Shown here: piece after piece, positions 1 to 36,664 of the stretch
How positions within the stretch are numbered: position 1 is the stretch's first letter
Layout: every line of letters begins with the position of its first letter
Assembly (NCBI GenBank): GCA_012517285.1
Contig: JAAYVG010000039.1
Coordinates: forward strand, 1-36,664
DNA length: 36,664 nucleotides
Direction of reading: 5' to 3'
Source of the DNA: Elusimicrobiota bacterium
Lineage (GTDB): Bacteria > Elusimicrobiota > Elusimicrobia > Elusimicrobiales > UBA9959
The notes under the pieces: generated by a model
Told to the model about the DNA's origin: nothing
Database searches by the model: none
The model's input: only the letters and a program-made list of their open reading frames with translations
Made by a program: the position numbers and the translations under genes

Positions 1-6
1 CTTTTG

Positions 7-120
7 GCAATAAAGACAACGCTTTTCTACTACGGCTTCGTCAGAACTCGCTTACAGACTACTTTGTAGTATGCTCGCTCGTCCTTCCTCGCCTCATAAC
101 GAAAATCATTGCTTTATTGC
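7..120. repeat. Imperfect palindromic element at the window start
   Basis: The left arm GCAATAAAG (7-15) is matched by CTTTATTGC (112-120), and a small inner hairpin ACTAC-TTT-GTAGT lies at 57-69. The segment between the arms is richer in C and G than its surroundings and does not resemble coding sequence. It abuts the point where methyltransferase homology begins, so it may be a small palindromic (MITE- or REP-like) insertion. The left side is cut by the window edge, so its true extent is unknown. Confidence 0.4.
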
Positions 121-547
121 TCAAATAGACTTTTTCAGTGACCCCTATGATAAAGATATAAGAGTTCCTTCTGCAAGGCAACTTATCTATAAAGATAAGC
201 GGGCAAATCCCTTAGGGAAGATTCCTGATGATGTATGGCAATTTTCAAGAGTTTGTGGCACTTTTAAAGAACGGATAGGGAAGCATCCCTGCCAGATGCC
301 TGAAGACTTGCTGGAATTAATAATAAAAACGAGCTCTAATCAAGGGGATTTGGTTTTAGACCCTTTTGGTGGTACAGGAACGACATCAGTAGTGGCTAAG
401 AGATTAAAACGAAACTTTATAACAATGGAAATATCAAAGGAATATTATAATGTCATATTAAAAAGACTGGACGGCAAAGTTTCAGATATTAAAGAAAAGG
501 TAAAAAATGAATCAGAAAATAAAAGGACATTATTTGATATAATATGA
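71..547 (+). pseudogene. 5'-truncated DNA methyltransferase (N4/N6 class) remnant
   Basis: The 158-aa frame contains the C-terminal half of a beta-class N6-adenine/N4-cytosine DNA methyltransferase. The SAM-binding motif I, DPFGGTGTT (about residues 97-105), follows a typical target-recognition/motif X stretch (DDVW...RVCGT...GKHPCQMPE), and EISKEYY follows. In this class the catalytic (D/S/N)PPY motif lies N-terminal to motif I, and it is absent here. Family-like sequence starts only near residue 19. The first residues are encoded by the palindromic element at 7-120, and an in-frame TAA at 11-13 closes the frame upstream. I read it as a broken gene lacking its catalytic half. The missing part could lie beyond the left edge if the element inserted into the gene. 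No companion endonuclease is visible. It converges on gmhA, 16 bp away. Confidence 0.65.
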
Positions 548-568
548 TAGTTTCAAAAAACTATTAAA
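547..568. terminator. Weak hairpin between convergent genes
   Basis: The short inverted repeat ATAGTTT-CAAA-AAACTAT lies between the converging methyltransferase remnant and gmhA. The stem is only 7 bp and AT-rich, with no clean T-tract on either strand, so any terminator role is doubtful. Confidence 0.2.
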
Positions 569-1121
569 TCTGTAAACTTTCAACAATTTCACATATTATA
601 TGAATTACAATGGAGTGTATTTCCTGAACCCTTGCTGTGCTGCCTTGAACAGTAAAGGAAATATCCGCCATATTATAAAGCTCGCCAGAGCTCCCAAGTA
701 TGGCTATCGTTGTTATCCCATTTTCCTTTGCTTTTTTGAAAGCGGAAATAATGTTTTTGCTTTTGCCAGAGGTTGAAAAACCAATCAAAATATCTCCATT
801 TTTACCCAATGCCTCAATCTGTCTTTCAAAAATTTTTTCAAATGAATAATCATTGGATATGGATGTGATTATTGATGTATCAGTTGTAAGTGCAATAGCA
901 GGGTATGCCTTCCTTTCCCTTGTAAATCTTCCTACAAGCTCTGCAGCAAAGTGCTGGCTGTCCGCTGCACTTCCGCCATTCCCGCAGATCAGTATCTTGT
1001 TGCCGTTTTTAATAGCTTTATGAATTATCTCTGCTATCTTTAAAACTATATCCTTTTTATCTTCAAGTTCTTTTAACGATTTTTTATGCAGTTCTATTAT
1101 TTCATTAAAAACATCTTCCAT
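564..1121 (-). CDS. gmhA: Phosphoheptose (sedoheptulose 7-phosphate) isomerase
   Basis: This SIS-domain protein of 185 aa, close to the usual ~190 aa of GmhA, converts sedoheptulose 7-phosphate to D-glycero-D-manno-heptose 7-phosphate, the first step of ADP-heptose synthesis for LPS core. Visible motifs are the phosphosugar-binding stretch GNGGSAADSQHF (about 47-58) followed by ELVGRF, the second SIS loop STSGKS (116-121), and the C-terminal QEIH...H segment (166-174) that carries active-site His/Gln residues in GmhA. DiaA is related, but the AELVGRF and QEIH context favours GmhA. The start has an SD GGAGGC 4 nt upstream of ATG. It is the last gene of the rpsB-tsf-pyrH operon, 25 bp after pyrH, in the place where frr is commonly found. 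Confidence 0.88.
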   Translation of the reverse strand: MEDVFNEIIELHKKSLKELEDKKDIVLKIAEIIHKAIKNGNKILICGNGGSAADSQHFAAELVGRFTRERKAYPAIALTTDTSIITSISNDYSFEKIFERQIEALGKNGDILIGFSTSGKSKNIISAFKKAKENGITTIAILGSSGELYNMADISFTVQGSTARVQEIHSIVIHIICEIVESLQI

Positions 1122-1146
1122 ACTGCCTCCAGATAAACAGCTTTCA

Positions 1147-1857
1147 CTATTTTATAAGTGTTCCTACATCCTCACCAATAATTGCCCTGTATATGTTCCC
1201 TTTTTTATGAAGATTAAAAACCCTTATCGGAATTTTGTTTTCCATACAGAGGCTCAATGCAGAGTGATCCATAAATTTAAGTCCTTTCTTAAGGGCATCT
1301 ATATATGAGATATCTTTTATCATGGTAGCATTCTTATTTATTTTTGGATCATCACTGTAAACACCATCAACCTGAGTTGCCTTGAGTATTATTTCAGCAC
1401 CGACCTCAGCCGCTCTCAAAGCTGCTGCTGTATCTGTTGTAAAGTATGGATTTCCTGTTCCTCCGGCAAATATGACAACTCTACCTTTTTCTAAATGTCT
1501 TATTGCTCTTCTTCTTATGAACGGTTCTGCTATCCTTGATATTTCTATTGCAGTCTGGACTCTTGTTATAACCCCTACGTTTTCAAGGGCTGATTGAATT
1601 GCCATAGCATTTATTATTGTTCCAAGCATTCCCATATTGTCTGATGTTACGCGATCTATGCCATTATGATTTTTTTTCGCTCCTCTCCATATATTTCCAC
1701 CGCCTATTACCATTGATATCTGAATTTTTTTGTTAGCAGCCTTTTTTATTTCTTCAGCTATAAATGTGAGAGCTGTGGGGGAAATAACATTATGCTCTGT
1801 CCCTGACATCAATGCCAGTGCCTCACCTGAGAGTTTAAGAAGAACTCTTTTGGTCAT
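1147..1857 (-). CDS. pyrH: UMP kinase
   Basis: This 236-aa amino-acid-kinase-fold enzyme phosphorylates UMP to UDP in the cytoplasm. Seen: KLSGEAL near the N-terminus (8-14), the GGGNIWRG nucleotide-binding loop (52-59), DNMGMLGT (72-79) that contacts UMP, and FAGGTGNPYFTTDTAAALRA (about 131-150). All are diagnostic of bacterial hexameric PyrH. I chose ATG at 1857: a strong SD GAGGAGG sits immediately upstream, whereas the TTG four codons earlier lies within that SD and would have none. The SD directly follows the T-tract of the hairpin at 1868-1906, so transcription from tsf must pass that hairpin to reach pyrH. Confidence 0.95.
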   Translation of the reverse strand: MTKRVLLKLSGEALALMSGTEHNVISPTALTFIAEEIKKAANKKIQISMVIGGGNIWRGAKKNHNGIDRVTSDNMGMLGTIINAMAIQSALENVGVITRVQTAIEISRIAEPFIRRRAIRHLEKGRVVIFAGGTGNPYFTTDTAAALRAAEVGAEIILKATQVDGVYSDDPKINKNATMIKDISYIDALKKGLKFMDHSALSLCMENKIPIRVFNLHKKGNIYRAIIGEDVGTLIK

Positions 1858-1867
1858 ATGCCTCCTC

Positions 1868-1906
1868 AAAAAAAAAGCCGATTTCCCTTTTAAAGGAAAT
1901 CGGCTT
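1868..1906 (-). terminator. Rho-independent terminator/attenuator between tsf and pyrH
   Basis: A perfect 12-bp stem, AAGCCGATTTCC (1875-1886) pairing with GGAAATCGGCTT (1895-1906), has an 8-nt loop. Read on the minus strand it is followed by nine T residues (1868-1876, overlapping the stem base) and then at once by the pyrH Shine-Dalgarno. Architecture and position show an intrinsic terminator after tsf; partial read-through to pyrH-gmhA is inferred, because no separate promoter fits between it and pyrH. Confidence 0.85.
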
Positions 1907-1928
1907 CAAATATTTAATTATTTTTCAT

Positions 1929-2777
1929 CTATTCAAGCCCGACTATGAATGTATCAAACTTTTCAACCTTAAGATTGACTCCTGTTTCCTTTGATACAAG
2001 ATCCACATACTGTTTTATGTTTAATTTGCTATCCCTTATATATGACTGCTCCATAAGACATGTCTCTTCATAAAACTTATTGATCCTTCCCTCAAGCATC
2101 TTTAAAAGAGCAGCCTCACTCTTTCCCTGATTCTTTGGGTTTGATCTATAGATCTCCTTCTCTTTTTCTATTACCTCTGCTGGGACATCCTCTCTTCTTG
2201 TCCATTTTGGTCCCATAGCTACAGCCTGCATACTAAGATTTTTAGCGAGTTCCTCTATCTTTGAGGTATCTGATGGTGTCCCCTCATAGGATATTTTTAT
2301 AAGACATGCCTTTTTGTTATCACCGTGCAGATAACTGCCGATGATAGTGTTTAAATCCTTTGTGTATGTTACTCCTCTTCTTATTTGCATATTCTCACCA
2401 ATCTTCATAGCAAGATTGTTAAGCTTCTCTTTTGCCGAAGGATCTTCGACAGGATTGAAACTATCATTTCTTAACATATCATCTGCTATTTGGTTGGCAA
2501 GATTTACAAACTCCTCATTCTTTCCAACAAAATCTGTTTCACAGTTAAGCTCGAGCATAACATATTTGTTACCGTTGTTTTTCAAAACAACAATACCCTC
2601 TTTCATTGCCCTGCCAGATCTCTTAGCAAGACCGCTCAATCCCTTTTTCCTTAATATCTCTACAGCTTTTTCAAAATTTCCATCCGCTTCTTTAAGAGCA
2701 TTTTTGCAGTCCATTATTCCAGCCCCGGTCTGTGCTCTCAACTTCATCACATCTTCATTTGTTATAGTAGCTGCCAT
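1929..2777 (-). CDS. tsf: Elongation factor Ts
   Basis: This 282-aa nucleotide-exchange factor releases GDP from EF-Tu. The N-terminal UBA-like domain (1 to ~50) contains the signature TGAGIMDCKNAL (17-28), and the core carries the conserved TDFV motif (81-84) that inserts near the EF-Tu Mg2+ site. The rest is the two-subdomain dimerisation core, of normal length. The start is ATG with SD AAGGAG 7 nt upstream. It follows rpsB by about 10 bp, the standard rpsB-tsf pairing. A strong hairpin terminator follows it before pyrH. Confidence 0.97.
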   Translation of the reverse strand: MAATITNEDVMKLRAQTGAGIMDCKNALKEADGNFEKAVEILRKKGLSGLAKRSGRAMKEGIVVLKNNGNKYVMLELNCETDFVGKNEEFVNLANQIADDMLRNDSFNPVEDPSAKEKLNNLAMKIGENMQIRRGVTYTKDLNTIIGSYLHGDNKKACLIKISYEGTPSDTSKIEELAKNLSMQAVAMGPKWTRREDVPAEVIEKEKEIYRSNPKNQGKSEAALLKMLEGRINKFYEETCLMEQSYIRDSKLNIKQYVDLVSKETGVNLKVEKFDTFIVGLE

Positions 2778-2787
2778 TTAAATCTCC

Positions 2788-3639
2788 TTATTGTTCAACC
2801 TTTTCATCAACAGAAGAAGTATCTTCAGCATTAACATTTTCTTCTGTTGCTTCCTCTGTTGTCTCCTGAACGCTGGTTCCTCCAGTATTTTCAGAAGATT
2901 CAGCTGTTTCAGTCTCATTCTGGGCATTTTCTTCAACGTTTTGTTCAGGCTGTTTGTTTGCTTCCCTTCCCTCTATTATAGCATCTGCAACTGAAACGCA
3001 AAAAAGTCTTACAGATCTTGCAGCATCATCATTGCCAGGTATAATTATATCAACCGAATTAGGATCTGCGTTTGTATCACATACCCCAACCACTGGTATT
3101 CCTAATTTCCTTGCTTCTCTTACTGCATTGTATTCCTCTGTTGGGTCTATGACAAACATAACATCAGGAAGAACCTTCATATTCCTTATTCCTGACAAAA
3201 GCTTTGTCAATCTGTTCTTTTCCTTGGTGAGCCTTGAAACCTCCTTTTTTGACATAACCTTAAAATATCCTTTGTTCTCCATATTTTCAAGCTCTTCCAA
3301 TCTTCTTACTGAAACCTTTATTGTCTCAAAGTTTGTAAGCATTCCACCCAGCCATTTTTCATAGACACAAAATGCGCCGCATCTTTCTGCTTCAGATTTT
3401 ATTATCTCTTTGGCCTGTTTTTTTGTTCCTACAAAAAGAAATGTCTTTCCTTCCTTTGAACTATCAACGACATACTGGTAGGCCTTTTTAAATTCTTTTA
3501 TAGTTTTTTGAAGATCAAGGATGTGTATCCCATTTCTTTCACCAAATATATATTTAGACATCTTCGGATTCCATTTATGTGTCTGATGACCAAAATGAAC
3601 ACCTGCTTCTAACATTGATTTCATTGTAACATTAAACAT
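2788..3639 (-). CDS. rpsB: 30S ribosomal protein uS2 with acidic C-terminal tail
   Basis: The 283-aa protein has the complete S2 core: [18 protein letters not shown] (10-27), FVGTKKQA (69-76), KWLGGMLTN (95-103), and the P/D-rich end [15 protein letters not shown] (196-210). Residues about 231-283 form a low-complexity tail dominated by Glu, Asn, Thr and Ser that is not part of the S2 fold; such acidic extensions occur in some S2 proteins. It is the first gene of the rpsB-tsf-pyrH-gmhA operon. A strong SD GGAGG lies 8 nt upstream of ATG. A small hairpin at 3656-3678 sits just upstream of that SD and could modulate translation. Confidence 0.97.
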
Positions 3640-3655
3640 TTTTTAACTCCTCCAT

Positions 3656-3678
3656 AAAACAACTATAATGGTTGTTTT
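3656..3678 (-). promoter_or_regulatory. Hairpin in the rpsB 5' leader
   Basis: An 8-bp perfect stem, AAAACAAC (3656-3663) with GTTGTTTT (3671-3678) and a 7-nt loop, lies immediately upstream of the rpsB SD on the transcript. rpsB leaders are autoregulated by S2 in several bacteria; an equivalent role here is inference from position only. Confidence 0.35.
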
Positions 3679-3755
3679 TAGTAATTCTGCTAAAATCAAT
3701 CACTCTACCTTTTAGCACTATAAAAATAGTATATCAAATTTTATCCAATAAAAAA

Positions 3756-3784
3756 AGCATAATTTATAAATAAGTTAAACCCAA
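3756..3784 (-). promoter_or_regulatory. Candidate rpsB operon promoter
   Basis: On the minus strand, TTGGGT (-35; plus 3779-3784) and TATGCT (-10; plus 3756-3761) are separated by 17 bp. This would give a leader of about 110 nt before rpsB. The match to consensus is moderate in AT-rich sequence, so other promoters are possible. Confidence 0.3.
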
Positions 3785-3934
3785 AAAATTGATTGCTGTT
3801 GTTCTTAGCCATTAAATTTAAAGAATTTTATTTTACAATTCACTAATACAAGTTGATTGCAACTAAAATATTATGAAATAAAAAATAAATGGATAAAGAC
3901 TTAAAGTAATGGAAAAACTCCTCTTACTTTTTTT

Positions 3935-3943
3935 TGCTATAAT
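3935..3943 (+). promoter_or_regulatory. Extended -10 promoter giving near-leaderless nadE mRNA
   Basis: TGCTATAAT is a perfect extended -10 (TGn plus TATAAT). Only 9 nt separate it from the nadE ATG, so the expected start of transcription lies within a few bases of the start codon. No -35 consensus is visible at 16-18 bp, which the TGn extension can compensate. No SD precedes nadE. Confidence 0.6.
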
Positions 3944-3952
3944 TTAGATATT

Positions 3953-5560
3953 ATGAAGATTACACTTGCGCAGCTCAATCTCAAAGTCGGAGATATAGAA
4001 AACAATATAAAAAAAGCAAAGGATGCGTATATAAAAGCTGAAAGGGAAAACTCCGATATAATCATATATCCTGAGCTTTTGACCACAGGTTATCAACCAC
4101 TTGATATGATTGCCAATACCGATTTTATAAAGGAAAACATAAAGGCTGTTAAAGATTTTTCAATGATAACAAAAAAGACCGCAGCCGTAATTGGTTATGT
4201 TGACTTTAATAAAGGCTATGGCAAAAAATTTTTAAACTCAGCAGCTTTTATTCAAAATGGAAAAATTATTTATAGTTTCAGCAAAAATCTTTTGCCAACA
4301 TATGATATCTTTGATGAAAAGAGATATTTTAATGAGGGGAACAATTACAGGATAATAAAATTCAAAGGAAAGAAGATTTTAATAACAATCTGCGAGGATA
4401 TATGGAGCCAGACAGAACTACTTCCTGATAAAAATCTTTATTCAAAAAATATTATAAAGGATTTTAATCCTGAGCTCATAATAAATCTTTCAGCATCACC
4501 ATATTATCATGGTAAGGCTGCGTTGAGAAAAAAAATTCTTTCAAGGCTTGCTCGAGAAAAAAAGGCTGATATAGTTTATGTTAACACTGTTGGAGCAAAC
4601 GATGAGCTTGTCTTTGATGGTTCATCTATGCTGATTAAGAAAAATGGAGATGTTTATACAGCAGCAGCTTTTGAAGAAGAGGTTATAACCATAGACGATA
4701 GCGTTAATAAAAACATCATTGATGAAGACCTTTCATTTATTGAAAATGCAATAATAACTGGTATAAGGGATTATTTTATAAAACAGAATTTTAAAACTGC
4801 TCTAATTGGAGTAAGTGGTGGAATAGATTCTGCAATTGTTCTTTATCTTACCTCAAAAGCAATAGGCAATAAGAATGTTAGGGGAATCTTGATGCCTTCA
4901 AAATTTACCTCAAAGCAAAGCATTGATGATGCTATAAAACTTTTGAAGAATTTAGATGTAGGCTATGACACAATCTCAATAGATTCTCTTTACAAGCAGT
5001 ATATAAAAACTCTTAAACTTGATGAGTCAAATATAGACATAACACTTCAGAACATTCAATCAAGGATAAGGGGAAACATACTGATGAGCTATTCAAACAG
5101 ATATAATAGTCTTGTCATGACAACAGGAAACAAATCAGAGATTGCTGTTGGATATTCTACGCTTTATGGTGATAGCTGTGGAGCCATAGCTCCTATAGGA
5201 GATCTGACTAAAACTGATGTCTATAAGCTTGCAAATTATATAAACAGGAACAGTGAGATAATTCCTTATTCAATCATTCAAAGGCCACCAACAGCCGAGC
5301 TTAAATACAATCAGAGGGATGATGATGATCTCCCACAATATTCGGTTCTTGATAAAATAATAAAACTTTATATAGAGGAGGGAAAAACTCCAGAAATGAT
5401 AAAAAAGATTACAGGCATGGGTAGTGTAGTTGAGGATATTATAAAAAGGATAGAAAGAAATGAATACAAAAGAAGACAAATGCCTTTGATATTAAAGCTT
5501 TCTAAAAAAGCCTTTGGAAGCGGGAGAAGAATGCCTATTGTGAAAAAAATTTATATATGA
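3953..5560 (+). CDS. nadE: Glutamine-hydrolysing NAD+ synthetase
   Basis: The 535-aa protein makes NAD+ from deamido-NAD+, ATP and glutamine, the last step of NAD biosynthesis. The N-terminal nitrilase-type glutaminase domain (about 1-250) shows the Glu-Lys-Cys triad: E41 in YPELLTTGY, K111 in KNLLPTYDIF, C147 in CEDIW. The C-terminal synthetase domain carries the pyrophosphatase P-loop SGGIDS (288-293) and GNKSEIAVGYSTLYGD (392-407). Length fits the bacterial two-domain class. There is no SD; an extended -10 ends 9 nt before ATG, so the mRNA is probably leaderless. The stop overlaps the next gene as ATGA, so the outer-membrane barrel gene is co-transcribed. Confidence 0.95.
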   Translation: MKITLAQLNLKVGDIENNIKKAKDAYIKAERENSDIIIYPELLTTGYQPLDMIANTDFIKENIKAVKDFSMITKKTAAVIGYVDFNKGYGKKFLNSAAFIQNGKIIYSFSKNLLPTYDIFDEKRYFNEGNNYRIIKFKGKKILITICEDIWSQTELLPDKNLYSKNIIKDFNPELIINLSASPYYHGKAALRKKILSRLAREKKADIVYVNTVGANDELVFDGSSMLIKKNGDVYTAAAFEEEVITIDDSVNKNIIDEDLSFIENAIITGIRDYFIKQNFKTALIGVSGGIDSAIVLYLTSKAIGNKNVRGILMPSKFTSKQSIDDAIKLLKNLDVGYDTISIDSLYKQYIKTLKLDESNIDITLQNIQSRIRGNILMSYSNRYNSLVMTTGNKSEIAVGYSTLYGDSCGAIAPIGDLTKTDVYKLANYINRNSEIIPYSIIQRPPTAELKYNQRDDDDLPQYSVLDKIIKLYIEEGKTPEMIKKITGMGSVVEDIIKRIERNEYKRRQMPLILKLSKKAFGSGRRMPIVKKIYI

Positions 5561-6894
5561 AGAAAAAAATATTTTTTTGCTTTCTAATCTTATCTGCTTT
5601 TTCGCTTTGTTATGCTGACGATAAAAAATTTATAAAAGAAAAGGATACGATAAAAAAAGAGTTTTTAAAAGAAAAGGACAGAAACGATATATTGAAGGTT
5701 TTTAATTCTACACCAGAACCTGAGGGTGGGGTATTAAACAATATAGCAAAGAGTGTTATATTTGATATAAAAGGGAATCCATTTTTAGTACTACCTATTG
5801 TAAACACAAGCAAGGATTTAGGAATTGACTGGGGATTTATGCCTGTGCTTATGCTCAAGGGAAAGAATGATTCAATATCATCTGTTATTGCACCATCAAT
5901 AACAAAAAATGCTGATCTCGGTTATACCTATGCCTATAGACATTACTTTTTTCCGACAGAAAAATCACTCATAGTTGCAAGGGGATATCTTTCAGAACAT
6001 GTCCAGAGAGAGGTGTTTTTTCATTATTATAATCCGGAGATTCTTGGCTCGAACATAAGATTGAATGCTGAACTCAGAGACTGGCACAATCCTAAATCAT
6101 CATTTTATGGTTATGGTATAGATTCTAAAAAGAGCAATGGTGCGAACTACACCTATTATCTTAAAGGTGGGGAGTTTAGTTTGAGCCTTCCGCTGTTTAA
6201 AAATGTTTATTTTGATTACACTCCGTCGTACTACCAGAACAAGGCAGAAAATGGTATATTCACCAATAAAAAATTTTCAGATTCCTTTCCTGTTGAATAT
6301 TCAATGTATAACAGTTATAAATCTTTTTTTACAAACAGATTTTCAATTCTCTTTGATAACACCGATCATCCATTTATACCAAAGATAGGAACATACTTCA
6401 TTTTTTCAGGTGCATTCTCAAAAAAGGGACTTCTTTCTGATTATGACTACTCCATATATACTCTGGAATTAAAGGATTACTATAATTATAAACTCCTTGA
6501 TAAATCAATAACAGCTGTAAGATTCTTACTTCAATGGCAGACTGGTGATGATATTCCTTTTTACAATATGCCTCAGTTGGGGGAATCAACTGGTCTTAGA
6601 GAGGCTGGCGATGGAAGATTTGTTGATAGGGCAAAAATGGTTTTAAACATAGAGCAGAGGTTTACAATAGTTAAACAATCTGTAATGAAATTTTTGACGG
6701 AGTTGGAAGTTTCACCATTTATTGACATAGGAACTGTTGCCCCATCGCTTTCAAAAATTTCAACTGGTGATTTAAAGTATGGTCCTGGCCTTGCACTAAG
6801 AATAGTCTTAAGACCACAAATAGTTGGTACTGCTGAATTCGCTTTTGGTTCTGAGGGGATGAACACAATAGTTAAAATAAACTATCCGTTTTAA
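5557..6894 (+). CDS. Outer-membrane beta-barrel protein, Omp85/surface-antigen (D15) type
   Basis: This 445-aa protein begins with a cleavable signal peptide (hydrophobic stretch about 5-19, likely cut after CYA at 20). The rest alternates short aromatic-rich strands and polar loops and ends in Phe, as outer-membrane barrels do. The segment LGESTGLREAGDGRFVDRA resembles the L6 region of Omp85 proteins, where the key R is in (V/I)RG(Y/F) and is followed by a strand entry like GRF.D; here it is degenerate (LREAG instead of LRGY). No POTRA repeats are present: only ~50 charged residues separate signal and barrel. It is therefore a POTRA-less surface-antigen-type barrel of unknown cargo. It overlaps nadE by 4 bp; the functional link is unclear. 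Confidence 0.7.
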   Translation: MKKKIFFCFLILSAFSLCYADDKKFIKEKDTIKKEFLKEKDRNDILKVFNSTPEPEGGVLNNIAKSVIFDIKGNPFLVLPIVNTSKDLGIDWGFMPVLMLKGKNDSISSVIAPSITKNADLGYTYAYRHYFFPTEKSLIVARGYLSEHVQREVFFHYYNPEILGSNIRLNAELRDWHNPKSSFYGYGIDSKKSNGANYTYYLKGGEFSLSLPLFKNVYFDYTPSYYQNKAENGIFTNKKFSDSFPVEYSMYNSYKSFFTNRFSILFDNTDHPFIPKIGTYFIFSGAFSKKGLLSDYDYSIYTLELKDYYNYKLLDKSITAVRFLLQWQTGDDIPFYNMPQLGESTGLREAGDGRFVDRAKMVLNIEQRFTIVKQSVMKFLTELEVSPFIDIGTVAPSLSKISTGDLKYGPGLALRIVLRPQIVGTAEFAFGSEGMNTIVKINYPF

Positions 6895-6896
6895 TA

Positions 6897-7024
6897 GTGG
6901 ACAGTGGTCAGTGGGCAGTGATCAGCAAAACCCAAAAGACAAAACAGTGGTCAGTGGACAGCAAAAAAGAAGACAGAAGACAGAAGTCAGATGTCAGAAA
7001 ACAGAATACAGAGGACAGGAAAGA
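6897..7024. repeat. CAGNNNN heptamer repeat tract, copy 1
   Basis: Short units beginning CAG follow one another, mostly at 7-nt spacing: CAGTGGT, CAGTGGG, CAGTGAT, then after A-rich interruptions CAGTGGT, CAGTGGA, and later CAGAAGA, CAGAAGT, CAGATGT, CAGAAAA, CAGAATA, CAGAGGA. The tract starts right after the stop of the barrel gene. It is a degenerate low-complexity array rather than a clean tandem repeat. Confidence 0.75.
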
Positions 7025-7052
7025 AAATTAGTTGTTTAATCATCGGGAAACA

Positions 7053-7089
7053 CTACGATCCCGAACCGTATCACGGTTCGGGATCGTAG
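7053..7089. repeat. Palindrome A (17-bp perfect arms)
   Basis: Arms at 7053-7069 and 7073-7089 are perfectly complementary around a 3-nt loop ATC, with the core CGATCCCGAACCGT. It is markedly more GC-rich than the surroundings. Palindrome B at 14296-14340 shares the 15-base core ACGATCCCGAACCGT with loop GAT, so this is a dispersed REP-like element. No T-tract follows, arguing against a simple terminator. Confidence 0.8.
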
Positions 7090-7105
7090 ATGGGGTAACG
7101 AGTAA

Positions 7106-7140
7106 GAACCAAAAATAACTGAAGCGGTTACTTTTGGTTC
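7106..7140. repeat. GTTACTTTTGG-family hairpin, copy 1
   Basis: A 14-bp stem with one mismatch, left arm 7106-7119 (GAACCAAAAATAAC) and right arm 7127-7140 (GTTACTTTTGGTTC), has a 7-nt loop. The same core stem recurs at 23371-23401 and, shortened, at 34872-34894. Confidence 0.65.
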
Positions 7141-7192
7141 GCAGCACTTAGAAGTTTTTTTAACTAAAAAATGTGTAAGTCATAAAGAGGGG

Positions 7193-7220
7193 TTGACAAA
7201 ATAAAAAAATCTGCTATATA
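7193..7220 (+). promoter_or_regulatory. Strong promoter for a small RNA
   Basis: A perfect -35 TTGACA (7193-7198) is followed after 16 bp by TATATA with an upstream TG (TGCTATATA, 7212-7220). Transcription would start about 7226-7228, just before the hairpin at 7229. No plus-strand gene follows for over 4 kb apart from the hairpin itself. Confidence 0.6.
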
Positions 7221-7225
7221 TAAGT

Positions 7226-7276
7226 TATAGGGCTGTCACCCAGATAGAACGGGTTTAAGACAGCCCTAATTTTTTT
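7226..7276 (+). ncRNA. Putative ~50-nt RNA ending in an intrinsic terminator
   Basis: Directly downstream of the promoter, AGGGCTGTC (7229-7237) pairs perfectly with GACAGCCCT (7259-7267). Inside it, ACCC (7238-7241) can pair with GGGT (7251-7254). A T-rich tract, AATTTTTTT, follows at 7268-7276. Promoter, hairpin and T-tract together make a complete minimal transcription unit with no room for an ORF. It could be a small regulatory RNA or an antisense/decoy transcript. Alternatively the hairpin is simply the terminator of the upstream barrel gene and the promoter match is fortuitous. I do not recognise an RNA family. Confidence 0.5.
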
Positions 7277-7278
7277 AC

Positions 7279-7330
7279 CAGACAACCAAATAACAGAGGT
7301 CAGAAGACAGAAAACAGAGGACAGACAAAT
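7279..7330. repeat. Octamer pair plus CAGNNNN heptamer tract, copy 2
   Basis: Two octamers CAGACAAC and CAAATAAC (7279-7294) run into five CAG-heptamers at exact 7-nt spacing (CAGAGGT, CAGAAGA, CAGAAAA, CAGAGGA, CAGACAA). This joins the two small-repeat families seen elsewhere in the window. Confidence 0.7.
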
Positions 7331-7378
7331 AAGAAATTTCCTTAAATTTTGCCTTCTGCATTTTGACTTAATCTTAAT

Positions 7379-7439
7379 GTTTATCCGTTTTCATCCTGAT
7401 GAATCTGTATTCATCTCGATGATTAAATAACCAAATAAC
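7379..7439. repeat. Dispersed ATCATCGAGATG repeat, inverted copy, with octamers
   Basis: Read on the minus strand this is two octamers, then TTAATCATCGAGATGAATAC, then a related ATTCATCAGGATGAAAAC ending GGATAA. It matches the direct copies at 11604-11664 and the diverged one at 34775-34800. The octamers TAAATAAC and CAAATAAC (7424-7439) run into the stop codon of the minus-strand gene. Confidence 0.65.
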
Positions 7440-7753
7440 TATTTTATCTCTTTCTGGATATGCTGCCAAGCCCCTTTTAAGTCCTTTGATATAACCTTTA
7501 AATCCTTTGAACTAACCTTCTTCACTCTTTCATATCTTTCAGTCAGTTCATCAACAAGATTATCATATTCTTCCTTTGTAACATCTTTCATATCTTTCAT
7601 CTTTTTTAGGAGCTCTGTTTTCATCTCAAGTCCCCACTGAGCAATCTTTTCTCTATTTTTTTTGTTTTTCTCTCCAGCTAAAAAATATATAGCTGCTGCT
7701 GCAACTGCTGATAATGCAACTCCACCTGCTATAACCTTTGTCTTTTTTTCCAT
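7439..7753 (-). CDS. Small membrane-anchored helical protein (YtxH-like architecture)
   Basis: This 104-aa protein has one N-terminal transmembrane segment (about residues 6-26, rich in Ala/Val/Gly) followed by a Lys-rich stretch and a charged, helix-forming region to the C-terminus with heptad-like spacing of Leu/Val. The layout of a short membrane anchor plus amphipathic coiled coil recalls YtxH/gas-vesicle-protein-like families, but I see no diagnostic motif and no function can be assigned. The start has SD AAGGAGG ahead of ATG. It is last in the recO-glyQ-glyS operon, 21 bp after glyS, so probably co-transcribed. Confidence 0.65.
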   Translation of the reverse strand: MEKKTKVIAGGVALSAVAAAAIYFLAGEKNKKNREKIAQWGLEMKTELLKKMKDMKDVTKEEYDNLVDELTERYERVKKVSSKDLKVISKDLKGAWQHIQKEIK

Positions 7754-7774
7754 ATATCCTCCTTAATAACCCTT

Positions 7775-9862
7775 TCAATATGATATCTGGCTTATGTCAG
7801 ATATCTCTATAAAAAGATTATATATATTTTTTAGCATTGTTAATCTATTATTTTTAATTTTCTCATCGTCAACCATAACAAGAACAGTATTAAAAAAACT
7901 TTCAAGTGGTTCACGAAGCTTGATTATTTCCATAGCAGCAGTTTTAAAATCTGAGTCGTTGATGCTTCTGTTCACCTGTTCACTTATCTTTATGAAACTG
8001 TCATAAAGTTTTTTTTCTTCATCCTTTTCAAAAAGTGTTGTGTCTATATTTGATTTAGGAGTAAAATCCTTTGTGATATTCTTGAGCCTTTTATATATCA
8101 GAGCAAAGTTTCTGAAGTCATCTATATTTTTTAATGAGTTTATTACTTCAATCCTTTTTATGGCTCTTGCTTCATCACCCTCTTTTAAAAATATAGATTT
8201 AACAGAGTTTATAACATCAACCCCAAATTTTTTGCTTTCAAGATATGATTCGAGCCTCTGATATATGAAATCAAGAATTTCATCTTCAAGTGTTTTTATA
8301 TCCTTTTTGTTTCTGATATCATCAGGATATGAATCATATGAAAATTTTATAAGTTTTTTAAGATTTATATTAAAGTCGTTTTCATAAACAGTTCTTATTA
8401 TTCCTAACGCATACCTTCTTAATCCATGTGGATCATTGCTACCATTTGGTATGATGCCAAGTATAAAATCGCCAACAAGTGTATCTATTTTATGAGCCAC
8501 TGAAAATAATGAGGAATACTGATTTGATGGCATCTTTGAATCATTGGCTACTGGAAGATATATTTCACTTATTGCAAGTTTTATCTGCTCATCATAAATT
8601 CCGTAATTATTAGCATAATAGTAGTTCATTATCCCTTCAAGCTCTGGGAACTCATTCACAACGCTTGATGCTAAATCATAATATATGTATTTAGAAGCAT
8701 TTATCAAATTTTCATCATAAATTTTAAACTCATTTGCAAGCATTTTGACAACACTTCTTACCCGTAATCCCTTATCATACATACTGCCAAGTTCTTTTTG
8801 AAAGAGCATGCTTTTGAGTTTTTCTTCAAATATTAATTTGTCAGTTTTGAGGTCTAAGTCATAAAAAAATATTGCGTCAGCACATCTTGCCTTGAAAACA
8901 TTTAAAAATCCCTCTTCCACATTCTTATGTCCAACAGAAAGTCCGTCTCTTATTCCTAAGAAAAATGGTAAAAGATTTGATTTTTCATCAAGTATTGCAA
9001 AGAACTTTAATTGTTTCTTTAGCACAAGGTTCAATAATTCTTTTGGCAGTTTTAAAAAATCTGAAGAAAATTTTACAAGCACTCCACTTGGATATTCAGC
9101 TAAATACAGATTTTCTTCTATAAGATCTTCATCCTTTTTTACAGTTGCCTTAACCCTTTCTTCAACCCCTTTTATTATGTTTTCAAGGGCTTTTTTTCTC
9201 TTTTCATCATCAGCCATAACACAGTTTTTATCAAGTTGATTAAAATACTCATCAGGTTTTTTTATTGAAATCTTTTTAAAGCCTGTAAAGTATGATGAAT
9301 AAGTAAACTTCGAGCTTTTTACTCCTGCAATTTCAATGGGGATAAGCCTTGTGCCGTATATTGCAAGAATATTCCTTATTGGCCTTGCAAAAACAAACTT
9401 GGAATCTTCCCAAATCATACTCTTTGGAAAATTAAGAGATTTTATTGCTTCTTTAAAAACGTCAGAAAGAACTTTCTCTGCGTTTATGGATGGGATAACT
9501 CTCTGAGCATAAAGAACTTCGCCCTTTTTTTCTACAAAAGCAGTTTTTAATTCTTCAGGCTTAACTCCACAGGCCTTTGCAAATCCTACTGCAGCTTTTG
9601 TATAATTTCCATTTTCATCCTTTAACATCCTTGCATTAGGTCCGTACGCTTTTTCAATAACCTTCTCTGTTCTTGATGAAACTGAGTATATAAAAACAGT
9701 AAGCCTTCTGTAGGTTGAATAAATTTTTATATCACCGAACTCAAGCCTTGAGTTTTTCATAAGTTCTAAAAGTTTTTCTTGAAGCTGCTTTTTTGCAATT
9801 AAAACAAATCTTGCAGGAATATTTTCCACAGTTAGTTCAAACAAAACATCATTCTTTTTCAT
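7775..9862 (-). CDS. glyS: Glycyl-tRNA synthetase beta subunit
   Basis: The 695-aa beta subunit of the alpha2beta2 bacterial GlyRS handles tRNA recognition; the family usual is ~690. Seen: the N-terminal LFELTVENIPARF, the WEDSKFVFARPIRNILAIYG stretch typical of the B3/B4-like region, and NGSNDPHGLRRYALGIIR, the equivalent of the conserved DP(F/Y)xLRR segment of GlyS, followed by the C-terminal anticodon-binding (DALR-like) helical part. ATG overlaps the glyQ stop (ATGA), and the SD AAGGAG lies inside glyQ, showing translational coupling for a stoichiometric complex. Confidence 0.95.
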   Translation of the reverse strand: MKKNDVLFELTVENIPARFVLIAKKQLQEKLLELMKNSRLEFGDIKIYSTYRRLTVFIYSVSSRTEKVIEKAYGPNARMLKDENGNYTKAAVGFAKACGVKPEELKTAFVEKKGEVLYAQRVIPSINAEKVLSDVFKEAIKSLNFPKSMIWEDSKFVFARPIRNILAIYGTRLIPIEIAGVKSSKFTYSSYFTGFKKISIKKPDEYFNQLDKNCVMADDEKRKKALENIIKGVEERVKATVKKDEDLIEENLYLAEYPSGVLVKFSSDFLKLPKELLNLVLKKQLKFFAILDEKSNLLPFFLGIRDGLSVGHKNVEEGFLNVFKARCADAIFFYDLDLKTDKLIFEEKLKSMLFQKELGSMYDKGLRVRSVVKMLANEFKIYDENLINASKYIYYDLASSVVNEFPELEGIMNYYYANNYGIYDEQIKLAISEIYLPVANDSKMPSNQYSSLFSVAHKIDTLVGDFILGIIPNGSNDPHGLRRYALGIIRTVYENDFNINLKKLIKFSYDSYPDDIRNKKDIKTLEDEILDFIYQRLESYLESKKFGVDVINSVKSIFLKEGDEARAIKRIEVINSLKNIDDFRNFALIYKRLKNITKDFTPKSNIDTTLFEKDEEKKLYDSFIKISEQVNRSINDSDFKTAAMEIIKLREPLESFFNTVLVMVDDEKIKNNRLTMLKNIYNLFIEISDISQISY

Positions 9863-10731
9863 TTTAACTCCTTCTGATCTTTGACCTCTGCTTTTGTTCC
9901 CTTGACATATTCATCAGCACATAACCTTGCCATATCTCGTATCCTTTTTATAAGATTTGCTCTTTCAGCAACTGATATAGTACCTCTTGCCATAAGCAGA
10001 TTGAAGCTGTGCGATGCCTTCATAACCATATCATAAGCAGGATAAAAAAGTGAATCTTTTGTTAGTCTTAAAACCTCTTTCTCATAGTAATCAAAGTCCT
10101 GCCTTAATCTATCAACATCACTCTTTTCAAAACTATAAACAGAAAACTGCTTTTCCATTTCTTTGTGTACCTCTCCATAGGTTATTTTTTCATTCCACAT
10201 AATATCAAATATGTTATCTTTTTTCTGTGAGAACATACAGAGTCTTTCAAGCCCGTATGTTATTTCAACAGTTACAGGAAAAAGATCAAATGATGCCATC
10301 TTCTCGAAGTATGTGAACTGTGTTATCTCCATACCGTCAAGCCATATCTCCCAGCCTATTCCATTTGCTCCGAGTGTTGGTGATTCCCAGTCATCCTCGA
10401 TCCATTTTATATCATGCTCTGATATCTTTATCCCTATGGCCTCAAGCGATTTAAGATAAACCTTCTGTATATCCTTGTGTGGAGGTTTGATTACAACCTG
10501 ATACTGATAATATTTTCCAAGCCTGTTAGGGTTGCTTGCAAATCTTGCATCTGCTGGTCTTCTTGAAGGCTCAACATAACATACTGCCGTTGGCTTTGTA
10601 GTCAGAACTCCAAAAAATGTTGCAGGGTTAAATGTTCCTGCCCCTTTCTCAAGGTCATATGGCTGGACCATTATACATCCCTGTTTTATCCAGTAGTCAT
10701 TAAGGCTGTTTATTAAATTTTGAAAATACAT
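9859..10731 (-). CDS. glyQ: Glycyl-tRNA synthetase alpha subunit
   Basis: The 290-aa catalytic alpha subunit of GlyRS activates glycine with ATP. Diagnostic stretches are QGCIMVQPYDLEKGAGTFNP, YVEPSRRPADARF followed by NPNRLGKYYQYQVV, and the class II core LGANGIGWEIWLDGMEITQF; all match GlyQ. I chose ATG at 10731 because SD GGAGG sits 5 nt upstream. The in-frame TTG at 10761 would overlap recO and lacks an SD. It sits between recO and glyS, an arrangement found in many bacteria. Confidence 0.96.
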   Translation of the reverse strand: MYFQNLINSLNDYWIKQGCIMVQPYDLEKGAGTFNPATFFGVLTTKPTAVCYVEPSRRPADARFASNPNRLGKYYQYQVVIKPPHKDIQKVYLKSLEAIGIKISEHDIKWIEDDWESPTLGANGIGWEIWLDGMEITQFTYFEKMASFDLFPVTVEITYGLERLCMFSQKKDNIFDIMWNEKITYGEVHKEMEKQFSVYSFEKSDVDRLRQDFDYYEKEVLRLTKDSLFYPAYDMVMKASHSFNLLMARGTISVAERANLIKRIRDMARLCADEYVKGTKAEVKDQKELK

Positions 10732-10744
10732 AAATCCTCCGTAA

Positions 10745-11398
10745 TTATAATTGAGAAGCAAGATTGTTATATTTTAAGGCTGAGCGAATCTGAAAATTTC
10801 TGTTGCTGTGTTCCAAAAGCTTTGAAGTTGCAAAATCAAGAAGGTCATCATAAAGATCTTCATATTCATCAAGCCGATATAACGATGAAAAATCTGGTCT
10901 GTGGATGAGATCCCATAGCTCTGATTCATAACCAATGTTTGTCATTTTAAATCCAGCACCGTAGTACTCAAGGAAATTCATTATAAAAACGATAACAAAC
11001 CACTTTGAAACAGATTCTGTTGAATTGAGATAATCAAGCGATGAAAGTATAAGATTGAATTTATCCTCTGAGCTCTGATAAACTGGTGTTAGAGATAAAA
11101 CAATATCAGAAATAATAGAAAACATCATCATCTTTTCTAAATTATTTCTCATCTCAGTATAAAAAGATATTATTCCACCACCTATGCATAGAGGCATTGC
11201 ACCATATTTTTTCAAATAGAATCTGTAATCACCGTAACAAAAAAGTTCTGTCAGTGGCCTGAGCTTTGCAGCAGATTTTCTTGCACTTCTAAAATTGACC
11301 TCAAGCCTTCCATATCGAAGTGTAAAGATGCTCGCAATAACATCAGCCTCGTTGACATCTCTGTGTCTTAAAACAATTCCTTTATCGCAGTAATACAT
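10745..11398 (-). CDS. recO: DNA repair protein RecO
   Basis: The 217-aa protein begins with the RecO OB-fold pattern (GIVLRHRDVNEADVIASIFT then YGRLEVNFRSARK). A helical middle and C-terminal part follow. RecO works with RecR/RecF to load RecA onto SSB-coated DNA. The four-cysteine zinc motif found in many RecO proteins is absent: the only cysteines are near residues 4, 54 and 72. It is a little shorter than the common ~240 aa. It heads the recO-glyQ-glyS operon. No SD precedes the ATG; TATACA ends 9 nt before it, so the mRNA is probably leaderless. Assignment is firm from N-terminal pattern plus synteny, weaker from the divergent C-terminus. Confidence 0.85.
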   Translation of the reverse strand: MYYCDKGIVLRHRDVNEADVIASIFTLRYGRLEVNFRSARKSAAKLRPLTELFCYGDYRFYLKKYGAMPLCIGGGIISFYTEMRNNLEKMMMFSIISDIVLSLTPVYQSSEDKFNLILSSLDYLNSTESVSKWFVIVFIMNFLEYYGAGFKMTNIGYESELWDLIHRPDFSSLYRLDEYEDLYDDLLDFATSKLLEHSNRNFQIRSALKYNNLASQL

Positions 11399-11407
11399 AA
11401 GATATAT

Positions 11408-11413
11408 TGTATA
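11408..11413 (-). promoter_or_regulatory. -10 box of recO, 9 nt from the start codon
   Basis: On the minus strand TATACA is followed by 9 nt (ATATATCTT) and then the recO ATG. There is no SD. A -35 match is not convincing. The spacing equals that of the nadE and rpmH promoters, supporting a leaderless transcript. Confidence 0.4.
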
Positions 11414-11456
11414 AAATTAGAAAATCATAACAGCTTTTAAAATTATATACAAACAC

Positions 11457-11484
11457 TTGATATCACATTTTTTTTCCCTACAAT
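11457..11484 (+). promoter_or_regulatory. Promoter of the 32-codon ORF
   Basis: TTGATA (11457-11462) and TACAAT (11479-11484) are separated by 16 bp. Transcription would start near 11491, leaving room for the SD at about 11498-11505 upstream of ATG 11509. Confidence 0.5.
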
Positions 11485-11508
11485 TTAATAAGATATAAAG
11501 GAGGAGAG

Positions 11509-11607
11509 ATGAAAATTAATCTGGAAATCTTCCTGAATTACCATGAGTTAGAGGGAGAAAGAATTTTAAGCAAACATGGTGAATATTATAAACTCCCGCA
11601 TTTTTAA
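11509..11607 (+). CDS. Small ORF (32 aa) with strong SD
   Basis: ATG is preceded by AAAGGAGGAG at ideal spacing and by a plausible promoter. The peptide starts MKINLEIFLNY and ends YYKLPHF; it is charged, with no membrane segment. Its stop codon falls inside the first copy of the dispersed ATCATCGAGATG repeat, so it may be the 5' stump of a longer gene cut by repeat insertion. It could equally be a genuine micro-protein. I do not recognise a family. Confidence 0.45.
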   Translation: MKINLEIFLNYHELEGERILSKHGEYYKLPHF

Positions 11608-11664
11608 TCATCGAGATGTAAACAGATAAATTAGTTATTTAATCATCGAGATGTAAACGGATAA
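11604..11664. repeat. Dispersed ATCATCGAGATGTAAAC repeat, two tandem copies
   Basis: Copies at 11604-11629 and 11639-11664 differ at one position (AACAGATAA versus AACGGATAA) and lie 35 bp apart with an intervening ATTAGTTAT. A decayed third piece (GATGAATACGGATAGTTTAG) follows. Relatives occur at 7379-7439 (inverted) and 34775-34800. Confidence 0.75.
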
Positions 11665-11746
11665 GACATTAGATGAATACGGATAGTTTAGTTGTTTGGG
11701 AATGCAGTGATTCTGTAGTGTATAAAATTGTGGGCAAAACCTCTGG

Positions 11747-11810
11747 CCAACTTCGTAAGTTGGAAATATAACTCCATTTACAAATTTTCGTCCAACTTCG
11801 TAGGTTGGAC
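11747..11810. repeat. Pair of CCAACTTCG hairpins
   Basis: Hairpin 1 is CCAACTT-CGT-AAGTTGG (11747-11763). Hairpin 2, at 11790-11810, has a 7-bp stem GTCCAAC/GTTGGAC around TTCGTAG. The two share CCAACTTCGTARGTTGG and sit 43 bp apart. No T-tract follows, so they are not evident terminators. They lie between the small ORF and the methyltransferase promoter. Confidence 0.6.
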
Positions 11811-11871
11811 AGGTTATTACCTCTCACTTTTTCTTCAGACTTATGTTGTATTGGATAATTCTATATATATA

Positions 11872-11900
11872 TTGTCTAATGATGTCTAATGTCGTATAAT
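11872..11900 (+). promoter_or_regulatory. Methyltransferase promoter with two direct repeats (candidate operator)
   Basis: TTGTCT (11872-11877) and a perfect TATAAT (11895-11900) have a 17-bp spacer. The 9-mer TGTCTAATG occurs twice (11873-11881 and 11883-11891), exactly 10 bp (one helical turn) apart, covering the -35 and the spacer. Direct repeats in that place suit a regulator binding on one DNA face; the HTH at the N-terminus of the gene product is an obvious candidate autoregulator (inference). Confidence 0.55.
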
Positions 11901-11923
11901 ATATATGAAGAGCAAAAACAGTT

Positions 11924-13522
11924 ATGGAACAAACCAAGCAAAAAACTAAAATGTTGAATACAAAACAAGCAGCAATATTTTTAGGCGTAAGCACAAAGAC
12001 AATTTATCGTATGGAAAAAAAAGGTTTATTGCATCCTATAAGAACACCAGGAGGACAACGTCGTTTTCCTAAACATTCTCTTGAAACATATCTTAATAAA
12101 AGTCGCGAATTTGCCGCACCTCAAAATCCAAGCAAGTTTTTAGTAAAAGAAGATGAAAATGTTTATTTATTTAATTCATCGGAGTTAAAACAAAAATCAC
12201 AGACGCATCAGCGAATTAATAGATTAGAACAAATCATTTCTTTGGGAGGATATTCTAATCATAATCAGCATTATAATTATAATAATAATATTAAGCACTG
12301 GATAGAAGAATGGGATTTTAAAAAATATCAAACAAAAACTTACACACACGGTTTTCATAATTATCCGGCGATGTTTATTCCACAAATTGCTCGTAAACTG
12401 ATTTCAGTTTTTTCAGAAGAAAAGGATACAGTATGTGATATTTTTTGTGGCTCTGGCACAACATTAGTTGAAAGCAGTTTGCTTAATCGTAATTCTATTG
12501 GAATTGAACTTAATCCTCTGGCAGTTTTAATCGCTCGTGTAAAAACAACACCAATTAATCCCAAAAACTTGACTGATAAACTTAAATTTATTATAGATGA
12601 ATATGAATCTATAAAGGATGTTCATCCATATTTTTTTACTAATATTGATTTCTGGTTTAAAAAGGATGTGATTAACGATCTTACACGATTAAAACAGGCA
12701 ATTTCTAAGATTCCTGAAGAAAATATCCGTAACTTCTTTTTCGTCTGTTTTAGCAATGTGGTTAGAATTGTTTCTTATACCAGACATGGAGAATTTAAAT
12801 TGTTTCGCTCTCCTAATAAAATGACAGATAAGTTTAAACCGGATGTTACAAGTGAATTTATTAAAATATGTGAAAATAATATTATAGGAATGAAAGAGTA
12901 TGTAAATAATATTTTTCCCCATACCCATTCTCGTATCATCATGGGGGATGCAACTAAAGATAATGGAATACCAAATAATTCAGTAGATCTCATTATTACT
13001 TCGCCTCCATACGGAGATAGTCGAACTACTGTGGCTTATGGACAATTTTCTAGATTATCTTCTCAATGGTTGGATTTACTTCCACCTAACATTAAAGATA
13101 TTGATAAAGAGTTAATTGGGGGAAAGAATAATGTTAACCTTAGCGATCCAATCTTAGACAAATCCATTACACTCAAGTTTAGCATTAATAGCATTGCAGA
13201 CAAAGATGAAGAACGAGCAAAAGAAGTATTGAGTTTTTATATAGATTTAAATAAGGCATTAATACAGGCACACAATATTCTTAAACCCAATAAATACTTT
13301 TGTTTGATCATCGGTAATAGAACAGTAAAAGAGTTAGTCTTAAAAACCGATACAATTATTTGTGAATTAGCAGAGAATATAGGATTTATACAACAAGGAA
13401 TTTTCTATCGTAATATTCCTAATAAACGAATGCCTTCAAGAAATAGTCCAACAAATGAAGCAGGTAAAACTGGTTCTACAATGCTGAAAGAAAGTATTAT
13501 TTTATTAAGAAAGGTGTACTAA
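11924..13522 (+). CDS. HTH-DNA methyltransferase fusion (N4/N6 amino-methyltransferase of a Type II R-M system)
   Basis: The 532-aa protein starts with a MerR/excisionase-type winged HTH (about 10-57: LNTKQAAIFLGVSTKTIYRM, then GGQRRFPKHSLETYL). A linker of about 70 aa leads to a Rossmann methyltransferase with SAM motif I DIFCGSGTT (172-180), IELNP, and catalytic motif IV TSPPY (359-363) followed by GDSRTTVAYGQFSRL. SPPY is typical of N4-cytosine enzymes, and the motif I-before-IV order differs from the beta-class remnant at 71-547. It converges with an MvaI/BcnI-type endonuclease; the stops overlap by 4 bp. A cytosine-N4 methylase protecting a CCNGG-like site is inferred from that partner (M.MvaI is N4-specific). 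The gene uses many CGT/CGC/CGA arginines, unlike the AGA/AGG neighbours, pointing to horizontal transfer. SD is weak (GAAGAG). Confidence 0.85.
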   Translation: MEQTKQKTKMLNTKQAAIFLGVSTKTIYRMEKKGLLHPIRTPGGQRRFPKHSLETYLNKSREFAAPQNPSKFLVKEDENVYLFNSSELKQKSQTHQRINRLEQIISLGGYSNHNQHYNYNNNIKHWIEEWDFKKYQTKTYTHGFHNYPAMFIPQIARKLISVFSEEKDTVCDIFCGSGTTLVESSLLNRNSIGIELNPLAVLIARVKTTPINPKNLTDKLKFIIDEYESIKDVHPYFFTNIDFWFKKDVINDLTRLKQAISKIPEENIRNFFFVCFSNVVRIVSYTRHGEFKLFRSPNKMTDKFKPDVTSEFIKICENNIIGMKEYVNNIFPHTHSRIIMGDATKDNGIPNNSVDLIITSPPYGDSRTTVAYGQFSRLSSQWLDLLPPNIKDIDKELIGGKNNVNLSDPILDKSITLKFSINSIADKDEERAKEVLSFYIDLNKALIQAHNILKPNKYFCLIIGNRTVKELVLKTDTIICELAENIGFIQQGIFYRNIPNKRMPSRNSPTNEAGKTGSTMLKESIILLRKVY

Positions 13523-14205
13523 TCTATTAAATCCACTATTTTTTTAAATAGATATGGCAATTTATTCTCATAAACTCTAAATCCAGTTCCATGATTTCGT
13601 GCCGTTGTTCCTTTGTCATGTAATCTTAAATCCACAAAAATATTCTCTGCCTTAAATTGATTAGATAGTAATTCTGGTGAAGTTCCTTGTAACAATTGAG
13701 CACGATAAAAATGAAACCACTCTCTCCCGTCTCTTTCTTCAGCAAAGGCAGATACAAGAATTAATGATGGTATTTTCTTTATAAAGGTTTCAGCCAAGTT
13801 TTTTAATGACCAAATTGCTATTATTTCTCCTGATATATGTCGTACCGATATATCTTTGTCATCTACATATAAGAATAAGCCTGCATTATTGGGTTTTAAG
13901 GACATTGTATAATAAAGACCTTTTCTTCCATTCCTATCTAAACTTCCATATTTTTTTACAGCTTCAAGCGGTGGCATTTGCCATACCTTACGATTAAAGG
14001 TGAAAAGGGTTATCATATTATTACTATCTGTACGATGTGCTTTAATCTCTGCATATCCAATGTCTGGTAAAGGCATGTTGTTTTCTTTTATACCAAGATA
14101 TGTTTCCAATGTATGTCCTATTCCAGTAGGTCCTTTTCTTGTAGATGGAACAAATCCTTTTTCCTTTAGTTCAGATAATTTTTTTTCGAATTCTTTTAAA
14201 TCCAT
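13519..14205 (-). CDS. MvaI/BcnI-family Type II restriction endonuclease
   Basis: The 228-aa protein is close in length to MvaI and BcnI (about 240). The N-terminal signature GPTGIGHTLETYLGIKENN (25-43) and PDIGYAEIK (47-55) give a PD-(D/E)XK site, with D48, E53 and K55 as likely catalytic residues and E34 nearby. Later TLFTF and the C-terminal HGTGFRVYENKLPYLF also fit the family. MvaI and BcnI cut within CC(W/S)GG as monomers; the exact site here cannot be read from sequence. It converges on the HTH-methyltransferase with a 4-bp overlap. The ATG has no SD; TATAAT lies 6 nt upstream inside a perfect 22-bp palindrome, so expression is probably leaderless and may be repressed there. Confidence 0.85.
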   Translation of the reverse strand: MDLKEFEKKLSELKEKGFVPSTRKGPTGIGHTLETYLGIKENNMPLPDIGYAEIKAHRTDSNNMITLFTFNRKVWQMPPLEAVKKYGSLDRNGRKGLYYTMSLKPNNAGLFLYVDDKDISVRHISGEIIAIWSLKNLAETFIKKIPSLILVSAFAEERDGREWFHFYRAQLLQGTSPELLSNQFKAENIFVDLRLHDKGTTARNHGTGFRVYENKLPYLFKKIVDLID

Positions 14206-14211
14206 ATTTAA

Positions 14212-14234
14212 ATTATAATTTTTAAAAATTATAA
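14212..14234 (-). promoter_or_regulatory. Endonuclease promoter -10 inside a perfect AT palindrome
   Basis: The 22-bp sequence at 14213-14234 is its own reverse complement and contains only A and T. The minus-strand -10 TATAAT (plus 14212-14217) overlaps it and ends 6 nt before the endonuclease ATG. A palindrome over a -10 box is a plausible operator, but palindromes of pure A/T can arise by chance in this base composition. Confidence 0.4.
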
Positions 14235-14295
14235 AATCAAACCATTATTGAAGTCATTATTATTTTTATCCATAAAAATTTTAAAAACATTACGA

Positions 14296-14340
14296 TTTCC
14301 CACGATCCCGAACCGTGATACGGTTCGGGATCGTGGGAAA
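14296..14340. repeat. Palindrome B (21-bp perfect arms)
   Basis: Arms 14296-14316 and 14320-14340 are perfectly complementary around the 3-nt loop GAT. The core ACGATCCCGAACCGT is identical to that of palindrome A at 7053-7089. A second small hairpin, TGTAATC-GAT-GATTACA (14343-14359), follows immediately. It lies in the spacer between the R-M system and rpmH. Confidence 0.85.
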
Positions 14341-14378
14341 AATGTAATCGATGATTACATCCTGATGATTTTTCTTCC

Positions 14379-14410
14379 TAAATAACGAAATAACCAAACA
14401 ACTAAATAAC
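14379..14410. repeat. NAAAYAAC octamer tandem (4 units)
   Basis: Four exact-spacing octamers: TAAATAAC, GAAATAAC, CAAACAAC, TAAATAAC. Units of the same consensus occur at 7279-7294, 7424-7439, 22184-22216 and, on the other strand, 34805-34820 and 34846-34853, always between genes. Confidence 0.75.
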
Positions 14411-14473
14411 TATTCCTTGAGTCATGAGATCTTGCTCACGCGACGCGTGTCGTGTTAAATTTTAGTAATTTTA

Positions 14474-14482
14474 TGTTATAAT
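14474..14482 (+). promoter_or_regulatory. Extended -10 promoter of rpmH (near-leaderless)
   Basis: TGTTATAAT (TGn + TATAAT) ends 9 nt before the rpmH ATG, the same geometry as nadE. TTAAAT at 14455-14460 (16 bp upstream) is the best but poor -35. No SD is present. It probably drives the whole rpmH-rnpA-yidD-yidC-jag-mnmE cluster. Confidence 0.6.
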
Positions 14483-14491
14483 ATACTTATT

Positions 14492-14629
14492 ATGCTACCT
14501 ACATATAGACCAAATGTTAGAAGAAGGAAAAAGAGAATTGGTTTTAGAGCCAGAATGCAAACTAAGGGTGGAAGAAAGGTTCTTTCTGCTAGAAGAAGAA
14601 AAGGAAGAGAGAGTCTTATTCCAGAATAA
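14492..14629 (+). CDS. rpmH: 50S ribosomal protein bL34
   Basis: A 45-aa, very basic protein with the canonical L34 order: [11 protein letters not shown], then [15 protein letters not shown], then [10 protein letters not shown]. It matches bL34 along its full length. There is no SD; an extended -10 sits 9 nt upstream, implying a leaderless mRNA. The TAA stop is immediately followed by the GTG start of rnpA (TAAGTG). Confidence 0.97.
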
Positions 14630-15004
14630 GTGAGCAGTTTGAAATTCTCATACTTAAGGCTTAAAAACTCCAAGAGTTTTTCCTTTGTAATGAAAAAAGG
14701 AAGGAGGCTTGTCTCTCCTAACTTTTTTGTTTATCTTTTAGATCTTTCATATTTGAACAATTATGATGGAGATATGAAATTCAAGCTTGCTATAACAGTG
14801 AGCAGAAGATGCGGTAGTGCTGTAAAAAGAAATAGGATAAAGAGATTGATAAGAGAATTTTTTAGATTGAACCAGAGAAGAATAAATAATAATCTCTGGT
14901 TTGTTATAAGAATAAAAGATAATTGTAATATTATGGAATATCGGGATATCTCTGATGAATTTGAAAAACTTTTCGCTAAGGCAAATATATTTAGGCTTGA
15001 TTGA
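14630..15004 (+). CDS. rnpA: Ribonuclease P protein component
   Basis: The 124-aa basic protein supports the RNase P RNA in 5' maturation of tRNAs. The signature KLAITVSRRCGSAVKRNRIKRLIRE (near 51-75), containing the RNR motif, is diagnostic. The chosen GTG start abuts the rpmH stop. TTG at 14639 is an alternative and gives a protein 3 residues shorter; neither has a clear SD, so coupling to rpmH translation is likely. The 3' end overlaps the likely yidD start by ~50 bp. Confidence 0.93.
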   Translation: MSSLKFSYLRLKNSKSFSFVMKKGRRLVSPNFFVYLLDLSYLNNYDGDMKFKLAITVSRRCGSAVKRNRIKRLIREFFRLNQRRINNNLWFVIRIKDNCNIMEYRDISDEFEKLFAKANIFRLD

Positions 15005-15269
15005 TTTTATGTGGCTTTCGTGGAAAACCGTAAGGCCAATATTTGGATATACGAGTTGTAAGTATTATCCAAGCTGCTCTGAGTATTCAAGACAAGCTTT
15101 TAAATTATACAATCCAATTAAGGCATTGCTTCTATCAACATATAGAATTATAAGGTGCAATCCATTTTCAAATGGTGGATATGATCCTGTTACAAAAAAT
15201 CCTGATTTTAGCTGGATTTATAATAACAGGGTGATCAGGAGATCTTTAAGGTGTAAGAAGGAGGAATAA
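14955..15269 (+). CDS. yidD: Membrane protein insertion efficiency factor YidD
   Basis: The 104-aa protein has the YidD signature CKYYPSCSEYSRQAF followed by RIIRCNPFSNGGYDPV; it is a small amphipathic inner-membrane-associated protein that assists YidC. The N-terminal amphipathic helix IYLGLIDFMWLSWKTVRPIFG fits best if translation begins at ATG 14955, inside rnpA. ATG at 15009, just after the rnpA stop, is an alternative that would shorten the helix. The stop TAA overlaps the yidC start (TAATG). Confidence 0.88.
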   Translation: MNLKNFSLRQIYLGLIDFMWLSWKTVRPIFGYTSCKYYPSCSEYSRQAFKLYNPIKALLLSTYRIIRCNPFSNGGYDPVTKNPDFSWIYNNRVIRRSLRCKKEE

Positions 15270-16831
15270 TGCAAAAAAATTTAATAGTAGCCCTCGTTTT
15301 GTCAGCAGTTATATATCTGATATGGTTTACCTATGTGGTGCCACCTCAGAAACCTCAGTTGCAAAATCATGAGCAAGTCCAGTCCCAGACTGTTTCATCA
15401 GACTCAAAGTCTGATAAAAAGGGATCAGCATTTGAAGCAAAGAAGGTTGAGATATCTGATTCAAATTACAAGGAAACAGAAAAAAAGATTGTTCAGAAAG
15501 ATGCTTTGTTTGAACTGAAAAATGAAAAAGCAAGATATGTTTTTAACTCAGACCTTTCACTTAACTCACTTTACTATCAAAGCCCTGTTGAAACGGTAGA
15601 TTTAATAATTGATAAAAATTATCCATTTTTATCTGTTCTTTCCGGCTTGAATTATAAAAAGATATCAGAGGATACAAATTCTATAACAGTTCTTGCAAAA
15701 AAAGACATAGAGATAGTAAAAAATATTGTCATATCTAAGAATAATGATATGAACACTCTCTTCTTAGAGTTTAAAAATAACACTAAAAATCAGTATGTTA
15801 TTCCGCCACTTGAGCTTTCGATAGGACCTGGTCTTAATACTGTTAAGAGTGAGGAAAAAGAGAACACAAAGCTTGTAAGGGCTATATATTCATACCAAAA
15901 AGAAGGAAGGAAAAATCCAGTAATAGAAAAATTAAGCGGCAATTATAACAGGAATGATTGGCTCTGGGCAGCTATGGATAACAGATACTTTCTCTTTGCT
16001 GTTATGAATGATGGTATGTTTGATAGCATTAAATATTTTGATGAAGATGTTGATGGCCATAACTTTCCAAGGATAAGTCTTGTAACAAAGGAAATAGCTG
16101 TTCCACCTATGAGTACAAAGAAAATTGGTATAAAGTTTTATTCAGGACCCAAGGATTACTCGCTTTTAAAAAGTTTTGGCAATGGTTTACAACTTAGTGT
16201 TGACTTTGGTTTTTTTGCTCCACTTGCAAAGTTGTTTGATTCAGTTTTGAAGTATTTTTATAAGTTGGTTCATAATTATGGGGTAGCTATAATACTTTTA
16301 GGGCTTCTTGTCCAAATACTTATGCTTCCTCTTTCGATCAAGTCTTACAAGGCAATGGCAATAATGAAGAAGATGCAACCTGAGATGAAATCAATTCAGG
16401 ATAGGTATAAAAAAGATCCTCAGAGAATGAATATGGAGCTGATGCAGCTTTATAAAAGATATGGAGCCAATCCATTTTCTGGATGCTGGCCTATGCTTAT
16501 TCAGATACCGATATTCTTTGCTCTTTTCACAACACTCAGAAACTCATGGAACCTTCATGGTGCAAAATTTGTGTTCTGGATAAAGGATCTATCAGCAAAG
16601 GATCCTTATTATATACTGCCATTACTTATGGGTGCACTTATGTTTTTGCAGAATTACACAACTCCACAGGCAACTACTGATAAGACTCAGGCTGCGATGA
16701 TGAAGTGGATGCCCGTGATTTTTACGTTTATGTTTTTAGCTTTTCCAAGCGGACTTGTTATATATTGGATAGTGAACAGTTTGTTTGCCATAGTACAGAA
16801 CTATTACCTGAGAAAAACTCAAAAGATTTGA
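15269..16831 (+). CDS. yidC: Membrane protein insertase YidC
   Basis: The 520-aa protein inserts and folds inner-membrane proteins. Layout: N-terminal TM (about 5-25), a Gln/Ser/Lys-rich linker, a periplasmic beta domain (to about 310), then the conserved five-TM-type insertase core with LVQILMLPLSIKSYKAM, the charged cytoplasmic hairpin (MQPEMKSIQDRYKKDPQRMN), GANPFSGCWPMLIQIPIFFA and the C-terminal FPSGLVIYWIVNSLF. The large periplasmic domain is the Gram-negative form. SD AAGGAGG lies 5 nt upstream of ATG. It sits in the rpmH-rnpA-yidD-yidC-jag order seen in most bacteria. Confidence 0.97.
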   Translation: MQKNLIVALVLSAVIYLIWFTYVVPPQKPQLQNHEQVQSQTVSSDSKSDKKGSAFEAKKVEISDSNYKETEKKIVQKDALFELKNEKARYVFNSDLSLNSLYYQSPVETVDLIIDKNYPFLSVLSGLNYKKISEDTNSITVLAKKDIEIVKNIVISKNNDMNTLFLEFKNNTKNQYVIPPLELSIGPGLNTVKSEEKENTKLVRAIYSYQKEGRKNPVIEKLSGNYNRNDWLWAAMDNRYFLFAVMNDGMFDSIKYFDEDVDGHNFPRISLVTKEIAVPPMSTKKIGIKFYSGPKDYSLLKSFGNGLQLSVDFGFFAPLAKLFDSVLKYFYKLVHNYGVAIILLGLLVQILMLPLSIKSYKAMAIMKKMQPEMKSIQDRYKKDPQRMNMELMQLYKRYGANPFSGCWPMLIQIPIFFALFTTLRNSWNLHGAKFVFWIKDLSAKDPYYILPLLMGALMFLQNYTTPQATTDKTQAAMMKWMPVIFTFMFLAFPSGLVIYWIVNSLFAIVQNYYLRKTQKI

Positions 16832-16840
16832 AGGGAGGAT

Positions 16841-17650
16841 ATGATGAAAGAAATAAGGGCTGAAGGGAAAACTATAAAAGATGCTATTGAAAATGGTCTT
16901 AAAGAGCTGAATCTTACAAGGGAACAGGTTGATGTGGAGGTTGTAAGAGAGGAAAAAAAGGGATTGTTTGGAATAGGCGCTCATAATGCCTGTGTTGTTC
17001 TAAGGGAAAAGATATGGGGTGATGAAAGCAAAAAAGAAAATAAGGCAGAGGAGAAACAGATAAAGCTTGAGATATCCAGTTCTGGTTTTAAACCAACGGG
17101 TAATATTCTTGAGGATACAAAAAAACTTCTCACTGATATCCTTGCATTCTCAAAGATTGATTTTAGGATAATAAGTTCAAGTTATAATGAGGCTGAAAAA
17201 ACTGTTTATATCAATATTGAGACGAGGGATGCAGGTTTGTTGCTTTACGATGGTGCAAGAGGTCTTCTTTCTTTGCAGCAGTTTATAAGTATTGTTTTAA
17301 ACAAAGATGATAATAATAAAAAAATAGTTTTTAGGCTTGATACTGAGGATTTTTGGGCTAAAACAGAGAACAGGATCAAAAGAGATATAGAGCATGCAAT
17401 AGAGGTTATAAAGAGAACTAAAAAATCTTATGGAATGAAGCCAATGCACTCATCATTTAGAAAGATAATCCATGATATGGTTAAAAATGATTATCCAGAA
17501 TACACAACATTTTCTACCGGTCATGGAAAGTTTAGAAAGGTTATAATAAAGCCAAATTTTAGAAGATATGGGAAGTCAAGGCAGAGTTTAGTTGATAAAA
17601 AAGAAGATATAAAAGAGGAGAAGGTAGAAAGCAAAGAAGAAAATGTATAA
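16841..17650 (+). CDS. jag: Jag/KhpB (EloR) RNA-binding protein
   Basis: The 269-aa protein has three recognisable parts: the Jag_N domain (1 to ~55; KTIKDAIENGLKELNL, then EEKKGLFGIGAHNA), a KH-like domain (about 85-165) with the degenerate loop DGARGLLSLQQFISIVLNK, and a C-terminal R3H domain (about 170-235) with KSYGMKPMHSSFRKIIHD. In other bacteria it binds RNA and links to cell elongation and envelope synthesis. The C-terminal 35 residues are Lys/Glu-rich and probably disordered. SD GGGAGG precedes ATGATG. It overlaps mnmE by 8 bp. Confidence 0.93.
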   Translation: MMKEIRAEGKTIKDAIENGLKELNLTREQVDVEVVREEKKGLFGIGAHNACVVLREKIWGDESKKENKAEEKQIKLEISSSGFKPTGNILEDTKKLLTDILAFSKIDFRIISSSYNEAEKTVYINIETRDAGLLLYDGARGLLSLQQFISIVLNKDDNNKKIVFRLDTEDFWAKTENRIKRDIEHAIEVIKRTKKSYGMKPMHSSFRKIIHDMVKNDYPEYTTFSTGHGKFRKVIIKPNFRRYGKSRQSLVDKKEDIKEEKVESKEENV

Positions 17651-19007
17651 TGTTGATGATACAATAGTATCTTTGGCGAGTGGGCCTCTCGGGGCTATTG
17701 GAATAATAAGGTTAAGTGGGGGTGAGTCTTTTCAAATTTCAAAAAAAATATTAAAACCGACCTATGCTTTTGAAAAACCTGTTTCAAACAGGGCATATCT
17801 TTTAAAAATAGTTGATGAAAATGGTAAGCTTCTCGACAGGGCAATGGTTATAACATACATATCTCCCAAAAGTTATACGGGAGAGGATATGGTAGAAATA
17901 TTTTGCCATAACTCGCCATATATCGTAAAAAAAGCTTTAAAACTTTTTATAAACAGCGGGGCAAGGCAGGCAAGGGAGGGGGAGTTTTCATTCAGAGCAT
18001 TTATAAACGGCAAGATGGACCTTTCTCAGGCAGAGGCTGTAAACGAGCTTATAAGTTCAGAAACAGAAAGGGAACACAGCATAGCTATAAATCATATTGA
18101 AGGGAAGCTCAGTGTTAAAATAAATGATATAAAGCAGAGCATAATAGATTTGATTGCCGAGATAGAGGTCAGGCTTGATGATACATACGAGGAGATGGAT
18201 GATATAAATGCTGATAAGCTATTCTTAGCAACAGAAGATATAAGGAATAGAATAAAGAAACTATCTGATAGCTTCTCAAAAGCAAACTTTGTAAAGAATG
18301 GAATAAAGGTTGCAATAGTTGGAACACCAAACAGTGGTAAGTCATCACTTTTAAATTCAATAATAGGCTATGAAAGAGCTATAACATCTGATATACCTGG
18401 GACTACAAGAGATACTGTGGAAGAAAAAGCTCATATAAATGGATTTAAAACTCTTTTAATAGATACAGCAGGAATAAGAGAACACTCGGCAGATGATATA
18501 GAAAAGGAAGGGATGAGAAGAACAGTAAAAGCTATAAGGGAAGCGGATGTGGTTATATACTTAAGCGATATAAGTGCTTGCGATAACAACGATGAGAAAA
18601 TTGCTATCAAAATTATAGAGGACAACATAAAGCCTGATGCTAAACTGATAAAGGTTTTTTCTAAATCTGATCTTAAAAGGAAAAAGGAAAAAGACGAGAA
18701 TTACATTGAAGTTTCAGCAAAAACAGGCGATAATATCCAGATGCTTATGGATGAGATAACAAAAGGCTATGAAAAGGGAATTGACACTGCTTATGATGAG
18801 ATAATAACCTCAGAACGACATTATCGCGCACTTTCTATTGCACTTAATGATATTAATATGTCGCTTCAAAAAATAAAGAATAAGGAATACGAGCTCGTTG
18901 TTGAACATCTGAGATCTGCTCTCGCTGATATGGAGGATATACTCGGTAAGACAACCTCTGATGATGTGCTTGAAAGTATATTCAAAAACTTTTGTGTTGG
19001 AAAATAA
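17643..19007 (+). CDS. mnmE: tRNA modification GTPase MnmE
   Basis: The 454-aa protein works with MnmG to install the cmnm5 group on wobble uridine 34. The N-terminal TrmE domain shows DTIVSLASGPLGAIGIIRLSG and SYTGEDMVEIFCHN. The helical domain holds a G domain with G1 GTPNSGKS, G2/switch GTTRDT and G3 DTAG. The protein ends in FCVGK, the C-terminal Cys motif needed for modification. The G4 motif is SKSD (in VFSKSDLK) rather than NKxD, a variant that could alter guanine recognition. It overlaps jag by 8 bp. Confidence 0.96.
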   Translation: MYNVDDTIVSLASGPLGAIGIIRLSGGESFQISKKILKPTYAFEKPVSNRAYLLKIVDENGKLLDRAMVITYISPKSYTGEDMVEIFCHNSPYIVKKALKLFINSGARQAREGEFSFRAFINGKMDLSQAEAVNELISSETEREHSIAINHIEGKLSVKINDIKQSIIDLIAEIEVRLDDTYEEMDDINADKLFLATEDIRNRIKKLSDSFSKANFVKNGIKVAIVGTPNSGKSSLLNSIIGYERAITSDIPGTTRDTVEEKAHINGFKTLLIDTAGIREHSADDIEKEGMRRTVKAIREADVVIYLSDISACDNNDEKIAIKIIEDNIKPDAKLIKVFSKSDLKRKKEKDENYIEVSAKTGDNIQMLMDEITKGYEKGIDTAYDEIITSERHYRALSIALNDINMSLQKIKNKEYELVVEHLRSALADMEDILGKTTSDDVLESIFKNFCVGK

Positions 19008-19019
19008 GAGGATAATAAA

Positions 19020-19757
19020 ATGGAATTTCTAAAAAATATACAAATGTTTTTTAAAAAAACTGAAACATATATAAAAGATATAAATAAATTGAAGTGGAGC
19101 TATTTCATAACACTAATATTTTTATTTCTTGCTGTTAAAACAGGTTTTAACGTCATATCCTCACATGACTTTCCACCTGAACTTAGCTTTGATAAGACAG
19201 GTATAATAAACCCGACTGTGATTGAATACCTTGTATCATCTGCTCTTTCATTGTTAATAAATTTTTTGATATTTATACCTGCATTTATCTTTAATATAAA
19301 AACAGGAGAAAGAATGTTAAAATTTTTTCTTTTTAATCTATTTATTCTAATAATATTTTTAATTCCATTTCTTTTGAAAATCCCTTCGCTGTCCATTGCT
19401 TTTGCATTTCTTTTGTTATTGTCTACTGTTATGATAATATATAAAAACAGTGAGGAATATTTATTTTTACTTAAAGCCATGCTCTCTCTCTCCATTATAT
19501 CTATAATATCAGTGCCATTTATATTTTTAGCAGAACAGGCTAAAAGCGAGTCATTCTATACACTTCTAAACATTTTCTTTGCAGTGATATATATATGTTT
19601 TTATATAAAGATAATAAAGATTAAATATGACCTTTCAATAAACAGGATTCTTTTATACTCTATATCATCAGCTATCTTTTCTTTTCTCTTTGGATTTATT
19701 TTGTACAAGTCGATGATATTCAATAGCAATATAATGAAGCTTATGCTTTATCAATAA
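19020..19757 (+). CDS. Unrecognised polytopic membrane protein
   Basis: This 245-aa protein has an N-terminal cytosolic stretch rich in Lys followed by about six hydrophobic segments (roughly 27-45, 70-95, 100-120, 124-143, 155-172, 175-197, with a last one near 208-230). Overall architecture recalls Yip1-like proteins, but no signature motif confirms that. It begins 12 bp after mnmE with SD GAGGAT and ends 5 bp before mnmG, so it is embedded in the operon between two partner genes of one tRNA-modification complex. Function is unknown. Confidence 0.75.
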   Translation: MEFLKNIQMFFKKTETYIKDINKLKWSYFITLIFLFLAVKTGFNVISSHDFPPELSFDKTGIINPTVIEYLVSSALSLLINFLIFIPAFIFNIKTGERMLKFFLFNLFILIIFLIPFLLKIPSLSIAFAFLLLLSTVMIIYKNSEEYLFLLKAMLSLSIISIISVPFIFLAEQAKSESFYTLLNIFFAVIYICFYIKIIKIKYDLSINRILLYSISSAIFSFLFGFILYKSMIFNSNIMKLMLYQ

Positions 19758-19762
19758 AACAT

Positions 19763-21553
19763 ATGTCATATTTTATATACCCCGAATATTTTGATGTGAT
19801 AGTTGTTGGTGCAGGTCATGCTGGAATAGAGGCTGCTCTAATATCAGCAAGAATGGCTGCCAAGACATTGCTTATTACACAGAACCTCGATACCATAGGC
19901 CAGATGAGTTGTAACCCATCAATAGGTGGAACAGGAAAGGGACAGATTGTTAAAGAGATAGATGCATTAGGCGGCTATATGGGGATAAATGCTGATAACT
20001 CATCAATAAATTACCATACCTTGAACACATCAAGGGGACCAGCAGTTCACGCCCCGAGGGCACAGTGTGATAAAAAACTTTATCATATGCTTGCCAAACA
20101 GCATATAGAAAAAGCTCGAAACCTTTTTCTTATGCAGGATGAAGTAGCTTCGCTTTATTTAAAAGGTTCAAAGCTTTGTGGAATAATAACTCGAAGGAAT
20201 ACAGTTTATCAATCAAAGACTGTTATTCTAACAACAGGAACATTTTTAAATGGTGTCGTATATGTTGGTGAGTTTTCATCAAAGGGTGGTCGTTACAATG
20301 ACCCACCATCCACTATGCTTTCAGGGGAACTAAAAAAATCTGGCTTTAATATATTAAGGCTTAAAACTGGTACTCCTATGAGGCTTAACAAAAGAGGAAT
20401 AAGATTTGATCTTTGTACAGAACAGAAATCTGACGCTCCTGCAAAGCCATTTTCAATATTCACTGATGAGAATGAATTAAATAGAAAAAAATTTATGCCA
20501 TGCTGGATAACAAGAACCAATGAAAAAACATTTGAGATAATAAGCAAAAATTTAAACAGGAGTGCACTCTATTCTGGAAGAATAAAATCCATAGGGCCGA
20601 GATACTGTCCATCTATTGAGGATAAGATATTCAAGTTTCCTCATCATCCAAGCCATCATATATTTTTAGAGCCTGAGGGATTTAAAACAAATGAGTACTA
20701 TGTAAACGGGCTTTCAACCAGCCTGAGCGAGGATGTTCAAAGGGAGATAATAAAATCGATTCCTGCTCTTGAAAATTCAAGCATTATAAGACCGGGCTAT
20801 GCAATAGAGTATGATCTGATTGATCCAAAAGATTTAAACTTTAATCTTGAATCAAAGATAATGGAAAACCTCTTTACAGCAGGTCAGATAAATGGGACAA
20901 CAGGATACGAGGAGGCAGCGGCACAAGGGCTTATGGCTGGGATAAATGCAGTTCTTAAGATAAGAGGAAAGGAGCCATTTATCATTAGAAGAGATGAGGG
21001 ATATATAGGTGTTATGATAGAAGATTTAATAACCCGTGGTGTGGATGAACCATACCGAATGTTTACATCAAGGGCAGAGTATAGAATTTTTTTAAGGCAG
21101 GATAATGCAGACCTTAGACTGAGTGATTATGCATTTAAACTTGGTATATTTGATATGAGTCTAAAGGAAAGATTTGAAAGATATAAAGAAACTTATAATA
21201 ATTTTTTGAGTGGAGTTAACAGCCAAAAATTTAATGAGGATGAAATGTTGCCATGGAAAGTAGAGAATGCAAGAATTGCGGCAGAGAATCAAAAACTTTA
21301 CTCAGTATATATAGAAAGATATAAAAATGAAATTGAAAAGATGAAAAAATTTGAAAGCATAAGAATACCTAAAAACTTTGATTATAATGATATAAATGAG
21401 CTTTCAATAGAGACGAGACAAAAACTTTCAAAGATAAGGCCGGAGAACCTATCCGAGGCATATCATATACCGGGTATTACTGTTGCTGATGTTCAGCTTG
21501 TATGGGTTTTGATTGAGAAAATGAGATATGAAAGAAATAGAAGAAGTAATTAG
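19763..21553 (+). CDS. mnmG: tRNA uridine 5-carboxymethylaminomethyl modification enzyme MnmG
   Basis: The 596-aa FAD-dependent partner of MnmE has the Rossmann dinucleotide-binding GAGHAGIEAAL (about 16-26), the GidA signature GGTGKGQIVKEIDALGG, GPAVHAPRAQCDK, TTGTFLNG, and the second signature GQINGTTGYEEAAAQGL. The C-terminus, with the IPGIT helical domain, contacts MnmE and tRNA. It is slightly shorter than the ~620-630 aa common in the family, mostly by loss between domains. There is no clear SD; the gene follows the upstream membrane protein by 5 bp, so translational coupling is likely. It overlaps rsmG by 26 bp. Confidence 0.96.
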   Translation: MSYFIYPEYFDVIVVGAGHAGIEAALISARMAAKTLLITQNLDTIGQMSCNPSIGGTGKGQIVKEIDALGGYMGINADNSSINYHTLNTSRGPAVHAPRAQCDKKLYHMLAKQHIEKARNLFLMQDEVASLYLKGSKLCGIITRRNTVYQSKTVILTTGTFLNGVVYVGEFSSKGGRYNDPPSTMLSGELKKSGFNILRLKTGTPMRLNKRGIRFDLCTEQKSDAPAKPFSIFTDENELNRKKFMPCWITRTNEKTFEIISKNLNRSALYSGRIKSIGPRYCPSIEDKIFKFPHHPSHHIFLEPEGFKTNEYYVNGLSTSLSEDVQREIIKSIPALENSSIIRPGYAIEYDLIDPKDLNFNLESKIMENLFTAGQINGTTGYEEAAAQGLMAGINAVLKIRGKEPFIIRRDEGYIGVMIEDLITRGVDEPYRMFTSRAEYRIFLRQDNADLRLSDYAFKLGIFDMSLKERFERYKETYNNFLSGVNSQKFNEDEMLPWKVENARIAAENQKLYSVYIERYKNEIEKMKKFESIRIPKNFDYNDINELSIETRQKLSKIRPENLSEAYHIPGITVADVQLVWVLIEKMRYERNRRSN

Positions 21554-22136
21554 AGAATATGACATCGAGATATCGCCTTCTAAGATTAATTCTCTTGAAA
21601 TATTTTTAAAGGAATTATCTGATAAGAACAGAAGGATAAATCTTATATCAAAAAATGATGAGACAAAGCTTTTAAAAAGGCATCTCATTGACTCACTTCT
21701 GATTATGAGGACAGGATTTATATCAGATGATATAAAAAAAATCATTGATATAGGAAGCGGTGGTGGGTTTCCTGGTGTGGTTATGGCTGTGGTATACAGC
21801 AATATAAAAATAACACTTGCTGAAAAAATAAGGAAAAAAGCCCTTTTTTTGCTATGGATAAAGCAGATATTAAAACTTGATAACCTTGATGTTCTTAACA
21901 GAGAAATAACACGAAAGGAAGTTGAAGAATATGATGCTGTTACCCAGAGGGCAAGTGGAAAAATAGATGAGATTTATCCTCTTGCCATGAATCTTTTGTG
22001 CAGTGGTGGCAGCTTTATCTCATGGATGTCTCCTGATGATATCTCAAAATTTTTTAAAGCAAAACCTGATGCGGAATACAGATATCTACTTGATGATAAA
22101 AAAGAGCGGAGCATATCACTTTTCTATAAAAAATAG
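21528..22136 (+). CDS. rsmG: 16S rRNA m7G527 methyltransferase RsmG
   Basis: The 202-aa SAM-dependent enzyme methylates N7 of G527 in 16S rRNA. Seen: the N-terminal helix with NRRINLISKND, RHLIDSLL, the SAM loop DIGSGGGFPG, LAEKIRKKALFL and the late motif RASG. The mnmG-rsmG pair is classic near oriC. It overlaps the 3' end of mnmG by 26 bp with SD-like sequence inside mnmG. No obvious terminator follows. Confidence 0.94.
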   Translation: MKEIEEVIREYDIEISPSKINSLEIFLKELSDKNRRINLISKNDETKLLKRHLIDSLLIMRTGFISDDIKKIIDIGSGGGFPGVVMAVVYSNIKITLAEKIRKKALFLLWIKQILKLDNLDVLNREITRKEVEEYDAVTQRASGKIDEIYPLAMNLLCSGGSFISWMSPDDISKFFKAKPDAEYRYLLDDKKERSISLFYKK

Positions 22137-22183
22137 TATATTAGGGTTCACTCCCCTACGAGGGTAGTTCTGGTTTTTCTTAC

Positions 22184-22216
22184 TAAATAACTAAACAACC
22201 AAAACAACCAGATAAC
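22184..22216. repeat. NAAAYAAC octamer string
   Basis: TAAATAAC, TAAACAAC, CAAAACAAC (9 nt) and CAGATAAC follow one another in the 141-bp spacer between rsmG and the metalloprotease gene. Same family as 14379-14410. Confidence 0.65.
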
Positions 22217-22277
22217 TTTTTCGAAATGACCCTATTAAATGTTAAAATATTAATTATATAGAGTAGTAAATAAGATT

Positions 22278-23381
22278 ATGGATATCATCTATAAATTAAG
22301 AATTGCGTTCTGGTTTCTTGTAGTCCTGATATGGGGGATATATCTCTATCAGTATATATCCACGGATATAAAAGATCTGGAAACAAATAAAATAATTCTA
22401 AACGGTGAGAGAAGAAGTTCAACCCCTCAAAGGGGAGAAAAAAAAAATCAGGATTACTCTCAACCTGAAATAATCACAACAATCCAATCCACGATTACAT
22501 ATCAACAAAATAATTCATTACAACAAAACAGAATAATGCTTGCCAATACTGATGAGATAAAGGAAATAATATTTCCTGAAGAGGGCTATAAAACTGAGGA
22601 AGCTATGGATGACAAAACAAAGCCTTCTGTCTCAGGAAAAATTAATGAAATACCCGAGGGGTTTGATTTTAAACAGACGAGGCACTTCAATCTTTATGTT
22701 GAAAAAGGTATAGATATAAATGAAATAGAAAGCCTTATTGAAAATCTGCATGGTGAAATAATGATAGATTTAATAGCATTTTCTCCATGGACAAGGGATA
22801 CTAAAGTAACAGTTTACCTTACAAAAACTTCAACCAAGTATCAGGAGATATCAAAAAGACCTGCATGGTCTGGCGGAGCTACAAATTTGAAGGATAAGAT
22901 AATTTATCTCTATAAAAGTGATGAGTGGTTTGGGATACTTGCCCATGAGTTGACTCATATATACTTTGATAGCTTCTTTGGAAGCTATGATAAAAGCCCT
23001 TTATGGTTGAGCGAGGGTATGGCTGTATATATACAGGTTGAAAGAGGAAAATCTAGTCCACAGTGGTTGAACGAAAATTTAAGCTATCTCAAAGATGGAG
23101 CTGGATATAATTTATCAGATCTTATAATGATAAAAACCCTTGATGATGCTGATGAAAAAAGCGTTAAGCTATGGTATGCCCAGAGCTTTTCGCTTGTATA
23201 TCTTCTTTTAAAGATACAGCATGGAGACTCATTCTATCAGTTTTGTAAAAGAATAAAAGCCGGTGATTCCGTATCAAAGGCACTCTACCTCTCATATGGA
23301 AAACCATACACAACACTTGCTGCACTTGAAAGTATCTGGCGATATCAGATTAAAACAGAAACCCTAATACCCCAAAAGTAA
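22278..23381 (+). CDS. Membrane-anchored gluzincin-type metalloprotease (peptidase MA-like)
   Basis: The 367-aa protein has one N-terminal TM/signal anchor (about 8-27), a low-complexity Gln/Thr/Asn-rich linker (about 40-120) and a C-terminal protease domain. The zinc site HELTH (223-227) is followed by WLSEGMAVYIQ with E246 as the third ligand, the HExxH...E arrangement of gluzincins, and resembles the peptidase MA family. The catalytic domain should lie in the periplasm. Substrate unknown. It is monocistronic by spacing: 141 bp after rsmG, and its stop lies inside a terminator-like hairpin. A weak start context (no good SD) leaves the exact start open. Confidence 0.8.
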   Translation: MDIIYKLRIAFWFLVVLIWGIYLYQYISTDIKDLETNKIILNGERRSSTPQRGEKKNQDYSQPEIITTIQSTITYQQNNSLQQNRIMLANTDEIKEIIFPEEGYKTEEAMDDKTKPSVSGKINEIPEGFDFKQTRHFNLYVEKGIDINEIESLIENLHGEIMIDLIAFSPWTRDTKVTVYLTKTSTKYQEISKRPAWSGGATNLKDKIIYLYKSDEWFGILAHELTHIYFDSFFGSYDKSPLWLSEGMAVYIQVERGKSSPQWLNENLSYLKDGAGYNLSDLIMIKTLDDADEKSVKLWYAQSFSLVYLLLKIQHGDSFYQFCKRIKAGDSVSKALYLSYGKPYTTLAALESIWRYQIKTETLIPQK

Positions 23382-23401
23382 CATAGTAGGTTACTTTTGG
23401 G
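23371..23401 (+). terminator. GTTACTTTTGG hairpin over the protease stop codon (terminator-like)
   Basis: A perfect 12-bp stem, CCCAAAAGTAAC (23371-23382) with GTTACTTTTGGG (23390-23401), has a 7-nt loop; the TAA stop lies in the left arm. The following TTCTGTTTAAT is only moderately T-rich. It belongs to the same hairpin family as 7106-7140 and 34872-34894, so it may be a mobile or dispersed element co-opted as a terminator. Confidence 0.6.
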
Positions 23402-23507
23402 TTCTGTTTAATAAGACATACATCTCTGGCCATGCATTTGTTGATTTATTTATATAAAAACTACACCGATTCCATTGTGTCCGTTTGACATTCGTCAATT
23501 AAAAATC

Positions 23508-23536
23508 TTGACAATCTTTTAAAATTCATCTATACT
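23508..23536 (+). promoter_or_regulatory. dcw cluster promoter (mraZ promoter)
   Basis: A perfect -35 TTGACA (23508-23513), a 17-bp spacer and -10 TATACT (23531-23536) form the best promoter in the window. Transcription would start near 23543, directly at the MraZ-box repeats, and drive mraZ and the downstream cell-wall genes. Confidence 0.85.
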
Positions 23537-23543
23537 ATTTTTT

Positions 23544-23580
23544 AAGGTGGTGGAAAGTGGTGTAAAATGTTTTTAAGTGT
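23544..23580 (+). promoter_or_regulatory. MraZ operator: four 10-bp-spaced boxes
   Basis: AAGGTGG (23544), AAAGTGG (23554), AAAATGT (23564) and TAAGTGT (23574) recur at exactly 10-bp intervals just downstream of the -10. MraZ proteins of other bacteria bind repeats of GTGG-type boxes (AAAGTG(G/T) plus 3 nt in mollicutes, TGGGN in E. coli) upstream of mraZ. The position over the start of transcription suggests autorepression, though MraZ acts as activator in mollicutes. Confidence 0.75.
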
Positions 23581-23590
23581 ATGAGGATGG

Positions 23591-24040
23591 ATGAAATCTT
23601 TTTATGGAGAACATCAGTTTGTAATAGACCCTAAGAACAGGGTGTTTATACCATCAAAGTTTAGAGATGAATTAAAAAAAGAGAAGGAAAAGTATTTTAT
23701 GCTGACCATAGGGCTTGATGGTTGTTTGTATCTTTTTTTGCCGTCGCTATGGAATGAGCTCTTAAAGAACAATATGGAGGTTTTCAAGTCAGATAACAGG
23801 GAAGAAGAAAGAGCCTTTAAAAGATTCTTTTTTTCAAATGCCTGTGATGTGGTTCTTGATGACCAAGGAAGGATATTAATACCTTCATCACATAGAGCCT
23901 ATGCAGGGATAAAGAAGGATGTTGTTATAGTTGGAGTCGGAAATAAGATAGAACTCTGGAGCAGAGAAAGGTGGGAAGATTATAAAAATAAAAAAATATC
24001 TTCTTCATTGAACAAGTTTTCAAAAATCCTTGATATATAA
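23591..24040 (+). CDS. mraZ: Transcriptional regulator MraZ
   Basis: The 149-aa protein has two SpoVT/AbrB-like swapped-hairpin repeats: the first around FVIDPKNRVFIPSKFRDEL (11-29) and the second around VVLDDQGRILIPSSHR (about 79-97), each with the DxxGR(I/V)xIP motif (the first is D-P-K-N-R). It is a DNA-binding regulator of the dcw operon and its own promoter, forming ring oligomers in relatives. SD GAGG lies upstream of ATG. It is first in the cluster, preceded by four MraZ-like boxes. Confidence 0.95.
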   Translation: MKSFYGEHQFVIDPKNRVFIPSKFRDELKKEKEKYFMLTIGLDGCLYLFLPSLWNELLKNNMEVFKSDNREEERAFKRFFFSNACDVVLDDQGRILIPSSHRAYAGIKKDVVIVGVGNKIELWSRERWEDYKNKKISSSLNKFSKILDI

Positions 24041-24058
24041 CTCAAGTATCTAAAAATT

Positions 24059-24973
24059 ATGGAAGAAAAAACAAAATACAGTCATATTCCTGTTATGTTA
24101 GAAGAGGTCTCTGATCTATTGATAACTGACAAAAGTGGTATTTATGTTGATGCAACTGTTGGTATGGGCGGTCATTCACTAAATATGATCAAGAGGTTGA
24201 ACAAGGATGCAAGGCTTGTCGGTATAGATTGGGATCCCGAAATGCTTGATATAGCAAAGAATAACCTTTCAGATTATTTGGAGCAGGTAAAACTTATTTC
24301 AGGAAACTTTGCAGATATCGATGGAATACTTAAAAAAGAGGGAATAACTCTTATATCTGGATTGCTTCTTGATCTCGGTATAAGCTCATTGCACTTTGAT
24401 AAGGCATCAAGAGGATTTAGTTTTAATAAGGAAGGGCCTCTTGATATGAGAATAAATCCTCAAAACCCGATTACTGCATATAATATTATAAATTCATGGC
24501 CGTATGAACAGATAGAACACCTCATAAGAATTTGTGGCGAAAAGTTTTCTCGCAGGATTACATCTGCAATATTGGATAGCAGAAAAAGAGCTGATATAAA
24601 AACAACAACTCAGCTGAGCAAGATAATAGAGGATGTTATACCATTCAGTGAAAGGAAAAGGAGAGCATCACATCCTGCAACAAAAACATTTCTTGCTTTA
24701 AGGGTTGCTGTTAACTATGAGTTTGATAATCTTACAAAGGTGCTTCAGAGGTCATCACAGTTGTTATCAGCTGGTGGAAGGATAGCTGTTATTACATTCC
24801 ACTCGCTTGAAGATAGAATTGTTAAAGAAACATTTAAGTCTATGGCAGTGGTTGGTGGCTGGAAGATTATTACCAAAAAACCTTTGATTCCATCTCAGTC
24901 TGAGGTGGATTCAAATCCACGAGCAAGAAGTGCAAAGCTAAGGGTTATAGAAAAATTGAAGGAGGGATTATGA
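24059..24973 (+). CDS. rsmH: 16S rRNA m4C1402 methyltransferase RsmH (MraW)
   Basis: The 304-aa SAM-dependent enzyme methylates N4 of C1402 in 16S rRNA. Seen: YSHIPVMLEEV, the SAM loop VDATVGMGGHS, LLLDLGISSLHFD followed by RGFSFNKEGPLDMR, TKTFLALRVAVN and the C-terminal HSLEDRIVK and NPRARSAKLRV. Length is normal. The gap to mraZ is 18 bp with no clear SD. Its stop overlaps the next small ORF as ATGA. Confidence 0.96.
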   Translation: MEEKTKYSHIPVMLEEVSDLLITDKSGIYVDATVGMGGHSLNMIKRLNKDARLVGIDWDPEMLDIAKNNLSDYLEQVKLISGNFADIDGILKKEGITLISGLLLDLGISSLHFDKASRGFSFNKEGPLDMRINPQNPITAYNIINSWPYEQIEHLIRICGEKFSRRITSAILDSRKRADIKTTTQLSKIIEDVIPFSERKRRASHPATKTFLALRVAVNYEFDNLTKVLQRSSQLLSAGGRIAVITFHSLEDRIVKETFKSMAVVGGWKIITKKPLIPSQSEVDSNPRARSAKLRVIEKLKEGL

Positions 24974-25116
24974 AAAGAAAAAATATAAAATTTAGAAAAA
25001 AAATAATTAGAGTTACAAATAAATTGAGCGATTTTAAGAATGATATAACTCCTACCAAAATTTATTATATATGGGAAAAAAATAATTTAACAAAGGTAGA
25101 AACTTTTTCTGTATGA
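24970..25116 (+). CDS. Small basic ORF (48 aa) between rsmH and ftsL
   Basis: The ATG overlaps the rsmH stop (ATGA) and is preceded by GGAGGG at good spacing within rsmH, so it is set up for coupled translation. The peptide (begins MKRKNIKFRKK, contains YYIWEKNN) is rich in Lys/Arg at its N-terminus, without a TM segment. No family recognised. The ATGA overlap is the same linkage used for the other cluster genes, which argues that it is translated; the 46-bp gap to ftsL with that gene's own SD is consistent. Confidence 0.55.
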   Translation: MKRKNIKFRKKIIRVTNKLSDFKNDITPTKIYYIWEKNNLTKVETFSV

Positions 25117-25162
25117 TAGGGGGCATTGAAAAAGTTTAACGGTAGAGGTTAAAGGAAAAATT

Positions 25163-25501
25163 ATGAAAATATTGAATAAAAAAATAGTTTTCATCTGCAT
25201 CTGGTTGTTTATGCTACCCATAATTATAAGCTCTTATAATTTGAGGCTGAGGTATAAGGTAAGCAGTCTAAAAAAAGATATAAAGCTTGTAAGCACAGAG
25301 AATCAGTATCTCAAAAAAAAGTTTTATGCCAGTTCAACACTTCGAATGGTGGAAAAGCAGGCTATGGCCTTAGGATTTGAAGTCCCACAGCCATATACTA
25401 TTATAAATATAGATTTGGAATCACCTTCAAATAATAAATATAAGGATAAAAATCTTTTTGCAAAGATTAATTTTTTTAACAGAATATTTAAAAATGGATG
25501 A
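25163..25501 (+). CDS. ftsL: FtsL-like cell-division protein
   Basis: The 112-aa protein has a short cytoplasmic N-terminus, one TM (about 8-27), then a periplasmic coiled coil (about 28-75; RLRYKVSSLKKDIKLVSTENQYLKKK) ending in a MALGF segment, the layout of FtsL/DivIC proteins. FtsL joins FtsB and FtsQ in the divisome. Sequence conservation of FtsL is low, so the name rests on architecture and its place just before ftsI. SD AAAGGA. Its stop overlaps ftsI (ATGA). Confidence 0.8.
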   Translation: MKILNKKIVFICIWLFMLPIIISSYNLRLRYKVSSLKKDIKLVSTENQYLKKKFYASSTLRMVEKQAMALGFEVPQPYTIINIDLESPSNNKYKDKNLFAKINFFNRIFKNG

Positions 25502-27183
25502 ACAATTTAAACAAAAGATTTCATATCATAAAAATATTTGTGATAGTTTCTGCCATTGTAATAGCATCAAGGTTTTTTTACATTCAGATAATAAAGCATA
25601 GCTACCTTTCCAACTACGCTAAAAAAGAGTATAGAAGAAAGACAAAAGAGATAATGCCGCGTGGCAATATATATGATATAAATGGAAACATATTGGCATC
25701 TTCAATTGTTAAATGGGATGTTGTTATAATGAAAAAGGATTTTGAATATAATAAAAAAAACATAACTTCTATTTCATCCATATTAAATATACCATCAAGA
25801 GAATTAGAGAGCAAGATTAAAAATGGTAAAAATTATGTAAAGATAAAAAAATATGTAGAAAAGGATGTATATGATAAAATAAAGGAGCTTAAAATAAAAG
25901 GTGTTTTGCTTGAAGCTCATCAGTCAAGGGAGTATCCTGCGAGTGTGGCAAGGGAAATAATAGGGATGAGCAATGAGAATAAAGGGCTAAGCAATTTAGA
26001 GCTGACATATGATAAATATCTTAGAGGGAATATTGTAAGCGAGGATCAGATAAGGGATAGCAGAGGTAATGTTATAAAGGTTATTGAACAAGCGACCAAT
26101 GATGAACCATATGATATTTATTTGACAGTGGATGAAAGAATACAGAGTATTGTGGAACAGGTAGCTGCTGATTATTATAATAAACTTGATCCTGAAAAAA
26201 TAATAATATTAGTCGAGGATGTAAAAAGTGGAAATATATCTGCTATGGCATCATATCCGCCAAACTATATAAACCTTACGCCGATTGAATATGTCTATGA
26301 GCCGGGATCAACCTTTAAAACAGTGATACTATCTGCAGGATTCAATGAAAATATTATAAAGGAAACGGATGTGTTTAACTGCGAGAATGGAAGATGGCAG
26401 ATCAATAACAGGCAGGCTATAACAGATCATGAACCGCTCGGTAATACGGTTTTGAGGGATGTTTATGCACATTCTTCAAACATAGGTTTTGCAAAGGTTG
26501 GGCTTAAGATTGGTATAGAAAAACTTTATCCGTATATCAAAAAATTTGGTTTTGGAAGCAGATATACTGATTTTAGAGGAGAATCAGGTGGGATTGTAAA
26601 GGACTTTAAAAGATATAGGGATGTGGATATCATAACAACAAGCTATGGATATGGTATAGCCGTAACACCACTTCAACTGATAAATGCATATACTGCTATT
26701 GCAAACAGAGGCGTTCTGATAAAACCAAACCTGCTATATAAAATGAAAAGAGGTGAAGAGGAAATAGGACTCTCAAAAAGAGAGGTTATAAGAGAGGTAA
26801 TAACTGAAAACACTGCTAAAAGAGTAACTGATATGATGATAAATGTGGTTGAAAATGGAACAGGGATTGCGGCTCAAATACCGGGATATTATATAGCAGG
26901 AAAAACTGGGACAGCAAACAAGTTAAATCTTAAAACAGGTAAATATGTAAAAGGGGCTAACGTTACTTCATTCTGTGGCTTTTTCCCTGCAACTGATCCA
27001 CAGTATTCTATGCTCATAATCGTTGATAACTCAAAGAAGTATAAGTTTGGAAGCCAGACAGCTGCTCCTATATTTTCAAAGATTGCAAGCTATATAATAA
27101 GTATAAAAAATATAAAAAAGGACAGGGCTATAGATTATTCAAAGATAAATGCACCTAAAAAGCAGGAGGTTATGGCTAACTAA
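25498..27183 (+). CDS. ftsI: Septal peptidoglycan transpeptidase (class B PBP, FtsI/PBP3)
   Basis: The 561-aa protein has an N-terminal TM (about 9-27), a PBP dimerisation domain with RGNIYDINGNILA, and a transpeptidase domain with all three motifs: S271TFK (catalytic serine), S326-S-N, and K469TG in AGKTGTAN. It cross-links septal murein in the periplasm with its SEDS partner FtsW, encoded in the same cluster. No PASTA repeats, unlike SpoVD/PBP2X relatives. It overlaps ftsL by 4 bp; murE follows after 5 bp. Confidence 0.95.
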   Translation: MNNLNKRFHIIKIFVIVSAIVIASRFFYIQIIKHSYLSNYAKKEYRRKTKEIMPRGNIYDINGNILASSIVKWDVVIMKKDFEYNKKNITSISSILNIPSRELESKIKNGKNYVKIKKYVEKDVYDKIKELKIKGVLLEAHQSREYPASVAREIIGMSNENKGLSNLELTYDKYLRGNIVSEDQIRDSRGNVIKVIEQATNDEPYDIYLTVDERIQSIVEQVAADYYNKLDPEKIIILVEDVKSGNISAMASYPPNYINLTPIEYVYEPGSTFKTVILSAGFNENIIKETDVFNCENGRWQINNRQAITDHEPLGNTVLRDVYAHSSNIGFAKVGLKIGIEKLYPYIKKFGFGSRYTDFRGESGGIVKDFKRYRDVDIITTSYGYGIAVTPLQLINAYTAIANRGVLIKPNLLYKMKRGEEEIGLSKREVIREVITENTAKRVTDMMINVVENGTGIAAQIPGYYIAGKTGTANKLNLKTGKYVKGANVTSFCGFFPATDPQYSMLIIVDNSKKYKFGSQTAAPIFSKIASYIISIKNIKKDRAIDYSKINAPKKQEVMAN

Positions 27184-27188
27184 AGTCT

Positions 27189-28661
27189 ATGAAACTGAAA
27201 GAATTATTAAATGGAACAGGGATATCCCCAAAGTTTGATATGGATATATCTGGAGTATCAATAAATTCAAAAAATATAGGCCCAAGCTATATTTTTTTTG
27301 CATTGAAAGGCAGCAAAACTGATGGTAATCTGTTCATAAAAGAAGCGATATCAAAAGGAGCTGCGGTAATAGTCTCAGAAGATGATATCACTGAGGATGT
27401 GAAATTTATAAAAAGCAATGATATATTAAAAACTCTCTCCGTGGTCTCAAAAAATTTCTATTCAGACCCATCAGCAAGGCTTTATACTGTCGGGGTAACA
27501 GGAACAAAAGGGAAAACAACTGTTTCATACATAATTGAAAATATTTTAAATTCTTCTGGGATAAATTCAGGGGTGATAGGGACTATCAATTATAGAAGCC
27601 ACAAAAGAATCATATCACCTTCAGAGAACACTACTCCACTTGCTCCAAGGCTAAATGAAATACTCTGTGAAATTATAAATGATGGTGACAAAAGCGTTGT
27701 GTTAGAGGTTTCATCCCACTCACTCAAGCTCAAAAGGGTTGATGATATATCATTTGATGCCGCAGTGTTTACAAATCTTCAAAGCGATCATTTGGATTTT
27801 CATAAAGATCTGGCTGATTATGCAAGCTCAAAGCTTCATCTATTTGAGCTTTTAAATCAATCAAATAAAAACAATAAAGTCGTGGCCATAAATGCTGATG
27901 ACCCATTTTCAAAAAAAATTATTGATAGGCTTGATAGTAACATAAGGGTTATAGGCTATTCTCTAAACAACTCATCAGAGCTTAGAGCCAAAAATATTGA
28001 ACTTAAAGCTGATAGCAGTAGCTTTGAAATAAATGATTCTGGTCAGGTGTTCAGATTTGAAACACATCTAATAGGCAAACATAATATATACAACATTCTT
28101 GCTTCATTATCGCTTGCAAAGCATTTGAATATTGATTTTAATCAGCTGATTGATATCATAAGAAATATAAAAGGTGTGAAAGGAAGGCTTGAAAAAATAG
28201 ATTCAGGACACGGATTCTATGTGTATATTGATTATGCACACACTGAAGAATCATTGAGGCAGGTTTTAAAAACATTAAATTCAGTTCCACACAAAAGGAT
28301 AATAACTGTTTTTGGTTGCGGTGGTGACAGGGATAAAACAAAGAGAGCTCCTATGGCTGATGTCTCAGCTGAGTTGAGCGATTTTGTTATAATAACAAGC
28401 GACAATCCGAGAACTGAAGATCCTGAAAAGATACTTGATGATATTGAGAAGAAATTTTTAGAAAAGAAAAGTAAAAATTATAAAAGGATAATCGACAGAA
28501 AAGAAGCAATATTTTTTGCAATAAATGAAGCAAGAGCTGGAGACATACTGCTTGTAGCTGGTAAGGGTCATGAGGATTATCAGATAATAGGAAGTAATAA
28601 AATTCATTTCAGTGATGCAGAAACAGTTTCTGAGGCATTGAAGGAGAAATATGGAACTTGA
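27189..28661 (+). CDS. murE: UDP-MurNAc-tripeptide synthetase MurE, meso-DAP type
   Basis: The 490-aa Mur ligase adds the third residue to UDP-MurNAc-L-Ala-D-Glu. The ATP loop GTKGKTT begins at about residue 105; TTP(L)APRLNEIL and the conserved EVSSHSL follow. The DNPR motif (405-408) marks specificity for meso-diaminopimelate, consistent with a diderm wall. C-terminal AGKGHEDYQ is a MurE hallmark. It follows ftsI by 5 bp and overlaps murF by 11 bp. Confidence 0.96.
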   Translation: MKLKELLNGTGISPKFDMDISGVSINSKNIGPSYIFFALKGSKTDGNLFIKEAISKGAAVIVSEDDITEDVKFIKSNDILKTLSVVSKNFYSDPSARLYTVGVTGTKGKTTVSYIIENILNSSGINSGVIGTINYRSHKRIISPSENTTPLAPRLNEILCEIINDGDKSVVLEVSSHSLKLKRVDDISFDAAVFTNLQSDHLDFHKDLADYASSKLHLFELLNQSNKNNKVVAINADDPFSKKIIDRLDSNIRVIGYSLNNSSELRAKNIELKADSSSFEINDSGQVFRFETHLIGKHNIYNILASLSLAKHLNIDFNQLIDIIRNIKGVKGRLEKIDSGHGFYVYIDYAHTEESLRQVLKTLNSVPHKRIITVFGCGGDRDKTKRAPMADVSAELSDFVIITSDNPRTEDPEKILDDIEKKFLEKKSKNYKRIIDRKEAIFFAINEARAGDILLVAGKGHEDYQIIGSNKIHFSDAETVSEALKEKYGT

Positions 28662-29994
28662 TATAAATATAAAAGAACTTGCAACAGCAATAAATGGAAA
28701 ACTCATATATCTCAAAAAGGATAAAAAAATTAACAGTTTTATAACAGATACAAGAAAAATAAGCTCAGGAGATGTTTTTTTGGCGCTTAAAGGCAAAAAT
28801 TTTAACGGCAATGATTTTATTGAAGAGGCTGTAAAAAAGGGTGCGAAAGGGATTATTGCTGAGAGAAGTATAAAATTGGATGATTATAATAAATTGGATT
28901 TTTTTATAAGGGTAAACGATAGTCTTAAAGCACTTCATCTTTTGGCTCAAAAACATTTAGAAAGACTGGATCTAAAAACTGTATCCGTTACAGGATCAAA
29001 TGGTAAAACTACTGTTAAGGAGATGACAAAGGATGTCCTTTCATCTTATAAAAAGACTGTTTATAACCATGGAAATCTTAATAATGAATACGGACTCCCT
29101 TTAAGTGTTCTTGAAGCAACAAAAAAGGATGAATTTGGTGTGTTTGAAATAGGCTCATCATCAGTTGGTGAGGTCAAAAAACTAGCAAGGATAGTAAAGC
29201 CTGATATATCAGTGATCACAACCATAGCACCTGAGCATCTTGAGTTTTTTAAAACAATGGAAAATATTTTTAAAACTGAAACAGAGGTTTTAAATGAATT
29301 AAAAAATGGTGGACTTGGGGTAATAAATGGTGATAACGAATATCTTAAAAAATTAAAAACTAAAAAAAACATTATTTCATTTGGTTTTTTGGCTGATAAT
29401 AACCTTGTAATAGATTTTAAAGAAAACTTCTCTTCCTTTAATTTTAAGAATAAAAGAATAAAAATCAGACTTAAAAATCATATAAAACATAATTATCTTA
29501 ATGCTGCTGCTGCCTTTATCTCAGGCTATCTTTTTGGTGTTCCTGAAAAAAAGATAATAGCTGCCCTTGAAAAATTTGATGGGGTTCCACTCAGGATGCA
29601 GATAATCAAAAGAAAGAAATCTGTTATAATACTTGATGCATACAATGCAAATCCACAGTCTATGGATTATGCATTGAGCGAGATATCAAAAAAGAAAAGA
29701 TTTGCTGTTATACTTGGTGATATGAAAGAGCTTGGAAGATATTCTAAAAGATACCATACTGAACTTGCTAAGAGGGTATCTGAGATTTCTCCAGAGTATG
29801 TTTTTCTGATAGGACCTGAGATCAAGGTTGCATATGATTGTTTAAAAAAAGAAATGAAAAATGTAAAATATTATAGTAATACAGATCTCGCTCTGAAATA
29901 TGTCAGAGACTTTATAAAAGAAAATGATGATATAAATATACTCATAAAAGCTTCAAGATCAATGAAATTTGAAAGATTTATTGCTGAAAATTAA
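28651..29994 (+). CDS. murF: UDP-MurNAc-tripeptide D-Ala-D-Ala ligase MurF
   Basis: The 447-aa Mur ligase attaches D-Ala-D-Ala. It has the N-terminal substrate domain with ITDTRKISSGDVFLALKG, the P-loop VTGSNGKTTVKEM (T near 114), EIGSSSVGEVKKLA and the C-terminal DAYNANPQSMDYAL followed by LGDMKELG, all MurF markers. SD AAGGAG lies within the 3' end of murE. About 108 bp follow before mraY, the only sizeable gap inside the cluster. Confidence 0.95.
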   Translation: MELDINIKELATAINGKLIYLKKDKKINSFITDTRKISSGDVFLALKGKNFNGNDFIEEAVKKGAKGIIAERSIKLDDYNKLDFFIRVNDSLKALHLLAQKHLERLDLKTVSVTGSNGKTTVKEMTKDVLSSYKKTVYNHGNLNNEYGLPLSVLEATKKDEFGVFEIGSSSVGEVKKLARIVKPDISVITTIAPEHLEFFKTMENIFKTETEVLNELKNGGLGVINGDNEYLKKLKTKKNIISFGFLADNNLVIDFKENFSSFNFKNKRIKIRLKNHIKHNYLNAAAAFISGYLFGVPEKKIIAALEKFDGVPLRMQIIKRKKSVIILDAYNANPQSMDYALSEISKKKRFAVILGDMKELGRYSKRYHTELAKRVSEISPEYVFLIGPEIKVAYDCLKKEMKNVKYYSNTDLALKYVRDFIKENDDINILIKASRSMKFERFIAEN

Positions 29995-30064
29995 CAATCA
30001 GATATGTTATTTTTATATCTTGATGGCAAGTCATATTAAAAAATTGTATTTTGTTTTCTGATGG

Positions 30065-30093
30065 TTGATGACAATAGAAATTAACTGTATAAG
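30065..30093 (+). promoter_or_regulatory. Candidate internal promoter before mraY
   Basis: TTGATG (30065-30070), a 17-bp spacer and TATAAG (30088-30093) fall in the 108-bp murF-mraY gap; the -10 ends 9 nt before the mraY ATG. An AAGGA that could act as SD overlaps this -10, so promoter and ribosome-site readings compete. Confidence 0.4.
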
Positions 30094-30102
30094 GACACGA
30101 AT

Positions 30103-31188
30103 ATGCTCTATTATTTACACTTTTTAAAAGATTATTTTTTTCCACTCAACCTTTTTTATTACATTTCTGTAAGATTGAGCGGAGCTATGATAACATCATT
30201 CTTGATAGCTCTTCTGATAGCTCCTTTTGTGATCAAAAAATTAAAAAAGTATAAGATACAGCAGTTGCAGAGAGAGGATGGTCCTAAAACTCATCTTTCT
30301 AAATCAGGCACAACGACTATGGGCGGGATAATAATATTTATCTCAATGACCATCTCAACACTTTTGTGGGCTAAACCTGATAACAGGTTTGTGATAATAC
30401 TTCTTGTATCAATGGTTATACTTGCTTTTGCAGGGTGGCTTGATGATTATACCAAGCTTGTAAAAAAGGATCCTCGTGGTGCACCAAGCTGGCTTAAATT
30501 TTTTCTTCAGATAATAGCATCGCTTGTGGTTGTTATGTATTTAGCAGTAAATCCTCCAAGCCACTTATATCCAACCCATATATTAATCCCATATACAAAA
30601 AACCTTATAATAAACTTAGGTGTCTTTTATTTTATATTTGAGATGCTTGTAATAATTGGATCATCAAATGCAGTAAACCTGAGTGATGGTCAGGATGGAC
30701 TTGCAAGCGGACTTGTTATATTTGCAGCTTTAACATTTATAATAATGGCGTACTGTGCTGGTAATGTTAGGTGGGCTGAATACCTTAAACTGATATATGT
30801 CGAAGGTGCGGGGGAGATATCAATATTTTTAGGTTCTATGGTTGGAGCTTGTCTCGGATTTCTTTGGTACAATGCATATCCAGCAGAGATCTTTATGGGT
30901 GATACAAGTTCACTTTTTTTAGGTGGGACAATAGGAATAGCTGCAATAATGATAAAGCATGAATTGCTGCTTCCAGTTGCAGGAGGGATATTTGTTATAG
31001 AAACACTTTCTGTTATAATTCAGATGGCATCGTACAAGTTTAGAAATAAAAAAAGAGTTTTTTTGATGGCACCGCTTCATCATCATTTTGAGCTTAAAGG
31101 AATAGCAGAACCAAAGGTAACAGTAAGATTCTGGATATGCGGAATTGTTCTTATGCTTATAGCACTCTCGTCATTAAAGATAAGGTAA
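30103..31188 (+). CDS. mraY: Phospho-MurNAc-pentapeptide translocase MraY
   Basis: The 361-aa polytopic enzyme makes lipid I on the cytoplasmic face of the inner membrane. About ten TM segments carry the markers TMGGIIIF, LDDYTKLVKKDPRG (catalytic Asp pair), NAVNLSDGQDGLASG, MGDTSSLFLGG and the HHHFELKG Mg/substrate loop. In the common family motif DG(L)DGL the Leu is replaced by Gln here (DGQDGL). Length is normal. The start has AAGGA seven nt upstream; a promoter-like element overlaps it. murD follows after 2 bp. Confidence 0.96.
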   Translation: MLYYLHFLKDYFFPLNLFYYISVRLSGAMITSFLIALLIAPFVIKKLKKYKIQQLQREDGPKTHLSKSGTTTMGGIIIFISMTISTLLWAKPDNRFVIILLVSMVILAFAGWLDDYTKLVKKDPRGAPSWLKFFLQIIASLVVVMYLAVNPPSHLYPTHILIPYTKNLIINLGVFYFIFEMLVIIGSSNAVNLSDGQDGLASGLVIFAALTFIIMAYCAGNVRWAEYLKLIYVEGAGEISIFLGSMVGACLGFLWYNAYPAEIFMGDTSSLFLGGTIGIAAIMIKHELLLPVAGGIFVIETLSVIIQMASYKFRNKKRVFLMAPLHHHFELKGIAEPKVTVRFWICGIVLMLIALSSLKIR

Positions 31189-31190
31189 GT

Positions 31191-32522
31191 ATGTTCAATC
31201 CTCAAAAATATAGATCAAAAAACTGTCTTATAATAGGGGCTGGTAAAAGCGGATTATCCTGTGCTGATCTTTTAATGGAAATGACAAATTCAAAGATCAC
31301 TGTTTATGATAAAAAAAGTTTGCGATTGAAAAACTTTAAATCTGTGAGCGATGAAAACTTTAAAGAAATAATTGATACTATTGATTTTGCGGTTAAAAGC
31401 CCCGGTATCTCAAACAACAATCCAATTATCAATGAAATAATAAAACACAAAATACCCATTTTCAGTGAGGTTGAGATCGCTCTCTCATTCTCAAAAACAA
31501 AAAATATTGTTATGATAACAGGAACCAATGGTAAAAGCACAACCACATATCTTACGTACAAAATATTTAATAATTATTTAAAAAAGCATAACGCAAAAGC
31601 AGTTCTTGCAGGCAATATCGGTAAACCTGTATCGGCTCAGGTTTTAAAAGCAGATAAAAATGATTGGATTATAATAGAAATATCAAGCTATCAGCTTGAA
31701 GACTCAACATATTTGAAACCTAAAATTGCAGCTATATTGAACATAACACCTGATCACATAGAACATCACGGTAGTATGGAAAAATATATCGAGGCAAAGT
31801 TTAAAATATTCAAGTATATGGATAAAAATGGTTACCTTATAATCAATAACAGTGATGATATATTAAAAAAAATAAAACCCAGAAACACAAACATACTGAG
31901 ATTTTCTATAAAGAATGATAAGAATGAGGCATACTATGATGGAAAAAATATTATACTTTTAAAATATAACAGTGAGTTAAGGCCGGCAAAAATTCAGGGG
32001 GAACACAACATAGAAAATGAGATGGCAGCATCGCTTATGGCCTCATCAGCCAAAATTTCATATGATATAATTCAGCAAACACTTGATAAGTTTAAAGGGC
32101 TTGAACACAGGATAGAGTTCGTAAGAGAAATAAATGGAGTTAGTTATATAAATGATTCAAAAGGGACCAATGTTGATTCAACACTTATAGCGTTAAAAGC
32201 CCTCGGCAAAGAAAAAAATATATGGCTTATTTTAGGAGGAACTCATAAAAATGCTCCTTATGCTCCATTAAAACCATATATAAAAAAGTATGTCAAAAAG
32301 ATAATGACTATAGGTGAAGCAGCACCCATAATAGAAAAAGAACTCAAAGGGACAACGGATATAATAACTGCTAACACAATTGGTAATGCTCTAAAGTTTG
32401 CAAGAAAAGAAGCTGCAGTGGGTGATATCGTTCTGTTATCACCTGCATGTGCTTCATTTGATCAGTTCAAAAATTTTGAGGACAGGGGTAGAAAATTTAA
32501 AAAGATAGTTAAAAGCTTATGA
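31191..32522 (+). CDS. murD: UDP-MurNAc-L-alanine:D-glutamate ligase MurD
   Basis: The 443-aa Mur ligase adds D-Glu. Seen: the N-terminal Rossmann CLIIGAGKSGLSCADLL, KSPGIS, the P-loop TGTNGKST, EISSYQLE, NITPDHIEHHGSMEKYI, then INDSKGTNVDST and LILGGTHKN in the C-terminal domain, and SPACASFDQFKNFEDRG near the end. I chose ATG 31191, directly after the mraY stop and before the Rossmann strand; the in-frame ATG at 31137 lies inside mraY and adds an unrelated 18 residues. It overlaps ftsW by ATGA. Confidence 0.96.
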   Translation: MFNPQKYRSKNCLIIGAGKSGLSCADLLMEMTNSKITVYDKKSLRLKNFKSVSDENFKEIIDTIDFAVKSPGISNNNPIINEIIKHKIPIFSEVEIALSFSKTKNIVMITGTNGKSTTTYLTYKIFNNYLKKHNAKAVLAGNIGKPVSAQVLKADKNDWIIIEISSYQLEDSTYLKPKIAAILNITPDHIEHHGSMEKYIEAKFKIFKYMDKNGYLIINNSDDILKKIKPRNTNILRFSIKNDKNEAYYDGKNIILLKYNSELRPAKIQGEHNIENEMAASLMASSAKISYDIIQQTLDKFKGLEHRIEFVREINGVSYINDSKGTNVDSTLIALKALGKEKNIWLILGGTHKNAPYAPLKPYIKKYVKKIMTIGEAAPIIEKELKGTTDIITANTIGNALKFARKEAAVGDIVLLSPACASFDQFKNFEDRGRKFKKIVKSL

Positions 32523-33649
32523 GAAGGAAAAAAAATAAATTTTCCTCAGTATTTCCAAAAAATCTTAACATCCACTTTTTTGACTATAAACTTTTTACTG
32601 CTATAATATTTCTAACGCTTGTTGGATTGTCATTTTTATATTCAGCAAGTTCTGCACTTGCATATTCAAAGACTCAGAGCACACTGTTTTATGTCAAAAA
32701 ACAGTTGTTGTGGAGTGTGTTTTCCATAGGCATAATGCTTTTTATATCATTTATAGATATTGAGAAAGCAAGAATATTTATACCTCTGATAACTGTTATC
32801 ACAATAATCCTTCTTGTGATAACACTTTTTATGCCACCGATCCAAAACACAAGGAGATGGATTCCCCTCGGCTTTATGAATTTTCAAACATCTGAGTTTG
32901 CAAAGGTAGCATTTGTCCTTTATTTGAGCGATTACATAGATAGGAATTATTCAAAGATAAGGCGGTTAAAATTTTTTATAAAACCGACGATTATAATAGC
33001 ACTGATGCTTCTGCTAATTGCTCTTGAACCTGATATAGGAACCCCAGCTTTGCTTTTTATTATTGCAATAGCAGTCTTTTTTATATACGGTGCAAAGATC
33101 TCACACATAATGACTCCTTTCATAGCTGGTATATCTTTAATAGTCTTAGAGATAATGCGACATCCATACAGAATTGAAAGGATGAAATCATTCATTTCAC
33201 CATGGGATGATCCAACCGGTAAAAGCTTTCAAATAGTTCAATCGCTCGTTGCAATAGGAAGTGGTTGGTGGTTTGGCAAAGGACCAGGTAATTCAATAAT
33301 GAAACTAAATTATCTTCCTGAGTCTCACACCGATTTTATATTTCCTATAATAGCTGAGGAAATAGGATTTTTAGGTGTTCTCTTTATCCTTTGTCTGTTT
33401 TTATATGTTTTTTTTAGATCGGTTAAAATAGCAAAGAGATCTACAAGCTCATTTTTATCAATACTAACTATATCTTCAGCCCTGCTTATAACCGCCCAGT
33501 CACTTTTTAATATGGCTATGTCAAGTGGCCTAACACCAACAAAGGGTCTGCCACTGCCATTTTTTTCATATGGTGGTTCATCGATAATAACAACTATGAT
33601 GCTTTTAGGTTTTATATTAAACACATCGCTCAGAAGGAAGAATATATGA
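32519..33649 (+). CDS. ftsW: SEDS-family septal peptidoglycan glycosyltransferase FtsW
   Basis: The 376-aa protein has about ten TM segments and the SEDS signatures: YSASSALAY, RRWIPLG, QTSEFAKVAFVLYLSDYI, ALEPDIGTPAL, FPIIAEEIGFLG and the C-terminal GLTPTKGLPLPFFSYGGSS. It polymerises lipid II with the FtsI transpeptidase. A RodA paralogue is the alternative, but the position between murD and murG is the ftsW slot. It overlaps both neighbours by 4 bp (ATGA). Confidence 0.94.
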   Translation: MRRKKNKFSSVFPKNLNIHFFDYKLFTAIIFLTLVGLSFLYSASSALAYSKTQSTLFYVKKQLLWSVFSIGIMLFISFIDIEKARIFIPLITVITIILLVITLFMPPIQNTRRWIPLGFMNFQTSEFAKVAFVLYLSDYIDRNYSKIRRLKFFIKPTIIIALMLLLIALEPDIGTPALLFIIAIAVFFIYGAKISHIMTPFIAGISLIVLEIMRHPYRIERMKSFISPWDDPTGKSFQIVQSLVAIGSGWWFGKGPGNSIMKLNYLPESHTDFIFPIIAEEIGFLGVLFILCLFLYVFFRSVKIAKRSTSSFLSILTISSALLITAQSLFNMAMSSGLTPTKGLPLPFFSYGGSSIITTMMLLGFILNTSLRRKNI

Positions 33650-34740
33650 GAATAATAATTGCAGGTGGGGGAACAGGTGGACACTTCTATCCCGGTTATG
33701 TTATGGCTAAAAAATTTGAGGAACTCGGAGACGAAGTGGTTTTTGCTGTTAAAAAAAATGACATATCAATAGACTTATTAAAGAAGGATGATATCACATT
33801 CATAGAAATAGATATGATATCAATGCCAAGGTCATTAAATCCATTTAAACAGTTAAGATTTATAACAAAGTTTATCAGGTCATTTTTTTTCTCCATGAGA
33901 GTAATGAATGATCTAATGCCTGATGCAGTTTTTGGAACAGGCAGCTATATAGCATTTCCTGTGATATTTGCATCATGGTTTAAAAAAATACCTGTGTTTA
34001 TACACGAATCAAATGCAATATTTGGTTTGGGCAATAAAATTGCAGGAAGATTTGCGAAAAAGATTTTTTTAGGTCTTCCTGTAAAAAACAATCCATTTAA
34101 AAATAAAAGCGAGATTGTTGGAACACCTATCAGAGATACATTTTTTAAAAATCAAAACAGGGATGAGATAGTTAAAAAGTTTAAGATAAAAGATGGAAAT
34201 ATGATAATCTCCTGTTTTGGTGGCAGTCAGGGTTCAGTTAACATAAACAATGCAATATATCATTTTGCTTTAAGAAGAAGGGAAGAAAAAAGAAAGATAA
34301 CACTGATCCATATCACAGGTAAAAAAAATTTTAATGCTGTAATGGAAAGATATGAAATGGCTGGACTGATTGATGAAGATCTAATTTTAATTGATTACTA
34401 TGAAAATATGAGTGAGATATATGAAATAAGCGATTTAATAATATCAAGATCAGGTGCTTCAACAATAACAGAACTTATATATACAGAAAAGCCTGCGATA
34501 CTGATTCCACTTTCATCATCAGCGGATGATCACCAGTTGGAAAATGCAAAAATACTATCAGAAGCTGGTTCAGCAATCATTGTCAATGATGATAAAAAAT
34601 TAACTGAAAATCTTTTAAAGGCAATAGATTTAGTTATAACGCAAAATGAACTTGATATTATGAAAAAAAGTTATTCAAAGCTAAACATTCCAAAGGGTGA
34701 TAAAACAGCAGATATAATAATTAAGTCTATAAAAGGGTAA
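33646..34740 (+). CDS. murG: UDP-GlcNAc:lipid I GlcNAc transferase MurG
   Basis: The 364-aa GT-B enzyme makes lipid II at the inner face of the membrane. Markers: the N-terminal IIAGGGTGGHFYPG, GTGSYIAFP, FIHESNAIFGLGNKI, the second G-loop FGGSQGS and the C-terminal UDP-GlcNAc site ISRSGASTITEL followed by LIPLSSSADDHQLENA. It is the last dcw gene here; murC, murB, ftsQ, ftsA and ftsZ do not follow. Its stop lies in a small hairpin (34738-34752). Confidence 0.96.
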   Translation: MRIIIAGGGTGGHFYPGYVMAKKFEELGDEVVFAVKKNDISIDLLKKDDITFIEIDMISMPRSLNPFKQLRFITKFIRSFFFSMRVMNDLMPDAVFGTGSYIAFPVIFASWFKKIPVFIHESNAIFGLGNKIAGRFAKKIFLGLPVKNNPFKNKSEIVGTPIRDTFFKNQNRDEIVKKFKIKDGNMIISCFGGSQGSVNINNAIYHFALRRREEKRKITLIHITGKKNFNAVMERYEMAGLIDEDLILIDYYENMSEIYEISDLIISRSGASTITELIYTEKPAILIPLSSSADDHQLENAKILSEAGSAIIVNDDKKLTENLLKAIDLVITQNELDIMKKSYSKLNIPKGDKTADIIIKSIKG

Positions 34741-34774
34741 CCTCGTAGGTTAAAGGGATAATTGAAAAAGTTCT

Positions 34775-34820
34775 CTAATCATCAATATGTAAACGGACAG
34801 ATTAGTTATTTGGTTATCTG
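34775..34820. repeat. Diverged dispersed repeat plus reverse octamers
   Basis: CTAATCATCAATATG followed by TAAACGGACAG matches the 11604-11664 consensus with a few changes. It is followed by ATTA and two octamers on the opposite strand sense, GTTATTTG and GTTATCTG, in the same order as at 11604-11641. Confidence 0.6.
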
Positions 34821-34871
34821 CTTGTTTCGGAAGAAAGAGAAATTAGTTATTTAGTTATGAATAAGCATAAA

Positions 34872-34894
34872 AAAGTAACCTAATTGGTTACTTT
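34872..34894. repeat. GTTAC-type hairpin, copy 3
   Basis: A 9-bp perfect stem, AAAGTAACC (34872-34880) with GGTTACTTT (34886-34894), has a 5-nt loop. Read on the minus strand it is followed by a T-run; on the plus strand no T-tract follows. It is a short relative of the hairpins at 7106-7140 and 23371-23401. Confidence 0.5.
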
Positions 34895-34913
34895 GAATAG
34901 TTCTGCTTCCCTT

Positions 34914-34954
34914 TTAGATCAAACCTGTTAGATCAAAACCTGTTAGATCAAAAG
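34914..34954. repeat. Three-fold TTAGATCAAAACCTG tandem repeat
   Basis: Two full units (14 and 15 bp) and a third partial unit (TTAGATCAAAAG) follow in tandem. Function unknown. Confidence 0.65.
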
Positions 34955-35090
34955 TAAATGTCCCTGAAAAATTTGCTATACTATATACTTTATAGCATGC
35001 TAATTGTTTTTCATCAAGTTTAAAATTTCTGCATCATAGTTAAAGTGATAATAGAGCAATTTAGATGTAATTTATTTTTTAAAGTTTTAT

Positions 35091-36664
35091 ATGTTTTTTA
35101 TGAGTAAAAGGATATATTTATACATAAGTGTTTTAGTTGCGATATTATTTTTAACAGGTAATAACAAACTCTGGTCAGCGCCAGATAAGAGCATAATATA
35201 TCAGGGGACACTCAGGAAGGATGGCAAGGTCATAACAGGAAATGTTAAAATGGAGTTTAAGATAGTGGACGGTAGTGGTACTGAGTACTGGACAAGTGGG
35301 TCAACAGTAGTATATGTAAACAGAGGATTATTCAGATATCAGATAGGAATAGATAACAAAGACGTGTTTAATAGCATACCATGGGGTGATATAACACCAT
35401 ACATAAGTGTAAAGATAACAGATGAGATAATTGGGGATATTACATTTCCTGAAGAAGGATTCAGCTGGACGCCATACGCTATGTATGCGGACAACGTTGT
35501 AGGGGGAGCACTTGTTAACTCCACCCAAACATTTACAGGAATAAACACATTTGACAATATAGTAAACATAAACAAAGAATTAAGGGTTGGGAAATCGACG
35601 ATATCATCTGAGGGATGGATAACACTCGAGATATTAACAACGGAACCTTTACCATCTGAGGGCAGGATATACTACAGTGGAACTGATAAAAAATTAAAAA
35701 TAAGCCTTGATGGAGTAAACTATGTTAATATAGCCACAGGAACTATTAAAGAAGGGCTTGGCCATGATGTAGTATATTCAACCAACATAGCAAATGGAGA
35801 GGTAAAGGATGAAGATGTAACACTAACGACTGGAGCGATAAAGTGGGGGAGATTTGATGATAATCGTATAACAATAACGACGGGAGCTATTACATCAGGG
35901 AAATTCAATGATGATAGAATCTTAATAACAACAGGAGCGATAAGCAGTGGAATATTTAGCGATGACAGGATAAGCATAAGCACAGGAGCAATTGTAAGTG
36001 GCAAATTTAGTGATGACAGGATTGCTATAACCACAGAAGCGATAACTAGTGGAAAGTTCAATGACAATAGAATATCTATAACTACAGGAGCAATAACCTC
36101 AGGGATATTTGGTGACGATAGAATATTCATAACAACGAGAGCGATAAGTGGGGTTGGAGCATTAGCAACTAAAGACAACATAACCGAGAACGATATTATT
36201 GGAACTATAAGCGACAATAAACTTAACAAAATAACAACTGCAGACAAGGTATCACCGAGTGCGATATCAGCAGGTGGGTTACCATCAAACATATACATAA
36301 GCTCAATAAACTCTGGCAATTATCTAAACGATGTAAAAGTATCGAGTGCGATATACTCAGATAGAGCAGGTATATCAGAATCATTGAGCGGTAATATAAA
36401 TGCGAACCAGATAAACGCAGGGATATTAGCTACTAATGTAATAGCGAGCTCGATAGCATTAAATAGTGTAGGAAGTTATCAGATAATCGATTCGACGATA
36501 ACAGATGCTGATATCAGTGCAAATGCAGCTATAGCATATTCAAAGCTAAATATAGCAGATGGAGATTTAACAATAGCAAAGACTAATGGATTACAAGAAC
36601 AATTGAATAATATAGCAACATCTACAAATAATATACAAGGACAGATAACTAATTTAAACACATC
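35091..36664 (+). CDS. Secreted repeat-rich surface/fibre-like protein, 3' end beyond window
   Basis: The frame is open from ATG 35091 (or ATG 35100 in the same frame) to the window edge, at least 521 codons. A signal peptide (about 5-27 from M35100) ends near LWSA. The next ~130 residues (IIYQGTLRKDGKVITG, EYWTSGS, FSWTPYAMYADNV) match a pattern common at the start of large secreted proteins of diverse uncultivated bacteria: 'YQGxLxxxG..V.G' to 'PYA.YAxNV'. Then come six 17-residue repeats of consensus TGAITSGKFNDDRI(S/L/T)IT, encoded by 51-bp DNA repeats (about 35825-36130), and a fibre-like region with I-x-A-x-x-I patterns and Asn/Thr. A role as cell-surface adhesin or fibre is inferred. 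No SD; base and codon use resemble neighbours (ATA, AGA). Confidence 0.75.
   Translation, partial: MFFMSKRIYLYISVLVAILFLTGNNKLWSAPDKSIIYQGTLRKDGKVITGNVKMEFKIVDGSGTEYWTSGSTVVYVNRGLFRYQIGIDNKDVFNSIPWGDITPYISVKITDEIIGDITFPEEGFSWTPYAMYADNVVGGALVNSTQTFTGINTFDNIVNINKELRVGKSTISSEGWITLEILTTEPLPSEGRIYYSGTDKKLKISLDGVNYVNIATGTIKEGLGHDVVYSTNIANGEVKDEDVTLTTGAIKWGRFDDNRITITTGAITSGKFNDDRILITTGAISSGIFSDDRISISTGAIVSGKFSDDRIAITTEAITSGKFNDNRISITTGAITSGIFGDDRIFITTRAISGVGALATKDNITENDIIGTISDNKLNKITTADKVSPSAISAGGLPSNIYISSINSGNYLNDVKVSSAIYSDRAGISESLSGNINANQINAGILATNVIASSIALNSVGSYQIIDSTITDADISANAAIAYSKLNIADGDLTIAKTNGLQEQLNNIATSTNNIQGQITNLNT
35825..36136 (+). repeat. Six 51-bp in-frame repeats
   Basis: Within the surface-protein gene, a 17-codon unit repeats six times: the residues TGAI(x)(S/W)G(K/I/R)F(N/S/D/G)D(D/N)RI recur with only conservative changes, while synonymous codons vary. 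The last unit starts TRAIS and then decays. Clear at protein level, moderate at DNA level. Confidence 0.75.

What the first reader, a model, noticed from the sequence alone, without database searches (positions are those of the whole stretch)
7193..7276. Minimal promoter-to-terminator unit: candidate ~50-nt RNA
TTGACA, a TGCTATATA -10 and, one start distance later, a 9-bp GC-rich hairpin with T-tract make a complete transcription unit with no ORF in an otherwise repeat-filled region. It could encode a small regulatory RNA of a new family.
Basis: partly seen in the sequence, partly recalled or inferred. Interest (0 to 1): 0.55.

Follow-up and report, generated by a model that had tools for sequence, protein, structure and literature searches.

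The report
Tiny conserved hairpin RNA gene
A stretch of about 85 DNA letters that looked like a bare promoter joined to a terminator is one copy of a small RNA gene absent from the RNA library searched, kept in most genomes of a family of uncultured bacteria with its shape preserved while its letters change; what it does is still unknown.

Summary
The unit at 7193-7276 is real: TTGACA, 16-nt spacer, extended -10 (TGCTATATA), then a 10+4-bp hairpin starting at or next to the predicted +1, and seven T. None of 100 shuffles of the window gave such a unit.

It belongs to a conserved RNA family. A covariance model built from four relatives, without the window's copy, finds that copy as best hit in its genome (78 bits, E=1.3e-12). 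A refined model finds 131 copies in 54 of 59 genomes of its taxonomic family, one to four in each. In 69 aligned matches 97% of 915 cells pair and 12 of 14 pairs show double changes, in each case beyond all 500 shuffles. Promoter geometry is nearly fixed. No Rfam match at any copy scanned. In 52 of 69 the next gene is convergent, so this is most likely a free-standing ~46-50-nt RNA, not a leader.

In other families of the class a similar hairpin stands alone or ends 105-305-nt RNAs; that link is suggestive only.

Function is inferred. A protein-bound hairpin (decoy or RNP) is my leading guess. Hfq was found in 0 of 334 genomes of the phylum, ProQ in 0 of 59 of the family.

The parts
7193..7198 (+). 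-35 element TTGACA
   Evidence: Sequence; TTGACA in 68 of 69 aligned matches
7212..7220 (+). extended -10, TGC TATATA (hexamer 7215-7220, spacer 16 nt)
   Evidence: Spacer 16 nt in 68 of 69 matches; TGCTA in 67 of 69, CTGCTATA in 52 of 69
7227..7276 (+). predicted RNA of about 46-50 nt (start inferred from the -10, end at the T-tract)
   Evidence: P1 begins 6 nt after the -10 hexamer in 57 of 69 matches, 7-9 nt in 12 of 69 (7 nt here); start and end not measured
7228..7237 (+). outer stem P1, 5' arm (pairs with 7259-7268)
   Evidence: Fold; all 10 P1 pairs have changes on both sides across 69 matches
7238..7241 (+). apical stem P2, 5' arm ACCC (pairs with 7251-7254)
   Evidence: Fold; two central C-G pairs kept in 68 of 68 matches with letters there
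7242..7250 (+). apical loop AGATAGAAC
   Evidence: 8-9-nt loops are commonest; 41 of 69 contain TATN(A/G)A, the window's loop does not
7251..7254 (+). apical stem P2, 3' arm GGGT
7255..7258 (+). 3'-side bulge TTAA (no unpaired base opposite)
   Evidence: mostly 3 nt in the aligned columns of other copies
7259..7268 (+). outer stem P1, 3' arm
7269..7276 (+). U-tract of the intrinsic terminator (A + T7)
   Evidence: 4-8 T in the 9-nt tail of 69 of 69 matches

Best explanation
It is a free-standing gene for a very small structured RNA. Shown by comparison: a strong housekeeping-type promoter nearly fixed at 16-nt spacing, and a hairpin whose first pair lies at or within about three bases of the predicted +1, whose outer stem is selected for pairing rather than sequence, whose apical CC/GG stem and one-sided 3' bulge recur, with a loop of mostly 8-9 nt, followed by a T-tract. 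Inferred: RNA polymerase makes a ~46-50-nt RNA that folds at once, ends itself as an intrinsic terminator, and has its 5' end sealed in the stem, so it is stable and abundant. Most likely the apical stem, loop and bulge are the handle for an RNA-binding protein, and the RNA works as a decoy for it or as the RNA part of a small RNP, the stem being only a scaffold. A KhpA/KhpB-type KH/R3H chaperone is a candidate partner (a Jag/KhpB-like gene lies at 16841-17650); this pairing is a guess.
For: Model R1 from four relatives finds the window copy at 78.3 bits, next best in the genome 31.1. R2: 131 copies at >=48.9 bits in 54 of 59 genomes of the family. 97.0% of 915 cells pair; 12 of 14 pairs with double changes; covariation score 0.628 against 0.181 shuffled (0 of 500) and at most 0.223 when slid. 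67 G-U pairs against 821 Watson-Crick; 51 of 69 rows have one, which leans towards RNA rather than DNA pairing, though 50 of the 67 are at the two junction pairs and only 17 of 609 cells are G-U in P1 proper. Spacer and start distance nearly fixed. Two recurring neighbourhoods: MltA with SpoU methylase and PFK, and MetH with WG-repeat protein and CoaD. Scaffold versus handle: P1 letters vary, apical pairs 50/85 and 51/84 do not. Hfq 0 of 334, ProQ 0 of 59, CsrA 2 of 59, so a standard sRNA chaperone is not at hand; Jag_N and R3H in the window.
Against: No transcript evidence. No binding partner shown; the protein idea rests on the conservation pattern. Only 32 of 69 matches have the full stem-bulge-stem architecture as their own MFE; 66 of 1062 other terminator-like hairpins do (that control may contain the similar f15 hairpins). 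Loops differ between paralogues, which a single protein would not obviously allow. Five family genomes lack a clear copy: G005 (98% complete), G007, G008, G017, G159. 16 of 69 matches are overlapped by more than 20 nt by a mechanically called frame of 70 aa or more, nine of them by frames over 200 aa long, so not every copy is cleanly intergenic. A6 was aligned to the model's structure, which leans towards it; A3, aligned by MAFFT from four sequences alone, gave only 2 pairs with double changes. A6 holds about half of the copies, from loci that I chose; one row (L125, 33 bits, no inner stem) is probably not a member but was kept in the counts.
Confidence: 0.4

Rival explanations
1. Antisense sRNA: the apical loop is a seed that pairs with loops or start regions of target mRNAs; paralogues with different loops serve different targets.
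For: Paralogues in one genome differ in loop and stem letters; loops fall into recurrent types (TTATCGAC 13, ATATTAAC 6, TTATAAAC 6, CTCTTAGT 6, CTCTCAGT 6 of 69); tandem copies occur, as in paired sRNAs of other bacteria (recalled).
Against: Very short seed closed by a stable stem; no Hfq or ProQ found. No target search was made.
Confidence: 0.25
2. Local transcription insulator: the promoter-terminator unit matters for transcribing and terminating at gene ends (blocking convergent read-through), and the RNA is a by-product.
For: 54 of 69 matches follow a same-strand gene, 41 of these 54 within 100 nt, and 52 of 69 face a convergent gene (crude ORF calls).
Against: A terminator alone would do; it does not explain the kept apical C-G pairs and 3' bulge or the conserved neighbourhoods; 16 of 69 have a same-strand gene next.
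Confidence: 0.12
3. Cis-regulatory leader or attenuator of a downstream gene.
For: In G001 an ORF starts 41 nt downstream of the model match; 16 of 69 have a same-strand gene next; in other families of the class some promoter-hairpin units lie upstream of tRNA clusters.
Against: In the window and in 52 of 69 matches the next gene is convergent.
Confidence: 0.05
4. DNA-level inverted repeat (operator, recombination site or mobile repeat) beside a promoter.
For: The outer arms are an inverted repeat; the region holds other repeats; G-U pairs are few in the outer stem (17 of 609 cells).
Against: G-U at the two junction pairs in 17 and 33 rows; the P1 sequence is not conserved as an operator would be; no match in 50,697 phage or 72,556 plasmid records; only partial short matches elsewhere in the own genome.
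Confidence: 0.04

Closest known systems
Rfam 15 (all 4227 families)
   Same: Some families are short sRNAs with terminator hairpins (recalled).
   Different: No match at gathering scores in the window; only chance-level matches at 7150-7310 (best E 2.9) and none at the copies in the 12 relative loci scanned.
'Terminator stem candidates' (category of covarying single hairpins with a U-run in PMC11109978; passages read)
   Same: Single strong covarying hairpin followed by U residues.
   Different: Here the hairpin has its own near-invariant promoter at start distance and an inner stem with a 3'-only bulge. 'Elusimicrobi' does not occur in that paper's main text.
[quoted passage not shown]
   Same: Intrinsic terminator as 3' end; own promoter (recalled).
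   Different: Usually carry a seed region 5' of the terminator (recalled); here little but the hairpin. Hfq in 0 of 334 genomes of the phylum.
6S RNA (RF00013)
   Same: Free-standing structured RNA (recalled).
   Different: 187 model positions against ~50 nt here; 0 of 59 genomes of the family match the 6S model.

Membership tests
Intrinsic (Rho-independent) terminator | GC-rich hairpin followed by a T-run | tested here: met
   10+4 bp stem, T7; 4-8 T in the 9-nt tail of 69 of 69 matches
Free-standing bacterial small RNA gene | Own promoter at start distance | tested here: met
   Spacer 16 nt in 68 of 69, P1 6 nt after the -10 in 57 of 69; sequence only, activity not measured
Free-standing bacterial small RNA gene | Conserved secondary structure with covariation | tested here: met
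   window copy found by a model that lacked it
Free-standing bacterial small RNA gene | Intergenic, not the leader of a gene | tested here: met
   Met for the window copy. Elsewhere next gene convergent in 52 of 69 but 16 of 69 overlapped by a called frame
Free-standing bacterial small RNA gene | Transcript of the predicted size | not testable with these tools
   No RNA data available
Hfq- or ProQ-dependent sRNA | The chaperone is encoded in the genome | tested here: not met
   Hfq 0 of 59 and 0 of 334; ProQ 0 of 59
CsrA-sequestering sRNA | GGA in hairpin loops, and CsrA present | tested here: not met
   GGA in 0 of 69 loops; CsrA in 2 of 59 genomes, not in the window's genome
6S RNA | Match to RF00013 | tested here: not met
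   0 of 59 genomes; no match in the window
Mobile repeat (REP/MITE-like) | Many near-identical copies per genome or on mobile elements | tested here: not met
   Own genome: one full-length match, 40 others only to short parts; no phage or plasmid match
Same RNA class as the hairpins of family f15 | Hairpin itself recognised by a model from the other family | tested here: inconclusive
   R3 (f15 only) gives the window unit 39.6 bits with promoter but 10.7 bits for the hairpin alone, which a 2-kb search with default filters did not report

The most novel reading that the evidence does not exclude
In a bacterial phylum in which no Hfq was found, a small hairpin (9-15-bp scaffold stem, one-sided 3-4-nt 3' bulge, 4-bp apical stem, A/U-rich loop of mostly 6-9 nt, U-tail) is a general 3'-end module of small RNAs. 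It occurs alone as a ~46-50-nt RNA (window and its family) or somewhat longer (f9 and genus g64 of f15), and as the last domain of 105-305-nt RNAs, several per genome in some, in f15. A so far unknown protein reads the module, as Hfq reads sRNA 3' ends elsewhere, and the solitary form sets the level of that protein's free pool.
Probability: 0.15. Interest if true: 0.85.

Novelty: new variant of a known kind. Interest (0 to 1): 0.62.

Why it matters
It adds a conserved RNA gene to a phylum for which the listings of two paper searches here (20 of 1,495 and 10 of 1,443 papers shown) showed no small-RNA study by title. It is close to the smallest free-standing structured RNA one could imagine: a promoter and a terminator-type hairpin. 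If its partner is a protein, the RNA is a direct bait for finding the sRNA machinery of bacteria in which neither Hfq nor ProQ was found.

Tried and rejected
Chance: rejected. Known RNA family: rejected for Rfam 15 as far as scanned. Mobile element: no phage or plasmid match and none in two viral-contig scans, which used exact patterns taken from other genera and so say little about divergent copies. Leader of a gene: rejected for the window copy. CsrA sponge, 6S, Hfq/ProQ sRNA: see membership test. Cross-family homology: R2 gives the four g64 units 31-37 bits and R3 gives the window 39.6 bits, but hairpin alone only 10.7, so I kept it as suggestive. Weak R2 hits (<42 bits) outside the family are mixed: units before tRNA clusters, units inside phage-type giant genes, plain promoters. 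(91 of 116 promoter-like sites followed by a hairpin) is useless as a statistic because the loci had been chosen by the model. The stem-architecture test is modest (32 of 69 against 66 of 1062). An ANTAR-type hexaloop (A1, G4; recalled) fits some f15 loops but not the usual 8-9-nt loops here; not pursued. Literature; only passages of PMC11109978 and PMC2864571 were read, otherwise listings and starts of abstracts. Not done: target prediction, search of other phyla, tree of paralogues.

Full report
What is there. Window 7193-7276 (+) holds TTGACA, 16 nt, TATATA preceded by TG at the extended -10 position, six nt, the predicted start A7227, then a hairpin: outer stem 7228-7237/7259-7268, inner stem 7238-7241/7251-7254, a 9-nt loop, and four unpaired bases on the 3' side only, followed by A and T7. 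The fold is 5.3 standard deviations below shuffles. A strict scan for the juxtaposition finds this site alone in the window and none in 100 shuffled windows. No ORF of 80 aa or more overlaps the unit. It lies between an Omp85-type barrel gene that ends at 6894 and two genes on the other strand: a YtxH-like one (below Pfam's cut-off) and glyS.

It is conserved. A plain DNA search of 41 genomes (own plus 40 relatives) gave matches over most of the unit in four other genomes, G001, G002, G013 and G021; the other matches listed were short, mostly to the promoter part. From these four I built model R1 without the window's copy. In the own genome R1 ranks the window site first at 78.3 bits; the next is 31.1. 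Over 340 genomes of the phylum R1 and then R2 (32 copies, the window's included) found copies in most genomes of one taxonomic family, called f1 by the tool, and nothing above 41.6 bits in the other 281 genomes (these large searches use stricter filters and score few candidates, so counts are lower bounds). Counting hits of at least 48.9 bits, a line drawn after seeing the gap down to 41.6, gives 131 copies in 54 of 59 f1 genomes: 17 genomes with one, 7 with two, 20 with three, 10 with four. G005, G007, G008, G017 and G159 have none at that level. Some copies are in tandem, starts 124-184 bp apart. A glyS relative at 65% identity is titled Elusimicrobium minutum isolate TT109_36_37, so I take the phylum to be Elusimicrobiota; that is an inference.

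It is an RNA structure. I aligned 69 matches (A6) from the window and 60 fetched loci, about half of the known copies. In them 97.0% of 915 cells pair, all ten outer pairs and two of four inner pairs have changes on both sides, and every measure except the number of pair types (reached by 1 of 500) exceeds all 500 shuffles; sliding the partner by 1-3 columns drops pairing to 57% or less. Whole stems are exchanged between groups of copies: AAGGCCTGTC, GGAGCGGAAC, GGGTCCGCG, GAGCCCGCGG. There are 67 G-U pairs against 821 Watson-Crick, but 50 of the 67 are at the two junction pairs, where non-pairs are also commonest. Caveats: A6 was fitted to the structure, related copies are not independent, and one row (L125) is doubtful. 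The small MAFFT alignment A3, not fitted to a structure, shows 98.2% pairing and two double-change pairs.

It is a gene of its own. The spacer is 16 nt in 68 of 69 matches and the outer stem begins 6 nt after the -10 in 57 of 69, 7-9 nt in the rest. So the predicted 5' end is at or within about three bases of the first pair, and the RNA is essentially the hairpin with its tail: 36-41 nt from first to last P1 base plus the U-tail. By crude ORF of 69 follow a same-strand gene, in 52 of 69 the next gene is convergent and in 16 of 69 on the same strand. 16 of 69 are overlapped by more than 20 nt by a called frame of 70 aa or more, some of them long; whether those frames are genes was not checked. 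Two neighbourhoods recur within 3.5 kb: MltA (22 of 69 sites) with SpoU methylase (16) and phosphofructokinase (15), and the MetH cluster (27) with a WG-repeat protein (25) and CoaD (18) (CoaD named from the sequence, not from a family search). The window's own neighbours differ from both. The promoter type is not special to the unit: similar TTGACA...TCTGCTATA sites occur elsewhere in the own genome.

What it may do. The outer stem looks like a scaffold: letters free, pairing fixed. The apical part (two fixed C-G pairs, loop, 3' bulge) looks like the recognised part, though the loop varies between paralogues. Hfq was found in 0 of 334 genomes of the phylum, ProQ in 0 of 59 and CsrA in 2 of 59, with controls ringing in 5, 1 and 3 of 14 well-known genomes. 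I therefore favour a protein handle read by some other RNA-binding protein. The window encodes a Jag/KhpB-like protein (Jag_N and R3H). That this type binds RNA in other bacteria is recalled; one search lists papers on RNA-protein complexes that name KhpB, of which I saw only the listing and the starts of abstracts. This choice of partner is a guess. Loop-seeded antisense action is the main rival and was not tested.

A wider class? In genus g64 of another family (f15) R2 pointed weakly to units with a like promoter and a longer hairpin with a 3-nt 3'-only bulge and loop ATARAA; their stems covary (7 pairs with double changes in four sequences). Model R3 from these four finds the window unit at 39.6 bits, E 5.9e-7 for the genome, with no f1 sequence in it. 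But the hairpin alone scores 10.7 bits and was not reported in a 2-kb default search; the alignment does place GATAGAAC of the window on the loop of the model. R3 also finds hairpins without its promoter part. Most of those looked at turned out to be the 3' ends of longer predicted RNAs: for 19 of 21 examined a promoter could be matched, giving RNAs of 105-305 nt, 15 of 19 folding as two domains, a 5' rod and the 3' hairpin. In the eight loci scanned, Rfam shows nothing at them. This is the basis of the most novel reading.

Verdict. The function is open; the mechanism above is the best of several weakly separated possibilities.

Noticed in passing
L219, L216, L220, L215, L217, L218, L221, L222, L223, L225, L227, L230, L214, L228, L232, L210, L209, L193 (genomes of families f15 and f13): Predicted RNAs of 105-305 nt with their own TTGAC...TATACT-like promoter, mostly a 5' rod starting at about +1 and a 3' hairpin of the GTCG-ATAGAA-CGAC type; several copies in some genomes; closing stems of different sequence keep complementarity by eye (L228, L210). 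No Rfam match at them in eight loci scanned.
   Followed up: partly
G007 contig C44 (L173, L179); L157 and L159 in family f21: Promoter-hairpin units lying inside long frames of the other strand with LPD3 or PBECR3 domains of phage-type polyvalent proteins (L179, L157, L159; the frame beside L173 has no Pfam match); four weak units on one contig in G007.
   Followed up: partly
L158, L161, L177 (family f15, genera g54 and g63): A promoter followed by a GTCACGG... hairpin and T-run stands upstream of tRNA clusters, as if an attenuator of tRNA operons.
   Followed up: no
window 6896-7020 and 7290-7330: Degenerate short repeats (CAGTGGTCAGTGGACAG / ACAGAGGTCAGAAGACAGA) flank the unit; an 18-nt part recurs, exactly or with one mismatch, at many other places of the own genome.
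   Followed up: no
window 7053-7089: Perfect 17-bp inverted repeat (CTACGATCCCGAACCGT, 3 nt between the arms) without a T-run between the barrel gene and the RNA unit.
   Followed up: no
window 11924-14205: Adjacent genes for an HTH-DNA methylase fusion and an MvaI/BcnI-type restriction endonuclease, a likely restriction-modification pair.
   Followed up: no
59 genomes of the family; 334 of the phylum: No match to 6S RNA (RF00013) in 59 genomes and no Hfq in 334; either real absence or divergence beyond the models.
   Followed up: no

What the first reader, a model, noticed from the sequence alone, without database searches (positions are those of the whole stretch)
11924..14205. R-M system with HTH-methyltransferase fusion facing an MvaI/BcnI-type nuclease
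The methyltransferase carries its own excisionase/MerR-type HTH, while no separate controller (C) protein is present. Convergent genes overlap by 4 bp. CGN arginine codons and flanking repeats point to recent acquisition. The fusion may be a self-contained controller-modification protein that times nuclease expression.
Basis: partly seen in the sequence, partly recalled or inferred. Interest (0 to 1): 0.6.

Follow-up and report, generated by a model that had tools for sequence, protein, structure and literature searches.

The report
Self-regulating DNA methylase with borrowed repressor
A bacterial restriction-modification pair has its protective methylase fused to a small DNA-binding domain that very probably switches its own gene off, and sister methylases in other bacteria are fused instead to a complete LexA-type (DNA-damage) repressor, a combination we did not find described.

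Summary
ORF 11924-13522 (+) is a HTH_17/MerR winged-helix domain fused to an m4C-type DNA methyltransferase; ORF 13519-14205 (-) is an MvaI/BcnI endonuclease with an intact catalytic triad; they converge with a 4-bp stop overlap and no C gene is nearby. The fusion is a conserved subfamily: 10 loci in several phyla.

The N-terminal domain is closest in fold to BldC, which binds direct repeats. In all 10 loci the M promoter sits inside three 10-bp direct repeats (window 11872-11901). That 30-bp island is 70-75% identical between loci while both flanks are at chance. The best site in every locus is at M; none lies at the R promoter.

Unexpectedly, 42 relatives (mostly Patescibacteria) carry the same methyltransferase fused to a complete LexA (DNA-binding plus S24 protease, autocleavage residues kept), mostly facing an MvaI/BcnI nuclease, with 11-bp direct repeats at their own promoters. 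The methyltransferase has thus acquired unrelated repressor heads. Binding, repression and damage response are inferred, not shown.

The parts
11924..13522 (+). M gene, 532 aa: winged-helix (HTH_17/BldC-like) domain fused to an amino-methyltransferase (N4/N6 type; TSPPYG motif suggests m4C)
11951..12103 (+). HTH_17/MerR winged-helix domain (aa 10-60, ..STKTIYRMEKKG..RTPGGQRRF..)
   Evidence: AF2 model mean pLDDT 82, best PDB match BldC-DNA complex 6ama, rmsd 1.4 A
12101..12133 (+). linker start with motif S....APQNPS (aa 60-70), invariant at S60 and A65-S70 in all ten fusions
12437..12481 (+). methyltransferase motif I (DIFCGSGTTLVESSL, aa 172-186), AdoMet binding
12998..13018 (+). methyltransferase motif IV (TSPPYGD, aa 359-365), catalytic
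11872..11901 (+). proposed operator: three 10-bp direct repeats TTGTCTAATG ATGTCTAATG TCGTATAATA; includes -35 (11872-11877) and -10 (11895-11900) of the M promoter
13519..14205 (-). R gene, 228 aa, MvaI/BcnI-family restriction endonuclease
14041..14067 (-). R catalytic segment PDIGYAEIK (P47 D48 ... E53 K55), with P, D, E and K invariant in the alignment
13519..13522 (.). 4-bp overlap of the two stop codons (CTAA); the same overlap occurs in 28 of 39 LexA-type relatives with a convergent R
14212..14257 (-). candidate R promoter(s) (ATGACT/TTGATT ... TATAAT); no repeat operator here

Best explanation
This is a Type II restriction-modification pair of the MvaI/BcnI kind whose methyltransferase carries its own transcriptional repressor. 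The N-terminal BldC-like winged helix binds three 10-bp direct repeats (one per helical turn) that contain the -35, the spacer and the -10 of the M promoter, probably as a head-to-tail oligomer, and so blocks RNA polymerase. On entry into a naive cell no M protein is present, M is transcribed at full rate and the genome becomes methylated; as M accumulates it shuts its own promoter and settles at a steady level. R is transcribed from its own promoter on the other strand and is not directly bound. Shown by sequence: the fusion, its conservation, the operator and its restriction to M, the intact catalytic residues. Inferred: binding, repression rather than activation, oligomerisation, the m4C product and the recognition site.
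For: The fusion is conserved in 10 loci across phyla, with HTH and linker motifs invariant. The 30-bp island is 0.70-0.75 identical between loci against 0.23-0.33 on both sides. Leave-one-out scoring of the 17-nt spacer alone (no promoter hexamers) ranks the M promoter first in 9 of 9 loci (tied with the adjacent repeat in the window). A held-out tenth locus found later scores 21.2, next best 9.8, and the upstream regions of 92 relatives without this HTH reach at most 10.1. Self-identity at lag 10 is 0.64, at other lags 0.12-0.31; in the window alone 5 of 2000 shuffles reach the observed tandem. The N-terminal model matches the BldC-DNA complexes best, and BldC binds direct repeats head-to-tail (PMC5859096). 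N-terminal HTH autorepression is established for other methyltransferases (PMC3874152; PMC3978073).
Against: No binding or expression data. BldC's repeat is 9 bp (AATTNNNNC), not this sequence. A MerR-type domain could activate instead of repress. The first and third repeats contain the -35 and -10 elements, so part of their conservation is promoter conservation. The window's third unit (TCGTATAATA) departs from the consensus.
Confidence: 0.78

Rival explanations
1. The fusion is a full controller that binds both the M and the R promoter and directly times nuclease expression.
For: No C gene near R in the window.
Against: No site resembling the operator lies upstream of R (or of the XRE-R pair) in any of the five loci tested, all scores negative. 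In L027 and L028 R is preceded by its own XRE gene.
Confidence: 0.06
2. The domain binds its own promoter but activates it (MerR-like), giving positive feedback on M.
For: MerR-family domains often activate; the operator overlaps the promoter.
Against: The -35/-10 spacing is 17 nt, the normal value, not the 19-20 nt of MerR-activated promoters (own knowledge). The repeats cover both -35 and -10, where a bound protein usually blocks polymerase. Positive feedback on M would be unlike the known self-regulating methyltransferases.
Confidence: 0.1
3. The HTH is not regulatory; it anchors the methyltransferase to DNA or helps target recognition, and the 30-bp island is merely a conserved promoter.
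For: Two of the three repeats contain promoter hexamers; no binding data.
Against: The non-promoter spacer is as conserved as the hexamers and repeats at 10 bp. Relatives without the HTH lack the motif. A second, unrelated repressor head (LexA) sits at the same position in sister proteins with its own repeats at the M promoter.
Confidence: 0.06

Closest known systems
M.SsoII / M.Ecl18kI / M.EcoRII / M.ScrFI / M.MspI autoregulating methyltransferases
   Same: N-terminal HTH region of a Type II methyltransferase binds an operator over its own promoter and represses its own gene (PMC3874152, PMC3978073).
   Different: M.SsoII is an m5C enzyme with a phage-repressor-like HTH, and in Ecl18kI M and R are divergent and their promoters compete (PMC3978073, PMC3874152). 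Here: amino-methyltransferase, BldC/Xis-type winged helix, direct repeats, convergent R with a distant promoter.
BldC family (Streptomyces)
   Same: Closest solved fold (6ama, 6amk) and binding to direct repeats about one helical turn apart.
   Different: BldC is a free-standing 68-aa protein with a 9-bp AT-rich repeat; here it is a domain of a methyltransferase and the repeat sequence differs.
MvaI/BcnI R-M systems
   Same: Nuclease family and convergent partner methyltransferase; a plasmid system in Halorubrum (pHLAC01) has the same layout and 4-bp overlap.
   Different: The plasmid methyltransferases examined have no N-terminal repressor domain; Liquorilactobacillus nagelii has a separate HTH gene next to R instead.
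LexA repressor
   Same: 42 sister methyltransferases carry LexA_DNA_bind plus Peptidase_S24 with the AG cleavage site, Ser and Lys.
   Different: There LexA is a domain of a methyltransferase; the window protein itself has no LexA or protease part.

Membership tests
MvaI/BcnI restriction endonucleases | Profile match over the full domain | tested here: met
   PF15515 E 2.9e-38, residues 8-220 of 228
MvaI/BcnI restriction endonucleases | Catalytic D...EXK | tested here: met
   D48, E53, K55 invariant in A2 and aligned with R.MvaI
MvaI/BcnI restriction endonucleases | Cleaves a CCNGG-type site | not testable with these tools
   needs the enzyme or methylation data
m4C amino-methyltransferases | Motif I (FxGxGT) and motif IV (S/T)PP(Y/F) | tested here: met
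   DIFCGSGTT at aa 172 and TSPPYG at aa 359, core residues invariant in A1/A3
m4C amino-methyltransferases | Product is N4-methylcytosine | not testable with these tools
   the motif only suggests it
BldC-like direct-repeat regulators | Winged-helix fold of the BldC/Xis type | tested here: met
   Foldseek best hit 6ama, rmsd 1.4 A; NCBIfam HTH_BldC E 5.2e-8 but below its curated cut-off
BldC-like direct-repeat regulators | Direct-repeat sites about one helical turn apart | tested here: met
   three 10-bp repeats in 10 loci; binding itself not tested
BldC-like direct-repeat regulators | AATTNNNNC repeat sequence | tested here: not met
   consensus here is TTGWCNANTN
Autorepressing methyltransferases (SsoII kind) | N-terminal HTH on the methyltransferase and operator over own promoter | tested here: met
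Autorepressing methyltransferases (SsoII kind) | Repression of own transcription | not testable with these tools
   needs a reporter assay
C-protein controlled R-M | Separate small XRE controller gene by R | tested here: not met
   none in the window; present in L027/L028

The most novel reading that the evidence does not exclude
One methyltransferase lineage has independently acquired unrelated repressor heads (BldC-like; LexA with its self-cleaving protease), making the protective enzyme itself the sensor-repressor of its R-M system. In the LexA form, DNA damage would cleave the fusion, release the M promoter and raise methylation: a damage-triggered relief of self-restriction built into a Type II system.
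Probability: 0.5. Interest if true: 0.78.

Novelty: new variant of a known kind. Interest (0 to 1): 0.6.

Why it matters
How a Type II system keeps methylase ahead of nuclease without a C protein is an old question. Here the control element can be read from sequence alone: a defined 30-bp operator conserved across phyla, tied to a defined domain. The sister LexA fusions, frequent in Patescibacteria, would link R-M to DNA damage within a single polypeptide, and every step (cleavage, release, induction) can be tested with standard assays.

Tried and rejected
Control of R by the fusion: no operator-like site upstream of R. CfrBI-style control by methylation of a promoter site: the only CCNGG site in the locus is inside M at 12047. 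Flanking repeats as marks of the acquired island: they are genome-wide families. An empty site in the same genus: G001 lacks the system, but its genes upstream of rnpA differ, so no clean junction could be drawn. Phage carriage of the HTH_17 form: no relative in viral contigs. Rfam elements around the locus: none. Full-length model: mean pLDDT 70 with a disordered linker, PDB hits only to generic methyltransferases, no added insight. Literature for LexA-methyltransferase or HTH_17-methyltransferase fusions: nothing found; this library is open-access only.

Full report
What is there. Window 11924-13522 (+) encodes 532 aa: a HTH_17/MerR winged helix (aa 10-60), a linker, and an amino-methyltransferase with motif I before motif IV (TSPPYG). 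Window 13519-14205 (-) encodes a 228-aa MvaI/BcnI endonuclease with D48, E53 and K55 conserved. The two converge and share CTAA. There is no C gene beside either. Neighbours are housekeeping: glyS, glyQ, recO to the left and rpmH, rnpA, yidD, yidC, jag to the right (names not covered are read from the ORF translations).

Is it more than chance. The fusion recurs as a unit. A scan of about 85,000 species genomes gave seven loci (L027-L033; Nitrospirota, Myxococcota, Poribacteria, Chloroflexota, uncultured), and whole-genome searches gave G005 (L010) and G326 (L144). In all ten the RTPGGQRRF wing and the S....APQNPS linker motif are invariant. On the methyltransferase tree the ten fall in two supported groups of 7 and 3 inside one 20-row clade that also holds ten members without this head; one gain, or two, fits.

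The operator. Upstream of M in all ten loci lies TTGWCNANTN or a near match three times at 10-bp spacing, with the -35 in the first unit and the -10 in the third, 17 nt apart. Pairwise identity between loci (nine compared) is 0.70, 0.71 and 0.75 for the three units and 0.23-0.33 for 10-nt blocks on both sides. Scoring only the 17-nt spacer, leaving each locus out in turn, puts this place first in 9 of 9 loci, against both strands of 4.6-37 kb; in the window the shifted neighbouring repeat ties with it. The tenth locus was found later and behaves the same: 21.2 against 9.8 for its next best. The 92 upstream regions of relatives without the head reach 10.1 at most. At R, or at the XRE-R pair, nothing similar is found. 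The AF2 model of aa 1-75 (mean pLDDT 82) matches the BldC-DNA complexes best (6ama, TM 0.75 by target length, rmsd 1.4 A). BldC binds direct repeats head-to-tail, one DNA turn apart (PMC5859096), and RdfS, of the same HTH_17 group, binds about one subunit per 10 bp (PMC11963761).

How it works. The simplest mechanism is autorepression: M binds its own three-repeat operator and excludes polymerase. This is the established behaviour of M.EcoRII, M.SsoII, M.Ecl18kI, M.ScrFI and M.MspI through an N-terminal HTH (PMC3874152; PMC3978073). In SsoII/Ecl18kI shutting M helps R because the two promoters compete; here R is far away on the other strand, so any effect on R must go through the M level. Relatives solve R control separately: L027 and L028 have an XRE gene ending just before R; the window does not.

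The wider picture. The scan gave something not asked for. In 42 loci, mostly Patescibacteria but also Omnitrophota, WOR-3, Myxococcota and Bdellovibrionota, the same methyltransferase is preceded by a complete LexA: Pfam LexA_DNA_bind 1e-11 and Peptidase_S24 3.8e-28 in L036. All 42 keep the AG bond, the Ser and the Lys. R is again convergent: of 39 with a measurable convergent R, 28 overlap it by exactly 4 bp. Their M promoters carry TTCKR-N6-TTCKR, an 11-bp direct repeat: 25 of 40 upstream regions on the + strand and 8 on the - strand, against at most one at any other spacing and 0.004 per 120 nt elsewhere. Upstream of R it occurs in 3 of 34. Thirteen of 34 such loci with enough flank also have an XRE gene right before R. 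On the tree 41 of the 42 lie in one clade, apart from the HTH_17 clade, together with three rows that lack the head or are cut by a contig end; L037 falls elsewhere with weak support, and support values come from the quick method. A viral relative (L109) has a third, weakly matched HTH. So the same slot has been filled by unrelated DNA-binding heads, and the two large groups each have their own direct repeats at their own M promoter. That is strong indirect support that the head in the window is a regulator.

Partners change too: L031-L033 face a BsaWI-type nuclease rather than MvaI/BcnI (Pfam RE_BsaWI for L032 and L033; L031 by sequence resemblance), L032 again with a 4-bp overlap.

Transfer. 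M and R use CGN arginine codons (67% and 42%, neighbours 0-23%), and G005 of the same family holds the system at another place with 73-79% identity while yidC is 46%. The flanking repeats are ordinary interspersed families of this genome.

Limits. No experiment. The product (m4C) and site are inferred. The quick tree does not fix the number of fusion events. LexA-type start codons were set by rule. Novelty of the LexA fusion rests on searches of open-access papers only.

Noticed in passing
L034-L086 (42 loci, e.g. L036:3350-5215, L080:3350-5215): Methyltransferase fused to a complete LexA (DNA-binding plus S24 protease, autocleavage residues kept) facing an MvaI/BcnI nuclease, mostly in Patescibacteria; 11-bp direct repeats at the M promoter.
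   Followed up: partly
L031:2662-3477, L032:5581-6369, L033:5628-6392: The HTH_17-methyltransferase here faces a BsaWI-type nuclease instead of MvaI/BcnI: the methylase keeps its head but the nuclease is swapped.
   Followed up: partly
L029:71-1681: HTH_17-methyltransferase with no recognisable nuclease beside it (a polA-like gene and an IS3-type transposase follow): possibly solitary.
   Followed up: no
L144:3881-4420: A gene resembling a mismatch/uracil DNA glycosylase (by eye) lies directly upstream of R, on the R strand; could repair deaminated methylcytosine, as Vsr does for m5C systems.
   Followed up: no
L098, L101, L105 (aa 1-80 of M): Nitrospirota methyltransferases with a different, cysteine-rich N-terminal extension (CC..TLDNC..C..C).
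   Followed up: no
window 11603-11664 and 11747-11809: Two repeat families: AATCATCGAGATGTAAAC (38 places at up to 1 mismatch in the genome) and CCAACTTCGTARGTTGGA (19 places), in several places as pairs about 45 nt apart.
   Followed up: partly
window 14296-14340: Perfect 21-bp inverted repeat TTTCCCACGATCCCGAACCGT with a 3-nt loop between R and rpmH; not scored as a terminator.
   Followed up: no
window about 14250: GC skew changes sign and cumulative skew has a low point near rpmH, so the R-M pair may lie close to a replication origin.
   Followed up: no
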